From: an uncultured Olsenella sp.
Lineage (GTDB): Bacteria; Actinomycetota; Coriobacteriia; Coriobacteriales; Atopobiaceae
Assembly: GCA_900314575.1 (NCBI GenBank)
Contig: OMVS01000001.1
Location: forward strand, 1-64,000
Reading direction: 5' to 3'
Length of the DNA stretch: 64,000 bases
The notes beneath the pieces were generated by a model that had not been told where the DNA came from, ran no database searches, and saw nothing but the letters and a program-made list of their open reading frames with translations. This document shows positions 1 through 64,000 of the stretch, piece after piece. Within the stretch, counting starts at the first letter, position 1. Each line of letters opens with the position of its first letter. The translations under genes and the position numbers were made by a program.

Positions 1-417
1 CACCTCCGCGTCGGGGAAGACCACGGTGCCGATGTCGCGCCCCTCGGCGACCACGTCGCCCTCGCCGGCGAGGGCGCGCTGGCGCTCGACCATGAGGGCG
101 CGGACGGCGGGCACGGCGGAGACAATCGAGACGCTCCGGTCGACCTCCGGGGTCCTGATCTGGGCCGTGACGTCCTCGCCGTCGAGGAGCACGCGCTGGG
201 ACCCGTCCTTCTCGCGCACGAAGCGGACGTCGGACCTCGCCGCCGTGTCTGCGACGGCGGCGGCGTCCGAGGGGTCCACGCCGTCGCGCAGGCAGGCCCA
301 GGTGACCGAGCGGTACATCGCCCCGGTGTCCAGGTAGGTCATGCCGCAGCGCTCCGCGAGGGCGCGCGCTATGGTCGACTTGCCCGAGCCGGCCGGCCCA
401 TCAATTGCGATCTTCAT
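1..417 (-). CDS. cmk: cytidylate kinase, 3' end cut by window edge
   Basis: The first 139 residues of (d)CMP kinase, which phosphorylates CMP/dCMP with ATP in pyrimidine nucleotide synthesis. The protein opens MKIAIDGPAGSGKSTIARAL, a typical N-terminal P-loop of this family, followed by YLDTGAMYRS and GRDIGTVVFPDAEV, both Cmk hallmarks. The C-terminal part lies beyond the window. The ATG is embedded in the last 17 bases of the upstream histidine-phosphatase gene, so translation is probably coupled. It is the last visible gene of a scpA-scpB-rluB-phosphatase-cmk run; scpAB-rluB-cmk order is common in Gram-positive bacteria. Confidence 0.95.
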   Translation of the reverse strand, partial: MKIAIDGPAGSGKSTIARALAERCGMTYLDTGAMYRSVTWACLRDGVDPSDAAAVADTAARSDVRFVREKDGSQRVLLDGEDVTAQIRTPEVDRSVSIVSAVPAVRALMVERQRALAGEGDVVAEGRDIGTVVFPDAEV

Positions 418-1066
418 GCTCAATCACCCCGGAGATGGTCTGTGTCGTGTCGTTGCCCATGAGGGAGGGGTCCTTGGCGCGCGCCACCACCTCGCGCGGG
501 GCGAGGCCGAGGGCGGCGAGGCGGAAGGTGGTGCCGTCGCAGGTCAGGACCTGCGACGAGACATTGGAGATCGAGACGTTCCAGAAGGTCTCGAGCGGCG
601 TGTCGAAGACGGCGCCGAGAAGGCCCCTCGTGAGTCCGCCGTGCGTCACGCAGGCCGTCCTGCCCTCAAGGGGGAGAAGCTCCGCGAGGAGCGCCTTGGC
701 GCGCGCCCTGAGGTGCTCGAAGTCCTCCGCGCCGGGCGCCGCGATGGAGCGGCCGCGCTCGTCGAGGTGCCACGGGAAGGGGTAGCCGAGCTCGGCGACC
801 TCGTCGTAGGGGACGTTCTGGACGGAGCCGAACTCGAGCTCCACGAGGTTCTCGTGCACCTCGAAGGGGACGTGGAGGCGCTCGGCGGCGGCCTCGGCTA
901 TGGTCGTGCATCGCGACAACGGCGACGACCAGACGCGGTCGGGCCCCCAGGCGCAGACGGCCTCGATGGCCTCGAGGCGCTCGCGCTCCCCCCTCTCCGT
1001 GAGCTCGACGTCCTCGCGCCCCGAGAGGAAGCGGCGGGTGTTCGCCACCGTCTCCGGGTGCCTCAT
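401..1066 (-). CDS. histidine phosphatase family protein (phosphoglycerate mutase-like)
   Basis: A 221-residue cytosolic protein with the RHP/RHG-type active site right at the N terminus (MRHPETVANTRR), an arginine-bearing SSPLSRC segment, an acidic LVELEFGSVQ segment and a second catalytic histidine in VTHGGLTRGLL. These are the parts of the acid-phosphatase/phosphoglycerate-mutase fold that forms a phosphohistidine. The substrate cannot be told from sequence. The ATG at 1066 is chosen because AGGA lies 8 bases upstream and the open frame before it belongs to the intergenic region. It starts 29 bases after rluB and its 3' end overlaps cmk by 17 bases. Confidence 0.85.
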   Translation of the reverse strand: MRHPETVANTRRFLSGREDVELTERGERERLEAIEAVCAWGPDRVWSSPLSRCTTIAEAAAERLHVPFEVHENLVELEFGSVQNVPYDEVAELGYPFPWHLDERGRSIAAPGAEDFEHLRARAKALLAELLPLEGRTACVTHGGLTRGLLGAVFDTPLETFWNVSISNVSSQVLTCDGTTFRLAALGLAPREVVARAKDPSLMGNDTTQTISGVIEHEDRN

Positions 1067-1095
1067 GACCAGTATCCTGTGACGTGCTGCCAAGC

Positions 1096-1962
1096 CTAGT
1101 CCTCCCTCTCGCCCTTGCGCGCGCCGGCGCCCGCGCCGGCCTCCCTGGCCTCGCCGACGACGCGCCCGATCGCCGCGACCTCGCCGTCCGTGAGGAGGCG
1201 CCAGCGGCCCTCGGCGACCCCCGTGAGCCTGAGCGGGCCGAACTCGTCGCGGTGCAGGCGCAGCACCTTGTGGCCGATGGCGCCGAACATGCGCTTGACC
1301 TGGTGCTTCCTGCCCTCCTGGATCCTTATCCCCACGACGCTCACGTCGCCGCGCGCCCCCTCCGGGGCCACCGCGCCGAAGAGCGCGTCGCCAGGGCCGA
1401 TGACCTCCGCCTCCGCGGGCTGCGCCATGCCGTCGCGCAGGCGGATCCCGTGGCGGAGTCGGTCGAGCTGGGCGGCCGTGGGCCTGCCCTCCACGAGCGC
1501 CACGTAGTGCTTGGAGACGTGGTGCGAGGGGTGCAGGAGCTGGTGGGCCGCCTCGCCGTCCGTCGTGAAGAGCAGAAGGCCCGTGGTGTCCCTGTCGAGC
1601 CTGCCGACCGCGAAGAGCCCCGGGTAGCGCCCGCAGGGGACGAGGTCCGCCACGCACGGGCGCCCCTGCGGGTCGCTCATGGTGGTCACGTAGCCCGCGG
1701 GCTTGTTGAGCATGAGGTAGGTGGGGCCGTCCGCGATCCGGAACTCGACCCCGTCGACGGTCACGCGGTCGCGCAGCGGGTCCACCTTGCTGCCCAGCTC
1801 GCGGACCACCTCGCCGTTGACGCGGACCCTGCCCGCCGTCATGAGGTTCTCCGATCCCCTCCTGCTCGCGGCCCCCGCCCGGGCGAGGAACTTCTGGAGC
1901 CTCATGGGCACGATGCGCCCGGAGCCCTCCTGCACGGGACCCGCCTCCCCCATCTCGTCCAT
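1096..1962 (-). CDS. rluB: 23S rRNA pseudouridine synthase, RluB/RsuA family
   Basis: An S4 RNA-binding domain (MRLQKFLARAGAASRRGSE, from residue 20) followed by the pseudouridine synthase domain with the catalytic aspartate in GRLDRDTTGLLL. It isomerises a uridine in 23S rRNA (RluB) or a related site. Its position directly after scpB supports RluB. The start is uncertain: ATG at 1962 sits 1 base after the scpB stop, while ATG at 1905 would give the more usual N terminus beginning at the S4 domain. GAGG-like sites are upstream of both. Length 288 (or 269) residues fits the family. Confidence 0.92.
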   Translation of the reverse strand: MDEMGEAGPVQEGSGRIVPMRLQKFLARAGAASRRGSENLMTAGRVRVNGEVVRELGSKVDPLRDRVTVDGVEFRIADGPTYLMLNKPAGYVTTMSDPQGRPCVADLVPCGRYPGLFAVGRLDRDTTGLLLFTTDGEAAHQLLHPSHHVSKHYVALVEGRPTAAQLDRLRHGIRLRDGMAQPAEAEVIGPGDALFGAVAPEGARGDVSVVGIRIQEGRKHQVKRMFGAIGHKVLRLHRDEFGPLRLTGVAEGRWRLLTDGEVAAIGRVVGEAREAGAGAGARKGERED

Positions 1963-1963
1963 C

Positions 1964-2653
1964 CTACTCCACGTCCCCCTCCGGCCCGTCCTCCGGGCCC
2001 TCAGCCTCGCCGTCCTCGAAGAGTTCCTTCTCCTCCTCGATCTCGTCCGCCGCGTCCTCGAGCGTCGACTCCACGTGCGCCCCGGAGAGCCGCTCGCGGA
2101 TGAAGCGCCTCGACTGCTCGTCGGGCGCGAAGTCCTCGAGGGGCGGCAGGTCCTTGAGCGACCTCAGGCCGAAGTGCTCGAGGAAGGCGCGGGTCGTGCC
2201 GAAGAGCGCGGCCTGGCGGTCGTCCTTGCCGACCTCGCGGACCAGCCCCTTCTGGCGCAGGGACCCGATGACGCCGTCCGAGTTGACGCCGCGGACCTCG
2301 CGCACCCCCTCGCGCGAGACCGGCTGGTGGTAGGCGATGACGGCGAGCGTCTCGAGGGCGGCCTGGGAGAGCGTGTGCTTGTCCCACGACAGGACGTAGC
2401 CCTCCACCTGCTCGTGGAAGGCCGGGTGCGTGCACAGCCGCCAGCCTCCCGCGAGCTCCCTCAGCTGGAAGCCGCGGTTGGCGCGGGCGTACTCCTCCGA
2501 GAGCGCCCTCAGGACGTCCTCCACCTCCGCCGGCGCCAGCCCGAGCGCGCGGGCGAGCTCCTGCGCAGAGACGGCGTCCGTCGACACGAGGAGCAGGGCC
2601 TCGACGGCCGGGGCCATCGAGTCGGGCTCGAGCTGCTGGAGCTGCTGCATCAC
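1964..2653 (-). CDS. scpB: segregation and condensation protein B
   Basis: A 229-residue ScpB, the winged-helix kleisin partner that joins ScpA and Smc in the chromosome-condensing complex. The segment TLSQAALETLAVIAYHQPVSR and the following RGVNSDGVIGSLRQKGLV, GTTRAFLEHFGL are the conserved core of ScpB. The last ~30 residues are strongly acidic. It overlaps scpA by 4 bases (ATGA), so the two are translationally coupled, as expected for subunits of one complex. Confidence 0.95.
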   Translation of the reverse strand: MMQQLQQLEPDSMAPAVEALLLVSTDAVSAQELARALGLAPAEVEDVLRALSEEYARANRGFQLRELAGGWRLCTHPAFHEQVEGYVLSWDKHTLSQAALETLAVIAYHQPVSREGVREVRGVNSDGVIGSLRQKGLVREVGKDDRQAALFGTTRAFLEHFGLRSLKDLPPLEDFAPDEQSRRFIRERLSGAHVESTLEDAADEIEEEKELFEDGEAEGPEDGPEGDVE

Positions 2654-3468
2654 AGGTCATCCTCTCCGATGCTGGTAAGGTCCTCCTCGTCGAGCTCGAA
2701 GGCCGGCGCCCCCTCGACGCGGTCGATCCTGATGTCCCCGAAGACCTCGTCCTGGGTCACCCTGACCGAGCCGCGCTTGAAGAGCTCGAGCATGGCGAGG
2801 AAGGTCGCGACCACGACCTCCGGCCTCGTGTCGCCGTCTATGAGCTCCCGGAACGTGACCGAGCCGCGGCTGCGCGTGACGCGGTCGACGGAGGCCACGG
2901 TCAGGATGACCGGCAGGCGGTGCGGGGCGATGTGCTCGTCCTCCAGCAGGAAGCGGCCCCTCCTCGAGTCGAGGTCGGCGCAGATGACGGCGAGGCTGCG
3001 TAGGGTCACGCCCTCGAGGTAGTCGGGCATGAGGCCCAGGAACTCAGGGTCGGGCCCGGCCGTGCGCGGCACCATGAGCGACTCGACGAGCTCGCGGCTC
3101 GCGAGGGCCGCGGCCGCCCCCCTGAACTGCTTGTAGGTGACGAGGCGCCCGACCAGGGCCTCGCGGGCCTCGTCGGGGCTCATGCCCGCGAACTCGTCGC
3201 CGAGCTCGTCCTCGTCGTCGGAGACCAGGCGCACGCCCTCGTCGGGGACGAGCGAGGCGGCCTTCATGTCGAGCAGCGTCGAGGCGACGAGCACGAAGTC
3301 GCTCGCCACGTCCAGGTCGAGCTCGCCCATGCGCTCGACCTCGGCGAGGTACTGGTCGGCCACCTCCGAGATGGAGATGGAGCCGATGGCTACCTTCTGC
3401 CTGCTCACCAGGGAGAGCAGGAGGTCGAAGGGGCCCGAGAAGACCTGTGTGCGGACGCGGTAGGACAT
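2650..3468 (-). CDS. scpA: segregation and condensation protein A
   Basis: A 272-residue kleisin ScpA. The N terminus (FSGPFDLLLSLVSRQKVAI, then ISEVADQYL) is the diagnostic Smc-head-contacting region, the middle is acidic, and the C terminus carries a winged-helix segment (VVATFLAMLELFKRGSVRVTQDEVFGDI). With ScpB and Smc it compacts and segregates the chromosome. It follows the M50 protease gene by 10 bases and overlaps scpB. Confidence 0.95.
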   Translation of the reverse strand: MSYRVRTQVFSGPFDLLLSLVSRQKVAIGSISISEVADQYLAEVERMGELDLDVASDFVLVASTLLDMKAASLVPDEGVRLVSDDEDELGDEFAGMSPDEAREALVGRLVTYKQFRGAAAALASRELVESLMVPRTAGPDPEFLGLMPDYLEGVTLRSLAVICADLDSRRGRFLLEDEHIAPHRLPVILTVASVDRVTRSRGSVTFRELIDGDTRPEVVVATFLAMLELFKRGSVRVTQDEVFGDIRIDRVEGAPAFELDEEDLTSIGEDDL

Positions 3469-3478
3469 GGGCTCCCAC

Positions 3479-4165
3479 CTAGGCGAGCAGGAGCTCGAGG
3501 AGGTTCCCCGCCGTCGCGTCGAGGTAGAGGCTCAGGGGGTCGAAGTGCACGACCATGGGGACGAGGTAGAGCACGGCGACGAGGATCGGGAGGCTGTACG
3601 ACTGGATGTGGTAGTAGCGCTCGCGCGCGCGTCCGTGCAGCAGCGGCATGACGAGCTTCGAGCCATCGAGCGGCGGGAGCGGGATCAGGTTGAAGAACAT
3701 GAGGACGAGGTTGACGTAGACGTAGAGGGCGAGCGCCCTCAGCGCCCAGAAGGAGGCGCCGCCGACGGCCAGGGAGCCCCCGTCGGCGAGCAGGCAGGAT
3801 AGGACGAGCTGGTAGACGGCCGCCCCCGCGAGCGCCTGCAGGAGGTTTGACGCGGGGCCGGCGAGGGCGACGAGGACCTCGTCGGTGCGCGGGTTGCGCA
3901 GGTTGTTGGGGTTGTAGGGGACGGGCTTGGCGTAGGCGAAGACGGGCCAGCCCGCGACGGCCATCAAGAGCGGCAGCACGACGGAGCCGAACGGGTCCAG
4001 GTGCCTGGCCGGGTTGAGGGTGAGCCTGCCTGCCCGCTTGGCGGTCGCGTCGCCAAGCCTGTAGGCGACCCAGCCGTGCGCGACCTCGTGCACCATGGCC
4101 GAGAAGATCACGAGCGCGAGGGAGAGCGCCAGGTTCAGGATGTCGAGTGCGCTGTATCCGAGCAC
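3479..4165 (-). CDS. site-2 protease family protein (M50, short form)
   Basis: A 228-residue polytopic membrane metalloprotease. The zinc motif HEVAH is at residues 26-30 inside the first hydrophobic segment, NPARHLDPFG follows, and the third zinc ligand motif PLPPLDGSK lies in a later membrane segment. There is no PDZ domain, so it belongs to the short SREBP-protease-like class usually found beside scpA in Gram-positive bacteria. A GTG at 4165, preceded by GGGGG and GAGGAG, is taken as the start because the open frame upstream overlaps the previous gene and has no membrane-protein character. The substrate is unknown. Confidence 0.88.
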   Translation of the reverse strand: MLGYSALDILNLALSLALVIFSAMVHEVAHGWVAYRLGDATAKRAGRLTLNPARHLDPFGSVVLPLLMAVAGWPVFAYAKPVPYNPNNLRNPRTDEVLVALAGPASNLLQALAGAAVYQLVLSCLLADGGSLAVGGASFWALRALALYVYVNLVLMFFNLIPLPPLDGSKLVMPLLHGRARERYYHIQSYSLPILVAVLYLVPMVVHFDPLSLYLDATAGNLLELLLA

Positions 4166-4173
4166 GTATCCCC

Positions 4174-4749
4174 CTATCTCCTCAGCGAGCCGCGGACGCG
4201 GCACAGGAGCCAGTCGGCGACGAAGAGGGCGAGCGCGGAGAGGGCGAAGTCCCCGCGGAAGGCACCCCCGAAGGGCGTGTTGATGACGTAGAGGCCCGAC
4301 ACCCGGGCCGGGAGCGCGGAGGCCAGGGCGGCCGTGAGGTTGAAGAGGGCCGTCCTGGAGCTGAGGTTGGAGAAGCAGTCGAGGACCGCGACGACGCTCA
4401 GCGTGATGGCGGCGAGCCGGCACGCCCAGGCGAGAAGGGCGAGGAGGCCCCGGGCCGGCAGGTGGCGCCGGCGGCGGGCGGGCGACGCGGCGCCGGGGTC
4501 CTCTCCATAGCGGTACTGCGCGGGGGACGGAACGGCGTCGACGCGAACCGGCTCCGGCTCGGGAGCGTACGCGCGACCCGAGGCGGCGCCCACGGGGATG
4601 TTGGGCAGGGTGTCGTCGAGGTCGCGGGCGAGGCGCGTCGTCGGGGGCTGCGCCCCCATCACGCGGGTGCGCCCGGCCGCCTGGGCGACGGTCGCGCTCG
4701 TGCCGGGGTCGTCCGGCGCGGCTGCCCCGTCCCTGAAGTGGCTCGCCAT
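4174..4749 (-). CDS. hypothetical membrane protein
   Basis: A 191-residue protein I do not recognise. The first ~95 residues are polar and proline/alanine-rich (likely disordered and cytosolic). They are followed by an arginine-rich stop-transfer patch and two or three hydrophobic segments (around residues 102-127, 134-150 and 166-182), ending in RVRGSLRR. The ATG overlaps the stop of the ABC-F gene (ATGA) and its stop is 8 bases before the M50 protease, so it is part of that operon. The cysteine and aromatic residues show no enzyme motif. Confidence 0.75.
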   Translation of the reverse strand: MASHFRDGAAAPDDPGTSATVAQAAGRTRVMGAQPPTTRLARDLDDTLPNIPVGAASGRAYAPEPEPVRVDAVPSPAQYRYGEDPGAASPARRRRHLPARGLLALLAWACRLAAITLSVVAVLDCFSNLSSRTALFNLTAALASALPARVSGLYVINTPFGGAFRGDFALSALALFVADWLLCRVRGSLRR

Positions 4750-6743
4750 CAGACGCCCGCCTCGATCTTCTCGGTGAGCTCCAGCCACTCCTCCTCGAGC
4801 CTGGGGATCTTCTTCGAGAGGGACTCGTACTCCTTCATGGCCTTGTCGAACCTCGCCGAGTCGTTGTAGAGCTCCTCGGAGGCCATGAGGCCCATGAGCT
4901 CCTCGTAGCGGGCGTGCGCGGGCCCGAGCGCGCCCTCGACCTCCTTGAGGCGCCTGCGCTCCGCCTTGAGCGCGCGGTTGGCGGCGTTCCTCGCGTCCGC
5001 CTCGGCGCGGCGCTGCTCGCGCGTCTTGACGTTCCTGCCCTTGGGGCGAGCGTCCTCCGGCCTCGCCTGCGCGGCGGCCGGCGTGGCCTGGGCCGGCGCC
5101 TCGGCTCCCGCCGAGCGCGCCTCGAGCTCGGCGCGCTTGAACTCGTAGTAGTCGTAGTCCCCGTCGTAGAGCGTCACCTTGTGGTCGCGCACGTCGACCA
5201 CCTTGTTGGCAACCGCGCGCACGAGGTGCTCGTCGTGGCTGATGAGGACGATGGTCCCCGGGAACTCGACGAGCGCTCGCTCGAGCACGTCGACCGAGTC
5301 GATGTCGAGGTGGTTGGTGGGCTCGTCGAGGCACAGCAGCGGATCGGGGGCGACGAGCATCTTCGCCAGGGCGAGGCGGGCCTTCTCGCCGCCGGAGAGG
5401 ACGTCGACGAGCTTGTTGACGTCGTCGCCGTGGAAGAGGAAGGCGCCGAGGAGGCGCCGCTCCTCCGAGCTCGTCCAGCCGGGGGCCGCCGCGTCCATCT
5501 CCTGCATCACCGTGTTGGAGGCGGTGAGCTCCTCGAGCTGGTGCTGGGCGTAGTAGGCCTGCGTCACGTTCTGGCCGAGCGTGACGGTGCCGGAGGTCGG
5601 CTCCTCGTGGCCGTTGATGAGCTTCATGAGGGTCGACTTGCCCGCGCCGTTGGGACCCACGAGGGCGACGTGGTCGCCACGGTAGAGCGTGAGGGAGACG
5701 TCGTCGTAGACGTCGTTGTCGCCGTAGTGCTTGGAGACGTCCTCGACGCTGACCACCATGTCGCCCGTGCGCGGGGGCGCCGGGAAGGAGAAGTGCACCC
5801 GCTTGGACTGCTCCGGCAGGACGACGAGCTCCTCCTTGATCTTCTCGAGCTTCCGCACGCGCTCCTGGACCTGCTTGGCCTTCGTGGGCTTGTAGCGGAA
5901 GCGCTCGATGAAGGTCTCTATGTGCTGGATGTCCTTCTCCTGCTTAGCGCGCTTGGCGCGGAGCTGCTCCAGGTTGTCCTCGCGCTGGCTGAGGTAGCTC
6001 GAGTAGTTGCCGGTGTAGGTCATGAGGCGCTTGTTCTCGAGCGAGGCGATGTGGCTCACGCAGGCGTCCATGAAGGCGCGGTCGTGGCTCACGAGCAGGA
6101 CCGCCCCGTCGTAGGAGGCGAGGAACGACTCGAGCCACTTGACGCTCTCGAGGTCGAGGTGGTTCGTCGGCTCGTCGAGCAGGAGGAGGTCGGGGTGGCG
6201 CAGCAGGAGCTTGGAGAGCGAGATGCGCATCTGCCAGCCGCCCGAGAACTCCTTGGCGGGCTTGTCGAAGTCCTCGGTCGGGAAGCCGAGGCCGGCGAGG
6301 ATCTGCTTGGCGCGCGCCTCGACCTCGTAGCCGCCCAGGCGCTCGAAGCGGTCCTGCGTGGAGCCGTAGCTCTCGAGCAGGCGCTGGTACTCAGGGCTGT
6401 CGATGTCCGCCGCTGGGTCCGAGATCCTCTCCTCCATCTCGCGGATGCGCGCCTGGAGGCGCTTGACCTCGGTCGCGGAGTCCACGACCTCGGCCAGGGC
6501 GGTCTTGTCGCCCGCGAGCTTGGTCTCCTGCTCGAGGTAGCCGACGGTCGTGTCCTTGGCGAACGAGACCGTGCCCTCGTCCGGCGACTCCTTGCCCATG
6601 ATGATCTTGAGCAGGGTCGTCTTGCCTGCGCCGTTGGGGCCCACGAGGCCCCAGCGCTCGCCGGCGTTGAGCTGAAGCGTAGCGGCCGCGTACAGGACGC
6701 GGCCGCCAAAGGACTTGGTGATCTTGTCTGCAAGAGCTATCAA
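4749..6743 (-). CDS. ABC-F family ATP-binding protein
   Basis: A 664-residue soluble protein with two ATPase domains and no membrane segments. Walker A GPNGAGKT is at residues 35-42, with SGGWQMR signature and [12 protein letters not shown]; the second domain has [22 protein letters not shown] and [12 protein letters not shown]. The pair is separated by a charged linker of ABC-F type, and the last ~100 residues are a lysine/glutamate-rich coiled coil as in Uup/YdiF. ABC-F proteins act on the ribosome, in translation or antibiotic protection; which one applies here is unknown. The TTG at 6743 is chosen because GGAGG lies 6 bases upstream and it gives the usual [14 protein letters not shown] opening. 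Confidence 0.9.
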
Positions 6744-6857
6744 GTGCGTCCTCCCGACGCTCTCCTGGCTTACGCACTCAAGGGTACCCCAGGGGCCGCC
6801 GCGCCTGCGTGGCGGCGCGCCTCTGCAAACAAGCACCACGAAGCGACCGGGCGCCCG

Positions 6858-7241
6858 CTACTTCTGCGCGGTCAAGTGTATCGCGAAGCCAGCGATCTCC
6901 TTCTCGAAGTAGACGAGGAAGAGCGAGCCGTCCGGGTTCTTGGCGCAGTGGTCCCAGTCGATCTTGGAGCCGTGCTCGTCAAACCACCTCGCCGCGGCTT
7001 CGACGTCGTTCACGTGGAAGCCGATGTGGCCCCGCTCGCCGCTGCCGTGCCCGGGCTTCATGACCTCGACGAAGTCCCCGGCGAACTCCGAGACCGGGGC
7101 GACGGTCATGTGCTCAAGGCCCAGGAGGTCCGAGAACTCGTCCACGATCCTCATGGTGTCCTCGTCCGCCTCGGCGTTGACGCCGATGTGCGCGATGTAC
7201 ATGCCGAACTTCTCGACCGGGTTCTCGCCCTTCGCGTCCAT
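6858..7241 (-). CDS. VOC (glyoxalase-fold) family protein
   Basis: A 127-residue single-module protein with the two βαβββ halves of the vicinal-oxygen-chelate fold: YIAHIGVNAE opens the first half and RGHIGFHVNDVEAAARWFDE the second, ending LFLVYFEKEIAGFAIHL. The family includes glyoxalases, dioxygenases and antibiotic-binding proteins; nothing in the sequence fixes the substrate. The ATG at 7241 has GGAGG nine bases upstream; an ATG five codons earlier has no ribosome site. It lies between the tRNA-Val terminator and the ABC-F gene on the same strand. Confidence 0.85.
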   Translation of the reverse strand: MDAKGENPVEKFGMYIAHIGVNAEADEDTMRIVDEFSDLLGLEHMTVAPVSEFAGDFVEVMKPGHGSGERGHIGFHVNDVEAAARWFDEHGSKIDWDHCAKNPDGSLFLVYFEKEIAGFAIHLTAQK

Positions 7242-7258
7242 GCTCCACCTCCGCATAG

Positions 7259-7284
7259 CAAAAAGGCCGGAGCGAACTCCGGCC
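7259..7284 (-). terminator. Rho-independent terminator of tRNA-Val
   Basis: On the minus strand an 8-bp GC-rich stem (GGCCGGAG / CTCCGGCC) with a TTCG tetraloop is followed by a run of T. It sits 11 bases after the tRNA-Val 3' end and just before the VOC gene. Confidence 0.9.
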
Positions 7285-7295
7285 CTCTCATCCTA

Positions 7296-7370
7296 TGGTG
7301 GGCGATGCTGGTTTCGAACCAGCGACCTCTTCCGTGTGAAGGAAGCGCTCTACCCCTGAGCTAATCGCCC
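7296..7370 (-). tRNA. tRNA-Val (CAC)
   Basis: A 75-nt cloverleaf with encoded CCA. The acceptor stem GGGCGAT/ATCGCCC, D-stem GCTC/GAGC, anticodon stem CTTCC/GGAAG with loop TTCACAC, and T-stem GCTGG/CCAGC around TTCGAAA all pair. The anticodon is CAC, reading GUG valine codons. Confidence 0.97.
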
Positions 7371-7384
7371 GCAACGCACGGGCT

Positions 7385-7393
7385 ATATTACCA
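7385..7393 (-). promoter_or_regulatory. extended -10 promoter for tRNA-Val
   Basis: On the minus strand TGGTAATAT, an extended -10 element, lies about 15 bases upstream of the tRNA-Val 5' end. No good -35 hexamer is seen at 17 bases, which fits an extended -10 class promoter. This is an inference from pattern and position. Confidence 0.5.
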
Positions 7394-7491
7394 GACTCTC
7401 CCCGCAAGCGCACGAGAATTTTCCCCTGTCCGAGAAATTCCTGTGCCCGGCGCGCCAGCCTGCGGGGCAAGAGGCCCCCTTCGCGTTGGGC

Positions 7492-7887
7492 CTACTTCGC
7501 GAGGTTCCTCCTGTGGAGGGCTCGGGAGAGGCAGAACACGACGAGGGTCACGACGGCGCCCGCGCACATGAGGGCGAGCGCGGGGGCGTGAGCCTGGGCG
7601 GCTGCCGGGCCCACGAGCACGACGACGGCCGCGATCAGGGCGACCTGCACGAGAAGCAGGACTCCCGAGAGCCTCATGAGCCCGCCCGCCTTGTTGGGGA
7701 CGTTTGCGAGCAGCGACCCACGGATCCCGAGGACGAAGGAGACCACGCCGCCCCCGGCCTCGGCGGCGCCGACGGGCGCCTGCTCGCCGAGCGCGGAGAC
7801 CATGAAGATGCCGCAGAACAGGGAGACGAGGCCGTACACGAGACTGATGAGGGTGAATACCTTGATCCGCTTGCTTTCGGGGGACAC
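7492..7887 (-). CDS. small hypothetical membrane protein
   Basis: A 131-residue protein with four predicted membrane helices (about residues 10-33, 39-62, 70-95 and 103-124), flanked by basic residues (SKRIK near the N terminus, RALHRRNLAK at the C terminus). No family is recognised. The GTG at 7887 is chosen because AGGAGG stands 5 bases upstream; an in-frame ATG at 7992 would add 35 residues of low-quality sequence. It stands alone between tRNA genes, so its role cannot be inferred from context. Confidence 0.72.
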   Translation of the reverse strand: MSPESKRIKVFTLISLVYGLVSLFCGIFMVSALGEQAPVGAAEAGGGVVSFVLGIRGSLLANVPNKAGGLMRLSGVLLLVQVALIAAVVVLVGPAAAQAHAPALALMCAGAVVTLVVFCLSRALHRRNLAK

Positions 7888-8020
7888 GAGAACCTCCTGG
7901 GACGAGACTTCGGCCCTTCCGGGCCCGACCAACCTGCAGCTTTGTTCGTACCCACGCGTCGCGCGGGGCAGAGACGGCGCCCGCGCGTCCACGTTCTCTC
8001 CAGTCTAGGCCAACTCACCC

Positions 8021-8049
8021 TTGACCAGACGCGTCGGCAGGAGTAAGGT
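8021..8049 (+). promoter_or_regulatory. promoter for tRNA-Ala
   Basis: TTGACC (8021-8026) and TAAGGT (8044-8049) are spaced by exactly 17 bases, with the tRNA-Ala 5' end 17 bases further on. It matches a housekeeping sigma promoter. Confidence 0.7.
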
Positions 8050-8065
8050 ATCCACCGTTGCGTTT

Positions 8066-8141
8066 GGGGAATTAGCTCAGCTGGGAGAGCGCATGACTGG
8101 CAGTCATGAGGTCAGGGGTTCGAATCCCCTATTCTCCACCA
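8066..8141 (+). tRNA. tRNA-Ala (GGC)
   Basis: A 76-nt cloverleaf with encoded CCA: acceptor GGGGAAT/ATTCTCC (one G-T pair), D-stem GCTC/GAGC, anticodon stem CATGA/TCATG with loop CTGGCAG, T-stem AGGGG/CCCCT around TTCGAAT. The anticodon GGC reads GCC and GCU alanine codons. No G3-U70 check beyond the visible G-T pair at that position, which is the alanine identity element. Confidence 0.97.
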
Positions 8142-8152
8142 GGTAAACTCGG

Positions 8153-8178
8153 CTCCGCACTCCGGTGCGGAGTTTTTT
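8153..8178 (+). terminator. Rho-independent terminator of tRNA-Ala
   Basis: An 8-bp stem (CTCCGCAC / GTGCGGAG) with a TCCG loop followed by six T, 11 bases after the tRNA-Ala CCA end. Confidence 0.92.
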
Positions 8179-8242
8179 ATACCGCCTTAGCCCCGGCGCC
8201 GCCGTTGCACAGGGCACGATGCGGTAGAGTAGGCAGTGCACC

Positions 8243-8318
8243 GGGCCCTTGGCGCAACGGTTAGCGCAGGGGACTCATAATCCCTGGGTTGGGGGTTCGA
8301 ATCCCTCAGGGCCCACCA
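8243..8318 (+). tRNA. tRNA with CAU anticodon, probably tRNA-Ile2
   Basis: A 76-nt cloverleaf with encoded CCA: acceptor GGGCCCT/AGGGCCC, D-stem GCGC/GCGC, anticodon stem GGGGA/TCCCT with loop CTCATAA, T-stem GGGGG/CCCTC around TTCGAAT. CAU is shared by Met tRNAs and by Ile2 (lysidine-modified at C34 by TilS). The acceptor stem GGGCCCT with C4-G69 and C5-G68 resembles bacterial Ile2 (E. coli ileX GGCCCCT) more than elongator Met (GGCGGGG), so Ile2 is favoured. It is not an initiator: position 1 pairs with C72 and the three-GC anticodon stem signature is absent. Confidence 0.9.
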
Positions 8319-8326
8319 AAAGGAAT

Positions 8327-8367
8327 GCGCAGGCCAACGGTTGCTTACCGTTGGCCTGCGCTTTTTT
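8327..8367 (+). terminator. strong Rho-independent terminator after the CAU tRNA
   Basis: A perfect 15-bp stem (8327-8341 with 8347-8361) with a 5-nt TGCTT loop followed by six T, 8 bases after the tRNA. Confidence 0.95.
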
Positions 8368-8452
8368 GCACGCCCCGGTTTCAGGCATGGCAGAGGCCGC
8401 CCCAGGGCCCAAGGCCCACCCGCGCCTACGGTCTAGCCCCACGAAGCCACGT

Positions 8453-8890
8453 CTAGGCCTTGTGGTAGCCGAGGTCCGCCGGGTTCAGGTCTCCCGAGAT
8501 CCACTTGACGGTGCCGCCGCCAGCCTCGAACGCGCTACGGGCGGCCGTCACCTCCTTGGAGAGCTCCATCGTATCTGCGTCCTTGCTCTTGCAGATTCCC
8601 TTGGACCAGTAGTCGATCACCAGCTCGGAGTCCCCACGGATCTCCTTGGCGCCAAGGCCCCTTGCCACCTCGAGAGCCAGGGATAGCGCTCGCAGCTCGC
8701 CGTAGTTGTTGGTACGGCCAGCCAATGTCAGGTTCCCGTCCTCGTCAAGCTCCCCCGCGTCAAGGACGAGCGGCAGCAGCGACTCCTTCGCCTCGTTCGC
8801 CACACGGCACTGGGTGGCCCTGCCAGACTGCAGCGACGCCCCGCTGTCGAAGTAGACGACGCCATTCTCCGCCTTGAGGTCATTCGCCAT
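8453..8890 (-). CDS. RNase HI-like (RNase H fold) protein
   Basis: A 145-residue protein with the RNase H type 1 arrangement of acidic residues: D15 in YFDSGAS, E65 in NNYGELRAL, D87 in IRGDSELVIDYW and D139 in GDLNPADLGYHKA. The fold cleaves the RNA strand of RNA-DNA hybrids in known members, and all four metal-binding acids appear to be kept, so activity is plausible. It is not the RNase HII (rnhB) of this genome, which lies at 27.8-28.6 kb. It is divergent from a ClpX-like ATPase with 163 bases between them. The gene stands apart from housekeeping operons. Confidence 0.82.
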   Translation of the reverse strand: MANDLKAENGVVYFDSGASLQSGRATQCRVANEAKESLLPLVLDAGELDEDGNLTLAGRTNNYGELRALSLALEVARGLGAKEIRGDSELVIDYWSKGICKSKDADTMELSKEVTAARSAFEAGGGTVKWISGDLNPADLGYHKA

Positions 8891-8938
8891 CTCGAAGTCC
8901 CTTCTCCCGTGTCAGGTCCGATGACCCTTGTCACACGC

Positions 8939-8952
8939 CATACTATAGTATG
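8939..8952. promoter_or_regulatory. perfect 14-bp palindrome in the divergent intergenic region
   Basis: CATACTATAGTATG is a perfect inverted repeat with no spacer, located 48 bases upstream of the RNase H-like start and about 100 bases upstream of the ClpX-like start. It is AT-rich in a very GC-rich chromosome and contains TATAGT on both strands, which resembles a -10 box. It could be an operator for a dimeric regulator, overlapping -10 elements, or both. No regulator gene is adjacent. Confidence 0.55.
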
Positions 8953-9053
8953 AGGGGACATTAATTCACGCAGTGCAATAGCCCTGCCCATCGCCTCCGG
9001 AGCGGGGCGGAGAAGGGGACGCAAGTACCTGCGGCCCCGAAAGGACGTCGGAC

Positions 9054-10439
9054 ATGAATTTCCGCATGGCCCAGGACTTCTTTGTCGAGCTTGTCGGCGC
9101 GCTCGCCTGCGCCGATGGCGGCACCCCGGAGACGAACCCGGCGATCACGTTCAACGAGCACGCCAAGGCGGGAGAGTTCGACGAGCTCTCGGACGCCGAG
9201 TACAACGCCTGCCTCCACGCCGTGAACGAGATCGCCGTCCTCTGGCAGAAGCGCCCCACTACCACCCTTTACGAGATCGCGCGCAGGGCGCTCTCCGACT
9301 GCAGCCTCACCGAGGCTGAGCTTTCGGTGGTAGCCGAGGTGCTCGGGCGCGCATGGGTCCGCAAGCACGGAAACCCCCTGGAGGACCACTACTTCAAGAC
9401 CCCCGTCCGATACCTCGACCGCGAGCGGTCGCGCGGCGGCGCCCTCGACAGTGCCGAGGTGACGGGCCTCCTCCAGCTGAGCCCGCGGCAGATCGCCAAG
9501 GAGCTCTCGCGAGACGTCTGGGGGCAGGAGGATGCCATTCGCGACCTCGCCCTCATGCTCTGGCACCATGTGCGTGGAGACCGCCGGGTCACCCTGCTCA
9601 TGGGGCCCACCGGCTCGGGCAAGACCCTGCTCGCCAACGGCGTCGCAAGGTTCTGGCCTCACGTCGCCTGGGTCGACGGCAGCCAGGTCACCACCGAGGG
9701 GTGGAAGGGTGACGTCAAGTTCTCCAACATGTTCCGTGGGATGGACAAGGTCGACGCCGAACATGCCATCGTGGTAATCGACGAGGCCGACAAGATGTTC
9801 GAGCCGAAGACCACCAGCTCGGGAGAGAACAGCTCCGCGTGGGTGCAGACCGAGCTCCTCAAGCTCATGGACGGGGGGCACACGAAGTCCGTCCTCGGGT
9901 CGGACCCCAAGGCAGTCCCCGAATCGCTCTCCATGGAGAGCGTGAGCTTCCTGCTCATGGGCACCTTCGAGCACATGCTCGAAGGCATGTCCCACGAGAC
10001 GCGGCTGGCCGGCTTCTCCGCCGACAACAGCGCGATCGACGCGGCCGAGACCAGGCTCCCCTCGATCGAGGACCTCGTGCGCTACGGTGGCGTGCGCCGC
10101 GAGATCGCAGGTAGGATCAACATCGTGTCCCGGGTCTCCAAGCTCACGGTCGACGACTACGCTCGCCTGCTGAGGGACCCCGCCCGCTCCCCCGCCGTGC
10201 GCATCGCGCGCCAGTACGGGACCTCGGTCACGCTCACCGACCAAGAGTGCCAGGAGCTGGCCGAGTTCGCCGCCTCCGCCGGCCTCGGCGTCAGGAGCCT
10301 CGAGTCCAGACTCGAGCAGAGGCTCGACGAGGACCTCTGGGAGGGCAGGATAGACCCCGACAACGACATCCCGGACCCCACGGACCAGCCGAGCTCGACC
10401 GAAGAGGCCGGCACCACCGAAGAGCTCCCCTGGGACTGA
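9054..10439 (+). CDS. ClpX-like AAA+ ATPase without zinc-binding domain
   Basis: A 461-residue AAA+ protein whose core follows ClpX: Walker A GPTGSGKT (184-191), pore-loop position TEGWKGD (214-220, where ClpX has GYVG), Walker B IVVIDEADKM (239-248), arginine-finger region REIAGRINIV (349-358) and sensor 2 GVRSLES (412-418). At the position of the ClpP-binding IGF loop it has AGF (319-321). Residues 1-150 contain no cysteine-rich zinc domain and resemble no N domain I know; the C terminus is acidic (EELPWD). ClpX family members unfold proteins for ClpP or act as remodellers. The ATG has AAAGGA 8 bases upstream. It is convergent with the next gene. Confidence 0.85.
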   Translation: MNFRMAQDFFVELVGALACADGGTPETNPAITFNEHAKAGEFDELSDAEYNACLHAVNEIAVLWQKRPTTTLYEIARRALSDCSLTEAELSVVAEVLGRAWVRKHGNPLEDHYFKTPVRYLDRERSRGGALDSAEVTGLLQLSPRQIAKELSRDVWGQEDAIRDLALMLWHHVRGDRRVTLLMGPTGSGKTLLANGVARFWPHVAWVDGSQVTTEGWKGDVKFSNMFRGMDKVDAEHAIVVIDEADKMFEPKTTSSGENSSAWVQTELLKLMDGGHTKSVLGSDPKAVPESLSMESVSFLLMGTFEHMLEGMSHETRLAGFSADNSAIDAAETRLPSIEDLVRYGGVRREIAGRINIVSRVSKLTVDDYARLLRDPARSPAVRIARQYGTSVTLTDQECQELAEFAASAGLGVRSLESRLEQRLDEDLWEGRIDPDNDIPDPTDQPSSTEEAGTTEELPWD

Positions 10440-10462
10440 TCCCAAGGCCTGGGCCTGGCCCC

Positions 10463-11488
10463 TTAGGAGAAGAGCATCCCGCGCCCGACGTCTGCCAGGG
10501 TGGCCGCGCCGCACATCTCCATGGTGTCGGCGAGCTCCGAGCGCAGCTGCGCGAGGTAGTCCTCCACTCCCTGCTGGCCGCCGCCGTGGGCCGCCACCAC
10601 CACGGGCCTGCAGACGAGGGCCGCGTCAGCGCCGAGCGCGAGCGCCCGGAAGACGTCCACGCCGGAGCGGATCCCGCCGTCGACGAGGACGGACATCCTG
10701 CCCGCCACCGCCTCCGCGATGCCGGGGAGCACCTCGGCCGTCGCCGGGACGCCGTCGAGCACGCGGCCGCCGTGGTTGGAGACCACGATGGCGTCCGCGC
10801 CCGCATCGAGCGCCTTGAGCGCGCCGCGCGCGGTCATGATGCCCTTGAGCACGAAGGGCGTCCCGGCCTCGTGGCACTGCTCGGCAACCTCTGCGAGCTG
10901 GTCGACCGTCTTGGACCCCGCGGGCGGGTTCTGGCCCTTGAGGAAGGGCAGGCCCGCCGCGTCGATGTCCATGGCGATGGCGAGCGGGTGGGCACCCAGG
11001 GCCACCCCGACGCGCTCGCGCACGACGTCCATTGCCCAGGGCTTGATCGTCTCGACGCCGCAGCCCCCGAGGGAGGCGATGACCTGCGTGGCGTTGGCTA
11101 CGATGCTGCCCTCCAGGCCGTCGCCGGTCCACGCGACCGTACCCTGGGCCGCGGCGGCCGAGAGCACGCAGCGGTTGTAGGAGACGTCGTCGAAGAGCTC
11201 GCCGTAGTGGCGCCTCACGTCGCCGACGGGACCGACCATGACGGGCAGCGAGAGGGTGCGGCCGAAGAGCTCGAGCGAGGTGTCCGCCTCCGCGTAGGGA
11301 CGGATCGTGTCGAGGTTGACGCGCCACTCCTCCCAGGCCTGGTAGTTGCGGACGGCGACCGTGCCCGTCCCCTTGGCGCCCGGGCCTGGGACGTGCGCGC
11401 CGCACGCCCTCCCGTCGCAGACGGGACAGGCCTTGCACCACGCCCCCGTCTTGCCCCTCGCCCTCTCCGCGAGCTCCCTGTACAGCAT
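10463..11488 (-). CDS. FMN-dependent alpha-hydroxy-acid oxidizing protein with N-terminal four-cysteine motif
   Basis: A 341-residue TIM-barrel flavoenzyme of the lactate/glycolate oxidase and type 2 IPP isomerase-like group. The active-site segment VSNHGGRVLDGVPAT holds the catalytic histidine and arginine, and LVDGGIRSGVDVFRALALGA binds FMN phosphate. The N terminus carries C18, C21, C24 and C29 (CKACPVCDGRACG) followed by a glycine-rich PGPGAKGTG, a feature of a clostridial/actinobacterial subfamily. The substrate, likely a 2-hydroxy acid such as lactate, is not proven. GGGGAG precedes the ATG at 11488. It lies downstream of proS, separated by a hairpin. Confidence 0.88.
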   Translation of the reverse strand: MLYRELAERARGKTGAWCKACPVCDGRACGAHVPGPGAKGTGTVAVRNYQAWEEWRVNLDTIRPYAEADTSLELFGRTLSLPVMVGPVGDVRRHYGELFDDVSYNRCVLSAAAAQGTVAWTGDGLEGSIVANATQVIASLGGCGVETIKPWAMDVVRERVGVALGAHPLAIAMDIDAAGLPFLKGQNPPAGSKTVDQLAEVAEQCHEAGTPFVLKGIMTARGALKALDAGADAIVVSNHGGRVLDGVPATAEVLPGIAEAVAGRMSVLVDGGIRSGVDVFRALALGADAALVCRPVVVAAHGGGQQGVEDYLAQLRSELADTMEMCGAATLADVGRGMLFS

Positions 11489-11507
11489 GGCTCTCCCCCC
11501 TTGCGAA

Positions 11508-11529
11508 GGGGCGCCCCGTGGGGCGCCCC
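11508..11529. repeat. GC-rich inverted repeat between proS and the oxidoreductase
   Basis: Two copies of the self-complementary decamer GGGGCGCCCC are separated by two bases, so the region folds as a 10-bp hairpin on either strand or as two small ones. There is no T run after it on the minus strand. It may attenuate read-through from proS; not proven. Confidence 0.5.
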
Positions 11530-11573
11530 GGACCACCTGGCTGTCTTTGCGATCTTCCGACCTTGCGTCGCTC

Positions 11574-13295
11574 CTAAGCCCTCTGCGGGACGACCTTCTC
11601 CGCCAGGAACTTCGCGACCTCCTCGATCGCGACCTCCTCGCGCTCGCCTGTGGCGCGCACCTTGACCTCGACCTTGCCGTTTGCGATGGCCTTCTTGCCG
11701 CAGACGACCTGGTACGGGAAGCCCATGAGGTCGGCGTCGTTGAACTTGACGCCCGGGCGCTCCTTGCGGTCGTCCACCACGACCTCCACGCCGGCGGCAA
11801 CGAGCTCTCGGGCCACCCTGTCCGCGACGGGCCAGACGACCTCGTCGCCCACCGTCAGGGGCACGACCTCGACCTCGTAGGGCGCGACGCAGACGGGCCA
11901 GGTTATGCCGTGCTCGTCGTGGTGCTGCTCGACGATGGCGGCGAGCATGCGCGAGACGCCGATGCCGTAGCAGCCCATCACCAGGGGCTTCTCCTTGCCG
12001 TCCACGTCCATGAAGGTGGCGCCCATGGGCTCGGAGTACTTGGTGCCGAGCTGGAAGACCTGGCCGCACTCGATGCCGCGCGCGAGCTTGAGGGGCTCGC
12101 CGCACGTGGGGCACAGGTCGCCCGCCTTGGCGGAGATGACGTCGACCCACGCGTCGTCGGCGATCGTGAGGTCGCGGCCGAGCTTTGCGTGCACGTAGTG
12201 GTAGCCTGCCTCGTTGGCGCCGACCGCCCACCACACGGACCCCTTGAGCGACTGGTCGAAGCAGGCGCGCACGCCCTCCGGCAGGCCGATCGGCCCGATG
12301 AAGCCCTTCACGAGGCCCGCCTGCTCGAGCTCCTCGTCGCTCATCAGGTGGTAGTCGCCGAAGGCGTGGGACGCCTTCACGTCGTTCATCTCGTGGTCCC
12401 CCGGGACGAAGACCACGACGGGCCTGCCGTCGCCGTCCATGAGCGCGAGCGCCTTGCGGGTCGCGCCCTCGGGGACGCCGAGGAAGGCAGCGAGGTCGGC
12501 GATCGTGGAGCAGCCGGGGGTCTCGACCTTCTCGAGCTCGCCCGGCTCACCGTCCTCGAGGCTGATCGGTGCCGTCGCGGCCTCGGTGTCCGCCGCGTAG
12601 CCGCACTTGTCGCAGTAGACGAGCTCGGCCTCGCCGGCGTCGGCGATCGCCATGAACTCGATGGAGGTGCTGCCGCCGATCTGGCCCGTGTCCGCCGCGA
12701 CGGGCAGGCACCACAGGCCGCAGCGGCGCATCACGTTCGCGTAGGCGCGGCTCTCGTCGTCGTAGCAGCGCTGCAGGCTCTCCTGGTCCGCGCTGAAGGA
12801 GTAGCCGTCCTTCATGATGAACTCGCGCGAGCGCATGAGGCCGAAGCGCGGTCGCCTCTCGTCGCGGAACTTGTCCTGGATGTGGTAGAGGGTGACGGGA
12901 AGCTGCTTGTAGCTGCTGAGCTCGTTGCGCACGAGGTCGGTGTAGGTCTCCTCGTGGGTGGGGCCGAGCGCGTACTCGTGGTCGTGGCGGTCCTTGATGC
13001 GCATGAGCTCGGGGCCGTAGGCGTCCCAGCGGCCGCTCTGGTGCCAGAGCTCCGCGTCGGTGAGGATCGGGGTGAGCATCTCCTGGGCGCCGATGTCCTC
13101 CATCTCCTCGCGGATGACGCCCTCGATCTTCATGAGCGAGCGCCACGCGAGCGGCAGGTAGCTGTAGAGGCCGGCGGCCTCCCTGCGGATCATGCCGGCG
13201 CGGAGCAGCAGGCGGTGGCTTGCCAGCTCGGCCTCGGCGGGGTCCTCCTTGAGGGTGGGTGCGTAGAGGGACGACATCTTCGCGTAAGACTTCAC
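11574..13295 (-). CDS. proS: prolyl-tRNA synthetase, bacterial type
   Basis: A 573-residue class II aminoacyl-tRNA synthetase that charges proline. Motif 2 (KFRDERRPRFGLMRSREFIMKD in part), motif 3 (GCYGIGVSRMLAAIVEQ), and a ~180-residue insertion between motifs 2 and 3 with the deacylase-like LAAFLGVPEGATRKALA segment mark the long bacterial form with editing domain. The GTG at 13295, with GGAAGG upstream, is chosen because it gives the normal MKSYAKMSSLYAPTLKEDP opening; the open frame further upstream is non-homologous. It follows ispG, as in many Gram-positive genomes, after a 98-base gap with a leader hairpin. Confidence 0.96.
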   Translation of the reverse strand: MKSYAKMSSLYAPTLKEDPAEAELASHRLLLRAGMIRREAAGLYSYLPLAWRSLMKIEGVIREEMEDIGAQEMLTPILTDAELWHQSGRWDAYGPELMRIKDRHDHEYALGPTHEETYTDLVRNELSSYKQLPVTLYHIQDKFRDERRPRFGLMRSREFIMKDGYSFSADQESLQRCYDDESRAYANVMRRCGLWCLPVAADTGQIGGSTSIEFMAIADAGEAELVYCDKCGYAADTEAATAPISLEDGEPGELEKVETPGCSTIADLAAFLGVPEGATRKALALMDGDGRPVVVFVPGDHEMNDVKASHAFGDYHLMSDEELEQAGLVKGFIGPIGLPEGVRACFDQSLKGSVWWAVGANEAGYHYVHAKLGRDLTIADDAWVDVISAKAGDLCPTCGEPLKLARGIECGQVFQLGTKYSEPMGATFMDVDGKEKPLVMGCYGIGVSRMLAAIVEQHHDEHGITWPVCVAPYEVEVVPLTVGDEVVWPVADRVARELVAAGVEVVVDDRKERPGVKFNDADLMGFPYQVVCGKKAIANGKVEVKVRATGEREEVAIEEVAKFLAEKVVPQRA

Positions 13296-13316
13296 GGGAA
13301 TCCTTCCAGTAAGCTC

Positions 13317-13353
13317 GGTCGCGCCGGCCCCCACCGGAGGCTCGGGCGCGACC
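13317..13353 (-). promoter_or_regulatory. leader hairpin upstream of proS
   Basis: Between ispG and proS a 9-bp perfect stem (GGTCGCGCC / GGCGCGACC) encloses a 19-base loop that can pair further. TACAAT (minus strand, 13369-13374) just upstream could serve as a -10 box, which would put the hairpin inside a ~65-nt leader. No T-box sequence or second structure is visible. Confidence 0.4.
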
Positions 13354-13393
13354 CGTACGGACCTTCCAATTGTAGGACAATCGGCAGCGCGCC

Positions 13394-14518
13394 CTACGAG
13401 AAGCGTGCCTCGATCTCCTTGAAGAGCTCGTCCACGATGTCTGCCTCCGCGACCTTGCGCAGGGGCTTGCCTCCGGCGAAGATGAGCCCCTGGCCCTGGC
13501 CGCAGGCGACTCCGATGTCGCAGCCCGCCGCCTCGCCCGGGCCGTTCACGACGCAGCCCATCACGGCGACCGAGATGGGCGCGCGGACCCCCTGGAGCCT
13601 GCGCTCGACCTCCTCCGCGATCGGAATGAGGTCCACCTTTGTCCTGCCGCAGGTGGGGCAGCTCACCAGCTCGGGGTGCAGGCGCCTCATGCCGAGGGCG
13701 CCGAGCAGCTCCCACGCCACCCTGACCTCCTCGACGGGGTCAGCGGTGAGCGACAGGCGAATCGTGTCGCCGATGCCCTCCTCGAGCAGGACCCCCACGC
13801 CCACGCAGTTCTTGACCGTCCCCTGGAGCAGGGTGCCTGCCTCGGTCACGCCGACGTGCAGCGCCACCTCCGGGAGCCGGCGCGAGAGCTCACGGTAGGT
13901 CGCGAGCGTCACGGGGACCGAGTGGGCCTTCGCCGATAGGACGACGTCGTGAAAGCCGCGCCCCTCGAAGTGGCGGACGAAGGACTCCGCGGAGGCGACG
14001 AGCTTCTGGGGCCCGTCGAGGTCCTCGCGGGCGTCGACGTCCTTGTCGAGCGATCCCATGTTGACGCCGATGCGGATGGGGACGCCTGCCTCGCCCGCCG
14101 CGTCGATCACCGCGTCGACCCTGTCCCAGGAGCCTATGTTGCCCGGGTTGATGCGCACGCCCGTAGCGCCGTTCCTGACCGCGGCGACGGCGAGCCTGTG
14201 GTCGAAGTGGACGTCCGCGATCACGGGAATCGGGCTCTGCGCGCAGATCGCGCGGAAGGGGTCGACGTCGGCCGCTGACGGCAGGGTCACGCGCACGAGC
14301 TCGCAGCCCGCGTCCGAGAGACGTCCCACCTGCGCGAGGGTGGCGTCCACGTCCGAGGTGGGCGTGGTGCACATCGACTGCACGGAGACGGGTGCGCCGC
14401 CCCCGACGGCGACGCCGCCCACGCTCACGCGCCTCGTGCGCTCCCTGGGGAGCCGCGGCGCACCGGAGCTCGCAACCACGCCGCCGCCAATCTCGCTCAG
14501 CATCAGCTCACCATCCAA
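13394..14518 (-). CDS. ispG: 4-hydroxy-3-methylbut-2-en-1-yl diphosphate synthase
   Basis: A 374-residue IspG (GcpE), the [4Fe-4S] enzyme that converts ME-cPP to HMBPP in the DXP isoprenoid pathway. MCTTPTSDVDATLAQ near residue 49 and GVRINPGNIG match the TIM barrel; LVSCPTCGRTKVDL and MGCVVNGPGEA hold the cluster cysteines. The ATG at 14518 overlaps the rseP stop; ATG at 14503 (MLSEIGGG) is an alternative with equal support. Its partner dxr is two genes upstream in the same transcript. Confidence 0.96.
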   Translation of the reverse strand: MDGELMLSEIGGGVVASSGAPRLPRERTRRVSVGGVAVGGGAPVSVQSMCTTPTSDVDATLAQVGRLSDAGCELVRVTLPSAADVDPFRAICAQSPIPVIADVHFDHRLAVAAVRNGATGVRINPGNIGSWDRVDAVIDAAGEAGVPIRIGVNMGSLDKDVDAREDLDGPQKLVASAESFVRHFEGRGFHDVVLSAKAHSVPVTLATYRELSRRLPEVALHVGVTEAGTLLQGTVKNCVGVGVLLEEGIGDTIRLSLTADPVEEVRVAWELLGALGMRRLHPELVSCPTCGRTKVDLIPIAEEVERRLQGVRAPISVAVMGCVVNGPGEAAGCDIGVACGQGQGLIFAGGKPLRKVAEADIVDELFKEIEARFS

Positions 14519-15890
14519 TCAGCAGTCTGCTCACGTCGTTTCTGAGCACCACCACGAACACGAAGGCGAAGAAGGCGATCCCCACGTAGGAGACGACGCT
14601 CTGCGCCCTCACCGAGAGCGGCCGCCTCATCGCCGCCTGGATGACCTCGATGAGGATCTTGCCGCCGTCGAGCGGCGGGATCGGCAGGAGGTTCATGAAC
14701 CCGAGCGACATGGAGATTGCGGCCAGCAGCGACACCACGCTCATGAGTCCCTGCGAGGCGGCCTGCGAAGCCATCACCGAGATGCCCACGATCGAGGTGG
14801 AGGAGTCGAGCACCTGCATGGTCTGGGTGGGCACGATCAGCCTAGCGGCGAAGGTGGCGACGAGGCCGGCATAGTCGACGGCCCAGCGGGAGGCCTCGAG
14901 CACGCCGGGGCGGTAGGTCGTCGTCTGCGCGTTGACGCCCAGGAGCTGCCCCTCCCCCTCCGAGACCTCGATCGTGGTGGTCATCGCCTCACCGTCGCGG
15001 ACGAAGCCCACCTCGACCGAGGAGCCCGGCGTCAGGTACTGCCGAACGGCGTCGACGAGGTCGCTCCAGTCCGTGACCTCGGCGTCGCCGATGCGCACGA
15101 TCGCGTCGCCCGCCTCGAGGCCCGCCTCGTCGGCGAGCGAGCCCTCGGTCACCGAGGCGATGACGTTGGAGTCGACGACGACCTGCTGGCCCACGACGCA
15201 GAAGGCTGAGACCGCGAGGACGAAGGCGAGCGCGACGTTGACAAGGGGGCCGGCGACGAGCATGCAGACGCGCTTCCAGAAGCCGCAGCCGAGGTAGGTG
15301 CGGGCCCTCTCGCGCTCGAGCGCCGCCTCCGCGTCGCAGTCGAGCGGGCGCGGATCGCCCGCCCCCGTCGTCCCAGGCTGCGAGAAGTCGTGGGCGCGGT
15401 CGTACTCGGTCAGGAAGGCGGCGTCGCGCCTGAGCGTCTCGAACTGCTCGGGATAGGCCCCCTGCGACTCCCGCTCGCCCTTCGAGGCGTCGTAGTAGGG
15501 CCTGATCGCGGCCCAGTCCGACAGGGTGGCGAGGAGGCCGTAGGAGCGGTCGACATCGCAGCCGAGCTCGTCCGCCAGCGCCGCCGCGCTCACGCGCCCC
15601 TCGCGCTGTACCACGGAGAAGGCCTGTGCGAGAAGCTCGTCTTGCTCCCCCTCCATGCCGCAGATGCGCGTGTAGCCGCCGAGGAGTATCGGCGTGACGC
15701 CGACCTCGGTGCCGTAGCGCTCGAGCTTGCGCGAGAGCCTGGCGCGGCAGGGCATGCCGAGGAAGAACTCGGTCACGCGCACCCCGAAGGCGCGCGCCGC
15801 GAGGTAGTGGCCGCCCTCGTGCACGAACACGAGGAGCGAGAGGGTGACGACGCCCCAGAACACGGCCGAGAGGACGCCGGCCGCGCTCAT
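14508..15890 (-). CDS. rseP: RseP-type site-2 protease with PDZ domain and large cytosolic insertion
   Basis: A 460-residue membrane metalloprotease. HEGGH (24-28) lies in the first membrane segment, a PDZ domain spans about 237-310, and LLPIPPLDGGK (401-411) supplies the third zinc ligand. Between PILLGGYTRICG (67-78) and the usual WKRVCMLVAGPLVN (205-218) there are about 120 additional residues, including GRVSAAALADELGCDVDRSY (98-117), which reads like a helix-turn-helix/winged helix. The family cleaves membrane-bound anti-sigma factors and signal peptide remnants; the substrate here is unknown. The ATG overlaps the dxr stop (ATGA). The dxr-rseP-ispG order is typical. Confidence 0.93.
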   Translation of the reverse strand: MSAAGVLSAVFWGVVTLSLLVFVHEGGHYLAARAFGVRVTEFFLGMPCRARLSRKLERYGTEVGVTPILLGGYTRICGMEGEQDELLAQAFSVVQREGRVSAAALADELGCDVDRSYGLLATLSDWAAIRPYYDASKGERESQGAYPEQFETLRRDAAFLTEYDRAHDFSQPGTTGAGDPRPLDCDAEAALERERARTYLGCGFWKRVCMLVAGPLVNVALAFVLAVSAFCVVGQQVVVDSNVIASVTEGSLADEAGLEAGDAIVRIGDAEVTDWSDLVDAVRQYLTPGSSVEVGFVRDGEAMTTTIEVSEGEGQLLGVNAQTTTYRPGVLEASRWAVDYAGLVATFAARLIVPTQTMQVLDSSTSIVGISVMASQAASQGLMSVVSLLAAISMSLGFMNLLPIPPLDGGKILIEVIQAAMRRPLSVRAQSVVSYVGIAFFAFVFVVVLRNDVSRLLIGW

Positions 15891-17086
15891 CGGCGCACCC
15901 CCTCGAGGAAGCCCCGCGCGACCTCGCGCGAGCGGGCGTCCACCTCCTCGAGCTGCGCCACGGACTCGACCTCCTCGGGCCGGGCCTCCCCCATCGTCTG
16001 CCGCACGACGCGCTCTATGTCGAGGAAGCCGCAGGCACCCGCTCGGAAGGCGGCGTTTGCCACCTCGTTCGCGGCGTTCATGACGCAGGGGAGGGTGCCG
16101 CCGGCACGCCCCGCCTCGCGTGCGAGGGCGAGGCAGCCGAAGGCCTCCTCGTCCGCCTCGCCGAAGGTGATCGCGGGCTCCTGGCGCCACTCGACGCGCG
16201 GGGACGGCGTCTCCCAGCGCTCGGGGTAGCTCAGCGCGTACTGGATGGGGATGCGCATGTCAGAAGGCCCGAGCTGCGCCTTGACCGAGCCGTCGGCGAA
16301 CTCGACCATCGAGTGGACGCGGCTCTGGCGCTGCACGAGGACCCGGATGCGGTCGATGGGGACCCCGAAGAGCTGGTGCGCCTCGAGGACCTCGAGCCCC
16401 TTGTTCATGAGGGTCGATGAGTCGACGGTGATCTTGGGGCCCATCGTCCAGGTTGGGTGAGCGAGGGCGTCGGCGGCGCTCACGTGCGCGAGCTCTTCTC
16501 GGCCCATGCCGTAGAAGGGGCCGCCCGAGCAGGTCAGCCACAGGCAGTGGACGTCGCTTGCGCGCTCCCCCACGAGGCACTGGTAGATCGCGCTGTGCTC
16601 GGAGTCCACAGGGATGAGCCTCCCCGGCCGGACGAGCGGCATGAGCAGGTCGCCGGCGACGACGATGGACTCCTTGTTGGCGTAGGCGAGCACCTTGTCC
16701 GCCCTGAGGGCGGCGAAGCCCGCCTCGATCCCGGCGAAGCCGACCATGGCGTTGACGACGCAGTCGACCTCGTCGAGCTGCGTGAGCTCGACGACCGCCT
16801 CGGGCCCCACCCCGAGGGCGCAGCCCGAGGGAAGCCCCTCGAGCGCGGCGTCCCGGGCGTGCCCGGCGCTCGCGACCGCGACGTGGTCCGCGGAGAACTC
16901 GCGCGCGGCGCTCGCGAGGGCCTCGGTCGAGGTGTCGCAGGCGAGCGCCACGACCCGCAGCTTGTCTGCGTGCTGGCGGCAGACGTCGAGCGTCTGCCGC
17001 CCTATGGAACCAGAACACCCGAGGACCGCAACTCGAAGCGGCCTCGGGCGTGGCGAACGTGGTGCCGTGTCCTCGAATATGCTCAC
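15887..17086 (-). CDS. dxr: 1-deoxy-D-xylulose-5-phosphate reductoisomerase
   Basis: A 399-residue DXR, which makes MEP from DXP using NADPH and a divalent metal. LRVAVLGCSGSIGRQTLDV is the NADPH-binding N terminus; VPVDSEHSAIYQCLVG (as LIPVDSEHSAIYQCL) and LTCSGGPF are active-site hallmarks, and MNAANEVANAAF is in the C-terminal domain. The GTG at 17086 overlaps the cdsA stop by 4 bases (GTGA) and has GGGGGA 5 bases upstream; an upstream ATG would overlap cdsA by 46 bases. Confidence 0.95.
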   Translation of the reverse strand: MSIFEDTAPRSPRPRPLRVAVLGCSGSIGRQTLDVCRQHADKLRVVALACDTSTEALASAAREFSADHVAVASAGHARDAALEGLPSGCALGVGPEAVVELTQLDEVDCVVNAMVGFAGIEAGFAALRADKVLAYANKESIVVAGDLLMPLVRPGRLIPVDSEHSAIYQCLVGERASDVHCLWLTCSGGPFYGMGREELAHVSAADALAHPTWTMGPKITVDSSTLMNKGLEVLEAHQLFGVPIDRIRVLVQRQSRVHSMVEFADGSVKAQLGPSDMRIPIQYALSYPERWETPSPRVEWRQEPAITFGEADEEAFGCLALAREAGRAGGTLPCVMNAANEVANAAFRAGACGFLDIERVVRQTMGEARPEEVESVAQLEEVDARSREVARGFLEGVRR

Positions 17087-18084
17087 AGAATTCCCCCGAT
17101 GTGCAATAGGAAGTAGGCGACCGTGCATCCGAAGAGCATGGAGTCCGAGCGGTCGAGCAGGCCTCCGTGCCCGGGCATCAGGTTGCCGGAGTCCTTCACA
17201 CCGACCCCGCGCTTGATGCGGGACTCGAAGAGGTCTCCGATGACGGCGGAGATGCCCACCACCACGCCGCAGACGAGCGCGAGACCCATCCCGATGCCCT
17301 CAAGGCCAAGGATACCCACGATCATCCAGACGAGGACGGACCCGGCGAGCCCTCCATAGAATCCCTCCCAGCTCTTGTGGGGCGAGATCTTCGGCGCGAG
17401 CTTGTGCGCGCCGAAGCGAGAGCCGACGAAGTAGGCGATTGCGTCGTTGGCCCACATCGAGCCCATCACCCCCAGCGTGAGGAGCGCGCCGTCGCAGCCC
17501 GCGTCGACCTTGCGGATGAGGACGATGCAGGAGAACATCAGCGAGGTGTAGACGGGGCCGAACACCGTGATGGCGACATCGGCCAGGTTCGCGCGGGGCG
17601 TGAGCACGTACCAGACCGCAAGCGAGAGGACGAGGGCGAAGGTCACGACGTGGATGGTACCGAAGCCCCAGAGGTACATCGAGACCGGGTAGGCGATGGC
17701 GCCCGTGAGCCCCAGGATCTCGTTCGGCATCCTGCCGCCCATGCGCGAGATGCGGAAGAACTCCGAGCAGCACAGCCATGCCATCGCCGTGATGCAGGCG
17801 GTCGTCGGCACGACGCCACCGAAGAGGCAGAGGAGGATGACAATGGTGTATATCGCGCCCGACGTGGTTCGCGTGAGGAGCTTCTCGGTCCAGCCGCGCA
17901 CGACCTGGCCCTTGAGGCCTCCGACGGCGCGCAGCCCCTCCTTGGAGTGGCGGTGGCTCTCGATCCTCTCGATGGCGCTGTCCAGCGAGATGTGGGCCCT
18001 CGCCTCGCGGCCGTCGATGTCCGCCGGAAGCGGCCTCTCCTCGCCTCCGGCGCCCGCGCCCGAGGGATGACCGGTTTCGCTCAC
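17083..18084 (-). CDS. cdsA: phosphatidate cytidylyltransferase
   Basis: A 333-residue integral membrane enzyme that makes CDP-diacylglycerol from phosphatidic acid and CTP. The C-terminal signature KDSGNLMPGHGGLLDRSDS is the CDS family motif, preceded by SPHKSWEGFYGG. About eight hydrophobic segments follow a polar N-terminal region of ~70 residues that is longer than usual. It overlaps uppS by 4 bases, giving the standard uppS-cdsA-dxr-rseP envelope cluster. Confidence 0.95.
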   Translation of the reverse strand: MSETGHPSGAGAGGEERPLPADIDGREARAHISLDSAIERIESHRHSKEGLRAVGGLKGQVVRGWTEKLLTRTTSGAIYTIVILLCLFGGVVPTTACITAMAWLCCSEFFRISRMGGRMPNEILGLTGAIAYPVSMYLWGFGTIHVVTFALVLSLAVWYVLTPRANLADVAITVFGPVYTSLMFSCIVLIRKVDAGCDGALLTLGVMGSMWANDAIAYFVGSRFGAHKLAPKISPHKSWEGFYGGLAGSVLVWMIVGILGLEGIGMGLALVCGVVVGISAVIGDLFESRIKRGVGVKDSGNLMPGHGGLLDRSDSMLFGCTVAYFLLHIGGIL

Positions 18085-18866
18085 TTGTTGACCACTCCCC
18101 CGAAGCGGCGCTTGCGGCCCTGGAAGTCCCGGACGGCCCTGAGGTAGTCCCAGCGCGTGAAGTCCGGCCAGAGCGTGTCGGTTACGTAGAACTCCGTGTA
18201 GGCGATCTGCCAGAGGAGGAAGTTGGACAGGCGGTTCTCGCCGGAGGTCCGGATGAGGAGCTCCGGGTCCGGCAGGCCCGCCGTGTAGAGACGGGCCGCG
18301 ACGGAGGCCTCGTCGACCTCGTCTGCGTCGACCCTACCCGCCGCCACGTCCCGCGCGAGGGCGCGCGCGGCCCTCGCGATCTCCGCCCTCGAGCCGTAGT
18401 TAACCGCGAGGGCGAACACCATGCCGGTGTTGCCCCGGGTCTCCTCGAGGCCCTTCTCGAAGACGTCGCGCGTGACCTTGGGCAGCGCGTCGATGTCCCC
18501 CAGGAAGAGCAGCCTGACGTTCTCCTGTGCGAAGAGCGGGAGCTCCTTCACGAGCGTCGTTGCGAACAGGTGCATCAGGAGGTTCACCTCGTGCTGCGGC
18601 CGTCTCCAGTTCTCGGTCGAGAACGCGTAGACGGACAGCACGTCCACCCCGAGCCTCACGCTCGTGGTGACCGCCTCCCTGAGGGCGTCCACGCCCGCGA
18701 CGTGCCCCTCGCTCCGGTCGAGCCCCCGGGCCTGCGCCCAGCGCCCGTTGCCGTCCATGATGATCGATATGTGGCTGGGGATCCTCTCGAGGTCGACGTC
18801 CGACAGGCTGATGTCATCGGGCGCGCCTGCGTAGTACTCCCGCAGCTTCGCCTCGTCTCGTTGCAC
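18081..18866 (-). CDS. uppS: undecaprenyl diphosphate synthase (isoprenyl transferase)
   Basis: A 261-residue cis-prenyltransferase that builds the C55 lipid carrier for cell wall synthesis. HISIIMDGNGRWAQARGLDR carries the catalytic aspartate and the phosphate-binding region; YAFSTENWRRP and PDPELLIRTSGENRLSNFL are conserved. A GTG at 18866 directly follows the frr stop, with GGAG six bases before it, so the genes are tightly coupled. Confidence 0.95.
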   Translation of the reverse strand: MQRDEAKLREYYAGAPDDISLSDVDLERIPSHISIIMDGNGRWAQARGLDRSEGHVAGVDALREAVTTSVRLGVDVLSVYAFSTENWRRPQHEVNLLMHLFATTLVKELPLFAQENVRLLFLGDIDALPKVTRDVFEKGLEETRGNTGMVFALAVNYGSRAEIARAARALARDVAAGRVDADEVDEASVAARLYTAGLPDPELLIRTSGENRLSNFLLWQIAYTEFYVTDTLWPDFTRWDYLRAVRDFQGRKRRFGGVVNK

Positions 18867-19412
18867 CTAGATCTCCATGACCTCGGCCGTCTTGGTCTTC
18901 AGGAGGGAGTCGATCTCCTCGATGGCGTTGTCGGTCAGCTTCTGGACCCGCTTCTTCTCCGCCTTCTGCTCGTCCTCGGAGAGCTCCTCGTCGCGGTCGA
19001 TGGCCTTGTTGGCCTCCTTGCGCGCGTTGCGCACGGCGACCCTGCCCTCCTCGGCGAGCTGCTTGCACTCCTTCGCGAGCTCCTTGCGGCGCTCCTCGGT
19101 GGGGGCGGGGAACGGGAGGCGGATCGAGACGCCGTCGTTGGATGGGGTGATGCCGAGGTCGGACTGCTCGATGGCCTTCTCGATGCTCCTGAGGGAGGTC
19201 TTGTCCCACGGCTCGACCACGAGCATGGAGGCCTCGGGGACCTTCACGCCGGCGAGCTGGGTGATCGGGGTGGGCTGGCCGTAGTAGTCGACCTTGATCT
19301 CGTCGAGGATGTGCGGGTTGGCGCGGCCCGTGCGGACCTTCGCGAAGTTGTTCCTCAGCGCCTGGATGGACTTGTCCATGTGCTTCTTGGCGTTGTCGGT
19401 GTGCTGGCTCAT
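18867..19412 (-). CDS. frr: ribosome recycling factor
   Basis: A 181-residue RRF that splits post-termination ribosomes with EF-G. The conserved segments FAKVRTGRANPHILDEIKVD, YYGQPTPITQLAGV and a C-terminal three-helix region ending LLKTKTAEVMEI are all present. The length (usual 185) and the pyrH-frr order are normal. Confidence 0.96.
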   Translation of the reverse strand: MSQHTDNAKKHMDKSIQALRNNFAKVRTGRANPHILDEIKVDYYGQPTPITQLAGVKVPEASMLVVEPWDKTSLRSIEKAIEQSDLGITPSNDGVSIRLPFPAPTEERRKELAKECKQLAEEGRVAVRNARKEANKAIDRDEELSEDEQKAEKKRVQKLTDNAIEEIDSLLKTKTAEVMEI

Positions 19413-19414
19413 GT

Positions 19415-20143
19415 CTACTCGCTCTCCTCGTCGACTACGGTGGTCCCGACAGGCTCCCCCTTGAGGGCCTTCTCGAACGCGCCCTGCTCCTCCATCTTGA
19501 AGACGATGATGGGCATGTGGTTGTCATGGCACAGGGCGGTCGCCGTGGCGTCCATGACCTTGAGGTCCCTGGTCAGGACGTCCATGTAGGTGATCTCGTC
19601 GAACTTCCTGGCCTCCGGGTGCACGACCGGGTCCATGTCGTAGATGCCACTGACCTTGGTCGCCTTCATGAGCACCTCGGCGTCGATCTCGCACGCCCTC
19701 AGGGCCGCTGCGGTGTCGGTCGTGAAGTAGGGGTTGCCCGTGCCCGCCGCGAAGATGGTGATGCGGCCCTTCTCGAGGTGGCGGATCGCGCGGCGCCTGA
19801 TGTAGGTCTCTGAGACCGAGTGCATCTCGATCGCGCTCATGACGCGCACGTCCATGCCGTTGCGCTCGAAGCAGTCCTGGAGGGCCAGGGAGTTGATGAC
19901 CGTGGCAAGCATGCCCATGTTGTCCGCCTGGGCGCGGTCCATGCCGCTCGCGGCGCCCGACAGGCCGCGGAAGATGTTGCCGCCGCCCACGACGATCGCG
20001 ATCTGGATTCCGGCCTCCCACACGGGCTTGACGCTGTCCGTGATGGACTGGAGGACTGCGGGGTCGATGCCGAAGCTCTTCTCGCCCATCAGGGCCTCGC
20101 CCGAAAGCTTGAGAAGGACGCGGTGGTATTTGTAGTCAGTCAA
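19415..20143 (-). CDS. pyrH: UMP kinase
   Basis: A 242-residue bacterial UMP kinase of the amino-acid kinase fold, converting UMP to [25 protein letters not shown], and [16 protein letters not shown] are diagnostic. The start is a TTG at 20143 with GGAGG six bases upstream. It is preceded by a terminator after tsf and a possible extended -10 promoter, so it can be transcribed on its own with frr and the downstream envelope genes. Confidence 0.96.
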
Positions 20144-20233
20144 GTGGGTCCTCCACTTCTTGTCGACGAATCCCGCCCCCGCGCCAACGGTGGGGACGGG
20201 ACAACGGGCTTGCTTGCCGTTCAGTCCCCTGTG

Positions 20234-20242
20234 ATTCTAACA
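20234..20242 (-). promoter_or_regulatory. extended -10 promoter for the pyrH operon
   Basis: On the minus strand TGTTAGAAT forms an extended -10 element about 90 bases upstream of pyrH and downstream of the tsf terminator. No convincing -35 is seen. The position between a terminator and a long operon makes it likely. Confidence 0.5.
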
Positions 20243-20307
20243 GAGGTCAGAGCCCGTGCCCTCACGGAAGCGCCAGGCATCGCCTCGCTCGGTGGGACCG
20301 GCATACG

Positions 20308-20339
20308 AAAAGGGCCGGCCCGCTCTCGCGGACCGGCCC
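20308..20339 (-). terminator. Rho-independent terminator after tsf
   Basis: On the minus strand a 12-bp nearly perfect GC stem (GGGCCGGTCCGC / GCGGGCCGGCCC) with a GAGA loop is followed by TTTTC, 22 bases after the tsf stop. It separates rpsB-tsf from pyrH. Confidence 0.88.
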
Positions 20340-20361
20340 GTCAGACGCTTGCTCCGTGGAG

Positions 20362-21231
20362 CTACTCGCCGAAGTTGAAGCGGATGAAGTTGACGATCTC
20401 GATCTTGTCGTCAGCCTTCTTGGAGACCTCGTCTGCGAGCTGGGAAATCGTGGTCTCGGGGTTCTTGATGAACTCCTGCTCGGTGAGGACGTTCTCCTTG
20501 TAGAACTTCTTCAGGCGGCCCTGGACGATGCCGTCCCAGAACTTCTCCGGACGGCCAGAGTCCTTTGCCTGGGCGGTGTAGATGCTCTTCTCGTGCTCGA
20601 TGATCTCCTGCGGGACGTCGTCGCGGCGCGCGGAGACGGGCGCGGAGGCCGCGACCTGCATCGCGACGTCGTGCGCGAAGGACTTGAAGTCCTCGTTCTG
20701 CGCGGTCTCGGGCTTGGCGAACTTGAAGTTCACGATGTCGCCGAGGTGGGCACCGAGGTGGATGTAGCTCGCGAGGGTGCCCTCGGAGGTGATGCGCGCG
20801 AAGCGGTTGATCTTCATGTTCTCGCCGATGACGTGGATCATCTCGGTGAGCTCGGAGTCGACGGTGCCCCCGTTCATCGGGCACGCCTTGAGCGCCTCGA
20901 GGTCCGCCGGGTCGTTCTCGGCGACGACCTTCGCCACGTCGGCGGCGAAGCCCTCGAACTTGGGGTTGGAGCTCACGAAGTCGGTCTCGCAGGTGAGCTC
21001 GAGGAGGGCGCCGGTCTTGCCGTCCTCGGACACGTAGGCCGCCACGCAGCCCTCGTTGGTGTCGCGGCCCGCTCGCTTGACGGCCTTCGCCATGCCCATG
21101 GTACGCAGGACGTCGACGGCCTTCTCGATGTCACCGTCAGCCTCGACGAGGGCCTTCTTGCACTCCATCATCGGCGAGTCGGTCATCTCGCGGAGCTGCT
21201 TGACCATAGCGGCAGTAATCTTGGTTGCCAT
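20362..21231 (-). CDS. tsf: elongation factor Ts
   Basis: A 289-residue EF-Ts, the nucleotide exchange factor for EF-Tu. The N-terminal MVKQLREMTDSPMMECKKAL and the ELTCETDFVSSNPKF segment are family hallmarks. The ATG at 21231 has a good upstream AAGGAGGGGAAGC. It follows rpsB by 67 bases. Confidence 0.97.
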   Translation of the reverse strand: MATKITAAMVKQLREMTDSPMMECKKALVEADGDIEKAVDVLRTMGMAKAVKRAGRDTNEGCVAAYVSEDGKTGALLELTCETDFVSSNPKFEGFAADVAKVVAENDPADLEALKACPMNGGTVDSELTEMIHVIGENMKINRFARITSEGTLASYIHLGAHLGDIVNFKFAKPETAQNEDFKSFAHDVAMQVAASAPVSARRDDVPQEIIEHEKSIYTAQAKDSGRPEKFWDGIVQGRLKKFYKENVLTEQEFIKNPETTISQLADEVSKKADDKIEIVNFIRFNFGE

Positions 21232-21298
21232 GCTTCCCCTCCTTGGGGTGTTCGTTCTCGTATCGGACGACGCTTGGCGGACGTGCCGCGCCAAAGCG

Positions 21299-22069
21299 CT
21301 ACTCTGCGGCGGGCGCCTCAGCCGCGGCGGTCTCGACGGCAGGCGTCGTCTCGCCCTTGGCCATCTCCTCAGCGGAGATCTGCTCCTTGCCGGAGCCGGC
21401 CAGGACGGCGTCGGCCACGAGCTCGCACATGAGGTCGACGGAGCGGATTGCGTCGTCGTTCGCGGGGATGCCGTAGTCGATGACGTCGGGGTCGGAGTTG
21501 GTGTCGAGAAGACCGACGACCGGGATGTGGAGGCGGTTGGCCTCGCGGACCGCGATCTCCTCGCGCTTGGTGTCGACGACGAAGAGGGCCTGCGGGAGGG
21601 CCTTGAGCTCACGGACGCCGCCGAGGTTGCGCTGGAGCTTCTCGAGCTCCTTGGTCAGGACGGCCTGCTCCTTCTTGCCACGGGCGGCGAGGCTGCCGTC
21701 CTCGGCCATGGTCTCGAGCTCCTCCATGCGCTCGATGCGGGAGCGCATGGTGACGAAGTTGGTCAGCATGCCGCCGAGCCAGCGCTGGTTGATGAAGGGC
21801 ATGTTGGCACGCTCGGCCTGGGTCTGGATGGGCTCCTGGGCCTGCTTCTTGGTGCCCACGAACAGCACGGTGCCGCCCTTGGCAGCGGTCTCCTTGAGGA
21901 AGGTGTAGGCCTTGTCGGCGTCGATGATGGTCTGCTTGAGGTCGAGGATGTAGATGCCGTTGCGCTCGCCGAAGATGTAGGGCTTCATCTTGGGGTTCCA
22001 ACGGCGGGTCTGGTGACCGTAGTGGCAGCCCGCGTCGAGAAGGGTCTGGATGTTGATCTTTGCAGCCAT
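21299..22069 (-). CDS. rpsB: 30S ribosomal protein S2
   Basis: A 256-residue S2: LLDAGCHYGHQTRRWNPKMK, GTKKQAQEPI, NQRWLGGMLTN and PVVGLLDTNSDPD are standard. The alanine/glutamate-rich C-terminal tail is typical of high-GC organisms. AGGAGG is 8 bases before the ATG. It is the first gene of the rpsB-tsf transcript. Confidence 0.98.
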   Translation of the reverse strand: MAAKINIQTLLDAGCHYGHQTRRWNPKMKPYIFGERNGIYILDLKQTIIDADKAYTFLKETAAKGGTVLFVGTKKQAQEPIQTQAERANMPFINQRWLGGMLTNFVTMRSRIERMEELETMAEDGSLAARGKKEQAVLTKELEKLQRNLGGVRELKALPQALFVVDTKREEIAVREANRLHIPVVGLLDTNSDPDVIDYGIPANDDAIRSVDLMCELVADAVLAGSGKEQISAEEMAKGETTPAVETAAAEAPAAE

Positions 22070-22109
22070 GTACTAAACCTCCTGTGGTTTGTCCTCCGCG
22101 TGAGGTCAA

Positions 22110-22143
22110 CCCCATAGCGCCACCCCTGCCCTGGCTTATGGGG
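22110..22143 (-). promoter_or_regulatory. rpsB leader hairpin
   Basis: In the ~135-nt leader on the minus strand CCCCATA pairs perfectly with TATGGGG over a 20-base loop that itself contains complementary G and C runs (CCCTGCCC-like). The structure ends about 40 bases before the rpsB start and may be the site of S2 feedback control, which is known for rpsB leaders in other bacteria; here it is inferred. Confidence 0.4.
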
Positions 22144-22210
22144 AGGGGCACCACGGCGCATGAGTCGTCACGCGTGTGAAATGTGCCATGCGGTCGCACG
22201 GCGATTCTCA

Positions 22211-22219
22211 AGTATATCA
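22211..22219 (-). promoter_or_regulatory. extended -10 promoter for rpsB-tsf
   Basis: TGATATACT on the minus strand is a close match to the extended -10 consensus, about 142 bases before rpsB. The -35 position (TGGCGC) is poor. Confidence 0.5.
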
Positions 22220-22304
22220 GCACGGAGGAGGGCGCGCCAGACCCAGGCTCCCTTCAATGACTCACCATAACTTCACATTGGTCCCTCGGCGCTCGGTCGC
22301 CCGC

Positions 22305-23312
22305 TCAGCCGCGCGGGTGCGCCCGCCGGGCCGCGTCCTTGAGCCGCGCCACCGAGAGGTGGGTGTAGACCTGCGTCGTCGCGAGGCTCTCGTGGCCGAG
22401 GAGCTCCTGGACGCTCCTGAGGTCCGCGCCTCCGTCGAGGAGCTCGGTCGCGAAGGTGTGCCTCATCGCGTGCGGCGTCACGCCGGCGAGGCCCGCCTGG
22501 CGGGCGTGCCCCTCGAAGCACCTCCTCAGGGCGTCAGCAGACATGCGCCTCCCCCGCGTCGACACGAAGAGCGCGCGCTCGTCGCCGGTCCGCCCCGACC
22601 CGTCGCGCCGGCGGGCTACCAGGCGCCCTCGCGGGCCCTCGAGGTAGGCGGAGAGGCGCTCGAGCGCTACGGGGTAGAGCGGCACGATCCTCTCCTTCGA
22701 ACCCTTGCCGAAGAGCGTCACCTGCTCCTGGGCGAAGTCCACGTCGCCCACGTCGAGGGCGGAGACCTCCGAGATGCGCGCTCCAGACGCGTAGAGCAGC
22801 TCGAGGAGCGCCCGGTCCCTGAGGCCGAGGTCGCTCCCCTCGTCGCAGGTATCGAGGATCCGCCCCACCTCGGCGTCCGACAGGGTCTTCGGAAGGCCCC
22901 TGGCGAGCCTCCTTCCCGAAATGGCGTCGGCCGCGTCGGTCTCGCAGACGCCCTCGGCGACGAGCCAGCGGTAGAGCCCCTTGATCGAGGACAGGTGCCT
23001 GTTGACCGTCTTCGCGCCGTAGCCCGCCGAGACGAGCTCGGCGAGGTAGCGCCTCAGCTGCTTGTGGGTCACCTCGAGGGGCCGCACGCCCTCCCTCCTG
23101 GCCCAGAGCGCGTACTGGGCGAGGTCCGAGGCATAGGCCTTCGCGGTGTTCCCCGAGAGCCCGCGCACCTGGGTGAGCTGGGACACGAATCGCTCGATGT
23201 CCCGCTCGAACCCATCCGACCAGGTGCGATCGGAACCTGACCCGCCCTCTTCGGGAACGGCGGGGCCCCCTTCGGACGGCGTGCCGTCGGACATGCCCTT
23301 ACGCCTTCCCAT
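22305..23312 (-). CDS. xerD: XerC/XerD-family tyrosine recombinase
   Basis: A 335-residue site-specific recombinase with the SAM-like N-terminal domain (about 37-125) and the full catalytic set: R179 in ASGARISEV, K203 in GKGSKERIVP, H281 and R284 in HAMRHTFATELL, H307 in LLGHESLATT and the nucleophile Y316 in VYTHLS. It most likely resolves chromosome dimers at dif. XerC versus XerD cannot be decided from sequence alone. ATG at 23312 overlaps trmFO by 14 bases; ATG at 23294 (after AAGGGC) is an alternative. About 30 N-terminal residues are acidic and glycine-rich, beyond the usual family length. Confidence 0.9.
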   Translation of the reverse strand: MGRRKGMSDGTPSEGGPAVPEEGGSGSDRTWSDGFERDIERFVSQLTQVRGLSGNTAKAYASDLAQYALWARREGVRPLEVTHKQLRRYLAELVSAGYGAKTVNRHLSSIKGLYRWLVAEGVCETDAADAISGRRLARGLPKTLSDAEVGRILDTCDEGSDLGLRDRALLELLYASGARISEVSALDVGDVDFAQEQVTLFGKGSKERIVPLYPVALERLSAYLEGPRGRLVARRRDGSGRTGDERALFVSTRGRRMSADALRRCFEGHARQAGLAGVTPHAMRHTFATELLDGGADLRSVQELLGHESLATTQVYTHLSVARLKDAARRAHPRG

Positions 23313-24630
23313 CGACGCGGAAGAGATCGGGTCGTGCGTCCACGTAGGCGCCTACGTCCGCCTTGGCGCGCTCGGCGTAGGCGGCATAGCGCTCCTTCTT
23401 GCGCAGGCGCCGGCCCTCGATGGGGGGTACGAGCCCGAAGTTCACGTGCATGGGCTGGTAGTCTTTGGTTTCCGGGTCGGTCGCGTAGGCGACGAGCGAG
23501 CCGAAGGCCCCCGTGGCGGGGAGCGAGACCTCGGGGAGGGAGCGGAGGTCGGCGAAGGTGTTGAGCGCGGCGAGGTAGCCGGAGGCTATGGCCTCGGTGT
23601 AGCCCTCGGTCCCGCAGATCTGCCCGGCGAGCCTGCATGACGTGCCGGGGATCTTGAACGTGCGGTCGAGGACGTGCGGGGAGTCCACGAACGAGTTCCT
23701 GTGCATCACGCCGTAGCGGAAGAACTCGGCGTGCTCGAGGCCGGGGATCATCCTGAACACGCGCTTCTGCTCGCCCCAGGTGAGGTTCGTCTGGAACCCC
23801 ACCATGTTGTAGGCTGTCCGTCCCTCGTTCTCGGTCCTGAGCTGCACGGCAGCCCAGGGCCTCCTCCCCGTCCTCGGGTCGGTGAGCCCGACAGGCTTCA
23901 GGGCGCCGAACCTCAGGGAGTCGTGCCCCGTCCTTCCGACCTCCTCCACCGGCTGGCAGGCGCAGAACAGGTCGGACTGCTCGAACTCGCGCGAGATGAC
24001 CCGCTCCGCACCCATGAGCTCCTCGTAGAAGGCGTCGTAATCCTCCTTGTCCATGGGGCAGTTGAGGTAGTCTCCGCCGGGCTCCCCGTAGCGCGACTGG
24101 GCGAACACGACGCCCATGTCCAGGGACTCGGCGTCCACGATCGGCGCCGCGGCGTCGAAGAAGGCGGAGTGCCCCTCGCCGACGAGGTCGGTCACGCGCC
24201 GAAAGAGGGCGTCGGAGCACAGCGGCCCCGCCGCTATGACGGCAGGGCCCTCGGGGATGGACGTCGCCTCCTCGCGCACGAGCTCCACGAGCGGTTCTCC
24301 TTCCACCCGCTCGGTCACGAGCCTGGAGAACTCCCTCCTGTCGACGGCGAGGGCACCGCCGGCCGGCACCGCGGCACGCTTCGCCAGCTCGACGAGGACG
24401 CTTTCCATCCTCGTGAGCTCCCACTTCAGAAGGCCCGCCGCGCTGTCCTCGCGAAGCGACTTCAGGGAGTTCGAGCACACGAGCTCTGCGAGGCCGTCCG
24501 TGTGGTGGGCTGGCGTCGTGGCCTTGGGCCTCTGCTCTACGAGCCGCACGCGCACCCCCCTCCGGGCGAGCTGCAGCGCGCACTCGCTCCCGGCGAGACC
24601 GCCCCCGACGACCGTGACTTGCGTTTCCAT
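23299..24630 (-). CDS. trmFO: methylenetetrahydrofolate-tRNA (uracil-5-)-methyltransferase TrmFO
   Basis: A 443-residue FAD- and folate-dependent enzyme that makes m5U54 in tRNA. The N terminus VTVVGGGLAGSECALQLARRG is the FAD dinucleotide fold; HHTDGLAELVCSNSLKS, NCPMDKEDYDAFYEEL, LRFGALKPVGLTDPRTGRRP and the C-terminal HVNFGLVPPIE are diagnostic. The ATG overlaps the dprA stop (ATGA). In Firmicutes topA usually lies between dprA and trmFO; it is absent here. Confidence 0.96.
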   Translation of the reverse strand: METQVTVVGGGLAGSECALQLARRGVRVRLVEQRPKATTPAHHTDGLAELVCSNSLKSLREDSAAGLLKWELTRMESVLVELAKRAAVPAGGALAVDRREFSRLVTERVEGEPLVELVREEATSIPEGPAVIAAGPLCSDALFRRVTDLVGEGHSAFFDAAAPIVDAESLDMGVVFAQSRYGEPGGDYLNCPMDKEDYDAFYEELMGAERVISREFEQSDLFCACQPVEEVGRTGHDSLRFGALKPVGLTDPRTGRRPWAAVQLRTENEGRTAYNMVGFQTNLTWGEQKRVFRMIPGLEHAEFFRYGVMHRNSFVDSPHVLDRTFKIPGTSCRLAGQICGTEGYTEAIASGYLAALNTFADLRSLPEVSLPATGAFGSLVAYATDPETKDYQPMHVNFGLVPPIEGRRLRKKERYAAYAERAKADVGAYVDARPDLFRVDGKA

Positions 24631-25586
24631 CAGCTGCTTCCTCCACCTGGGTCCCTGGGGCCGGGGGTCTTCTCCCCCCTCGCCCCCGCCGCTTCCGCCC
24701 TCCGCTGGTAGTCCCGGTAGGCGGCCTGCGACACCGTGTAGCTTCCGTCTGGAAGTCTTTCTACCACACCTCTCGTCTCGTAGTCGGACAGCGTCCGCAC
24801 GAGGGTGAGCACCGGCTCCCCCAGCCGCGTCGCAAGCTCGTCCGGCCTCATGGGCGACGCCACGAGCGCGGACACGACGCGGCTCGAGCTCTGGAACCCC
24901 TGCTCGCCCACGAGCCGGAGGAATCCGTAGTCCAGAGCGATCTTCGTCTCGAGGTCCATCTCGCTCGCTATTATGCAGGCCCCGTCCGAGATGAGCTGGT
25001 TGGTCCCCATCGAGTTGGGGCTGAAGATGGACCCTGGGATGGCGTAAATCGGCCGCCCGAGGGCGTTTGCCGTCTCGGCGGTGCTCATGGTCCCCGACCT
25101 CATGCCCGCCTCGGTGACGAAGAGGCACCGAGACAGGGCCGCTATGACGGCGTTCCGCTGCAGGAACGCGAACCGGCGCGGGCCCTTGCCCCAGGCCCTG
25201 AGCGAGATTACCGCGCCGCCCTGGCGCACCGCGTCGTGGAAGACGTCGAGCGAGGAGCGCGGGTAGACGACGTCCGCCCCGCAGCCGGACACGACGACGG
25301 TCCTGCCACCGGCGTCCAGCGCCGCCCGGCTCGCAGCGTGGTCGCACCCCAGGGCCCCGCCCGAGACGACCACGATCCCGCACTCCGCGGCCACCCTGCC
25401 AGCCATCTCCGCCACGGCGATTCCGTAGGGCGTGGCCCTTCTCGCACCGATGACCGAGATGCAGGGCAGCCCCAGCGCCTCCCTGCTCCCCACGCCGTAG
25501 ATCCTCTCCGGGGCGTCGTCACCGAGCTCGAGCACCCCCTCGGGGTAGCCCTCCTCGCCCCTTGCGACCTCCCACCGAGCCCCCAT
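24630..25586 (-). CDS. dprA: DNA-processing protein A (DprA/Smf)
   Basis: A 318-residue DprA, which loads RecA onto incoming single-stranded DNA during transformation. The Rossmann-like core is recognisable (CISVIGARRATPYG, VVSGGALGCDHAASRAAL, GCGADVVYP, QRNAVIAALS, AGMRSGTMSTAETANALGR, IYAIPGSI), and the C terminus has a winged-helix-like region (SPMRPDELATRLGE). Several usually fixed residues differ: GGALGCD where GLARGID is common and FAFLQRN where FPxRNR is common. It lies in a row with the comM-like gene. Confidence 0.92.
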   Translation of the reverse strand: MGARWEVARGEEGYPEGVLELGDDAPERIYGVGSREALGLPCISVIGARRATPYGIAVAEMAGRVAAECGIVVVSGGALGCDHAASRAALDAGGRTVVVSGCGADVVYPRSSLDVFHDAVRQGGAVISLRAWGKGPRRFAFLQRNAVIAALSRCLFVTEAGMRSGTMSTAETANALGRPIYAIPGSIFSPNSMGTNQLISDGACIIASEMDLETKIALDYGFLRLVGEQGFQSSSRVVSALVASPMRPDELATRLGEPVLTLVRTLSDYETRGVVERLPDGSYTVSQAAYRDYQRRAEAAGARGEKTPGPRDPGGGSS

Positions 25587-25596
25587 TTAGCGCCTC

Positions 25597-27093
25597 CTAG
25601 ATGCTGCCCCTCGACCTGTAGACGCAGGCCTCCGCTATGTCGTCCGCACCCACGCGCTCGTGGGCCGCGAGGTCCGCGATCGTGCGCGCCACGCCCGCTA
25701 TGCGCGTTATCGCCCTGCCTCCGAGGGCCCTGCGCCGGGCGGCGCCCTCCAGCGCGGCGCGTGCGCCGGGCTCGAACCCCTCCCATCTCCTCTGGGGCTC
25801 CCCCGTCCCCCCGCCGCTCCTGGCGACGCGCCAGCGACGGAACTCCGTGGCGGCGAGCACCTGCTCCCGCATCTGCGCCGAGGACGTGCCCGCCTCCTCG
25901 GCCATGACGCGGTGCGAGTCCGGGCGCGCCACGTCCACGAGGATGTCGATTCGGTCCATGAGGGGCCCGCCGATGCGCGCCTGGTAGCCCGTGATCTGCG
26001 AGGGCGTGCAGCGACAGGGGTGCCCCTCGTCCCCGAGGTGCCCGCAGGGGCAGGGGTTGGCGGCGGCGACCAGCTGGAAGTCGCAGGGGAAGACATAGGC
26101 CCCGTCCGCCCGCACGAGCCTGACGACGTGCTCCTCCATGGGCTGCCTCAGGCTCTGCAGGACGTTCGTGGCGAACTCGGGAAGCTCGTCGAGGAAGAGC
26201 ACCCCCTTGTGCGCGAGCGAGACCTCCCCGGGCAGGACCGGTCTGCCGCCGCCGATGAGCCCCGCGAGCGAGACCGAGTGGTGCGGGGCGCGGAAGGGCC
26301 TTCCGCCCGCGGCGATCTCCTCGAGCGACTGCCCCGCGACGGAGTGGATGAGGAGGGCCTCGCGCGTCTCGTCCTCCGAGAGGGCGGGCAGGATCGTCGG
26401 CATCCGCCGGGCGAGCATGGTCTTTCCGGCGCCGGGAGGACCGACCATGAGCAGGCCGTGCTTCCCCACCGCGGCGATGACGAAGGCGCGCTTCGCGAGC
26501 TCCTGGTCCATCACGTCGGTGTAGTCGAGCGCCGCGGGGGCGCACGCGCGCGGAAGGGGCTCAGGACCTGGGGCCGCCTCCGGGAGCGAGCCGACGCCGC
26601 GTCTGAGGTCCGCGAGGGTCGACACGCGCCTCACGCACGAGGCGTCCTCGGGAAACCACGGCCCACCGGCTCCGACGAGCACGAGGCCGCTCTGCCGCGC
26701 GAGCGCCTCGTAGGCGACCGCGCCCCTCACGGGGCAGACCTGGCCGTCGAGCCCGAGCTCGCCCACGAACAGACAGCCATCGAGCCCGGCCCTTGGTATC
26801 TGCCCCGTCATCGCGAGGATCGCGACGGCGATGGGAAGGTCGAACGAGGTCCCCGACTTGCGGACCTCGCTCGGGGAGAGGTTGATCGTGACGTGCCTCC
26901 TCGCCATGGTGTAGCCGCACGCGGTGAGCGCGCAGCGCACGCGCGACCTCGCCTCCAGGACGGCCGCGTCCGGACGGCCGACGACCGTGAGTCCCGGGAT
27001 GCCCGCGCTCATGCTGGCCTCGACCGTCACCCCGAGCGCCTCGACGCCGCGCAGCAGGGCCGCGTGGACGGCGCACGTCTCCGGCGCGCTCAT
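25597..27093 (-). CDS. comM: YifB/ComM family Mg-chelatase-like AAA ATPase
   Basis: A 498-residue ATPase with the N-terminal Lon-protease-like/ChlI fold (residues ~15-165, with INLSPSEVRKSGTSFDLPIA and GELGLDGQVCPVRG), a central AAA domain with Walker A GPPGAGKT and a FLDELPEF Walker B region, and a C-terminal helical domain (GRAITRIAGVARTIADL). ComM is a hexameric helicase that drives branch migration in natural transformation, and sits here directly before dprA with 10 bases between them. Confidence 0.94.
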   Translation of the reverse strand: MSAPETCAVHAALLRGVEALGVTVEASMSAGIPGLTVVGRPDAAVLEARSRVRCALTACGYTMARRHVTINLSPSEVRKSGTSFDLPIAVAILAMTGQIPRAGLDGCLFVGELGLDGQVCPVRGAVAYEALARQSGLVLVGAGGPWFPEDASCVRRVSTLADLRRGVGSLPEAAPGPEPLPRACAPAALDYTDVMDQELAKRAFVIAAVGKHGLLMVGPPGAGKTMLARRMPTILPALSEDETREALLIHSVAGQSLEEIAAGGRPFRAPHHSVSLAGLIGGGRPVLPGEVSLAHKGVLFLDELPEFATNVLQSLRQPMEEHVVRLVRADGAYVFPCDFQLVAAANPCPCGHLGDEGHPCRCTPSQITGYQARIGGPLMDRIDILVDVARPDSHRVMAEEAGTSSAQMREQVLAATEFRRWRVARSGGGTGEPQRRWEGFEPGARAALEGAARRRALGGRAITRIAGVARTIADLAAHERVGADDIAEACVYRSRGSI

Positions 27094-27653
27094 TGCTCGT
27101 CCCAGCAGTAGGCGCCCACGAGGTGCCGGAGGAGCGCGGAGCGGTTCTCCCTGAGCGTCACGGCGATGACGTCGAAGCGCACGTTCGTCACCTCGGGGTG
27201 AAGGGAGACGTACATGAGGGCGAGGCGCGTGTAGGTTTTCCGCTTGCGCACCCCGACGGCAAGCTCGGGCGCCAGGGGGTCGCCTCCCCTGTCGACCCTC
27301 GTCTTGACCTCCACGAGGACGGTCTCGTCGCCGTCGCGGGCGACGACGTCCGCCTCGCCGCAGACGCAGCGCCAGTTGCGGTCCACGACCTCGTACCCGC
27401 GACGCACGAGGTAGCTCGCCGCGATCGCCTCGCCCTCGAGCCCGACCTCCCTCGTGCTGTAGCTGCTCACCGGCTTGTCCCTCGGCACAACGGAGAAGTC
27501 CAGGGGCTCACATTCGTCCTCGCTCCCGTCCACGGCCACGTCCGGGAGGGCCTTCCTCGCGGGGTCCGCACGGACGCCTGCTCGCAAGCGCCGTCCTGGG
27601 ACGCCCTTCGAGCCCTCCAGCACCTCCATCACCTCAGAGACCGTCTTCGCCAT
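27090..27653 (-). CDS. yraN: YraN family putative endonuclease (UPF0102)
   Basis: A 187-residue protein whose C-terminal ~115 residues are the PD-(D/E)XK-like YraN domain: GLEGEAIAASYLVRRGYEVV, RNWRCVCGEADVVARDGD and VLVEVKTR. The aspartate and E-x-K match the nuclease core. The first ~70 residues are an extra, charged and probably disordered stretch. The ATG at 27653 has GGAGG nine bases upstream; a further ATG at 27818 lacks one and would add 55 poor residues. It overlaps the comM-like gene by 4 bases. Confidence 0.88.
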   Translation of the reverse strand: MAKTVSEVMEVLEGSKGVPGRRLRAGVRADPARKALPDVAVDGSEDECEPLDFSVVPRDKPVSSYSTREVGLEGEAIAASYLVRRGYEVVDRNWRCVCGEADVVARDGDETVLVEVKTRVDRGGDPLAPELAVGVRKRKTYTRLALMYVSLHPEVTNVRFDVIAVTLRENRSALLRHLVGAYCWDEQ

Positions 27654-27848
27654 GCCTGCCTCCCTCGTCCGTTTCGGACCCAAGAGCATGACAGGTCGCC
27701 CCGCGCGGTGGCTTGTCGCACCCTCGCAGAGAGCTGGCACCGGTCTCTCACGCGCGACCTTGGCCGACACGGCATAGCCGCTCTGGACGGTGGCTCGGGG
27801 CGCCCGGGGCTCGTTCACATCACTTGTCGTACTAGCGTGGATTTGCGT

Positions 27849-28616
27849 CTACAAGAAGTTTCCACAGAAGGTCACTCGGTGCACGGGCGTGAGACCGAGC
27901 TCGCGAATCGCCTCGATGTGGGCCCTCGACCCGTAGCCCTTGCACTCGGCGAGGTGGTATCCGGGGTACTCCGAGTCCAGGCCGACCATGATCGCGTCTC
28001 GCGTCACCTTGGCGACGATGGAGGCGGCGGCGATGCACGCGACGCGCGCGTCCCCCTTGACGAGGGTCTTCTCCTTTGGGTGCACATGGACGGGGTTGCC
28101 GTCTATGAGGACGCAGTCCGGCTCCACGCCGGTGTCCTCTATCGCCTGCGACATGGCCACCCTGAGGGCCACGCGCATGCCGAGCGCGTCGATAGACTCG
28201 GGCGGGACGTGCGCGATGCCGATCGCGACGGCGACCTCTGCGATCCGTGCCGCCACCTCCTCGCGGCGCGTGGGCGTGAGCTGCTTGGAGTCGTTGAGGC
28301 CCCAGACGACGGGCTCGGGCGGCAGAACGACTGCCCCCACGGTGAGCGGTCCCGCGATCGAGCCCCTCCCCACCTCGTCGACGCCCACCACGAGGCCCTC
28401 CCCGCCGAGCTCGCGCTGCAGCTCGTACATGGCGATGACGCGCTCGCGCTCCGCGCGCTCCCGCTCGAGGCGCCTGCGAGCCGACGCGACGGCCTGCTGG
28501 ACCTGCCTCCTGTCGTCCTCGGAGTACCTCTCCACGAGCTCGTCCAGGTCCTCGAAGGCCGCACCCCTGACCTGACGAGCGACCTCGCCTGCAGTCGGCC
28601 TCCGTCCGCCCTCCAT
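27849..28616 (-). CDS. rnhB: ribonuclease HII
   Basis: A 255-residue RNase HII, which removes single ribonucleotides and RNA primers from DNA. The catalytic core GVDEVGRGSIAGPLTVGAVV gives the first two acids, and IDGNPV and VKGDARVACIAAASIVAKVTRD follow. An N-terminal extension of ~75 residues, arginine- and glutamate-rich, is of the kind seen in Gram-positive RnhB. It lies between rplS and yraN on the same strand. Confidence 0.95.
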   Translation of the reverse strand: MEGGRRPTAGEVARQVRGAAFEDLDELVERYSEDDRRQVQQAVASARRRLERERAERERVIAMYELQRELGGEGLVVGVDEVGRGSIAGPLTVGAVVLPPEPVVWGLNDSKQLTPTRREEVAARIAEVAVAIGIAHVPPESIDALGMRVALRVAMSQAIEDTGVEPDCVLIDGNPVHVHPKEKTLVKGDARVACIAAASIVAKVTRDAIMVGLDSEYPGYHLAECKGYGSRAHIEAIRELGLTPVHRVTFCGNFL

Positions 28617-28705
28617 GTGAACCGCCTCCCACGCGCACGCTACGGGCCACCCCTCGCCCCGGGCGCCCCGTTGCGTCCGGGACCGCGCGGGCGTGGTCCC
28701 TGTCG

Positions 28706-28738
28706 AAAAAGAGAGGGGCCGCCCGAAGGCGGCCCCTC
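28706..28738 (-). terminator. Rho-independent terminator after rplS
   Basis: An 11-bp perfect GC stem with a TTCG loop followed by a short TC and five T on the minus strand, 22 bases after the rplS stop. Confidence 0.95.
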
Positions 28739-28759
28739 CAACCTGTGCAAGTGCTCCTG

Positions 28760-29101
28760 CTAGCGCTTCTCGCGAAGACGCGCGGCCTTGCCGACGCGGT
28801 CGCGGAGGTAGTAGAGCTTCGCGCGACGGACGCGGCCGTGGCGCAGGACCTCGAGCTTGGCGATCTTGGGGCTGTGCACGGGGAAGGTGCGCTCGACGCC
28901 GATGCCGAAGGAGATCTTGCGGACGGTGAAGGTCTCGCGGGCGCCCGCACCGCTCATGCGGATGACGTCACCCTGGAAGACCTGCTCGCGCTCACGGTCG
29001 CCCTCCTTGATGCGGTAGTGCACCTTCACGTTGTCACCAACGCGAAGCTCGGGCAGGTCCGTGCGGATCTGCTTGCTCTCGATTGCAGCGATGTAGTCCA
29101 T
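28760..29101 (-). CDS. rplS: 50S ribosomal protein L19
   Basis: A 113-residue L19 at the 30S-50S interface: [54 protein letters not shown] and the basic [20 protein letters not shown] end match throughout. The ATG at 29101 has GAGGA upstream; the longer open frame upstream crosses the promoter. Confidence 0.97.
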
Positions 29102-29166
29102 CTTGTCCTCATCTCTAGAGGTGCCGACGCCAGGCGAACGGCACATAGGCTTGCACACAAGAGGAA

Positions 29167-29195
29167 AGTATAGGGCAAGGCGCCTGCTCGGGCAA
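29167..29195 (-). promoter_or_regulatory. promoter for rplS
   Basis: On the minus strand TTGCCC (29190-29195) and TATACT (29167-29172) are spaced 17 bases apart, giving a leader of roughly 60 bases before the rplS start. Confidence 0.7.
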
Positions 29196-29293
29196 CGCAC
29201 AGGCGATTTCCACAAGCTCTGGACATCCGTGCCGCGCCCTCGCGGCCGGCAGCGTGGCGCGCGGACGGGAGCGGCGGACGTCCGCCGGCGTCG

Positions 29294-30280
29294 CTACAGG
29301 CAGAAGCCGACGACGTAGGCGGAGCTCTCATCTGGGCTGCCGTACCCCTTCGGGACGCCCGAGTTCATCACCTGGTAGAAGAGGTCGTTCGCGCCCGAGT
29401 GGGCCCAGTTGGCCCCCTGCGGCGTCCGGTACCACCAAGTGGACCTCCCGGTGCTCCCGTCGAGCCTCAAGAAGCCGTCCCCAGCGCTCGTCGCGGTGAC
29501 CCCGTGCTCGGCGAAGGCCAGGTACTGGTAGCCCTCCTGGTTGAGGGACTCGTCGATCCCCCAGCCGTCGTCGCCGTACGTGTCCGTCTCCCAGGTGACG
29601 GTCCCGCAGACCTCCTTGGGCGAAAAGAGCCACAGCTCGTCCGTCGTCGCCGAGACCTCCTCCGGCGCGTTCGTGTCGCCCACGTTGTTCGTGAGCTTGG
29701 TCACCGGCACGATCGCCTGCCGCAGGTCGTCCGGCAGGAGGGCTAGCCCGTCGCTCGCGAGCCAGGCCCGTGCGTGGCTCGACTCCCAGCCGCCTTCCGC
29801 GGTGGGCCCCTCGTTCATCGGGCCGCGGGCGAGCGCGCCGACCGACATCAGCGTGAGCCCCGCCTTGCCCGAGCCGTCCGCCTTGTCGTCGTGGAGGACG
29901 TCAATCACGCGGACGTCGATCGAGTAGCCGTTCGTGAGGTCGGCCCGGATGGTGTCCTGGGTGAGGCTGCCGTCCTCCTCGACGATGCCATAGGATCGCG
30001 CGACCTCCCGCGCGGCGTCCTCGTCCGCCGCCGCCTCGATCCTGTCTGCGGCCTCCCTGAGGGCAGCCCACGAGAGGTCGGATAGCCGCGCCTGCGCGGG
30101 GCCCGCCGTGGGCCGCGGCTGCTCCTGGGCCTCGTCCAGGGCGGGTTGAGCGCCCTGCGCCCAGGGGAGGAGCCCCTTGGCCGATGCGGCGAGGTAGAGC
30201 ACGCACGCGCAGGCGGCGAGCGCCGCCAAGCCCGCTACCACCCGTGCCGCCGCCCTCGCCCTGCCGCTCCCAGATGACAT
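29294..30280 (-). CDS. DUF6273-like membrane-anchored protein
   Basis: A 328-residue protein with one N-terminal membrane segment (about residues 10-36) and a large region outside it. After a proline-rich linker and a helical acidic segment the C-terminal ~190 residues contain W..SHARAWLASDGLALLPDDLRQAIVPVTKLTNN and ELWLFSPKEVCG, SGTRWWYRTP-like segments (STWWYRTPQG), typical of the DUF6273/FISUMP-like domains of Gram-positive surface proteins. It has no LPXTG. ATG at 30280 follows AGAGGGG. It stands alone; the role is unknown. Confidence 0.75.
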   Translation of the reverse strand: MSSGSGRARAAARVVAGLAALAACACVLYLAASAKGLLPWAQGAQPALDEAQEQPRPTAGPAQARLSDLSWAALREAADRIEAAADEDAAREVARSYGIVEEDGSLTQDTIRADLTNGYSIDVRVIDVLHDDKADGSGKAGLTLMSVGALARGPMNEGPTAEGGWESSHARAWLASDGLALLPDDLRQAIVPVTKLTNNVGDTNAPEEVSATTDELWLFSPKEVCGTVTWETDTYGDDGWGIDESLNQEGYQYLAFAEHGVTATSAGDGFLRLDGSTGRSTWWYRTPQGANWAHSGANDLFYQVMNSGVPKGYGSPDESSAYVVGFCL

Positions 30281-30419
30281 GCCAGACCCCTCTCTTCGCT
30301 CCTCGGTCCGTAGGCATCGTAGCATGCGCCGCCTGTCCGACCGCCCGCCCCCGTGCGGTCGCGACGCCGCTCTATGAATCCCGATTACCCAAACCGCCTT
30401 TCGATGGACATGGCGACGT

Positions 30420-30448
30420 TTGACCTTCTGACGTGACGCCCGTATTTT
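30420..30448 (+). promoter_or_regulatory. orphan plus-strand promoter
   Basis: TTGACC (30420-30425) and TATTTT (30443-30448) are spaced by exactly 17 bases and no protein gene follows. It points at a short hairpin and terminator about 60-80 bases on. Confidence 0.5.
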
Positions 30449-30530
30449 GTTCCTACAAGCGCGCGGGATTCCTTATTCCCGCAATGCGTTGTCCCCCCAA
30501 TCGCCCTTCGCCTCGTGCGGAGGGCGTTTT
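30449..30530 (+). ncRNA. candidate small RNA of about 75-80 nt
   Basis: Downstream of the orphan promoter a 6-bp GC stem with an 8-nt loop (30463-30482) is followed by a short unpaired stretch and a second stem with a T tail (30502-30530). There is no ribosome site or start codon with an open frame. The unit lies between two convergently or independently expressed minus-strand genes. It matches no known RNA family that I recognise. Confidence 0.35.
30502..30530 (+). terminator. Rho-independent terminator of the candidate small RNA
   Basis: CGCCCT pairs with AGGGCG, with an inner CGC/GCG pair, followed by TTTT on the plus strand. There is no plus-strand protein gene nearby that it could serve. 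Confidence 0.55.
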
Positions 30531-30620
30531 GCCATAGGCGACCCTTCCTTCGTCACGCGCGTCGAGCACGCCGCTCTCCCCTGTGCCCTCCACCGGTCCT
30601 GCGTTCGCGCGACGTCCACG

Positions 30621-30658
30621 CAAAGAGGGCCGGGAGGACTTGCTCCTCCCGGCCCTCA
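30621..30658 (-). terminator. Rho-independent terminator after ppdK
   Basis: A 14-bp perfect GC stem (30626-30639 with 30645-30658) with a 5-nt loop, followed by TTTGC on the minus strand, 47 bases after the ppdK stop. The T run is short. Confidence 0.85.
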
Positions 30659-30705
30659 GGCTGCCTGAGCCGATCTAGCCAGCCGGCCTCGTTATCGCGT
30701 CGAGG

Positions 30706-33474
30706 CTACTTCTCGAGCTTCTTGGGGCCGCCGTTCGACTCGATCTTCGCCTGGGCGCAGGCGAGGCGGGCGACGGGCACGCGATAGGGCGAGCAGGACA
30801 CGTAATCGAGCCCGAGGTCGTAGTACATGTGGATGGAGTCGGGGTCGCCGCCGGTCTCGCCGCAGACGCCGCAGACGATGGTCGGGTTGGCCTTGTGGCC
30901 GCCCTCGACGCCCATCTTGACCATCTTCGCGACGCCGTAGTCCAGCGTCTCGAACGGGTTGGTCTTGAGGATCTTCTTGGAGAGGTACTGCGGGATGAAG
31001 GCGGACTCGACATCGTCGCGCGAGAACCCGAAGGTGGTCTGCGTGAGGTCGTTGGTGCCGAAGGAGAAGAAGTCGGCGTACTGGCCGATCTCGTCTGCGG
31101 TGACGGCAGCGCGCGGCAGCTCGATCATGCAGCCGATCGGGATGTTGAGCTCGACGCCCTCGGCCTCGGCGACCGCCTTGACGCCGGCCTCGACCTGCTC
31201 GCGGACGAGCTTGAGCTCCTCGACCGTGGAGATGAGCGGGACCATGATCTCCGGCTTCGGGTTGAGGCCCTGCTTGATGAGGTGGGCAGCGGCGCTCGCG
31301 ATGGCGCGGACCTGCATGTCGTTGAGCTCGGGGTAGACGATGCCAAGGCGGCAGCCGCGCAGGCCGAGCATGGGGTTTGCCTCCTGGAAGGAGTCCAGGC
31401 GGGTCAGGCGGTCGCGCATGGCCTTGAGCTGGGACTCGGTCTCACCACGGCCCTCGGCGCGGGCGATCTCGACCGCGAGGTCGCGCGGGTTGTCGAGGAA
31501 CTCGTGCAGGGGCGGATCGAGCAGGCGGACGATGACCGTCTTGCCGTCCATGGCCTTGAACATGCCCTCGAAGTCGCCGGTCTGCGCCGTCAGGAGCTGG
31601 CCCAGGGCCTGCTGCTTCTGGCCGTCGTTGTCGGCGAGGATGAAGGACTGGATGATCTGCTTGCGGTCGCCCAGGAACATGTGCTCGGTGCGGTCGAGGC
31701 CGATGCCCTCGGCGCCGAAGTCGACGGAGAGCTGCGCGTCCGCGGGGTTGTCGGCGTTGGTGCGCACGCCGAAGATGCGGCCGCGGGAGGCGTCGTGACG
31801 GACGTCGTCCGCCCAGGTGAGGATGGTCTCGAGGTCGCCGGTCAGAGACGGGCGCGTCAGGGGCACGGCGCCCTTGATGATGTCGCCCGTGGTGCCGTTG
31901 ATGGAGATGATGTCGCCCTCGTGCAGGACCACGTCGGTGCCGGAGACGACGACCTCCTTGGCCTTGGCGTCGATCTTCAGCGCCTCGGCGCCGCAGACGC
32001 ACGGCGCGCCCATGCCGCGGGCGATGACGGCGGCGTGCGAGGTCTTGCCGCCGTGGGACGTGAGGATGCCCTCGGCCGCGACCATGCCCTTGAGGTCGTC
32101 AGGCGTGGTCTCCCAGCGGACCAGGATGCAGGGCTTCTCGCGGTTCTTGTAGGAGACGGCGGCGTCGGAGGAGAAGACGACGGCGCCGACCGCGGCACCG
32201 GGCGAGGCGTTCATGCCCTTGGCGATGACGTCGTACTTTGCCTTCGGGTCGAACTGCGGGTGCAGGAGCTGGTCGAGCTGCTCGGGAGCGACGCGCATGA
32301 TGGCCTGCTCCTTGGTGATGCGGCCCTCCTCGACCATCTGCATGGCGACCTTGAGCGCGGAGAGCGCGGTGCGCTTGCCCACGCGGGTCTGCAGCATCCA
32401 GAGCTTGCCCTCCTGGATGGTGAACTCGAGGTCCATCATGTCCGCGTAGTGGTCCTCGAGGATCTCGAAGACGTGATAGAGGTCCTTGCCCGCCTGCTCA
32501 AGGCCAGGGGTCTTGGGGAGGTCGGCGATCGGCTCGGTGTTGCGGATGCCGGCGACGACGTCCTCGCCCTGGGCGTTGACCAGGAAGTCACCGTAGCGCT
32601 CGTTGGTGCCGTCGGCGGGGTTGCGCGTGAAGGCGACGCCGGTCGCGGAGGTCTCGCCCATGTTGCCGAAGACCATGACCTGGACGTTGACGGCGGTGCC
32701 GAGCGTGTCGTCGATCTTGTTCTGCTTGCGGTACAGGATCGCGCGCGGGGTGTTCCAGGAGCCGAAGACGGCCTGCTCGGCAAGGCGCAGCTGCAGCAGC
32801 GGGTCCTGCGGGAAGGAGGCGATGCCGTCGGGCGCGACCTCGGGGTGAGCCTGGGAGTCGACGTTCTTGGCAAAGATGCCCTTGAAGGTCTCGGTGAGGT
32901 CCTTCAGGTCGGCCGCGTCGAGCTCGGTGTCGAGCTTCACGCCCTTCTCGGCCTTCTTCTCGTTGATGGCGTCCTCGAAGAGCTGGCCGTCGACGCCCAT
33001 GACGACGTCGGAGAACATCTGGATGAAGCGGCGGTAGGAGTCCCAGCCGAAGCGCTCGTTGTTTGTCTTCTTGATGAGGCCGAGGACGGAGCGGTCGTTC
33101 AGGCCGAGATTCAGGACCGTGTCCATCATGCCGGGCATGGAGAAAGGCGCGCCGGAGCGGACGGAGACCAGGAGCGGGTCGTTCTCGTCGCCGAGCTTCT
33201 TGCCCATGCGCTTCTCGAGGTCCTTGCGATATTCGTCGATCTCGTCGAGAACGCCCTCGGGCCAGACGTTGCCCGCGCCGGAGTAGGCGACGCAGGTCTG
33301 GCAGGTGATGGTGAATCCCGGAGGAACGGGAAGGCCGATGTTAGCCATCTCGGCAAGGTTGGCGCCCTTGCCGCCAGTGATCCACTTGGCCTCGTCGACG
33401 GTCTTACCGGCAACCTCGGTGACGTTGTTGCCGGCTTCGTCGTGACCGAAGCGGTAAACGTGCTTCTCAGCCAT
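30706..33474 (-). CDS. ppdK: pyruvate, phosphate dikinase
   Basis: A 922-residue enzyme that interconverts pyruvate, ATP and phosphate with PEP, AMP and pyrophosphate. The N-terminal ATP-binding domain has ITGGKGANLAEMANIGLPVPPGFTI, the swivelling domain has the phosphohistidine in GGKTSHAAVIARGMGAP, and the C-terminal PEP domain has GTNDLTQTTFGFSRDD and CGVCGETGGD. The threonine two residues before the histidine (the regulatory phosphorylation site in PPDKs) is kept. ATG at 33474 has AGAAGGAG upstream. A half-length PPDK regulator homologue is the next gene upstream. Confidence 0.98.
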   Translation of the reverse strand: MAEKHVYRFGHDEAGNNVTEVAGKTVDEAKWITGGKGANLAEMANIGLPVPPGFTITCQTCVAYSGAGNVWPEGVLDEIDEYRKDLEKRMGKKLGDENDPLLVSVRSGAPFSMPGMMDTVLNLGLNDRSVLGLIKKTNNERFGWDSYRRFIQMFSDVVMGVDGQLFEDAINEKKAEKGVKLDTELDAADLKDLTETFKGIFAKNVDSQAHPEVAPDGIASFPQDPLLQLRLAEQAVFGSWNTPRAILYRKQNKIDDTLGTAVNVQVMVFGNMGETSATGVAFTRNPADGTNERYGDFLVNAQGEDVVAGIRNTEPIADLPKTPGLEQAGKDLYHVFEILEDHYADMMDLEFTIQEGKLWMLQTRVGKRTALSALKVAMQMVEEGRITKEQAIMRVAPEQLDQLLHPQFDPKAKYDVIAKGMNASPGAAVGAVVFSSDAAVSYKNREKPCILVRWETTPDDLKGMVAAEGILTSHGGKTSHAAVIARGMGAPCVCGAEALKIDAKAKEVVVSGTDVVLHEGDIISINGTTGDIIKGAVPLTRPSLTGDLETILTWADDVRHDASRGRIFGVRTNADNPADAQLSVDFGAEGIGLDRTEHMFLGDRKQIIQSFILADNDGQKQQALGQLLTAQTGDFEGMFKAMDGKTVIVRLLDPPLHEFLDNPRDLAVEIARAEGRGETESQLKAMRDRLTRLDSFQEANPMLGLRGCRLGIVYPELNDMQVRAIASAAAHLIKQGLNPKPEIMVPLISTVEELKLVREQVEAGVKAVAEAEGVELNIPIGCMIELPRAAVTADEIGQYADFFSFGTNDLTQTTFGFSRDDVESAFIPQYLSKKILKTNPFETLDYGVAKMVKMGVEGGHKANPTIVCGVCGETGGDPDSIHMYYDLGLDYVSCSPYRVPVARLACAQAKIESNGGPKKLEK

Positions 33475-33640
33475 GTTGCTCCTTCTCTTGCTCGATTGCC
33501 TTGCCGCATCTAAGCGACCCTTGCCCCGCACCTACGCAAGGATGTGGATGCAGAACGAAATGATTTTAATCGCTTCGATTTCATAGCTCCGACACAAGCA
33601 CTTCGCGGCCGTATGCCGACCGTTCGGCAGTATCTCCGGC

Positions 33641-33683
33641 AAGAAGAAGGGAGAAACCCTATCATATAAGGTTTCTCCCTTCT
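33641..33683 (-). terminator. terminator between the PPDK regulator homologue and ppdK
   Basis: A 14-bp perfect stem (33645-33658 with 33670-33683) with an 11-base AT-rich loop, followed by TCTTCTT on the minus strand, 38 bases after the upstream gene. The unusually AT-rich stem makes the transcription break between the two genes plausible but imperfect. Confidence 0.8.
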
Positions 33684-33721
33684 GTGTACTACCTATCCGC
33701 CCAGCGGTCGTACGCGCCCCC

Positions 33722-34120
33722 CTACTTGGCGAGCTGGTCCCTCAGGGCGCCGACCTTGTTGTTGGGCTCTTCGCCGGAGAGCGTGGCGATCACCGAGATG
33801 GCAGGCCCGAGCAGGTCGATCGAGGGGATGCCCCTGCTCTCGAGCAGCCCGCGCACCTCGCGGCGCATGTTCTTGTCGCTGAAGGTGTGGAAGACGGCCA
33901 TCGGACGGTTCGGCCGGACGTTCTCGTCGAGGAACTTCTCCACCGTCGCCAGGTCCTTCGCGTCGTGAAGGCGGACGATGTCCACGGAGTCCGGCCCGAA
34001 CTGGGCCGCCGCGGCCATGACGACCACGTTGGCCGTCTCGCCTCGCGCGTCCGACATGACGAAGATCAACGGCTTCACGCTCTCGAGTACCACGCCCTCG
34101 TCAAGATCGAGGATGCCCAT
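33722..34120 (-). CDS. half-length PPDK regulatory protein (DUF299) homologue
   Basis: A 132-residue protein that aligns with the N-terminal half of the kinase/pyrophosphorylase that switches PPDK on and off: VMSDARGETA (21-30, family SDxTGETA), AAQFG (38-42), VFHTF (76-80) and IDLLGPAIS (101-109). Full family members have about 270 residues, with a P-loop-like GxSRxxKT motif in the second half; here translation ends and a terminator follows within 38 bases, so that half is absent. GGGAGGAG precedes the ATG. It lies between glyS and ppdK. It may act as a binding or sensing domain without kinase activity, or be a remnant. Confidence 0.8.
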   Translation of the reverse strand: MGILDLDEGVVLESVKPLIFVMSDARGETANVVVMAAAAQFGPDSVDIVRLHDAKDLATVEKFLDENVRPNRPMAVFHTFSDKNMRREVRGLLESRGIPSIDLLGPAISVIATLSGEEPNNKVGALRDQLAK

Positions 34121-34165
34121 GTCTCTCCTCCCAACCCGGAATCAGACCACCGGGGACAATGACTG

Positions 34166-36256
34166 CTACTTTCGGGAGAGGACCGCGAAGTCGGCGACGT
34201 CACGGAAGACGCCGACGAACTTGTTCAGCAGACGCAGACGGTTCTCCCTTACCTTAGTGTCATCGTCCATGACAAGGACGTCATCAAAGAATTGGTCGAT
34301 TGGCTCCCTCAAATCGGCGAGAGCGGCGCAGGCGCCGGTGAAGTCAGCCTCCGCGATGGTCGAGGCCACCTTCTCGGCCCCCTCCTTGCAGGCAGCGAGG
34401 AGCGCGCGCTCCGGCTCCGTCAGGGCCGCCTCGTCGACGTCGTCGCCGAGCGTGGCGTCGGTCAGGTGAGAGGCTCGCGCGAAGGCGGTGGCGAGGTCGT
34501 CGAAGACCTCGGTCTCGCCGGCACGGGCGTCCTCGAGGGCGTGGGCGCGCGCGAGGAACTGCGTCGGGTCGATGACGCCGACCGAGGAGACGGCCTCGAT
34601 CGTGTCGGGCGAGACGCCCTCGTCCTTGGCGATGGAGGCGAGGCGGCCGGCGAAGAAGGACTCCACGTCGGCGGCGACCTTCTCCGCGTCGAACTCGAGG
34701 CCCTGCTCGGCGTAGGACCGAAGCGCCTTGGCGATGAGCCCCTTGAGGTCGACGCCCTCGAGGGTCCTCAGCATCGCGATGACGCCGATCGCGGAGCGGC
34801 GCACCGCGAAGGGGTCCGAGGAGCCGGTGGGCGGCTCGTCGATCGCGAAGAGGCCGCAGATCGTATCGAGCTTGTCGGCGATGGCGACGGCCTTGCCGAC
34901 GGTGTCGCCCGGGAGCTCGTCGCCCGCGAAGCGGGGGCGGTAGTGCTCGGTGATGGCGCGCGAGACGACCTCGGGCTCCCCGGCTGCGGCCGCGTAGTAG
35001 CCGCCCATGACGCCCTGCTGGTTGGTGAACTCGACGACGGCCTGGCTGACGAGGTCTGCCTTGGCGAGAAGCGCCGCGCGCGCGGCGAGCTTGGCCTCAG
35101 CGGCGTCGCCGGCCTCGGTGCAGACCTCGGGCGCGAGGGCCTCCATGCGGTGCGCCTTCTGGAGCATCGTGCCGAGCTTCTCCTGGAAGGCGACCTTGCC
35201 GAGCCTCTCCACGAACTCGTCCATCGGAACCTTGAGGTCCTCCTCGTAGAAGAACTTCGCGTCGTCGAGGCGCGGGCGCACGACGCGCTCGTTGCCGGCG
35301 ATGACCGTCTCGTTGCAGCGCGGGTCGGCGTTGGAGACGATGACGAACTTGCGCGTCAGCCTGCCGTCCTTGTCGTAGATCGGGAAGTAGCGCTGGTTGG
35401 AGAGCATGGAGTCGCAGATGATCTCGTGCGGGACCTTGAGGAACTCCTCGTCGAACTCGCCCACGAGTACCGTCGGCCACTCGCAGAGGTTCACGACCTC
35501 CTCGTAGGTGCCCTTGGGGGTCTCGACGTGGCAGCCGTCCATCTCGGACTCGATCTTCTCGATGCCCTGGCGGATCACCTCGTCGCGGCGCTTCTCGGTG
35601 AGCACGTGCGCGGACTCGAGCACGGCCTCGTAGGCGCTCGGCTCGCTCACCACGTGCTCGCCCGGGCCGAGGACCCTGTGGCCACGGGTGGTGTTGGAGC
35701 TCGTGACGTCCGCGTAGGTCACCGGGACGACCTCGGAGCCGAACAGGCAGCAGATCCAGCGGATCGGACGCACGAAGGTCGCGTGCTCGGAGCCCCAGCG
35801 CTGGCTGCGATAGTTGGGCCACTGCAGGCCCGCGATCGTCGCCTCGGAGATCTCCGAGAGGATCGGCAGGGCCGGCTTGGAGTCGACGTGCAGCTCGGCG
35901 AAGACGTGCTCGCGACCGTCCGCGCCCTCGCGGCGGACGAGCTGGTCGGCCGTGAGGCCCGCCTTGCGCGCGAAGCCCTCGGCGGCCTTGGTCGGCCTGC
36001 CCTCGGGGTCGAAGGCGATGTCGACCGCGGGGCCCTGCTTGACCTCGTTGACCTCGGACGTAGACTCGGCTACGCCGGAGACGATCACGGTGAGCCTGCG
36101 CGGCGACGAGCAGGTGCGGACCTCTCCGTGCGCGAGCCCGGCCTCGTCGAGCTTGCCGGCGACCAGCTTGGAGAGCTGGCGCTGGGCGTTCATGAGCGGT
36201 GCCGAGGGCATCTCCTCGGTGCCTATCTCGAGTAGGAAATCCCTGGTGTCTGCCAT
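34166..36256 (-). CDS. glyS: glycyl-tRNA synthetase beta subunit
   Basis: A 696-residue beta subunit of the heterotetrameric GlyRS. The N terminus FLLEIGTEEMPSAPLMNAQRQL, the FDPEGRPTKAAEGFARKAG segment, and a C-terminal HD-like and anticodon-binding part (YAEQGLEF..., FFDDVLVMDDDTKVRENRLRLLN) match GlyS. It starts one base after glyQ stops. Confidence 0.96.
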   Translation of the reverse strand: MADTRDFLLEIGTEEMPSAPLMNAQRQLSKLVAGKLDEAGLAHGEVRTCSSPRRLTVIVSGVAESTSEVNEVKQGPAVDIAFDPEGRPTKAAEGFARKAGLTADQLVRREGADGREHVFAELHVDSKPALPILSEISEATIAGLQWPNYRSQRWGSEHATFVRPIRWICCLFGSEVVPVTYADVTSSNTTRGHRVLGPGEHVVSEPSAYEAVLESAHVLTEKRRDEVIRQGIEKIESEMDGCHVETPKGTYEEVVNLCEWPTVLVGEFDEEFLKVPHEIICDSMLSNQRYFPIYDKDGRLTRKFVIVSNADPRCNETVIAGNERVVRPRLDDAKFFYEEDLKVPMDEFVERLGKVAFQEKLGTMLQKAHRMEALAPEVCTEAGDAAEAKLAARAALLAKADLVSQAVVEFTNQQGVMGGYYAAAAGEPEVVSRAITEHYRPRFAGDELPGDTVGKAVAIADKLDTICGLFAIDEPPTGSSDPFAVRRSAIGVIAMLRTLEGVDLKGLIAKALRSYAEQGLEFDAEKVAADVESFFAGRLASIAKDEGVSPDTIEAVSSVGVIDPTQFLARAHALEDARAGETEVFDDLATAFARASHLTDATLGDDVDEAALTEPERALLAACKEGAEKVASTIAEADFTGACAALADLREPIDQFFDDVLVMDDDTKVRENRLRLLNKFVGVFRDVADFAVLSRK

Positions 36257-37165
36257 CTAGGCCACCTCCCCCTTCTGGGCGTCATCGTCTTTTCCGGCGA
36301 CCTCGGCGAGGTACGCCTCGCAGCAGAGCTTCGCGACCTCGCGCACGCGCAGGATGTAGTTGGCGCGCTCGGTCGCGGAGATGGCGCCGCGGGAGTCCAG
36401 CAGGTTGAACGCGTGGCTGCACTTGAGGACGCAGTCGTAGGCGGGCAGCGGCAGGTGCGCCCTCAGGCAGGAGTGACACTCCTCCTCGTAGTCGTCGAAC
36501 TTGTTGCGCATCATCTCGACGTTGGCGACCTCGAAGTTGTAGGCGGAGAACTCGCGCTCGTTCTCGAGGAAGACGTCGCCGTAGGTCATGGGCTTGCCGC
36601 CGGGCAGGTAGCTCCAGACGAGGTCGTAGACGGAATCCACGCCCTGGATGTACATGGCGATCCTCTCGAGGCCATAGGTTATCTCGACCGGCACGGGGTC
36701 GACGTCGATGCCGCCCACCTGCTGGAAGTAGGTGAACTGCGTGCACTCCATGCCGTCGATCCAGACCTCCCAGCCCAGGCCCCAGGCGCCGAGGGTCGGG
36801 CTCTCCCAGTCGTCCTCGACGAAGCGGACGTCGTGGTCCTTGGGGTCGAGCCCGATGGCCGCGAGCGAGCCCAGGAAGAGGTCCTGCGAGTCGACCGGCG
36901 ACGGCTTGATGAGGACCTGATACTGGTAGTAGTGCTGCATGCGGTTGGGGTTCTCGCCATAGCGCCCGTCCGCGGGCCGGCGGCAAGGCTGCGGGTAGGC
37001 CGTGCGCCACGCGGCGGGGCCGAGGGAGCGCAGGGTCGTCGCGGTGTGGAAGGTACCCGCGCCGACCTCGCTGTCGTAGGGCTGCATGACGGTGCAGCCG
37101 AGCTCCGCCCAATAGTGTGTGAGCTTCAAGATCATGTCCTGGAAGGTAAGCGAGTTGTCTCTCAT
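36257..37165 (-). CDS. glyQ: glycyl-tRNA synthetase alpha subunit
   Basis: A 302-residue class II catalytic subunit: [60 protein letters not shown] and [19 protein letters not shown] are characteristic. It makes glycyl-tRNA with GlyS. AAAGGA precedes the ATG. Most actinobacteria other than Coriobacteriia use the single-chain type, so this supports the taxonomic guess. Confidence 0.97.
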
Positions 37166-37254
37166 ACCCCGTCCTTTCCCGCTCGTTGGCGCTCCATACG
37201 CTTACTTGAGGTGCGATGCCTTCGCGCGGCCCCCCAACCGCGCGCCCTCGCCTC

Positions 37255-37803
37255 CTAGAGGCCCCCAGCATCGGTGAGGGGCCAGAATATGAACGCGGCG
37301 TGGGACGTCACGTCGCTCACGCTGATGGGACCGAAGTAGCGCGAGTCGAGAGAGTTCGTCCTGTTGTCGCCCATGACCCAGAGGCAGCCCTCGGGCACGG
37401 TATACGGATAGCTTAGCCCACCGTCCACCACGTTGGTAGGCAGGGGCTCGGTCGGCTTGCCCTCGGTGTAGCTCTCCTGCTGGGGCATGCCGTCGATGTA
37501 GAGGACGCCGTCGTGCATGTCGACAGTCTGCCCGCCGACGGCGACCACGCGCTTGATGAGGGTGACCGAGGGGTCCTGCGGGTCGCTGAAGGTGACGACG
37601 TCGCCTGCCCTGGGTCCCGCCAGCCGGTAGCTGACCTTCTCGCCCACCAGCCTGTCGCCCTCCTGGATGGTCTCGAGCATCGATCCGGAGGGGACGATGT
37701 ACACCTCGAAGACGAAGGTCCTGAGCAGCACCGCTATCACGAGCGCCACTGCGATCGTGACGACCCAGTCCAGGGCCGCCCTTCCTGCTCCCCTGCGGCC
37801 CAT
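37255..37803 (-). CDS. lepB: signal peptidase I
   Basis: A 182-residue type I signal peptidase with one N-terminal membrane segment (residues ~12-30). The catalytic serine is S41 in IVPSGSM and the general-base lysine K84 in TLIKRVVAVGG; GDNRTNSLDSRYFGP is box E. ATG at 37803 has AGGGAGG upstream; the longer frame overlaps trmD. It removes signal peptides from exported proteins. It is 10 bases after trmD. Confidence 0.95.
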   Translation of the reverse strand: MGRRGAGRAALDWVVTIAVALVIAVLLRTFVFEVYIVPSGSMLETIQEGDRLVGEKVSYRLAGPRAGDVVTFSDPQDPSVTLIKRVVAVGGQTVDMHDGVLYIDGMPQQESYTEGKPTEPLPTNVVDGGLSYPYTVPEGCLWVMGDNRTNSLDSRYFGPISVSDVTSHAAFIFWPLTDAGGL

Positions 37804-37813
37804 CCCGGCCTCC

Positions 37814-38575
37814 CTAATCCGCCTTCTCGGCTTCGCCTTCCCCAAGGGGCCCCTTCGCGGCCTCGCGCGCCCAGGCACGCTCCTCCTCGGTGAGCTCGGC
37901 GCCCTCGAGGAGGTCCGGACGCCAGAGTGCCGTCCGCTCCACCGAGCTCCTCCTGCGCCAGGCGCGCACCGCGGCGTGGTCCCCGGATAGTAGCACGGGC
38001 GGGACCTCGAGGCCCTCGAAGTTCGCCGGCCTAGTGTACTGGGCGTATTCGAGAAGGCCGTCCGAGAAGCTCTCGTCCTCCGCGCTCTTCTCGTCTCCGA
38101 GGGCGCCGGGAAGGAGCCTCACGACCGAGTCGATGACGACGAGGGCGGCGAGCTCCCCACCGGTGAGCACGTAGTCGCCCAGCGAGAGCGTCTCGTCCGC
38201 GAGCTCGTAGGCCCGCTCGTCCATCCCCTCGTAGCGCCCGCAGACGAGCAGCACCCGGTCCATGGCGGCCAGCCGCCTCGCCGCGGACTCGTCGTAGCGC
38301 TCGCCGCAGGGCGAGAAGAACACGACGTGCGGGCACTCCTCGTGCATAGCCGATATGGCCCGCACCGCCTCGAAGATGGGGGCGGGCTTCATGAGCATCC
38401 CCTGGCCGCCGCCGAAGGGCGCGTCGTCCACGGTGCGGTGCCTGTCATGCGTCCAGTCGCGCAGGTCGTAGGCACAGAACTCGAAGATTCCCCGCCTCTG
38501 GGCGCGCCCCATGATCGACTCGTCGAGGTAGGGGGCGAACACCTGCGGGAAGACCGACAGGGTCTCGAACCTCAT
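37814..38575 (-). CDS. trmD: tRNA (guanine-N1-)-methyltransferase
   Basis: A 253-residue TrmD that makes m1G37 in tRNA. The trefoil-knot segments VLLVCGRYEGMDERAYE and SLGDYVLTGGELAALVVIDSVVRLLPG are nearly invariant, and FETLSVFPQVFAPYLDES is the usual N terminus. It overlaps rimM by 4 bases. Confidence 0.97.
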   Translation of the reverse strand: MRFETLSVFPQVFAPYLDESIMGRAQRRGIFEFCAYDLRDWTHDRHRTVDDAPFGGGQGMLMKPAPIFEAVRAISAMHEECPHVVFFSPCGERYDESAARRLAAMDRVLLVCGRYEGMDERAYELADETLSLGDYVLTGGELAALVVIDSVVRLLPGALGDEKSAEDESFSDGLLEYAQYTRPANFEGLEVPPVLLSGDHAAVRAWRRRSSVERTALWRPDLLEGAELTEEERAWAREAAKGPLGEGEAEKAD

Positions 38576-39123
38576 GCCTCGTCCCCCTCGGAGTCTCCCC
38601 TGCGAAGCTCTTCCAATAGATGCGCGGGGACGCTCACGGCCACCTCGCCGTCTGCCGCGAGCGTCGCGCCTATGGCGTCCACCACGGGCAGGAGCAGCTC
38701 GCCTGCGCCCGTGTCGATCGCCCAGACGTCGTGCGCGGGCGTGCGGATGACCTCGGCGACCCTGCCGAGCTCCCCCGCCGAGGCGTCCGTCACCGTGCGT
38801 CCGACCATCGCCTCCGCGTCCATGAGCTCCACGTCCGCCGGGAGGTCCTCGCGCCGCGCGAGCAGGTAGCGGCCGCGCAGGCCCTCCGCCGCGTCGAGGT
38901 CCGACACGCCGGAGAGCGCCACGAGCTGGCTCGCGCGCGCCCCTCCCGAGTCCGCGCGCTCGACCACGTGGAAGCGGTCTCCCTTGAGCCGCGGCGGGAC
39001 GACCGCCACGCGCATGCCCTCGTGCAGGAGAGGGGGAAGCCCGTGGACGGACGCCGCCACGAACTCCCCCCTCTTGCCATGGGCCTTCTCTATGTGGGCT
39101 ATGAGCTTGTAGTCGCTGATCAA
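38572..39123 (-). CDS. rimM: ribosome maturation factor RimM
   Basis: A 183-residue protein with the RimM N-terminal barrel (IAHIEKAHGKRGEFVA) and a PRC-barrel C-terminal domain (GELLLPVVDAIGATL). It helps mature the 16S 3' domain. Similarity is weaker than for its neighbours, but the rpsP-khpA-rimM-trmD position supports it. Confidence 0.9.
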   Translation of the reverse strand: MISDYKLIAHIEKAHGKRGEFVAASVHGLPPLLHEGMRVAVVPPRLKGDRFHVVERADSGGARASQLVALSGVSDLDAAEGLRGRYLLARREDLPADVELMDAEAMVGRTVTDASAGELGRVAEVIRTPAHDVWAIDTGAGELLLPVVDAIGATLAADGEVAVSVPAHLLEELRRGDSEGDEA

Positions 39124-39129
39124 GATGAC

Positions 39130-39429
39130 CTAACCCAACACCTCGACCTCGACCGAGGTCCCCACGCGCTGGCCGAGCGCGCGGGCGAGGGTCCTGATCG
39201 CCTTGATCGTGCGACCACGGCGACCGATAATCCTCCCCGCGTCCTCCTCGGCGCAGCTCACCTCGATGAGGGAGCCCTCCTCGCCGTCAGTGACGTCGAG
39301 GGAGACCGCATCCTCATCGTCGACAAGGCCGCATACGATGTACTCAACGAGGTCAGCTACCTTGTCCGAGGGCATCTCCTCAGAGGCGTCATCGAGAGCC
39401 TCCTCGTCGACCATGTCCTGCGCAGCCAC
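39130..39429 (-). CDS. khpA: KH-domain RNA-binding protein
   Basis: A 99-residue KhpA/YlqC-type protein with the KH signature VSCAEEDAGRIIGRRGRTIKAIRTL (GxxG loop GRRG) and an acidic N terminus. The family binds RNA and affects cell division and translation with KhpB. It sits between rpsP and rimM as in Firmicutes. Confidence 0.93.
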   Translation of the reverse strand: MAAQDMVDEEALDDASEEMPSDKVADLVEYIVCGLVDDEDAVSLDVTDGEEGSLIEVSCAEEDAGRIIGRRGRTIKAIRTLARALGQRVGTSVEVEVLG

Positions 39430-39432
39430 GAT

Positions 39433-39744
39433 TTACTCTTCGGAGCTGGCGGCCTTGGCAGCCTGCTTCTTGGAGACCTTCTGCTTCTTCTCGGGAGCAG
39501 GGGCACCGGTGCGCACGATGTCGATCAGGTGGGCGACGGTGTTGGAGGGCTGGGCACCCTTGGAGATCCACTCGTCGATCTTCTCGAGGTCGAGCTCGAT
39601 GGTCTTGGGGTTGGTCAGCGGGTTGTAGCGGCCGACCTGCTCGATGTAGCGGCCGTCACGCGGCATGCGGCCGTCTGCGACGACGACGCGGTAGTAGGGG
39701 CGCTTCTTGGCACCGTGGCGTGCCATACGAATCTTGACTGCCAA
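39433..39744 (-). CDS. rpsP: 30S ribosomal protein S16
   Basis: A 103-residue S16: [34 protein letters not shown] and a lysine/alanine-rich tail. The start is a TTG at 39744 with AAGGAG eight bases before it, giving the normal N terminus; the upstream extension has no ribosome site. First gene of the rpsP-khpA-rimM-trmD-lepB run. Confidence 0.96.
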
Positions 39745-39819
39745 TGAAAACTCCTTCAGACGAGCGGCGCTGGGGTGTGTGGTGTAGGCCGCACCGCTAA
39801 GCCATACAAGCAGTAGGTA

Positions 39820-39848
39820 ATGATACGACATGGCCCAGAGTCTGCAAA
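39820..39848 (-). promoter_or_regulatory. promoter for the rpsP operon
   Basis: On the minus strand TTTGCA (39843-39848) with 17 bases to TATCAT (39820-39825); TTGCAG with 16 is an equal reading. The leader to rpsP would be about 70 bases. Confidence 0.62.
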
Positions 39849-40003
39849 GTGCAGTTTCTGTGAATTGGCATCGAATCGTCGCTGAATACGTCCCATGACC
39901 GGCGGGCATTCAGAAAGCTTTGAGTGTCAGGGCGTAATATCCTCTCAAGCTTCGCCTTGTAGAAGAGTATGCAGTGCGTGGCACTGCTGCCGAAGGGGGC
40001 CAC

Positions 40004-40681
40004 ATGAACATTCTCGTTGTCGAAGACGAGCGCAATCTCGCAGACGCCATCTGCCACATCCTCGAGGACGCCTCGTTCAACGCAGAGGCGGTCTACGACG
40101 GCAAGGCCGGGCTCGCGAGCGCTCAGAGCGGCCTCTACGACGCGATCGTACTCGACGTCATGCTCCCGGGCATGAACGGCTTCGACCTGGTGCACGAGCT
40201 GCGCCGCACGGGCAACGCCATCCCCGTCCTCATGCTCACGGCGCGCACCGCCACGACGGACAAGGTCGAGGGCCTCGACGCGGGCGCGGACGACTACATG
40301 ACCAAGCCCTTCGAGGCCCCCGAGCTACTCGCGCGCCTGCGCGCCCTCACCAGGCGCAAGGGGGACGTGATCCTCGACGTCGCGACCTTCGGCGACCTCA
40401 AGCTCGACCTCAACACGCACGACCTGTCCTGCGAGTCCAGGAGCGTCCACCTGTCCGGCAAGGAGTTCGAGGTCATGCGGATGCTCATGAGCTCCAACTC
40501 GCGCGTCGTCTCCAAGCAGGACCTCCTGACCCGCGTCTGGGGCATGGACGGCGAGGCGTCGGAGAATTCCGTCGAGGCCTACATCTCGTTCCTCCGCAAG
40601 AAGATCAACCACCTACACTCTAACGTGCTCATCACGACGCTGAGGATGCTCGGCTACCGCCTGGAGGTGCTGGACCAGTAG
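40004..40681 (+). CDS. OmpR-family response regulator
   Basis: A 225-residue transcription factor. The receiver domain has D51 as phospho-acceptor in IVLDVMLPGMNG, K101 in DDYMTKPF and the DED-type acidic pocket at residues 7-9 (VEDE). The C terminus is a winged-helix DNA-binding domain (SKQDLLTRVWGMD, NSVEAYISFLRKKI). ATG at 40004 with AGGGGG upstream is preferred over one 10 codons earlier. It is followed after 27 bases by its kinase and is divergent from rpsP. The signal is unknown. Confidence 0.93.
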   Translation: MNILVVEDERNLADAICHILEDASFNAEAVYDGKAGLASAQSGLYDAIVLDVMLPGMNGFDLVHELRRTGNAIPVLMLTARTATTDKVEGLDAGADDYMTKPFEAPELLARLRALTRRKGDVILDVATFGDLKLDLNTHDLSCESRSVHLSGKEFEVMRMLMSSNSRVVSKQDLLTRVWGMDGEASENSVEAYISFLRKKINHLHSNVLITTLRMLGYRLEVLDQ

Positions 40682-40708
40682 GCGCGCCGCGTCCGCTAGG
40701 AGTGGCAC

Positions 40709-41977
40709 ATGCTGAAGAGGCTCAGGCGAAAGCTCGTCACCGTCATCCTGGTCATGGTCGGGTCCGTCCTCGTCCTGGCGTTCTCCACCTCGTTCTTCTC
40801 GCTGTACCACACGCAGCAGGGGATCATCTCGGAGGCGCTCGAGCTCGGCCTGAGCGGCAACGTCCGCAGCATCTCCGAGTACCCCGCGGGCAGGTCGGGG
40901 GCACGCGCCCCCAAGGTGCTCGCCATCACGGTCGACGTGGACCAGAGCGGCGTGGTCCTCGAGTCCAACTACAGCTCCGTCGTCATCGACAAGGACGTCT
41001 TCAGGAAGATCCTCGAGACGGCCTCCCGCTCCGAGTCCTCCGAGGGCTACGACGCCACGGCGCACGTCGCCTGGCGCAAGACCACCCTCTCCGACGGCGC
41101 CCTGCGCGTGGCGATGGTCGACACCTACGGGTCCTACTACGCCCTTCGCGCGCAGCTGCTCCAGGACGTGGCGATCGTCCTCATGGGCCTCGCCGCGCTC
41201 GCCGCCATATCCTGGTGGCTCTCCGGCTGGATCCTGCAGCCGGTCGAGGACGCCTGGAAGCAGCAGCACCGCTTCATCGCCGACGCCTCCCACGAGCTCA
41301 AGACGCCGCTCTCCGTGATCATCGCCAACACCGAGATCCTCCTCAGGGAGGAGGGGCTCCCCGCCGGCAGCCGCCGCTGGATCGAGAGCACCGCCGACGA
41401 GTCGTGCCACATGAAGGGGCTCGTCGAGGAGCTGCTCGAGCTTGCGCGCGCCGACGAGGACCAGCTCGGGGCGGGCGGCATCTCGCGCAAGGACGACGTG
41501 GACCTCTCCGAGGTGGTCGAGAGCGCCTCCCTCGAGTTCGACGCCGTGGCCTTCGAGCGCGGCTCGGCCATCGAGGACTCGATCGAGGGCGACATCCACG
41601 TCACCGGAGACGAGGTGTGGCTCTCGCGGCTGGTGAGGATCCTGCTCGACAACGCCTGCAAGTACGCCTACGCGGGCACCACGGTCACGGTCTCCCTCAG
41701 GCGGCAGGGCCGCAGCTGCGTCCTTTCTGTCACGAACGTGGGGGACGTCATCGCGCCCGAAGACCTCAGGCACATCTTCGACCGCTTCTACCGCACGGAC
41801 CAGGCCCGCTCGAGGGACCCCAGGGCGGGCGGCTTCGGGCTCGGGCTCGCCATCGCCAAGTCCGTCGCCATCTCCTCCGGGGGCGACATCCACGCAACAA
41901 GCAGCGAGGAGGCGGGCACGACGTTCTCGGTGACCCTCCCCCTGAGGCAGCCCTCGCAGCTCCGCGGGCAGGCCTAG
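40709..41977 (+). CDS. sensor histidine kinase
   Basis: A 422-residue membrane kinase. Two membrane segments (about 10-32 and 152-176) frame an extracytoplasmic sensor of ~120 residues with no recognisable domain; the phospho-accepting H195 lies in ADASHELKTPLSVI, and the ATP-binding domain has LLDNACKYAYAG (N box), FDRFYRTDQAR and GFGLGLAIAKSV (G boxes). AGGAG is 6 bases before the ATG. It partners the upstream response regulator. Confidence 0.92.
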   Translation: MLKRLRRKLVTVILVMVGSVLVLAFSTSFFSLYHTQQGIISEALELGLSGNVRSISEYPAGRSGARAPKVLAITVDVDQSGVVLESNYSSVVIDKDVFRKILETASRSESSEGYDATAHVAWRKTTLSDGALRVAMVDTYGSYYALRAQLLQDVAIVLMGLAALAAISWWLSGWILQPVEDAWKQQHRFIADASHELKTPLSVIIANTEILLREEGLPAGSRRWIESTADESCHMKGLVEELLELARADEDQLGAGGISRKDDVDLSEVVESASLEFDAVAFERGSAIEDSIEGDIHVTGDEVWLSRLVRILLDNACKYAYAGTTVTVSLRRQGRSCVLSVTNVGDVIAPEDLRHIFDRFYRTDQARSRDPRAGGFGLGLAIAKSVAISSGGDIHATSSEEAGTTFSVTLPLRQPSQLRGQA

Positions 41978-41979
41978 CC

Positions 41980-43407
41980 ATGGGCGGAGTAGGACCTCTG
42001 CACGAGGAGGCCAGCGCGCGGCACCCCCTGGAGGGACGCAGACGCGGCGAGGGGGCGCGGCGCCCGAGGTCTCCGCTCGCAGGCGGCCTCGCGTGGGAGG
42101 GGCCCGCGATCGGCCTCCTCGACCTCGACGCCTTCTTCGCCTCCGTCGAGCGCCTCGACCACCCAGAGCTCGCCGGGCGTCCCCTCATCGTCGGTGGCTC
42201 GACGGAGCACAGGGGCGTCGTCTCCTGCGCCTCCTACGAGGCCAGGGCGTTCGGCGTCCATTCCGCCATGCCCTCGGCCCAGGCGCTCCGCCTCTGCCCC
42301 GACGCCGTCTGGACGACCGGGCACTTCGACCGCTACCGACAGGTGAGCAACGAGGTCATGGGCCTCATCCGCGACCGGACGCCCCGCGTCGAGCAGGTCT
42401 CCATCGACGAGGCCTTCTTCGACGTCACTCCGGGACGCGCCGGGCGCGACCCCATCCTCGTCTGCAGGGAGCTGCAGGAGGAGGTGAGCGCCCTCGGGGT
42501 GACCTGCTCCATCGGGCTCGGGACGAGCAAGACCATCGCCAAGGTCGCCTCGGAGCGCGACAAGCCGCGGGGCCTCACCGTCGTCATGCCGGGCATGGAG
42601 GCCTCCTTCCTCGCGCCCCTGCCGGTCCGCGCGATGAGCGGCATCGGCGCCGCCACCCAGGCCAAGCTCGCAGGGGCGGGGATACGGACCCTGGGGGAGC
42701 TCGGCCGCGCCGACCCCGCGGAGCTCGAGGCCCTGCTCGGCGTCTACGGCCCCAGGCTCCGCGAGCGCGCCCTGGGCCGCGAGCGCAGCGTCGTCAGGCT
42801 CTCGAGCGAGCGCGAGGCGCCGAAGTCCGTCTCGAACGAGCGGACCTTCTCGCACGACCTCACGGAGGAGGCCGACGTGCTCGCGGCCATAGCGCACGTG
42901 AGCTCCCTCGTCGGCGCACGCCTGAGGAGGAAGGGCCTCAGCGGTCGCCGCGTGACCCTGAAGCTCAAGTTCGACGCGACCACGACCCACACGGCCCAGT
43001 GCCAGCTCGAGGACGCGACCGACAACGAGGCCGTCTTCGGGCGCGCCGCCCGGGGACTCCTTCGCGTCGCCTGGAGCCCGGGCACCCCCGTCAGGCTCGT
43101 GGGCGTCGCCGTGTCGGACTTCTCCGCGAGGCCGACCCAGCTCAGGCTCTTCGACGACGCGCCCGCCGACGAGTCCGCAAGCGCACCCGGCCCGCACGAG
43201 ACGCGGACCGAGAGGGGCGCGAGCCCCCGCACACGCGCCGCGAGGAGCCTCGAGCGCGCCGATCGCGACGAGCGCATGCGAAATCTGAGCGTAACCGCGG
43301 ACCGTCTGCGGGAGCGCTTCGGCAAGAACGCCGTGTCGTTCGGACGCGACCTCAGGATGAGGGACGCATCCTCCGACACGGCGCCCATGGACAAGGACGA
43401 CGACTAG
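41980..43407 (+). CDS. dinB: DNA polymerase IV
   Basis: A 475-residue Y-family polymerase for translesion synthesis. The core begins about residue 45 with AIGLLDLDAFFASVE (metal-binding aspartate), then EQVSIDEAFFDVTP, and the thumb/little-finger region with LPVRAMSGIGAATQAKLAGAG. A ~45-residue basic N-terminal extension and a ~70-residue C-terminal tail are longer than usual. The ATG at 41980 is 3 bases after the kinase stop; no other start lies before the core. The SOS-box was not found. Confidence 0.93.
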   Translation: MGGVGPLHEEASARHPLEGRRRGEGARRPRSPLAGGLAWEGPAIGLLDLDAFFASVERLDHPELAGRPLIVGGSTEHRGVVSCASYEARAFGVHSAMPSAQALRLCPDAVWTTGHFDRYRQVSNEVMGLIRDRTPRVEQVSIDEAFFDVTPGRAGRDPILVCRELQEEVSALGVTCSIGLGTSKTIAKVASERDKPRGLTVVMPGMEASFLAPLPVRAMSGIGAATQAKLAGAGIRTLGELGRADPAELEALLGVYGPRLRERALGRERSVVRLSSEREAPKSVSNERTFSHDLTEEADVLAAIAHVSSLVGARLRRKGLSGRRVTLKLKFDATTTHTAQCQLEDATDNEAVFGRAARGLLRVAWSPGTPVRLVGVAVSDFSARPTQLRLFDDAPADESASAPGPHETRTERGASPRTRAARSLERADRDERMRNLSVTADRLRERFGKNAVSFGRDLRMRDASSDTAPMDKDDD

Positions 43408-43410
43408 TTC

Positions 43411-43433
43411 GGGGCGCCCTCTCCGGGCGCCCC
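43411..43433. terminator. hairpin between convergent dinB and rsfS
   Basis: A perfect 9-bp stem GGGGCGCCC / GGGCGCCCC with a 5-base loop lies in the 41-base gap between two convergent genes. There is no T run on either strand, so it may be a weak bidirectional terminator. Confidence 0.5.
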
Positions 43434-43448
43434 GCGATTCGTGTACCG

Positions 43449-43889
43449 CTATTCCTCCCCAGCCGGTCCGTCCTTCTCGGCCTGGCCCTCCGCGACCGCC
43501 GCCGTGGGCACGGCCTCCTCCGGGCCGAGCGCGCCCTCGAGGTCGAGCGGCACGCGCGGGGCCTCGCCCCACAGCCGCTCGAGGCGGTAGTACTCGCGCA
43601 CCTCGGGGTCGAAGACGTGGACGACGAGCGACCCGTAGTCCAGAAGGACCCACCTGGCGCCGTTCTGTCCCTCCTTCGCAAGGGGCTTCACCTGCGCGTT
43701 CTTCCAGACGCGCTCCTCGATGCCGTCGACCACGGCGTCCATCAGGTGCGCGTTGCCGGCACTTGCGATCAGGAAGTAGTCGCAGACGTCGGACAGCTCC
43801 GTGAGGTCGAGCAGGACGATGTCCTGCGCCTTCTTCTCGTCCGCGGCGATGGCGGCGACCTTCGCGAGCTCCAGGGGGGTTATGCTCAT
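43449..43889 (-). CDS. rsfS: ribosomal silencing factor RsfS
   Basis: A 146-residue RsfS (DUF143), which binds L14 and blocks subunit joining. DIVLLDLTELSDVCDYFLIASAGNAHLMDAVVDGIEE and WVLLDYGSLVVHVFDPEVREYYRLERLW are strongly conserved. The C-terminal tail is acidic and low complexity. ATG at 43889 (GGAG upstream) is chosen; a GTG at 43910 overlapping the yqeK stop (GTGA) is possible and would add 7 residues. Confidence 0.94.
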   Translation of the reverse strand: MSITPLELAKVAAIAADEKKAQDIVLLDLTELSDVCDYFLIASAGNAHLMDAVVDGIEERVWKNAQVKPLAKEGQNGARWVLLDYGSLVVHVFDPEVREYYRLERLWGEAPRVPLDLEGALGPEEAVPTAAVAEGQAEKDGPAGEE

Positions 43890-43906
43890 GTACTCCTGCC
43901 TTCTCT

Positions 43907-44611
43907 TCACTTGAGTGCGTTTCCTGCAGCCGCGCCGCGCGCCCGGCGCGCGGCGATGGCGTTGTACACGTCAATGGTACCCGGGTAGAGGTAGCGGGCG
44001 CCCTCGATCACGTAGACGATCCCGCCGGTGAAGGACTCCCAGAAGACGTCGTCGAGGGAGGCGCGGCCGACGAGCGACCTCGTACGCGCGATTCCGGCGC
44101 TCTCCCTCCTGAGCGGCTCTATGCCGTCGGCGACGAAGACCACCTCGTCGAGGGGGGACATGTCCTCGGCCGCCGTCGTGTGCCGCGCTATGGCCTGGAA
44201 GACGGGGGCCGCGAGCATGGGGTAGCGCTCGGGCAGCTCGCGGGCGGCGAGGATGCCGTGGAGGAGCGGCTCGACGAGCTCGAGGTCCACCCCCAGGTCC
44301 AGCCCCTCCTCGCGCGCGCGACGCAGGAGCTCCTCGGGCTCGAGCGCCTTGTCCCAGTCGTGCAAGAGTCCAGCCACCCGCGCGTCGAAGGGGTCCGCGC
44401 CATAGAGGAGCGCGAGGTGGCAGGCGGTGTCGGCGACAGAGAGCGAGTGCGCGAGGCGCCGGGGCCTCTCGGCCAGGCGCGCCCTCAGGTCGCGCTCGAT
44501 CTCGTCCATGAGGGCGAGCTGGCCCTCGTCGAAGCTCGCCTCGCCGGCGACCGGGAGCCACGCCCCCGGCTCGCGCGAGGCCTCCCTCTTCCCGTCATGG
44601 GGCTTTCCCAC
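43907..44611 (-). CDS. yqeK: YqeK family HD-domain phosphohydrolase
   Basis: A 234-residue protein with the HD domain: RLAHSLSVADTACHLALLY gives the first histidine and VAGLLHDWDKALEPEELL gives HD; a downstream ARHTT and VFVADGIEP complete the metal site. YqeK hydrolyses symmetric diadenosine tetraphosphate to ADP. It lies 10 bases after nadD, the usual nadD-yqeK-rsfS order. Confidence 0.92.
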   Translation of the reverse strand: MGKPHDGKREASREPGAWLPVAGEASFDEGQLALMDEIERDLRARLAERPRRLAHSLSVADTACHLALLYGADPFDARVAGLLHDWDKALEPEELLRRAREEGLDLGVDLELVEPLLHGILAARELPERYPMLAAPVFQAIARHTTAAEDMSPLDEVVFVADGIEPLRRESAGIARTRSLVGRASLDDVFWESFTGGIVYVIEGARYLYPGTIDVYNAIAARRARGAAAGNALK

Positions 44612-44621
44612 GTTCTTCTCC

Positions 44622-45383
44622 CTAGTACTCGTTGGCGCGCGTCACGCGCGTGGAGCCGTAGCGGGTCGTTCGCGCCCCGTACAGCTTGTGCTTGTGGATG
44701 TATCCCGTCACGGGGTCCGGCGTGAGGTAGCGCAGGCTCTGGTTGTCCGCCACGCGCTGCCTCAGGTAGCTCGACGAGATGGCGAGCGCCGGGACCTCGA
44801 GGTAGATCACGTCGAGGTCGTAGCCGGACGAGGCGATGCTCTCCCGCGCGCGCTCGAGGTCGTAGCCAGGCCTCGTTGCGCCCACGAGCGTCGCCAGGCG
44901 GCCGATGCGCTCGGCGTGCCTCCAGGTCACGATCTCCTGGATGGCGTCAGCGCCGGTGATGAAGTAGAGCTCGACGTTGGGCGCGTAGATCTCGCGCAGC
45001 AGGGAGAGCGTCTCGACGGTGTAGGTGATCCCCTTGCGGTCGATCTCGAAGCGGCTTGCGAGGAAGTGCGGGTTGTCGGAGGTCGCGAGCAGGGTCATGG
45101 CGTAGCGGTCCTCGCCCGAGGAGACGCGCTTGTCCTGCTTGAAGGCGGGGCTGCCAGCCGGCATGAAGACGACCACGTCCAGGTTGAGGTCGTCGAAGGC
45201 CTGCTCGGCAGCCACAAGGTGGCCGTTGTGGATGGGGTCGAAGGTCCCGCCCATGATCCCGAGCCGGTAGGTCTTGCTCGGGTCCTGGCCGAGCAGCGGC
45301 AGGTCGCTCCTCTCGATGACGCCCTCGGCCACCCGCTCGACCTCCAGGGGATCCAGTCCCATGCTCGCCTCACTTCCGCCCAT
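44622..45383 (-). CDS. nadD: nicotinate-nucleotide adenylyltransferase
   Basis: A 253-residue NadD that makes deamido-NAD from NaMN. YRLGIMGGTFDPIHNGHLV (nucleotide-binding HxGH) and IYLEVPALAISSSYLRQRV (ISSSxxR) are the family motifs. About 38 residues before the first strand form an extra N terminus; ATG at 45383 has GGAGG 5 bases away. The next ATG, 21 bases on, is also possible. Confidence 0.94.
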   Translation of the reverse strand: MGGSEASMGLDPLEVERVAEGVIERSDLPLLGQDPSKTYRLGIMGGTFDPIHNGHLVAAEQAFDDLNLDVVVFMPAGSPAFKQDKRVSSGEDRYAMTLLATSDNPHFLASRFEIDRKGITYTVETLSLLREIYAPNVELYFITGADAIQEIVTWRHAERIGRLATLVGATRPGYDLERARESIASSGYDLDVIYLEVPALAISSSYLRQRVADNQSLRYLTPDPVTGYIHKHKLYGARTTRYGSTRVTRANEY

Positions 45384-45425
45384 CGCATCCTCCAGCGCCC
45401 CGCTCGGCCCGCCTGCGCCCCGTCC

Positions 45426-46550
45426 CTAGAAGACCAGGAGCTCGTCTCTGTGGATGGCCGGCTGCGTCGCCTTGTCCGGCATGAACCGGCCGATCACGTC
45501 GAGCTGGAGGCCGCGTACGCGCACCATGTCCTCGGACGAGTAGCGCACGACGCCGCGCGCGATGAGGAAGCCGGACGCGTCGACCACGTCGACGACGTCG
45601 CCCTCCTCGTAGGTGCCCTCCGTCTTTGTGACGCCCACCGGCAGCAGCGACGCCCCCCTCTCCACGATAGCCCTCTTCGCTCCCTCGTCCACCGTGAGGC
45701 GGCCGTGCGTCACCTCGGCGAGGCCGATCCAGAGCTTGCGGCCGCTCTCGTGCGAGGAGCCCTCGTCCGCCTCGAAGCGCGTGCCGACCAGCTCGCCGCC
45801 CGCGACGCGCACGAGGATGTTGTCCGCGCGCCCCTCGCAGATGACGGTCGGGATGCCCGCGGCGATCATCGCCCGGGCGGCGCGGAGCTTGGAGCGCATG
45901 CCCCCCGTGCCGACCGAGCTTCCCGCGCCGCCCGCCATGGCCAGCACCTCGTCGTTCACGCTGGTGACGCGCCTCACGAGGCGCGCGGCGGGGTCGGTCT
46001 GGGGGTTTGCCGTGTAGAGGCCCGCGACGTCGGAGAGGATCACGTACAGGCTCGCTCCGAGCAGCGCCGAGACGATCGCGCCGAGCATGTCGTTGTCGCT
46101 GAAGGTGAACTCGGAGACGCTCACCGTGTCGTTCTCGTTCACGACCGGCACCGCGCCGAGCTCGAGCAGGCGGAAGAAGGTGTTCCGCGCGTTGAGGTAG
46201 CCCTCGCGGTCGGTCACGTCCCGCCTCGTGAGGAGCACCTGGCCGCAGGCTACGCCGCGCGAGGCGAGCTCCTTCGCGTAGGCCTCGGTGAGCGCGGCCT
46301 GGCCGGCTGCGGCGCACGCCTGCAGGCTCGGGATGTCCGTCGGCTTGGCCGAGAAGCCCAGGCGCTCCCTGCCGGCGGCGGCTGCGCCCGAGGAGACGAG
46401 GACCACGGGCCGGCCGCCGTGCCTCAGCTGCGCGATCTGGTCGATCAGGCGCGCGATGAAGGCCGCGTCCGGCCTGCCCGAGGCGTCGACGAGGGTCGAG
46501 GACCCGACCTTCACCACCACGAGCCCGTCCATCTCCTGCGGCAGGTACAT
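45426..46550 (-). CDS. proB: glutamate 5-kinase
   Basis: A 374-residue two-domain ProB, the first enzyme of proline synthesis. VVVKVGSSTLVDASG, VLVSSGAAAAGRERLGF, ENDTVSV and GTGGMRSKLRAARAMIAAGI are the kinase motifs, and the last ~80 residues are a PUA domain (GDVVDVVDASGFLIARGVVRY). proA is not in the window. It lies 3 bases after obgE. Confidence 0.95.
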   Translation of the reverse strand: MYLPQEMDGLVVVKVGSSTLVDASGRPDAAFIARLIDQIAQLRHGGRPVVLVSSGAAAAGRERLGFSAKPTDIPSLQACAAAGQAALTEAYAKELASRGVACGQVLLTRRDVTDREGYLNARNTFFRLLELGAVPVVNENDTVSVSEFTFSDNDMLGAIVSALLGASLYVILSDVAGLYTANPQTDPAARLVRRVTSVNDEVLAMAGGAGSSVGTGGMRSKLRAARAMIAAGIPTVICEGRADNILVRVAGGELVGTRFEADEGSSHESGRKLWIGLAEVTHGRLTVDEGAKRAIVERGASLLPVGVTKTEGTYEEGDVVDVVDASGFLIARGVVRYSSEDMVRVRGLQLDVIGRFMPDKATQPAIHRDELLVF

Positions 46551-46553
46551 CCC

Positions 46554-47963
<1,410 letters not shown>

Positions 47964-48023
47964 CTAGTGGACTCCACCGCGAGTCCGCCCCGGCTAGCCC
48001 GGGACCGACTCCGACTTCACATA

Positions 48024-48055
48024 ATAAAAGGGCCCCGCCGCAAAGACGAGGCCCC
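48024..48055 (-). terminator. terminator after rpmA
   Basis: An 8-bp stem with one G-U pair, GGGCCTCG / CGGGGCCC, followed by TTTTATT on the minus strand, 20 bases after the rpmA stop. It separates rplU-rpmA from obgE. Confidence 0.82.
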
Positions 48056-48074
48056 ATCGCGATTGTTACGCAGC

Positions 48075-48323
48075 CTAGGCGGTGCGAACGTGCACGTAGT
48101 GCTTAGCGCCCTTCACGAACTCGACCGTACCGTCGGCGAGCGCGAAGAGGGTGTCGTCCTTGCCACGACCGACGTTCTCGCCCGGCGTGATGTGCGTGCC
48201 ACGCTGGCGGACGATGATCTGGCCGGTCTTGATGGCCTGGCCACCATAGATCTTGGTGCCGAGGCGCTGGGAGTTGGAGTCGCGACCGTTGCGCGAGGAG
48301 CCAAGGCCCTTCTTGTGTGCCAT
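48075..48323 (-). CDS. rpmA: 50S ribosomal protein L27
   Basis: An 82-residue L27: [39 protein letters not shown] and GAKHYVHV. The N terminus is the plain mature type, without the cleavable leader of Firmicutes, consistent with no ysxB/prp gene between rplU and rpmA. Confidence 0.98.
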
Positions 48324-48359
48324 GTCATTACCTCTTATCTAGTCTTGGAGAACGGGACG

Positions 48360-48701
48360 TTAGGCCTCGGTCGAGGCGGCCTCGGCGGCCTCCTCGATGG
48401 GAAGCTCTGCGATCTGAAGCCTGGTGAGGTTCTGGCGATGGCCGCGGGTGCGGCTGTAGCGCTTGCGCTTCTTGAACTTGAAGATGACCTGCTTCTCACC
48501 CTTGTGCTGGTCGACGACCTCGGCGGTGACCTTCTTCTCGGCGAGTGCGGCGGCATCCACGACGGTGTTCTTGCCGTCGTTGAGCATCAGGACGTCAAGG
48601 CTCACCTTGTCGCCAGGCTGCGCGTCGAGCTTCTCGACGTCGATGACGTCGCCCTTGGCAACCTTGTACTGCTTGCCACCAGTAGTAACGATAGCGTACA
48701 T
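48360..48701 (-). CDS. rplU: 50S ribosomal protein L21
   Basis: A 113-residue L21: YAIVTTGGKQYKVAKGDVIDVE, KFKKRKRYSRTRGHRQNLTRLQI. The C-terminal tail is acidic. ATG at 48701 has GAGGAG upstream. The strong TTGACT/TATAAT promoter lies 40-70 bases before it. Confidence 0.97.
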   Translation of the reverse strand: MYAIVTTGGKQYKVAKGDVIDVEKLDAQPGDKVSLDVLMLNDGKNTVVDAAALAEKKVTAEVVDQHKGEKQVIFKFKKRKRYSRTRGHRQNLTRLQIAELPIEEAAEAASTEA

Positions 48702-48742
48702 TTGGTAACTCCTCATTGCTGGTCTGAGTGCAACAGCTAACA

Positions 48743-48770
48743 ATTATACGTGCGTATAGCGAGTAGTCAA
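48743..48770 (-). promoter_or_regulatory. strong promoter for rplU-rpmA
   Basis: On the minus strand TTGACT (48765-48770), 16 bases, TATAAT (48743-48748). It is the closest match to the consensus in the window. The T run of the upstream terminator abuts the -35 box. Confidence 0.85.
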
Positions 48771-48820
48771 CAAAAATCCCCGTGGCCGTGGTGTAGGAGA
48801 CCGTAGCTGGGCACACGGGG
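48771..48820 (-). terminator. terminator after the TIGR03936 gene
   Basis: A ~10-bp GC stem with a bulge (CCCCGTGTGCC / GGCCACGGGG) around a long loop is followed by ATTTTTG on the minus strand, 8 bases after the stop of the preceding gene. Confidence 0.7.
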
Positions 48821-48827
48821 CACGTTT

Positions 48828-49592
48828 CTACTGTTCGGTATGCGCAGACCCAGAATAGCCCTGCTCGCCCTCCCCGAAGGTCATCTCGAGCGGCTCCACA
48901 AGACGCCCATCTTCCGTCGCGTGCCACTGGCCGAGCCTCGTGACGCGCGCATAGTCGAGCCGCGCGCCCAGGAGCGGCTCCTCCCCCATCGCCTTGTCGA
49001 AGAGGACGGCCGGCCTCAGGGAGGCCTCGTTGGTCGAGCGCGTCATGAGGTCGACGCGAAGCCCGTCGGGGGCCTCATCCACCGCGATCGAGACGAGGGT
49101 CTCCGTGAGGTCGACGCGCTTCGTCTTCTCGCCCCGCCGGTACTCCAGGGCGCCCCTGTCCCTCATGCGGGCGACCGCGCGCTCGAGGTCGCCCGCGTCG
49201 AGGCCCTCTCCCATGAGGTCGCAGGACCAGCGCGAGACCGTGGCCCAGGCCTCGAGCGCGGGCACCTTGCGCGGCAGGTAGGCCACGGCCTCGGGGGCGA
49301 GACCTGCGGGGGTGGCGGCCCCGACCGCCTCGAGCGCGAGGGCCGGCTCCACCCTCCTCGTGAGCATGAGGTCGAAGTACTCTGCCTGGGAGGAGGCCCC
49401 CACTGGCAGCGCCTGCGAGAACTGCACCCTCATGCGCCGCGCGAACCCGTTGCCCACAGAGAAGGGCAGCCCGGAGCGCCTCACGCTGCGCATGATCGTG
49501 TTCATCACCTCGAGGTGCCCGAGGAACGCCAGCCTTCCGTCCTTGCGGTAGCGCACCCGCAGCCTCCAGAGCACGAGCCCGTCGTCGGTCAC
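48828..49592 (-). CDS. TIGR03936/DUF2344 family radical SAM-associated protein
   Basis: A 254-residue protein with the family opening LRVRYRKDGRLAFLGHLEVMNTIMRSVRRSGLPFSVGNGF and RVQFSQALPVGASSQAEYFDL. It shows no radical-SAM cysteine motif of its own. The gene always accompanies the TIGR03960 radical SAM enzyme, and here overlaps it by 4 bases (ATGA). The function is not settled; RNA modification or processing has been proposed because of the ribosomal neighbourhood. Confidence 0.85.
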   Translation of the reverse strand: MTDDGLVLWRLRVRYRKDGRLAFLGHLEVMNTIMRSVRRSGLPFSVGNGFARRMRVQFSQALPVGASSQAEYFDLMLTRRVEPALALEAVGAATPAGLAPEAVAYLPRKVPALEAWATVSRWSCDLMGEGLDAGDLERAVARMRDRGALEYRRGEKTKRVDLTETLVSIAVDEAPDGLRVDLMTRSTNEASLRPAVLFDKAMGEEPLLGARLDYARVTRLGQWHATEDGRLVEPLEMTFGEGEQGYSGSAHTEQ

Positions 49593-51460
49593 GATCGATC
49601 ACCCGCCAGGTCGTTGTAGACCGACAGGGTCGGGCAGACGCCGCAGCCGACGCAGCTCGCCCTGGTGCAGTCCTCGGTGGTCACGCCGCGCGCGGCCCTT
49701 CTCCACTCCCGCTCGAGGAAGCCCCTCGAGACACCCGGCGACGTGTGCTCCCAGGGCAGCCTGAGCGAGTGGTCGAAGGACTCCGAGGCGGTCTCGGCGA
49801 GGTCCACGCCCACGTTCCGCGCCGCCTCGCACCAGCGCTCGTAGGAGAACTGGTCGGACCAGGCGTCGAAGCGGCAGCCCAGCCGCCACGCCTCCATCAC
49901 GAGGTCGAAGCCGCGCCGCCCCATCTTGGAGAGGGCGGCCTCCACCTGGGAGGTGCGCGCGTCGTGGTAGGAGATCCTCACCGCGCGGTCCGGCGTCGAG
50001 TGGAGAAGGAGCTGCTGGCGCTTGACGACCTCGTCGAGCGGAAGCTGCCCGACCCACTGGAAGGGCGTGTGCGCCTTGGGCACGAAGACGGCGACGGAGA
50101 TGCTGACCGAGACGCCCGCCCGCCTCCCGAGCACCTCCCGGCCGATGCTGCAGACGCGCTCAGCGCACTCGGATATCTTGATGATGTCCTCGTCCGTCTC
50201 CGTCGGCAGGCCCATCATGAAGTAGAGCTTCATGCGACGCCAGCCGGCGGAGAAGGCGTTGCGCGCCGCCTGCTCGATGTCTCGCTCGGTCACGTTCTTG
50301 TTGATCACATCGCGCAGGCGCTGCGAGCCCGCCTCGGGAGCGAAGGTGAGGCCGGCCTTGCGCGACGCGCCGACGGCGGCCGCCATCTCCACGCCGAAGG
50401 AGTCCATGCGCTGCGAGGGGATCGAGACCCTGACGCCCGTGCCCGCAAGGTCCCGGTCGAGCTCCTGGAGCATCTCGCGGCACTGCGAGTGGTCGGTCGT
50501 CGAGAGCGACGAGAGAGAGCACTCGTCGAAGCCCGTCCGCTCGAGGCCCCTCTCGCAGGCATCGACCACCTGGTCGGCCGGACGTTCGCGCACGGGGCGG
50601 TAGGTCATGCCCGCCTGGCAGAAGCGACACCCGCGGGCGCAGCCCCGAAGGACCTCCACGGCAAGGCGGTCCTGGATGAGGCCCATGTAGGGCACGATCC
50701 TCTGATAGCCGGGGTCGGTGGCTGAGAGGTCCTGCAGGGTCCTCTTGAGCACGCGCCCAGGCGCGCCCGTACCCTCCTTGGGCCGCGCGTAGCCCCAGCG
50801 CGTCGACCCCTCGTCGACGACGACCTCGTAGAGCGAGGGCACATAGACGCCCTGCACGCGCGCGAGGTCGAGAAGGACCTGCTCCCTCGAGTCGCCGCGG
50901 TCGCGGCCCCGACGCACGCAGTCGACCATCTCCACGATGGCCTCCTCGCCGTCGCCCAGCAGGATCGCGTCGAAGGCGGGCGCCACCGGCTCGCAGTTCC
51001 ATACCGAGGGGCCGCCGCCGAACACGAAGGGGTCGTCCTCCGCGCGCTCCTCCGACCTGACGGGGATCCCCGCGAGGTCGAGCGCCTCGACCACGTTGGT
51101 GCAGGCCATCTCGTGGGCGAGCGTGAACCCCACGACGTCGAAGCTCGCGAGGGGCGCCGAGCTCTCCAGGGCGAGCAGCGGTATCCCCTCCTCGCGCATG
51201 AGGTCCGCCATGTCCACCCAGGGCAGGTAGGCGCGCTCGCAGGAGACGCCCTCCTGGCGGTTCAGCACGTCGTAGAGGATGGCTATGGCGAGGTTGGGCT
51301 GGCCGACCTCGTACACGTCGGGGTAGACCATGCATACGTGGAAGGGACCGTTCTGCTCCTCGGTGGCGCCCCACTCGTGGTCCAGGTAGCGGGCGGGCTT
51401 GTCGACGCGCGTGAGCAACGGCTCGATCCTGTGAAAGAGGTCCTCTCTCGCCGCCCTCAT
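49589..51460 (-). CDS. TIGR03960 family radical SAM protein
   Basis: A 623-residue enzyme with an N-terminal B12-binding-like Rossmann domain, a radical SAM core with C274, C278 and C281 in LRGCARGCRFCQAG, and GFDECSLSSLSTTDHSQC. The last ~30 residues hold a C-x4-C-x2-C-x2-C cluster (CTRASCVGCGVC), suggesting a second iron-sulfur site. The substrate is unknown. ATG at 51460 overlaps the upstream gene's stop; the open frame further upstream is another reading frame. Confidence 0.88.
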   Translation of the reverse strand: MRAAREDLFHRIEPLLTRVDKPARYLDHEWGATEEQNGPFHVCMVYPDVYEVGQPNLAIAILYDVLNRQEGVSCERAYLPWVDMADLMREEGIPLLALESSAPLASFDVVGFTLAHEMACTNVVEALDLAGIPVRSEERAEDDPFVFGGGPSVWNCEPVAPAFDAILLGDGEEAIVEMVDCVRRGRDRGDSREQVLLDLARVQGVYVPSLYEVVVDEGSTRWGYARPKEGTGAPGRVLKRTLQDLSATDPGYQRIVPYMGLIQDRLAVEVLRGCARGCRFCQAGMTYRPVRERPADQVVDACERGLERTGFDECSLSSLSTTDHSQCREMLQELDRDLAGTGVRVSIPSQRMDSFGVEMAAAVGASRKAGLTFAPEAGSQRLRDVINKNVTERDIEQAARNAFSAGWRRMKLYFMMGLPTETDEDIIKISECAERVCSIGREVLGRRAGVSVSISVAVFVPKAHTPFQWVGQLPLDEVVKRQQLLLHSTPDRAVRISYHDARTSQVEAALSKMGRRGFDLVMEAWRLGCRFDAWSDQFSYERWCEAARNVGVDLAETASESFDHSLRLPWEHTSPGVSRGFLEREWRRAARGVTTEDCTRASCVGCGVCPTLSVYNDLAGDRS

Positions 51461-52446
51461 TTCTCGCCTCGCTCGTAGGTGACGTAGTCGGAGCCATCCT
51501 CGCGGCCCGGTAGCGCCCGTCTGGCACCGCTCGCGCCGGCCTCCGCGGCCTTCGTGCGCGCCCCGGCCGCCTCGGCCGCCCTGAGCGCGACCTCGCGGGC
51601 TGCCGCGGCCGCAGACTCGGCGAGGCCTCCCACGCCGCCCTCCGAGAGCTCGGAGGCGACAAGGCCCGTGAGCGCCGTGCCGCCGTAGGCGACCGCGGCC
51701 CTCACGAGGAACGCGAGCGGCCCCGCTCCCCTGCAGGCCACGCGCGCGACCCCGCGGTAGGCGAAGGCCGCCGCGACGACGCCCGCGAGCCCGGCCGCGG
51801 TGAGCGCATCCTGGGTGCGGCCCCTGGCGGCCGCGACGTCGAGCGCGAGCTTGGCCTGGTTGGAGGCCATGATCGGAAGGTCCGCGCCGCGCACGAGGTC
51901 GACCGCACCAACCACGGCGTTCTCCAGGGCGCAGCGGTTGGTGAGGCGGGCCACCTCGGCGTCGCGGCAGAAGGGGAAGTTCGCCGCGGCGCAGATCGGG
52001 TCCGAGGCGTTGTCGAGCAGCCAGTCCGCGAGCTTCTCGAGAAGGGCCGGCGCTTCGGAGGCGGCTACGAGCGAGGCATAGGGCGCGAGCGCCTCCGGCA
52101 GCTCGAGCCCCGGCGCGTCGAGGGACGACTCGGCGACGACGCAGACCGGGATGCCCGAGGAGGCGTAGGCCCGCACGGCCTCGTCCTCCCCCGCCTCCGC
52201 GGGCCCCACGCAGACGAGCGCGAGGTCCGCCTGGGCGAGCTCGGTCCCGACGGCGAGCCTCGCCACACGGACCTGGGCGCCCTCCTGCTCGGGGAGGAGG
52301 CTGTCGCGCACCGCGCGCGCCAGCCAGGCGGGCGCGTCGTCCGCCACAAGAACGGAGACGGAGAGGTCGCCGGAGACGCTGCCCTGTGCCTTCAGGGCGC
52401 TGCTGACGAGCTCGGCCACGCGACCGAAGGAGACGTTTCTTGCCAT
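51457..52446 (-). CDS. hypothetical protein, unrecognised
   Basis: A 329-residue, alanine-rich protein I do not recognise. A first half (residues 1-150) with a possible Rossmann-like alternation (SVLVADDAPAWLARAV, VCVGPAEAGEDEAVRAYASSGIPVCVV) is followed by a hydrophobic helical half (CALENAVVGAVDLVRGADLPIMA, AGLAGVVAAAFAYRGVARVA, GTALTGLVA). The second half loosely recalls DUF697/YcjF-like GTPase-associated membrane regions, but no GTPase motif is seen. It overlaps the radical SAM gene by 4 bases, so it may share its function. Confidence 0.7.
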   Translation of the reverse strand: MARNVSFGRVAELVSSALKAQGSVSGDLSVSVLVADDAPAWLARAVRDSLLPEQEGAQVRVARLAVGTELAQADLALVCVGPAEAGEDEAVRAYASSGIPVCVVAESSLDAPGLELPEALAPYASLVAASEAPALLEKLADWLLDNASDPICAAANFPFCRDAEVARLTNRCALENAVVGAVDLVRGADLPIMASNQAKLALDVAAARGRTQDALTAAGLAGVVAAAFAYRGVARVACRGAGPLAFLVRAAVAYGGTALTGLVASELSEGGVGGLAESAAAAAREVALRAAEAAGARTKAAEAGASGARRALPGREDGSDYVTYERGEK

Positions 52447-52533
52447 CGCACACCTCGCAATGAAAGAGGATGACCCGAGTCCACTACTCTAGCGCAACGG
52501 CCGCGAGAGGCGCCACCGGGCGCGCGCCGCCGC

Positions 52534-53763
52534 CTAGCCGGCCTTTGTGCGGTACCTCCAGACCGACTGGATGAGCCCCATCGAGGCAAGCTGCGAGATC
52601 ATCGACGACGAGCCGAAGCTCACGAACGGCAGGGGGATGCCCGTGATGGGCATGATGCCGATGCACATCCCCACGTTCTGCAGGACCTGGAAGCCCCACA
52701 TCGCCACGACGCCCACGAGCACGAGCCTCCCGAAGACGTTGTCGAGCCGCATCGCGAGGCCGATGGTGGAGAAGAGCATGCAGGCGAAAAGGAGCAGCAG
52801 GACGAGGGCGCCCACGAAGCCGAACTCCTCGGAGAGCAGCGCGAACACGAAGTCGGTGTGCGCCTCGGGCAAGAAGCCGCTCCCCGCCTGGCTCGCGTTG
52901 CCGACCCCCTTGCCGAGAAGGCCCCCCGAGCCGACGGCTATCTTGGCCTGCTGCAGGTTGTAACCGTCGCCCGTCGGGTCCACCGAGGGGTCCATGAAGA
53001 CCACGAGGCGGTTTATCTGGTACTGCTTCAGCACGTGCGGAAGGCCGTCCGTCATCGACGTCACTACGACCAGGGCGGCGCCCACCACGATCAGCGCTAT
53101 CGTGACGAGCACCCAGCTCCTCTTCGCCCCGCCGCAGATGATGATAGCGGCCCCCGTCACGAGGACGATCAGGCCCGTGCCGAGGTCGGGCTGGGTGAGG
53201 ATCAGCAGGAACGGTACGAGCAGGGCGCCGCAGAGCTTGAGGTAGTCGGCGAGCGTGTCGATCCTGCCGTTGTACTCGGAGGTAAGCGAGGCCATGAGCA
53301 GGATGGTCACCGGCTTCGCTATCTCCGAGGGCTGGAACCTGAGCCCGATGACGGGCAGAGAGACCCAGCCCGTCATGCCGAGCGCGCTGTAGCCGAGGCC
53401 CGGGATGGAGGGCATCAGCATCAGCGCCACGTCGAGCACGAAGAGCGCCCTGGTCATGCCAGCGAACTGCCGGTAGTCGTAGCGCCAGACGAGCGCGGCG
53501 ACGACGAGCCCCATCGCGATGCCCAGGACGTGGCGCGGGAAGGACGCCTCGCTGATGGTGAGCGACGCGGACCAGATGACCACGGCGCCGAATGCCACGA
53601 CGAGCAGGTTGGGGACGAGCTCCGCGAGGTAGAGGCCGCCGAGCCGCCCGCGCCTCTGGAGCCTGGTGCCCTGCGTGCCGAACCTGGTGAGCGCGGACTC
53701 GAGCGCCGACGCGATCGAGCCGAGGGCCGACCCGAGGTCCCTCACGGCCGAGTTGTCTGCCAC
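52534..53763 (-). CDS. rodA: rod shape-determining protein RodA
   Basis: A 409-residue SEDS-family glycosyltransferase with about ten membrane segments. KPVTILLMASLTSEY and QPDLGTGLIVLVTGAAIIICGG are conserved, as is LPFVSFGSSSMISQLASMGL. With PBP2 it polymerises peptidoglycan in elongation. It follows mrdA by 9 bases in the mreBCD-mrdA-rodA cluster. The first ~35 residues are polar and longer than usual. Confidence 0.95.
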   Translation of the reverse strand: MADNSAVRDLGSALGSIASALESALTRFGTQGTRLQRRGRLGGLYLAELVPNLLVVAFGAVVIWSASLTISEASFPRHVLGIAMGLVVAALVWRYDYRQFAGMTRALFVLDVALMLMPSIPGLGYSALGMTGWVSLPVIGLRFQPSEIAKPVTILLMASLTSEYNGRIDTLADYLKLCGALLVPFLLILTQPDLGTGLIVLVTGAAIIICGGAKRSWVLVTIALIVVGAALVVVTSMTDGLPHVLKQYQINRLVVFMDPSVDPTGDGYNLQQAKIAVGSGGLLGKGVGNASQAGSGFLPEAHTDFVFALLSEEFGFVGALVLLLLFACMLFSTIGLAMRLDNVFGRLVLVGVVAMWGFQVLQNVGMCIGIMPITGIPLPFVSFGSSSMISQLASMGLIQSVWRYRTKAG

Positions 53764-53772
53764 TCCTGCCTC

Positions 53773-55818
53773 CTAGTCGCCCGACGTGATGCCCGCCATG
53801 ACCTGGAGCTCGTCGTCGGGGGCGTTGTATATGGCGCCGAGGACGTCCCTGACCACGTACATGGCGGAGTACCCGCCCCAGGTCGCGTTCTCGAGCGCGC
53901 TCGCAATTACGTACTTGGGGTCGTCCGCGGGGGCGTACACCACGAACCAGCCGGTCGGCTGGTGCCCGCTCCTCTCTGCGGTGCCCGACTTGCCCGCGAC
54001 GGAGACGGGCAGGCCCGCGAAGTGCTTGGTCTGGTACTCCGACTCCTCGGTGATGACGCCGACGAGGCCTGCCTCGACGAGCTTGCGGTAGGCCTCGCTC
54101 TCCTCGCAGCTCCTGAGGACGCTGGGCTTGTACTCCATCACAGAGCCCGTACCGGTCTGCGACTTGACGCACTTGAGGACGTGGGGCGTCCACACGTCTC
54201 CCCCGTTGGCGATCGAGGCGTAGACGCACGCCATCTGCAGCGGCGTGACGAGCAGGTCGCCCTGGCCGATGGAGAGGTTGACGTAGTCGCCGCCCTTCCA
54301 CTGGCGGTCCTCCTCCGGGAACGAGCTGTAGTAGTCGTACTTCCAGGCGGCGTCAGGCACGCGGCCCGCGCTCTCCCCCGGCAGGTCGATCCCCTCCAGC
54401 GAGCCGAGCCCGTATTCGCGGAACTTCTCCTGCATGCCGTCGTTATTGGAGGAGGCGAGGTAGTAGCCCTTGCCGATCTCGTAGAAGACGACGTCGCAGG
54501 AGTAGGTGATGCCCGTCTGGAGGGTCATCGTGCCGTGCCCCGTCTTCTGCCAGCACCACTTGCCCGACGCCTGCCCCAGGCCGGTCCACCACCCCGCGCA
54601 GTAGTAGGTGGAGGACGGCGTCGCGATCCCGTCGTCGAGCGCGGCGAAGGTCGTCAGGGGCTTGATGGTCGAGGCGGAGGGGTAGGTGCCCGATATCGCC
54701 CGGTTGACCAGCGGGTAGTCGTTCTCCTCCGACCCGAGGCTCTCCCAGTCGTCGTTGGAGATCCCGCCCACGAAGATGTTGGGCGAGAAGTTCGGGCGGC
54801 TCGCCATCGCGAGCACCTCCCCGTTGGTCGCGTCCAGGACCACGACGGAGCCGGACTTGCACTCGGCGCTCACCGAGCTCCGGAGCGCCTTGATCACGGA
54901 GTCGAGGGCGGCCTCCGCGGCCTTCTGGAGGTTCGCGTCGAGCGTGAGCACGACGTCGGAGCCGCTCCTGGGCGCGACCGTGGAGGAGTAGTCGAGGACG
55001 TTGCCCTTCGCGTCGACGTAGACCACCTGCTCGCCCCGCACGCCCTGCAGCACGCTCTCGTACTGGTACTCCACACCCGACTGGCCGACCGTGTCTCCCG
55101 TCTGGTACTTGATCGCGCCCTCGTCCTCGTTCTCCTGCGAGGCCTTGAGCTGCTCTGTCGTGACCGTGCCGGTGTAGCCCACCACGTGGGAGGCGAGGCT
55201 TCCGAGCGGGTAGTAGCGCACCGTCCGCTCCTCGACCGAGACGCCCTGGAAGAGGTCGGGGTGCTCGCCGATGTAGGCGACGACGCGCCGCGAGACGTCG
55301 CGCGCCACCGTCCTCGAGGCCTGGGCGCCCTGGGTCTGGTCCTCGATGCTGCGCTTGACGGCCATGTAGGGCATGCCGATGAGGTTGCCCAGCAGCTGCA
55401 GCTCCACGTCGTCGTTCGCCACGTCCGGGTCCGCCACCACCGTGAGGCTGGGACGGTTGGACACGATCTCCACGCCGTTGCGATCGAGGATGCGACCACG
55501 CGGCGCCGAGAGCGATATGGTCCTCGTGCGGTTGGACTCCGCCTGGCTCGTGTACTCGTCGCCCGAGAGGAGCTGCATCGACCAGATTCTGCCGATGAGA
55601 ACGACGAAGACCCCGGCGATGACGCCGGCGAGGCCCACGAGACGCCCCTTGATGCTTGAGCCGCCGGACCCGTCCGTACCGCCGGCGGCCTTCGGCGCGG
55701 CCCCGCCGATGTCGAAGGTGAAGCGCGCGTCGCCCTTGCTGTGGAAGACGAAGGCGAGCACGCCCGCCACGACGAGGCAGACGACCACGACGACGAGGAG
55801 GACCCTGAGCGCCATCAC
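53773..55818 (-). CDS. mrdA: penicillin-binding protein 2
   Basis: A 681-residue class B PBP. The dimerisation domain (RTRTISLSAPRGRILDRNGVEIV) is followed by the transpeptidase domain with the active-site serine in SASTIKPL, SCD in TYSCDVVFYEIG and KSGT in VAGKSGTAERSG. Two hydrophobic segments lie at the N terminus (about residues 4-25 and 60-78) instead of one. The start is a GTG at 55818, followed at once by an ATG. It works with RodA. The longest gap to its neighbours is 9 bases. Confidence 0.95.
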   Translation of the reverse strand: MMALRVLLVVVVVCLVVAGVLAFVFHSKGDARFTFDIGGAAPKAAGGTDGSGGSSIKGRLVGLAGVIAGVFVVLIGRIWSMQLLSGDEYTSQAESNRTRTISLSAPRGRILDRNGVEIVSNRPSLTVVADPDVANDDVELQLLGNLIGMPYMAVKRSIEDQTQGAQASRTVARDVSRRVVAYIGEHPDLFQGVSVEERTVRYYPLGSLASHVVGYTGTVTTEQLKASQENEDEGAIKYQTGDTVGQSGVEYQYESVLQGVRGEQVVYVDAKGNVLDYSSTVAPRSGSDVVLTLDANLQKAAEAALDSVIKALRSSVSAECKSGSVVVLDATNGEVLAMASRPNFSPNIFVGGISNDDWESLGSEENDYPLVNRAISGTYPSASTIKPLTTFAALDDGIATPSSTYYCAGWWTGLGQASGKWCWQKTGHGTMTLQTGITYSCDVVFYEIGKGYYLASSNNDGMQEKFREYGLGSLEGIDLPGESAGRVPDAAWKYDYYSSFPEEDRQWKGGDYVNLSIGQGDLLVTPLQMACVYASIANGGDVWTPHVLKCVKSQTGTGSVMEYKPSVLRSCEESEAYRKLVEAGLVGVITEESEYQTKHFAGLPVSVAGKSGTAERSGHQPTGWFVVYAPADDPKYVIASALENATWGGYSAMYVVRDVLGAIYNAPDDELQVMAGITSGD

Positions 55819-55819
55819 G

Positions 55820-56368
55820 CTAGAGTCCCTTTACGCTGTAGTGGGACCCGCGGCGCGGCCGAGCGCTCACGCCGCCGGCCGCGTCCTTCGTGAAGTGGTG
55901 GTTGAAGGGTAGGTACGCCACGAACGTCAGGGCATAGGAGGGAAGCGTCCTCATCACGACGACGTCGAAGAGCGAACCGGCCTGGCCCATGGCGAGCATC
56001 GCAAGGTGGTAGACGAAGATCACGACGAGCGACGATATGGCGAAGCTCGAGAGGCATGCCGCCGCGCCGTCCGAGAAGCGGTTGCGCTCCTCGAGGCCCA
56101 GCACGTAGGAGGTCAGCGTCAGGAGCAGCGCCACTAGCCCGACGGGGCCTGTCGTGGAGAGGTCGAAGACGAGCCCGGCGAAGAAGCTGTAGACGACCCC
56201 CCTGCGGCCGCCGACGAGCAGCGAAATGCAGAACGCGAAGATCACCGCGAAGTTGAACCGCCCCGACCCGAAGGCGAGGTTTGGGGCGAGGGCCAGCTGC
56301 AGGACGAAGCAGAGGGCGGCCAGCGCGACGTTGCCGTACCTGCTCCTGTTGGCGTCCTTCTTCTGCAT
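55820..56368 (-). CDS. mreD: rod shape-determining protein MreD
   Basis: A 182-residue membrane protein with about five membrane segments and the MreD-like LVFDLSTTGPVGLVALLLTLTSYVLG motif. It belongs to the elongasome scaffold with MreC and MreB. The family is poorly conserved; the position between mreC and mrdA decides the call. Confidence 0.9.
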   Translation of the reverse strand: MQKKDANRSRYGNVALAALCFVLQLALAPNLAFGSGRFNFAVIFAFCISLLVGGRRGVVYSFFAGLVFDLSTTGPVGLVALLLTLTSYVLGLEERNRFSDGAAACLSSFAISSLVVIFVYHLAMLAMGQAGSLFDVVVMRTLPSYALTFVAYLPFNHHFTKDAAGGVSARPRRGSHYSVKGL

Positions 56369-56377
56369 TGTCCCCCC

Positions 56378-57448
56378 CTATCCCTGGTCCGAGGTGCCCG
56401 AGGCCGTCGTGGACGTGCCCTTCGCGGAGCCGTGCGCCGCGGAGCCGTCCGAGGCGCCCTTCGACGTGGCGGTCGTTGCGGACGAGGAAGTAGAGCCTGC
56501 CGTCGAGGAGCCCTGCTTCGTGCTCGTGCCCGACTCTTGGGCGTCCGCGTCCGCGATGTCGCCCGCCGTGGCCTGCTGGTCGCTCGAGAGCGACGTAATG
56601 ACGAGCACCTCCTCCAGGTTCTCGGGGTTCGCGAAGAGCTTGACCTCGATCGTGTAGTAGAGGGCGCCTGCCGCCTTGGAGACGCTCGTCACCTCTCCGA
56701 CCGGAAGCCCCTTGGGAAAGACGCCGCCGAGGCCGCTTGTCACGACCGTGTCGCCGACGTTCACCGTCTGGTCGAGCCTGATGAGGGAGAGCCTGACCGT
56801 CCCGTCGGGTGAGCCTTCGATCATGCCCTGGGCTCGGCTGGACTGGACCATGGCCGAGATGGACGAGTTCTCGTCGCTCAGGAGCCGGACGGTAGAGGAG
56901 GTCGGCGAGCACTCCGAGATCTGGCCGACGGCACCGTTGGCGTCGACGACGCACATGCCGACCGCCAGCCCCGCCGTCGAGCCCTTGTCGATCGTGACGG
57001 TGTCGCTCCAGGAGTCCGCCGAGGACCCTATGACGGAGGCTGCGACCGACGTGAGGTTGTAGCTGCTCTGTACGTTCAGGAGCTGCTCGAGCCTGCTCGC
57101 GGTCTGCTGGGCCTCCTCCAGCTCAGCGTTCTTCGACTTGAGGCTGGCGTTCTCCGCCTCGAGGTCGGAGAGCGTCCGCTCGTCGGCCGTCAGGTTGTGA
57201 AAGACGTTCGCCATCCCGTTGAACGGCAGGCTCGCGACCGCGCCGACGTAGCGAACGGGCGTCGTCACAACACCGAAGACGCTCCTCACGCCCGTGAAGA
57301 AGCCCGAGCCCGCCTCCTGGCTGCTGAGCGTGAACATGAAGAGCGACACCACAACGAGCAGCACGGTCGTGAGACCGGCTCCGCTGTTCGTCTCGGTCCT
57401 CCTGAAGCCGCTGGTGCTGCGGGGCTTCGAGCCCCCCATCCTAGGCAT
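56378..57448 (-). CDS. mreC: rod shape-determining protein MreC
   Basis: A 356-residue protein with an N-terminal membrane segment (about residues 23-43), a coiled coil of the LSDLEAENASLKSKNAELEEAQ type and the two β-barrel domains (ASVIGSSADSWSDTVTIDKGS, VGMCVVDANGAVGQI, VVTSGLGGVFPKGLPVGEV). The last ~60 residues are a serine/threonine/alanine/glycine-rich tail with low complexity, longer than in most MreC. Confidence 0.94.
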   Translation of the reverse strand: MPRMGGSKPRSTSGFRRTETNSGAGLTTVLLVVVSLFMFTLSSQEAGSGFFTGVRSVFGVVTTPVRYVGAVASLPFNGMANVFHNLTADERTLSDLEAENASLKSKNAELEEAQQTASRLEQLLNVQSSYNLTSVAASVIGSSADSWSDTVTIDKGSTAGLAVGMCVVDANGAVGQISECSPTSSTVRLLSDENSSISAMVQSSRAQGMIEGSPDGTVRLSLIRLDQTVNVGDTVVTSGLGGVFPKGLPVGEVTSVSKAAGALYYTIEVKLFANPENLEEVLVITSLSSDQQATAGDIADADAQESGTSTKQGSSTAGSTSSSATTATSKGASDGSAAHGSAKGTSTTASGTSDQG

Positions 57449-57463
57449 AGGCGACCCTCTGCC

Positions 57464-58507
57464 CTACAGGCCCGCGCTCTGGACGAAGCCACCCGAGAGG
57501 GCGTTGGCCTCAAGGACCTTCGCGCAGCCGTTGACGACGTTCTCGAGGGCTGTGGGGCTCACGTTGACGGGCACGCCCGTCTCGTCCCTCAGTCTCTGGT
57601 CGAGCCCGCGGAGGAGCCCACCGCCGCCGGTCAGGAGGATGCCGTAGTACATGAGGTCGCTCGCGAGGTCGGGCGGGGTCGCGTCGAGCGCGTCGCGCAC
57701 CGTCTTGGTGACCTCGTCCAGCGGCTTGTCGAGCGCCCGGCGTATCTCCTCGCTCTCGATGCGGACGGTCTTGGGCATGCCGCTCATGACGTCGCGTCCG
57801 TTCACCTCGACGTCGAGCTCCTCGGCGAGGGGAGCCGCCGAACCGACCTTAATCTTGATGTCCTCGGCGGTGCGTTCGCCGATGGCGAGGTTGTAGACGT
57901 CACGGACGTGCTCGAGAATCGTCTGGTCGAACTCGTCGCCTGCGGTCCGTAGCGACTTCGAGACGACGATGCCACCCATGGCGATGACGGCGACCTCGGT
58001 CGTGCCGCCGCCGATGTCGACGACCATGGATCCGGTCGGGTCCTCGATGGGCAGGTCCGCGCCGATGGCGGCGGCCATGGGCTCCTCGATGAGGTAGGCC
58101 TGGCGCGCGCCTGCCTGGATGGTCGCCTCGAAGACCGCGCGCTTCTCGACCGAGGTGACGCCCGAGGGCACGCAGATGACGACGCGGGGGCGCGGCGACC
58201 AGGGGTAGCGGTGCGGCCGCGCCTTCTCGATGAAGTAGCGGAGCATGACCTCGGTCACGTCGAAGTCCGCTATGACGCCATCCTTGAGCGGGCGCTCCGC
58301 GATGATCGAGCCAGGCGTCCGGCCGATCATGCGCTTGGCGTCGGCACCGACCGCGAGCACGCGGTCCTCGTTCTTGTCGATCGCCACGACCGACGGCTCG
58401 TTGAGCACGATGCCCTGCCCCCTCGCGGAGACGAGCGTGTTTGCCGTACCGAGGTCGATCGCGAGGTCTCCCCCGTACTCGCTGAACACTGTGTCGAAAA
58501 ACGCCAT
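57464..58507 (-). CDS. mreB: actin-like rod shape protein MreB
   Basis: A 347-residue actin homologue: DLAIDLGTANTLV and VDIGGGTTEVAVIAMGGIV are the phosphate loops, and GILLTGGGGLLRGLD is the C-terminal nucleotide motif. It forms membrane-associated filaments that guide elongation. It is 15 bases before mreC. Confidence 0.97.
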   Translation of the reverse strand: MAFFDTVFSEYGGDLAIDLGTANTLVSARGQGIVLNEPSVVAIDKNEDRVLAVGADAKRMIGRTPGSIIAERPLKDGVIADFDVTEVMLRYFIEKARPHRYPWSPRPRVVICVPSGVTSVEKRAVFEATIQAGARQAYLIEEPMAAAIGADLPIEDPTGSMVVDIGGGTTEVAVIAMGGIVVSKSLRTAGDEFDQTILEHVRDVYNLAIGERTAEDIKIKVGSAAPLAEELDVEVNGRDVMSGMPKTVRIESEEIRRALDKPLDEVTKTVRDALDATPPDLASDLMYYGILLTGGGGLLRGLDQRLRDETGVPVNVSPTALENVVNGCAKVLEANALSGGFVQSAGL

Positions 58508-58556
58508 TGCTCCCTATCCTTACCGCGGGACCTGCCCCGAGAAAGAGCTGCTACGA

Positions 58557-59882
58557 CTAGTTGGAAGAGACGGTCCCCGTGGTGGTGGAGCTGCCGTCCT
58601 GGGAGGCGAAGTTGGGCGTGACGCTCTCGACCTTCCAGCCGGCGCCGTCACGGGTCAGCTCGACGGTGTACGACTGCGCCCCGCCCTGGGAGAGCGTGGC
58701 GGTCACCATCACGGTGGAGCTCTTCATGGAGCGGTTCACACCGTTGATCGTGAGCGTCGCGTTCATGGGCAGGATCGCCTCTATCTGGCTCGCGTCCGCC
58801 TCGGAGACATCGGCGGCAATGTAGGCCCCGACGTCACCACGGTCGGACTTCGCGGCGAAGAGCTCCTGGACGACGGTCTCCTGCGTGGGCAGGCCAAAGC
58901 CACGCCAGTACGCGAGACCGCAGATGCCGCCGCAGACGATCACGATGATGATCAGCACGGCGAGGACCTTGCGGCCGCGATGGCGCTTCTTGCGCTCGCT
59001 CTTGCGGCGCTTGCGGTCGTCCTCCATGAGCTGCTCCTCCGTGACGGAGAAGAAGCCGGTGTCCTCGGGGGACGGCATGAGATTGCCCGTGGTCTCGCCG
59101 GTCGGGTCGAGCGGATCGAAGGAGACGGGGCCGTAGCCGGCGGCCGCGAGGAAGTTGTCCGTGTCGGAGGGCCTGTTGGCGCCCTTCGCGGCGACTGCGT
59201 TGCGCGCAGCGTCGAAGGATGCCTGCGCCTCGGGCGCGAGCACGTAGGTCCCGTCCGCCGTAGCGTGCGTGAACGCATCCACCGCCTCGCTCATGCGGTT
59301 GGCGGCAACGTAGGCGAGCGCCAGCTCGCAGTAGATCGCGTTCTGGTTCTGGACCATCGTGGAGAAGTCGAGGGCAGTGCGATACGACTCGATTGCGTCC
59401 GTCGGGCGCCCGAGCTCCATGAAGCAGTCGCCGAGCTTCCGCAAGGCCTCGCAGGGGTCCGGGTTGCTCTCGTCGATCGCGGCGTTGCGGTACGCGATGC
59501 CCGCGCTGCGGACGTCGCCCAGGGCGGCATAGGCCGCGCCGAGGGCGAGGTAGGCCTTGTAGGGGGTCTTGTAGCTGGCATCCTGGGTCGCCGCGGACAG
59601 GCTGTTGACCGCCTCGTCCAGGCGGCCGGCAGCGATGAGGGCGCGCCCGCGGTTGGTGCTGAGCGCCCCCTTCTTGCCGTAGGAGTCATCTGCAAGCGCG
59701 TCGGCGTAGGCTGCGGCCGCGTCCTCGAAGCGGTGCAGCTTCATCAGGGCGTTGCCACGGAGGTGGTCCGCACGGCCGGAGGCCTCCCCCGCCGACTTGG
59801 CCTGGGCGAGCTGCATGGCGGCCAGACTCCAGTTGCCCTTCTGGTAGGCGGCGACCCCCGCCTCAAACATCTGCTGATTCAA
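58557..59882 (-). CDS. TPR protein with C-terminal membrane anchor and sensor-like domain
   Basis: A 441-residue protein. Residues 1-225 are about six tetratricopeptide repeats (GVAAYQKGNWSLAAMQLAQ, NALMKLHRFEDAAAAYADAL, and so on). They are followed by a basic patch RKRRKSERKKRHRGRK, one membrane segment (about 309-331), and ~110 residues outside it ending DGSSTTTGTVSSN. The start is a TTG at 59882 with AGGAGG five bases upstream. It is 49 bases before mreB. The TPR half would be cytosolic. The role is unknown; elongasome-linked function is a guess from position. Confidence 0.8.
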   Translation of the reverse strand: MNQQMFEAGVAAYQKGNWSLAAMQLAQAKSAGEASGRADHLRGNALMKLHRFEDAAAAYADALADDSYGKKGALSTNRGRALIAAGRLDEAVNSLSAATQDASYKTPYKAYLALGAAYAALGDVRSAGIAYRNAAIDESNPDPCEALRKLGDCFMELGRPTDAIESYRTALDFSTMVQNQNAIYCELALAYVAANRMSEAVDAFTHATADGTYVLAPEAQASFDAARNAVAAKGANRPSDTDNFLAAAGYGPVSFDPLDPTGETTGNLMPSPEDTGFFSVTEEQLMEDDRKRRKSERKKRHRGRKVLAVLIIIVIVCGGICGLAYWRGFGLPTQETVVQELFAAKSDRGDVGAYIAADVSEADASQIEAILPMNATLTINGVNRSMKSSTVMVTATLSQGGAQSYTVELTRDGAGWKVESVTPNFASQDGSSTTTGTVSSN

Positions 59883-59907
59883 CCTGTCCTCCTATGTGAG
59901 CCGACGC

Positions 59908-60456
59908 CTAGGCCTCTCGGTGCTCGATCCTGATCGACCTGATGAGGTCACCGGCCCTGAGCTGGCCGATGACGTCTTTCCCCGCGACCGTCTGGCCGAA
60001 CACCGTGTAGCCGGAGTCAAGGGAGTGCTGGGGCCCCAGGCAGAGGTAGAACTGGGAGCCCGCGGAGTCGGGGTTCTGGGAACGAGCCATCGCGAGGGCA
60101 CCGTCGTCGTGGCGATTCCTCGGGTTGGTCGTGAACTCCTGGCGGATGCGGTACCCGGGGCCGCCCGTACCGGGATAGCCGTCCGGGCCCCTGCGGCCTG
60201 CGACCACGTCCTCCGCGGACATGTCGCGCGTGTTGGGGTCGCCGCCCTGGATGACGAAGCCGGGCACGTAGCGATGGAACTTGAGTCCGTCGTAGAAGCC
60301 GGACAGCGCCAGCTCGCAGAAGTTCGCCACGTGAATCGGGGCACCCTCCCCGTCGAGGGCGACCTCCACCACGCCCTTGGACGTGTCTATGACTGCGACC
60401 TCGTCGCCCTTGACCTCGTACTCCGGCGTGTAGAGGGGCTCTCCGAACAGACCCAT
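59908..60456 (-). CDS. cyclophilin-type peptidyl-prolyl isomerase
   Basis: A 182-residue cyclophilin: FHRYVPGFVIQGGDPN, GALAMARSQNPDSAGSQFYLCLG and YTVFGQTVAGKDV are the active-site segments. No signal peptide or membrane segment is present, so it is probably cytosolic and helps proline isomerisation. ATG at 60456 with GGAT upstream follows a 30-base leader after a promoter. It is 25 bases from the TPR gene. Confidence 0.94.
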   Translation of the reverse strand: MGLFGEPLYTPEYEVKGDEVAVIDTSKGVVEVALDGEGAPIHVANFCELALSGFYDGLKFHRYVPGFVIQGGDPNTRDMSAEDVVAGRRGPDGYPGTGGPGYRIRQEFTTNPRNRHDDGALAMARSQNPDSAGSQFYLCLGPQHSLDSGYTVFGQTVAGKDVIGQLRAGDLIRSIRIEHREA

Positions 60457-60500
60457 GCCAATCCTTTCGCATCAAGCGCGCACACCTTGCGCTGTGCGCC

Positions 60501-60509
60501 ATTTTATCA
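60501..60509 (-). promoter_or_regulatory. extended -10 promoter for the cyclophilin gene
   Basis: TGATAAAAT on the minus strand lies about 45 bases before the cyclophilin ATG. -35 is weak. Confidence 0.5.
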
Positions 60510-60568
60510 GCCTGCCCAACCGTTCACACATTGAGCAGACGCGGCTATCAACTATACACGGCGCCGCG

Positions 60569-61537
60569 CTACTGCTGCCGCACGGGCTTGGCCGCCTCGT
60601 ACCCCTCGTCGAAGAGTGACTTCCACGTCTCGGAGCCGCTGCCGCTGGAGTTCGAGCCGAGGTAGTCCATGACCTCCTGGGCGGCGTCGGAGGGAGCGGA
60701 CGCCGACGCTACGGCACCCCATGCACGCGTGATCGCATCCGCCCGGTTCCTGAGGTAACTTCCGAGCTGGGTCAGAGTCCCATACTCGTCGGAGTAGGGC
60801 GAGTCGCTCATGTCGTACCCGGCGAGCTCAGAGATCTTGTTCGAGAGCTCGATCGAGATGGCCTGTGCGTCAGCCGCACCCTGCTCCGCAGACCCGTCGG
60901 CACCCCCGACAAGCTCCTTCAAGGTCGACTCGTTGCCGTCCAGCCTCTGGGAGAGCGATCCGAGGCTCTCCCAGAAGCCCGCAAGCTCGTCGTAGTACGC
61001 GTCCCCCGACGCGCTCTCGGATGTGTCCGCGCCCTGCTTGCTCTTGTCCTGGCCGGTGAGGGTCTCCAGCACTCCGGGGAATCCCGCCCAGGAGGTGTCC
61101 CTGTCCACCATTGCGTGCGTGATGCGGGAGTTAGGGTTCCAGGGCCTCGTGACGAGCAGGAACCCCCCGCCGACGACGACGAGCGCAGCGGCCGCCGCCA
61201 CGACGGCCACCCTCAGGTGCGGCATGTGCTCGAGTCGCGAGGCGGCGCTGTACCCGTCGGTCGGCTGATCCGGAATCACGCTCTCGGGGGCAACCGCCCG
61301 TGGCGCCACGTCGCGCTCCTCGGTGCTTCGGGCGAGCGTCAGCACCACGTCCTCGTCCGCGAGCGGAAAACCGCAGCACGGACAGACCGTCTCCCCAGGC
61401 GGGACCTGAGCTCCGCAGTTCTTGCAGAAGATGTCTCGCTTCCCCTCGGCATGACGGCTGACGGTTATGCTCGCGTGGCAAGCCGGGCACACCTTTGCGC
61501 CCTGCGGCAGCTGCGTGCCGCAGACTGGACATTTCAA
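60569..61537 (-). CDS. zinc-ribbon membrane protein
   Basis: A 322-residue protein. The N terminus has two zinc ribbons (CPVCGTQLPQGAKVCPACHA, CKNCGAQVPPGETVCPCCG), then ~60 residues of acidic linker, one membrane segment (about 109-130), and ~190 residues outside. The outer part is helical and rich in serine, glycine and acids. The start is a TTG at 61537 with GGAGG six bases before it, giving the first ribbon at residue 3. Nothing shows a specific role; such proteins are common and unassigned in Gram-positive bacteria. Confidence 0.8.
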   Translation of the reverse strand: MKCPVCGTQLPQGAKVCPACHASITVSRHAEGKRDIFCKNCGAQVPPGETVCPCCGFPLADEDVVLTLARSTEERDVAPRAVAPESVIPDQPTDGYSAASRLEHMPHLRVAVVAAAAALVVVGGGFLLVTRPWNPNSRITHAMVDRDTSWAGFPGVLETLTGQDKSKQGADTSESASGDAYYDELAGFWESLGSLSQRLDGNESTLKELVGGADGSAEQGAADAQAISIELSNKISELAGYDMSDSPYSDEYGTLTQLGSYLRNRADAITRAWGAVASASAPSDAAQEVMDYLGSNSSGSGSETWKSLFDEGYEAAKPVRQQ

Positions 61538-61656
61538 GGATTGCCTCCGTGGTACGAGTGTGGTTCGTTGCTGGCTTCGTTTCGCTTGCGGTCCGCGCGG
61601 CAGCGCCCGCCGTGCGTGGGCTTGAAATCGTACGCCTCCGCCGTCGCGTTTGGCGG

Positions 61657-64000
61657 CTACGCGAGGAGAATGTTGAGAACGAACGGCAATATTCCACCCG
61701 CGGCCAAGAAGCGCCCCTCCATGGGCGTGTCCACGCGCACGACGCAGTCGAAATCTACCGCCGACCCATCGTCGCGCACGGCCCGCACACGGACCTCGCG
61801 CTTCGCGGGCAGCCCACCGGTGAGGTCCACCTCCTCGATCGTGTAGGCCTCCGTCCCGTCGAGGCCGAGGGACTCGGCGCCCTGGCCGTCCTCGAACTGC
61901 AGGGGCAGCACGCCCATCTGGACTAGGTTCGACCGATGGATCCTCTCGAAGCTCTCGGCGATGACGGCGCGCACGCCGAGCAGTGCCGGGCCCTTGCCGG
62001 CCCAGTCGCGGCTCGAGCCCGATCCGTAGAGCTTGCCCGCCACGACCACCAGTGGCACGTCCTTCTCGCGGTAGTCCATCGCGGCGTCGTAGATGGAGGT
62101 CAGCTCCCCCGTCGTGAGGTTGCGCGTCCAGCCGCCGACCCTGCCCTGGGCGAGCTTGTTCTCGAACTTCACGTTGGCGAAGGTGCCCCTCATCATGACC
62201 TCGTGGTTGCCCCTCCGGCTCCCGTAGGTGTTGAAGTCCTCCGGGCGCGTGCCGTGCTCGGTCAGGTAGCGCGCCGCGGGCGAGTCCTTCGCGATCGACC
62301 CCGCCGGGGAGATGTGGTCCGTGGTCACGAAGTCGCCCGCGAGGACGAGGGCGCGAGCGTCCGCTATGGAGATGCGCTCCTGCTTCCTCGCGAGCTCGAA
62401 GTATGGTGCCTTGCGCACGTAGGTGGAGTTCGGATCCCACGGGAAGGTCTCGGAGCCCTCCGCGTCGATCCTCCTCCAGGCCTCGGAGCCCTCGAGAAGC
62501 CCCTCCGCACCGTCCCGATACAGCTCGGGCGCGAGGACGCCCTCGAGCGCGGCAGCGACCTCCGCGTCAGTCGGCATGAGCTCGCTCAGCATGACGGGAG
62601 TCCCGTCGCTTCCGTACCCGACCGGCTCGTGGGCGAGGTCCACGTCCATGGTGCCCACCAGGGAGTACGCAACGACGAGCGCCGGCTGGCAGAGGAAGTT
62701 CTGGGAGACGTCGGGCGATATGCGGCCGTCGAAGTTCCGGTTGCCGGAGAGCACGCTCGTGAGCTCCGCACGATCAGCGACTGCCTTGAGCGCCGGAGCG
62801 ATCTCTCCGGAGTTCCCGATGCACGACATGCACCCGAACCCGCAGGTGTAGAACCCGAGCCGGAAGAGCGGCTCCGTGAGGTGCGCCCTCTTGAGGAGCA
62901 GCTCGGTGGCGTGGCTTCCGGGTGCGAGGATCTTCTTCACCCAGGGCTTGGGGGCGAGCCCGCGCTCCACGGCCTTCCTGGCGAGGATGCCCGCACCCAC
63001 CATCATGGCAGGGTCGGTCGCCGTCGTGCAGCTCGTAATGGCCGCGATGGCGAGCGCGCCGTGACCGAGCTCGTAGGTCTCCCCTCCCATCTCCACCTCG
63101 AAGGACTCCGAGAAGTCGCGCTCGCGCGCGGCGGCCGCAGTGCGGAGCCGCTCCTTGAGGCCGGCCGGTGTCACACGGTTATGCGGCCTGGACGGACCCG
63201 CGAGGCTCCATTCGACGCTCGAGAGGTCCAGCTCCACGACGCGGGAGTACGCCCTCCCCTCGGACTGGCCCCAGATGCCCTGGCGCCTGAGGTAGGCCTC
63301 CGCAAAGGCGACCTCGCCCTCGTCACGGCCGGTCAGTCGCAGGAACGAGGTGGTGCTCTCGTCGACCGGGAAGAGAGTCGCGGTCGCCCCGTATTCGGGC
63401 GTCATGTTTGAGACGCAGGCGCGCTGCGTAGGCGTGAGGCTGGAGACGCCCGGCCCTGACACCTCGACGAGGCACCCGACTACGCCCTCCTGACGCAGGA
63501 GCTGCGCCACCGTCAGCGCGAGGTCCATCCCAGAGACCCCGTCGCGCAGCCGTCCGGTGAGCCTGAGCCCGACGACGGGCGGAACCAGCATCGTGATGGG
63601 CTGTCCCAAGGCCGCCGCCTCCGCCTCTATGCCTCCGACGCCCCAGCCGAGGACGCCAAGGCCGTTGGCGGTCGGCGTGTGGGAGTCCGTCCCGACAAGC
63701 GTGTCGAAGCACGCGACCTCGGCTCCCTCGGACATGGCGTCGAGCGTGACGACCTTGGCGAATCGCTCGATGTTGAGCTGGTGGCAGATGCCGCCCCCGG
63801 GAGGGACGATCTCGACGTTCTGGAAGGACTTCGAAGCCCATTTCAGGAAGGCGAAGCGCTCGCGGTTGCGCCTCGCCTCGAGCTCCTCGTTCCTCTCGCG
63901 CGCCCCCGCCTCGCCAGCGCAGTCGGCGATCACCGAGTGGTCGACGACCAGGGTGCACGGGATGTGGGGGTTTACGAGGGACGGATCCCCACCACGCTCG
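61657..64000 (-). CDS. acnA: aconitate hydratase, 5' end cut by window edge
   Basis: The C-terminal ~780 residues of an AcnA/IRP-type aconitase, which converts citrate to isocitrate. The [4Fe-4S] ligands are in GFGCMSCIGNSGEIAP, substrate residues in VVDHSV and GTDSHTPTANGLGVLGWGVGG, and the swivelling C-terminal domain has LYGSGSSRDWAGKGPALLG. The open frame continues to the window edge, so the start is not visible. Downstream is the zinc-ribbon gene, with 119 bases between. Confidence 0.95.
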   Translation of the reverse strand, partial: ERGGDPSLVNPHIPCTLVVDHSVIADCAGEAGARERNEELEARRNRERFAFLKWASKSFQNVEIVPPGGGICHQLNIERFAKVVTLDAMSEGAEVACFDTLVGTDSHTPTANGLGVLGWGVGGIEAEAAALGQPITMLVPPVVGLRLTGRLRDGVSGMDLALTVAQLLRQEGVVGCLVEVSGPGVSSLTPTQRACVSNMTPEYGATATLFPVDESTTSFLRLTGRDEGEVAFAEAYLRRQGIWGQSEGRAYSRVVELDLSSVEWSLAGPSRPHNRVTPAGLKERLRTAAAARERDFSESFEVEMGGETYELGHGALAIAAITSCTTATDPAMMVGAGILARKAVERGLAPKPWVKKILAPGSHATELLLKRAHLTEPLFRLGFYTCGFGCMSCIGNSGEIAPALKAVADRAELTSVLSGNRNFDGRISPDVSQNFLCQPALVVAYSLVGTMDVDLAHEPVGYGSDGTPVMLSELMPTDAEVAAALEGVLAPELYRDGAEGLLEGSEAWRRIDAEGSETFPWDPNSTYVRKAPYFELARKQERISIADARALVLAGDFVTTDHISPAGSIAKDSPAARYLTEHGTRPEDFNTYGSRRGNHEVMMRGTFANVKFENKLAQGRVGGWTRNLTTGELTSIYDAAMDYREKDVPLVVVAGKLYGSGSSRDWAGKGPALLGVRAVIAESFERIHRSNLVQMGVLPLQFEDGQGAESLGLDGTEAYTIEEVDLTGGLPAKREVRVRAVRDDGSAVDFDCVVRVDTPMEGRFLAAGGILPFVLNILLA

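Follow-up and report, generated by a model that had tools for sequence, protein, structure and literature searches.

A diverged ClpX-like protein with a replaced N domain in an uncultured Olsenella sp., and its possible link to ClpP-associated gene loci of gut bacteria

The zinc domain, the RKH loop, the GYVG pore loop and the IGF loop of ClpX are thought to set the choice of client and the docking on ClpP. The window, that is, the whole stretch of 64,000 nucleotides of DNA that was analysed, carries a gene for a ClpX-like AAA+ protein in which each of these parts is either missing or altered. This raises the question whether such a protein still works together with ClpP, and what has taken over the recognition of its client. 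The gene and the features of its motor are listed first.

9054..10439 (+): gene of the ClpX-like AAA+ protein, ATG start, 461 aa plus stop
9480..10343 (+): ClpX-type AAA+ core, residues 143-430, from profile, PDB and structure matches
9603..9626 (+): Walker A GPTGSGKT, residues 184-191, from the sequence
9699..9710 (+): pore-1 loop GWKG, residues 216-219, where canonical ClpX has GYVG
9768..9791 (+): Walker B region, residues 239-246, with D243/E244
10008..10016 (+): tripeptide AGF of the ClpP-docking loop, residues 319-321, from the alignment with family members
10293..10295 (+): sensor-2 arginine R414, from the alignment
10425..10433 (+): C-terminal Leu-Pro-Trp, residues 458-460; LPW is also found near the C-terminus of two relatives (L093, L186)

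The gene looks coding, since its GC3 of 0.91 is like that of its neighbours and lies within their range. AAAGGA 5' of the ATG was read by eye as a candidate ribosome site. An antisense ORF of 517 aa (8961-10514) overlaps the gene and is of the sort expected in DNA of 69% GC. A sequence-only reading of the window had located the open frame, both Walker motifs, GWKG, AGF and R414, and all of these were placed correctly. By these residues and the ClpX-type core, the window protein keeps an intact AAA+ motor (Walker A, Walker B and sensor 2). The Pfam search returned AAA with 43 bits, and the best NCBIfam model was that of ClpX. ClpX chains were also the best relatives in the PDB (residues 143-429, E 2e-15) and the top structural matches of the AlphaFold model, even though this model is weak (mean pLDDT 56). 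That the core follows ClpX closely, as had been proposed, was nevertheless overstated: identity to the canonical-like ClpX of the same genome is only 29%, and the scores of 80.8 bits with NF003745 and 62.4 bits with TIGR00382 lie far below the cut-offs of 359 and 370.75 bits. The canonical-like ClpX is encoded elsewhere in the genome (G000:C73:23457-24428), just after the sole ClpP found there (C73:22659-23225). The window gene is thus a second, diverged copy, and its description as a paralogue was borne out.

Comparison with ClpX clearly separates what has been kept from what has been changed. The core at residues 143-430, Walker A and B, the AGRI arginine region, sensor 2 and the positions of the pore-1 and ClpP loops are the same, whereas the window protein has no zinc domain and no RKH loop, a new N domain, GWKG for GYVG, AGF for IGF and a shortened stretch before Walker A. 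The zinc domain of ClpX is a client-recognition part. As the sequence-only reading had stated, it is absent here: residues 1-150 contain three cysteines (19, 53, 83) and no CxxC, in contrast to all three canonical ClpX proteins compared, the copy of the same genome included, which have two CxxC pairs within their first 70 residues. The RKH loop, described as a further client-recognition part of ClpX in the accessible text of PMC7112951, is missing from its aligned place; the letters RKH sit in the N-terminal linker instead. In the pore, E215 precedes G216-W217-K-G219, and the same text reports that Tyr153 and Val154 of ClpX pack against the substrate (PMC7112951).

Seven further relatives of the window protein were found, all in gut Firmicutes, and the family is here called CXL. 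One of them was found in a Lachnospiraceae MAG (L093). Another, from G817, is related over its full length, N domain included, and scored 234 bits, against at most 121 bits for canonical ClpX, in a search of 50 of the 57 genomes first listed with VirD4-like/ClpP loci. Another member (G876) was found among 250 genomes of the family of G817, and four genes (G1275, G1222 and two in G1333) among 299 genomes of the family of G790. Two proteins with 141 bits (G866, G880; frames of 471 and 438 aa) were kept out of CXL as their scores were nearer to canonical ClpX. Both the zinc domain and the RKH loop are missing in all eight CXL members, while the RKH loop is present in the three canonical rows. The altered pore loop pointed out earlier proved to be a trait of the family, as G[W/F]xG occurs in all seven members retaining this loop (GWKG in three, GWSG in two, GWNG and GFKG in one each). 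The eighth (L189:8343-9635) lacks Walker A and the pore-loop region in frame, through either natural loss or an assembly error. In a tree of 66 cores, a single branch with support of 100/99 separates the seven CXL rows from the 59 others, canonical ClpX among them, but the CXL branches are very long (program warning), so that the tree may mislead; L189, lacking the Walker A region, was not included. A literature search that covered sources other than preprints and most subscription journals found no family derived from ClpX that carries this N domain. CXL retains the motor and, as described below, an xGF docking loop, and it swaps the other three parts; its members thereby offer natural variants for testing the role of each part.

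At the docking position, xGF is present in all eight CXL members, as IGF (four), VGF (two), LGF (one) and AGF (the window protein only). That proteins so diverged all keep Gly-Phe (eight out of eight), preceded in seven by Ile, Val or Leu, speaks for docking of CXL on ClpP. One of the eight is encoded directly beside ClpP, the other neighbourhoods being varied. This is the L093 member, where the gene order is VirD4-like protein, ClpP, hypothetical protein and CXL protein; its core is 31% identical to that of the window protein, with AEGWNG in the pore, VGF in the docking loop and LPW at the C-terminus. The suggestion that the protein may act independently of ClpP is therefore not supported for the family, in view of the conserved Gly-Phe, the four IGF loops, the accessory ClpP beside the L093 member and the loci described below in which the N domain occurs together with ClpP. 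For the window protein alone it is possible, given AGF and a search for an accessory ClpP in its genome (96.5% complete) that returned the housekeeping ClpP alone. Severe defects in ClpP binding are reported for the E. coli ClpX substitutions I268L, F270L and V274A (PMC7112951), so that a protein with AGF would be expected to dock weakly on the housekeeping ClpP; the position equivalent to V274 is Asn in the window protein by ungapped count. Taken to its end, this line of evidence would make the window protein a ClpP-independent remodeller, like a disassembly chaperone, with AGF marking the loss of ClpP docking in this lineage. The restriction of AGF to the window member, the strong effect of even I268L in E. 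coli ClpX (PMC7112951, accessible part) and the genome search speak for it, whereas the eight Gly-Phe pairs and four IGF loops suggest that the family is under selection to dock ClpP, and ClpP adjoins both the N-domain proteins and the L093 member. We regard such a remodeller as rather unlikely. Conservation in the family together with the AGF exception makes ClpP-linked proteolysis the best reading for CXL, and ClpP-free remodelling its main rival for the window member.

As the N domain takes the place of two lost client-recognition parts, zinc domain and RKH loop, it is a natural candidate for recruitment.

9117..9383 (+): N domain (about residues 22-110), all helices by prediction; its homologues are a small protein encoded in ClpP/VirD4-like loci and the N domains of three other CXL members

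The domain is fused to the motor in four of the eight CXL members (window, L175, L186, L189). As the sequence-only reading had anticipated, it is unlike the ClpX zinc domain. No alignment with a known N domain of ClpX or HslU was found, and the domain is conserved in other proteins. Besides itself, the window N domain, searched alone against 297 genomes of the order, matched proteins of G017 (44% over 52 aa, E 8e-9), G227 (E 7e-7) and G129 (E 6e-4). These three proteins of about 200-300 aa are encoded next to ClpP and a VirD4/TraG-like ATPase, on the same strand. A profile of these four retrieved six more, which makes 10 of 396 genomes of the class in all; in the six new loci, a VirD4-like neighbour was present in each and ClpP in five, the sixth ending at a contig end. 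VirD4-like genes therefore occur in 9/9 N-domain loci and ClpP in 8/9, the ninth being cut by the contig end, with the qualification that the nine are not all independent, as the profile already contained three; the search with the window domain alone gives 3/3. A draw of 396 genomes of the phylum yielded the own genome only.

Comparison of the domain with PHROGs, PDB and Pfam identified no family, one of ten rows reaching DUF5984 in the Pfam search (E 0.0014). The AlphaFold model consists of helices and is of low confidence (mean pLDDT 61). Foldseek with this model gave no PDB fold match (best E 2.9), and since the model is weak, this result does not demonstrate a new fold. The smallest form of the protein was observed in Solobacterium, where a gene of ~115 aa with the motif common to the N domains lies directly upstream of ClpP and overlaps its start by a few bases (L105:5638-6614, L107:3962-4938). 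In five of the nine loci, the N-domain gene is followed by a conserved gene without Pfam match (L060:7108-7749, L058:5674-6495, L061:5540-6184, L059:1721-2542, L044:5258-5989), and this gene, we presume, resembles DUF4365-type proteins.

These data also bear on an alternative view, in which a generic helical module was acquired independently as N domain and the ClpP/VirD4-like loci would be uninformative on what the ClpX-like protein does. The region is short and modelled as all helices, and in the stretches read no ClpP or VirD4-like gene was seen near seven of the eight CXL genes. Nevertheless, a profile of the nine proteins without the window protein gave the window N domain 53.7 bits, compared to 8.3 bits for the best of 2000 shuffles, and the domains have in common a motif around NPAxxF...KxGxFxxLSDxEY. 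All nine matches lie in the same type of gene cluster, and the L093 locus joins a CXL gene with ClpP. We consider a generic module very improbable; on the evidence of sequence conservation, the N domain is the same module as that of the small protein beside the accessory ClpP and the soluble VirD4-like ATPase.

An alignment of the VirD4-like proteins was scanned against GTDB genomes. Of the 330 relatives obtained, the top 80 were retained (L065-L144). ClpP was matched in the same locus, mostly immediately upstream, for 76 of these best 80 of 330, which is no unbiased rate because the best matches were taken with patterns derived from ClpP-linked genes; moreover, near-identical Collinsella account for about 15 of the 80. 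The four loci without a ClpP match are L068 (cut at the contig end), L092, L100 and L114. Hosts of the best 80 are mainly Coriobacteriia and Firmicutes, together with one Bifidobacterium (without ClpP match) and one MAG labelled Bacteroidales. The Ser/His/Asp positions are kept in the accessory ClpPs. Walker A of the VirD4-like proteins lies within about the first 50 residues, so near to the N-terminus that the membrane part found there in conjugation coupling proteins must be lacking. L065:6277-9669 is an example of a ClpP gene beside the gene of such a soluble VirD4-like ATPase. In the Firmicutes loci (28, with Collinsella aerofaciens merged), one or two further small proteins are encoded upstream of ClpP. 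Homology of these to the N domain was considered and rejected, as the profiles thA and thB gave no significant match.

VirD4-like ATPases are familiar as conjugation coupling proteins and are not known to partner ClpP, and the link between the two genes consequently points to a possible new ClpP machine. The literature search, of the scope given above, found no paper on the ClpP/VirD4-like pair, which recurs and is possibly an undescribed ClpP machine. If so, a VirD4-like ring ATPase would be a new kind of ClpP partner. PADLOC recognised no known system in the N-domain and VirD4-like loci; the VirD4-like protein matched mad8 weakly (E 9e-7). Neighbours picked by eye near CXL members and N-domain loci include HipA kinases (L058, twice; L093; a weak one in L175), Abi_2 (L058), a restriction endonuclease domain (L061), a KAP NTPase (L043), a D5-like primase (L180), a C-5 DNA methylase (L188) and a microbial PARG (L187). 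By these neighbours, the surroundings look like mobile-element or defence territory. Two further observations concern single CXL loci. The N-domain member in L186 (L186:9612-12763) adjoins the genes of a protein kinase and of a PP2C phosphatase, a setting suggestive of proteolysis under the control of phosphorylation, and regular repeats resembling a CRISPR array are located near a CXL member and the DNA methylase (L188:3074-4772).

The model that we prefer, and hold to be on balance probable as a whole, is that of an adaptor-fused CXL unfoldase belonging to a ClpP-linked mobile-element or defence-like system. The window protein would be a hexameric, ring-shaped, ATP-driven protein unfoldase of the ClpX-derived CXL family. 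Its N domain would serve for recruitment or as an adaptor, in cis by fusion in this protein and in trans in the ClpP/VirD4-like loci. CXL would use the Trp of its pore loop, in place of Tyr, to grip a dedicated client and would feed it to ClpP. The window member itself might use the housekeeping ClpP with reduced affinity, due to Ala for Ile in the docking loop, or it might have lost a dedicated partner and now serve as a remodeller. A wider proposal, which we put forward tentatively and as doubtful in its entirety, is that one adaptor domain serves two motors, either fused to CXL or separate beside the accessory ClpP and the VirD4-like ring ATPase, in an undescribed, ATP-dependent proteolytic system of gut bacteria that travels on mobile elements and removes a protein of a phage, plasmid or other element.

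The distribution of the window gene is sporadic in its order, since the family profile matched one of 242 genomes, the own one, and the gene is missing in related gene contexts. Its convergent neighbour is a putative FMN-dependent dehydrogenase, named from reading the sequence, with matches in two of six genomes searched. This dehydrogenase and IspG were found in G002, of the same genus, and in G008, and both the ClpX-like gene and its divergent neighbour were missing from the 14 kb read in each. The divergent neighbour, 163 bases from the ClpX-like gene, is an RNase H-like gene (8453-8890, minus strand) whose Pfam RNase_H match is weak (E 0.005, below the cut-off). A shared RNase H partner was at first suspected and then dropped for lack of homology to L032:625-1449 (E 0.034 in a one-sequence comparison, with negative domain scores). 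Reading of the ORFs of the window revealed no ClpP or VirD4-like gene around the ClpX-like gene, and the VirD4-like query, run without positive control, had no match in the genome (96.5% complete). For the window protein itself, PADLOC indicated no known anti-phage system and returned only weak matches in the P-loop region (best E 3.3e-5). The full-length protein searched against 60 relatives gave ClpX cores and one N-domain match and no full-length relative; there was no relative in genome_contigs and viral_contigs, and in plasmids and phages only ClpX cores were matched, none spanning 80% of the query. The L093 and G817 members likewise had no close relative in viral_contigs, plasmids and phages.

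Such an isolated position, near tRNA genes and with a single genome matched in the order, together with the altered docking loop and the relative lacking Walker A and the pore region (L189), might be expected of a decaying or neutral remnant of a mobile element that once bore the full system. This reading is difficult to reconcile with an open frame of 461 codons, genome-like GC3 and retained motor residues, and it appears improbable to us.

The adaptor-fused unfoldase that we favour can be set against proteins already known. A ClpX paralogue without N domain and RKH motif has been described, namely ClpX3 of Myxococcus xanthus, which is isolated from clpP and of suspected horizontal origin (PMC11423568, accessible text). 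Compared by description only, it differs from the window protein in that no replacement N domain is described in that text; being 43.5% identical to E. coli ClpX (PMC11423568), it is closer to canonical ClpX than the window protein is. HslU (TIGR00390) likewise has a related AAA+ core without a zinc domain, but with 35 bits on the window protein it is a weaker match than ClpX, and no I-domain-like insertion was seen in the window protein. HslU has an I domain and docks HslV, not ClpP.

Finally, a second ClpX-like type of about 600-700 aa was observed in Coriobacteriales (L035:5066-6901, L045:2950-5070, L046:4380-6182). It shares a diverged ClpX core with CXL but forms a separate clade and has a long C-terminal extension. 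By eye and by motif scan, no xGF was seen at the docking position of these three proteins. Two of the three carry GWVG or GWAG in the pore and the third GRVG, and the type is also present in G001, of the same genus as the window.

Follow-up and report, generated by a model that had tools for sequence, protein, structure and literature searches.

Could the N-terminal half of a regulatory kinase still serve a purpose once the kinase itself has gone? The question is raised by a short gene on the minus strand (33722–34120) of the window, by which we mean the whole 64,000-nucleotide stretch of DNA from an uncultured Olsenella sp. that was analysed. Its frame runs from an ATG to a TAG, encodes 132 amino acids without a kinase/phosphorylase domain, and is preceded by a strong Shine-Dalgarno sequence, GGGAGGAG (34125–34132, minus strand), with the ATG 4–5 nt downstream. 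The strong ribosome site and intact frame of the preliminary description are thus confirmed. The frame and its translation, the profile match and the relatives all assign the product to the DUF299/PDRP family as a lone N-terminal domain. The PF03618 profile matched the protein at 4.6e-15 and 56.4 bits (cut-off 23.5), although only over profile positions 1–108 of 256, and a profile match to the maize PDRP structure 5d0n reached 1.1e-8; on these scores, the relationship is far beyond chance. On the other hand, the NCBIfam full-length model PRK05339 gave 52.8 bits, below its cut-off of 225, which indicates that the half carrying GxSRxxKT is missing. The frame stops upstream of this P-loop, and the C-terminal kinase domain is absent. 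Judging from this gene structure, the known kinase/pyrophosphorylase reaction cannot be expected of a protein that has no catalytic domain. The preliminary description, which saw an N-terminal half of 132 residues lacking the nucleotide motif, was correct on this point. With its length (~125–147 aa for stand-alone domains), an end shortly past the P-x4-G motif and a genome without the C-terminal domain, the protein has the features of a free-standing domain.

The genes on the minus strand follow the order glyQ (36257–37165), glyS (34166–36256), short gene and ppdK (30706–33474), with 45 bp between glyS and the short gene downstream of it. Going by their own sequences and by established knowledge, we take the first two to encode the alpha and beta subunits of glycyl-tRNA synthetase; both are open reading frames whose order is kept in relatives. 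The ppdK product, pyruvate phosphate dikinase (PPDK; TIGR01828, 1210 bits), has an intact catalytic T-S-H, with T478 at 32041–32043 and H480 at 32035–32037. Thus, a PPDK gene with the threonine that the preliminary description called regulatory does adjoin the short gene. However, this threonine is invariant in all PPDKs compared, and the stretch GILTSHGGKTSHAAVIARGM is identical whether the DUF299 protein is full-length or short. Being the same with or without the kinase, Thr478 is not diagnostic and is silent on PPDK regulation. For the same reason, the T-S-H context was discarded as a sign of lost phosphorylation. The name "regulator" given to the short form was an inference: the sequence reveals no action on PPDK.

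The gap between the short gene and ppdK holds a terminator-like hairpin with an 18-bp stem (33645–33683, minus strand; fold z = −3.6 versus shuffles). It begins exactly 38 nt past the stop codon, where a terminator had been proposed, but it has only a weak U-tract and was not among the calls of a consensus terminator scan. With this hairpin in between, ppdK could be transcribed independently of glyQS. Overlapping the hairpin is a promoter-like match; Rfam gave no match between 29 and 39 kb of the window.

Is the short frame simply a damaged copy of a full-length gene? The source genome is a 144-contig assembly, so that a sequencing error, a frameshift or a split gene might be suspected. However, the same short form was found in three genomes assembled into one or a few contigs, which excludes an assembly error, and no C-terminal domain was detected in the source genome or in the other short-form genomes. 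An artefact or recent break is thereby refuted and can be set aside with near certainty. Scanning contigs with the 132-aa protein recovered 16 loci, spread over Olsenella, Parafannyhessea, Atopobium and uncultured relatives, and almost all of them fall into the length class of the short gene. In relatives, the gene keeps its position and is about 45–63% identical. In 140 genomes of the Atopobiaceae, the window's own family (Olsenella belongs to the Atopobiaceae, order Coriobacteriales), PF03618 matched in 132. The C-terminal domain, sought with that of a full-length relative as the query, was present in 15 of the 140, the very genomes with a full-length PF03618 match, leaving roughly 117 with the N-terminal domain alone. 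A separate C-terminal protein was found in none of the other 125 genomes, this one included, and a profile search of this genome at E values up to 10 matched a single place, the short gene itself. PPDK was found in nearly all Atopobiaceae genomes. One genome showed no short gene, but its ppdK sits at a contig start and the absence may merely reflect this edge.

Two of the checks that the preliminary description had called for gave clear answers: the short form beside ppdK is the rule across the Atopobiaceae, in the same slot, and the missing half does not exist as a separate protein in this genome. Outside the family, every listed match in a 396-genome sample of the phylum lay in an open frame 268 or more codons long, and lone domains therefore appear, on frame length, to be confined to the Atopobiaceae within this sample. 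Searches of plasmids and phages returned few matches, all below 60% identity, and the annotated ones were named dikinase regulatory proteins. One record labelled "Bacteriophage sp." (MT838023.1, 4270–5745) encodes a CcpN-type HTH-CBS regulator followed by a full-length DUF299 protein and is probably a mislabelled bacterial contig. Methanosarcina acetivorans, a control genome, gave a weak PF03618 match below the cut-off; a review describes archaea as being without DUF299.

Where, then, was the kinase lost? The order glyQ-glyS-X-ppdK was kept in the fetched loci, with X encoding ~126–138 aa in most genera and ~280–300 aa in others. The N-terminal domain closes with a P-x4-G motif, and the ppdK-linked short forms end no more than ~15 residues from it. 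The basal Atopobiaceae genera keep a full-length gene in the same slot. Because the glyS tree was poorly resolved, with outgroup rows inside the Atopobiaceae, it was set aside and the PPDK tree was used instead. In this tree, the full-length genera g28, g22, g8/g16/g2 and g17 branch first within the family; most of the short forms make up a single main clade (support 100). Taken together, the comparison shows that an ancestor of most Atopobiaceae lost the catalytic domain, with the break at the domain boundary. Two genera deviate. The full-length g157 falls inside the main short-form clade, and its gene could be a regain, while the short g6 groups with the full-length g8/g16/g2 (AU p 0.04), a placement suggesting that the kinase domain was lost independently a second time. 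A tree of the N-terminal domain has the same topology as regards g157, g6 and the main clade; AU tests on this short alignment gave values that are no more than suggestive, p 0.10 for a separate truncation in g6 and p 0.07 for all lone domains as one clade. The preliminary description had reasoned that full-length proteins at this locus in relatives would reveal a lineage-specific truncation or a sequencing error. Full-length orthologues do exist, both in basal Atopobiaceae and in Coriobacteriia outside the family; within the family, however, the short form is the rule and not a one-off.

Could the short protein nevertheless be a kinase remnant that is slow to vanish? Some full-length relatives have altered kinase motifs (GLSGSAKTP in g5 and GMHRTSKTP in g157 versus GVSRTSKTP), and g156 has HDEG where others have HDDG; such changes are expected if kinase function eroded ahead of its loss. 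In one of the alignments compared, three outgroup rows were wrong-strand frames, and neither these nor the E. coli PpsR row carry any of the conclusions. However, decay of the remaining half is already contradicted by its retention in ~117 genomes, by dN/dS values of 0.02–0.17 between close species, by the invariance of its pocket residues and by the related lone domains in new operons described below. This reading is accordingly very unlikely. These dN/dS values lie in the range of those for glyS and ppdK in reliable pairs; some glyS and ppdK values (omega > 0.4) were ignored, as they came from partial loci and run-off frames. By this measure, the short forms are under strong purifying selection. 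These results strongly support the earlier view of a stable short form. Among the full-length DUF299 genes fetched, four (L129, L130, L137 and L128) carry GLSGSAKTP, HDEG with GVTRTSKTP, or GMHRTSKTP; from these motifs, they may be pseudo-kinases, intermediate between full-length proteins and lone domains.

Which structure is being conserved? AlphaFold, supplied with 55 lone-domain sequences, modelled the 132-aa protein as a compact domain of alternating beta strands and alpha helices with a pLDDT of 89, and the lone domain is thus predicted to fold on its own. The sole significant Foldseek match of this model in the PDB was 5d0n, maize PDRP bound with AMP (probability 1.00, E 1.6e-5, TM 0.71 by query). 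A profile search of the PDB likewise found only 5d0n, aligned over its residues 122–233, which are its N-terminal part. The top phmmer matches in the PDB, TAL-effector repeats, were rejected as repeat-driven artefacts in which no single stretch passes. In maize PDRP, the two domains are alike in fold, and phosphate-binding loops are present in each; the sole active site is in the C-terminal domain, and the N-terminal domain has been proposed to be allosteric (PMC9138534). For DUF299, hhalign detected no sequence homology between the N- and C-terminal domains, and the shared fold rests on the literature. As a lead, the original 5d0n structure paper reportedly places AMP in the loop of the N-terminal domain.

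The three motifs that the preliminary description listed are all in place: the SDARGETA loop at residues 23–30 (34031–34054, minus strand), which corresponds to SDGTGWTA of maize PDRP, FHT at residues 77–79 (33884–33892) and IDLLGP at residues 101–106 (33803–33820), both on the minus strand. Eight residues, D24, G27, T29, H78, T79, R86, D102 and G105, are invariant across the ppdK-linked and the paralogous lone domains. Judging from the order of the secondary-structure elements, the SDxxGxT loop, FHT, R86, D102 and G105 would cluster into a retained pocket for a phospho-ligand. In the main short-form clade, the loop now reads SD-A-R-G, with R26 in 93% versus mostly Leu in full-length proteins.

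Might this pocket have a catalysis of its own, such as phosphoryl chemistry through the invariant H78 together with D24 and R86? Position 78 (33887–33889) is His in 100% of the Atopobiaceae, in full-length and short forms alike and in the paralogous lone domains too, whereas 94% of the remaining full-length proteins have Tyr there, and this speaks for the idea. But since the His is common to full-length and short Atopobiaceae proteins, the change from Tyr is older than the loss of the kinase domain. Moreover, the only active site of maize PDRP is in its C-terminal domain (PMC9138534), and no significant fold match other than PDRP was obtained; we regard a catalytic lone domain as improbable. 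His at this position also occurs in two full-length Coriobacteriales proteins from outside the Atopobiaceae.

Is the domain tied to PPDK at all? Many Atopobiaceae genomes have one or two extra lone domains away from ppdK. On the domain tree, these extra domains make up a single clade (100/99), divided into three groups, A, B and C. The group A domains, at fourteen of the loci compared, lie beside a glycyl-radical-enzyme activase; their further neighbours are a PFL2/3-type glycyl-radical enzyme, a fructose-6-phosphate-aldolase-like protein and often a DeoR-family regulator. The enzyme has a GCVE motif and is closer to lyases/dehydratases than to pyruvate formate-lyase. A close group A protein lies within ~1.5 kb of the enzyme gene in 16 of the 16 genomes that have such a protein, and at least 10 genomes have an equally close glycyl-radical enzyme without it, which makes group A an accessory of the glycyl-radical cluster. 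Group B domains (five loci) adjoin deoC, in some loci with transaldolase, transketolase and a DUF218-like gene, and usually with a GntR-family regulator. Group C is found in mixed settings (L109, 6049–6468; L116, 5984–6412; L141, 6036–6464): near a phosphopentomutase-like gene, an esterase and an AI-2E family transporter in two genomes; in a third, a tyrosine phosphatase and a LytTR regulator are encoded nearby. Paralogues in other metabolic operons suggest that the domain is useful, and can do its job, without the kinase.

The same paralogues, whose neighbours include regulators of the DeoR or GntR family and unrelated enzymes, raise the alternative that the partner which the short protein serves as sensor or adaptor is not PPDK but, for example, a transcription regulator or another enzyme, and that the adjacency of the short gene to ppdK is merely historical. 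In three g4 genomes, one further genome and the g5 genus, ppdK has moved off while the DUF299 gene is still beside glyS, so that PPDK need not be the partner. YqfL of B. subtilis, a full-length DUF299 protein, modulates the repressor CcpN, and this also counts towards a non-PPDK partner. However, the ppdK-linked form has no adjoining regulator gene, and the linkage to ppdK is retained in most genera. A different partner is the main, if unlikely, alternative. A further idea, that the short protein pairs with a full-length DUF299 protein as a dimer partner or dominant-negative, could apply to the one genome that has a full-length gene at ppdK plus a group B lone domain by deoC. A full-length copy is missing from nearly all short-form genomes, though, and for the genome of the window the idea is excluded; as a general account it is barely conceivable.

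We infer the ligand and the partner of the lone domain from its structure and its neighbours. The domain would hold a phosphate-containing ligand in its loop, with AMP or another phosphate compound as the leading candidate, and would act as a small, non-catalytic regulatory subunit, binding the enzyme encoded next to it according to the ligand level. At the 33722–34120 locus, this enzyme would be PPDK, regulated without being phosphorylated, and the reversible threonine phosphorylation of PPDK driven by DUF299 would be absent from short-form bacteria. PPDK is the likeliest partner, since most genera keep ppdK as the adjacent gene and since PPDK or PEP synthase is the target of the ancestral family. 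That the short protein is such a kinase-independent, phospho-ligand-binding subunit acting on PPDK is about an even prospect. AMP is made or used by PPDK, and glycyl-tRNA synthetase makes AMP and PPi; given this chemistry, adenylate sensing would suit the operon, a role that we offer as speculation. With somewhat less assurance, we propose that the Atopobiaceae have a family of free-standing sensors, which shed the kinase probably more than once and might serve as subunits for the PPDK, glycyl-radical-enzyme and deoxyribose/pentose-phosphate operons. If this were true, PPDK would be controlled in these bacteria without covalent phosphorylation by DUF299.

These considerations bear on how DUF299 is read in genomes and in the literature. 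A DUF299 match in these bacteria does not imply a kinase, and automated naming as "kinase/pyrophosphorylase" would mislead. A review states that all PPDK-bearing bacteria have a DUF299 homologue, with the plant mechanism in Listeria (PMC8100219); as the kinase domain is absent in most Atopobiaceae, this statement cannot hold there for DUF299 as a kinase. Our full-text literature search, subscription papers aside, for DUF299 or for Atopobiaceae together with PPDK returned no title or abstract on lone N-terminal domains. That the N-terminal domain of PPDK regulators is allosteric has been proposed solely from the plant crystal structure, and natural kinase deletions that leave a conserved lone domain in ~117 genomes make its function testable in isolation.

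How does the short protein compare with known systems? Like the PDRP/DUF299 proteins of maize (PDRP1, 5D0N) and E. coli (PpsR, PMC2817694), it has the homologous N-terminal domain with the SDxxGxTA loop, the same predicted fold and a gene beside ppdK, whereas these proteins also have the catalytic C-terminal domain with the GxSRxxKT P-loop and DDG. HPr kinase/phosphorylase, by a review's description, resembles PDRP in being a P-loop kinase/phosphorylase and in the allosteric function proposed for its N-terminal domain (PMC9138534). The closest counterparts are the full-length DUF299 proteins of basal Atopobiaceae and other Coriobacteriales (fourteen loci compared), which occupy the same glyQ-glyS-X-ppdK slot and, within the Atopobiaceae, share the FHT, R86 and DLLGP-type motifs, but which have 280–300 aa and an intact kinase P-loop (with altered motifs in g5, g156 and g157) where the short form has ended.
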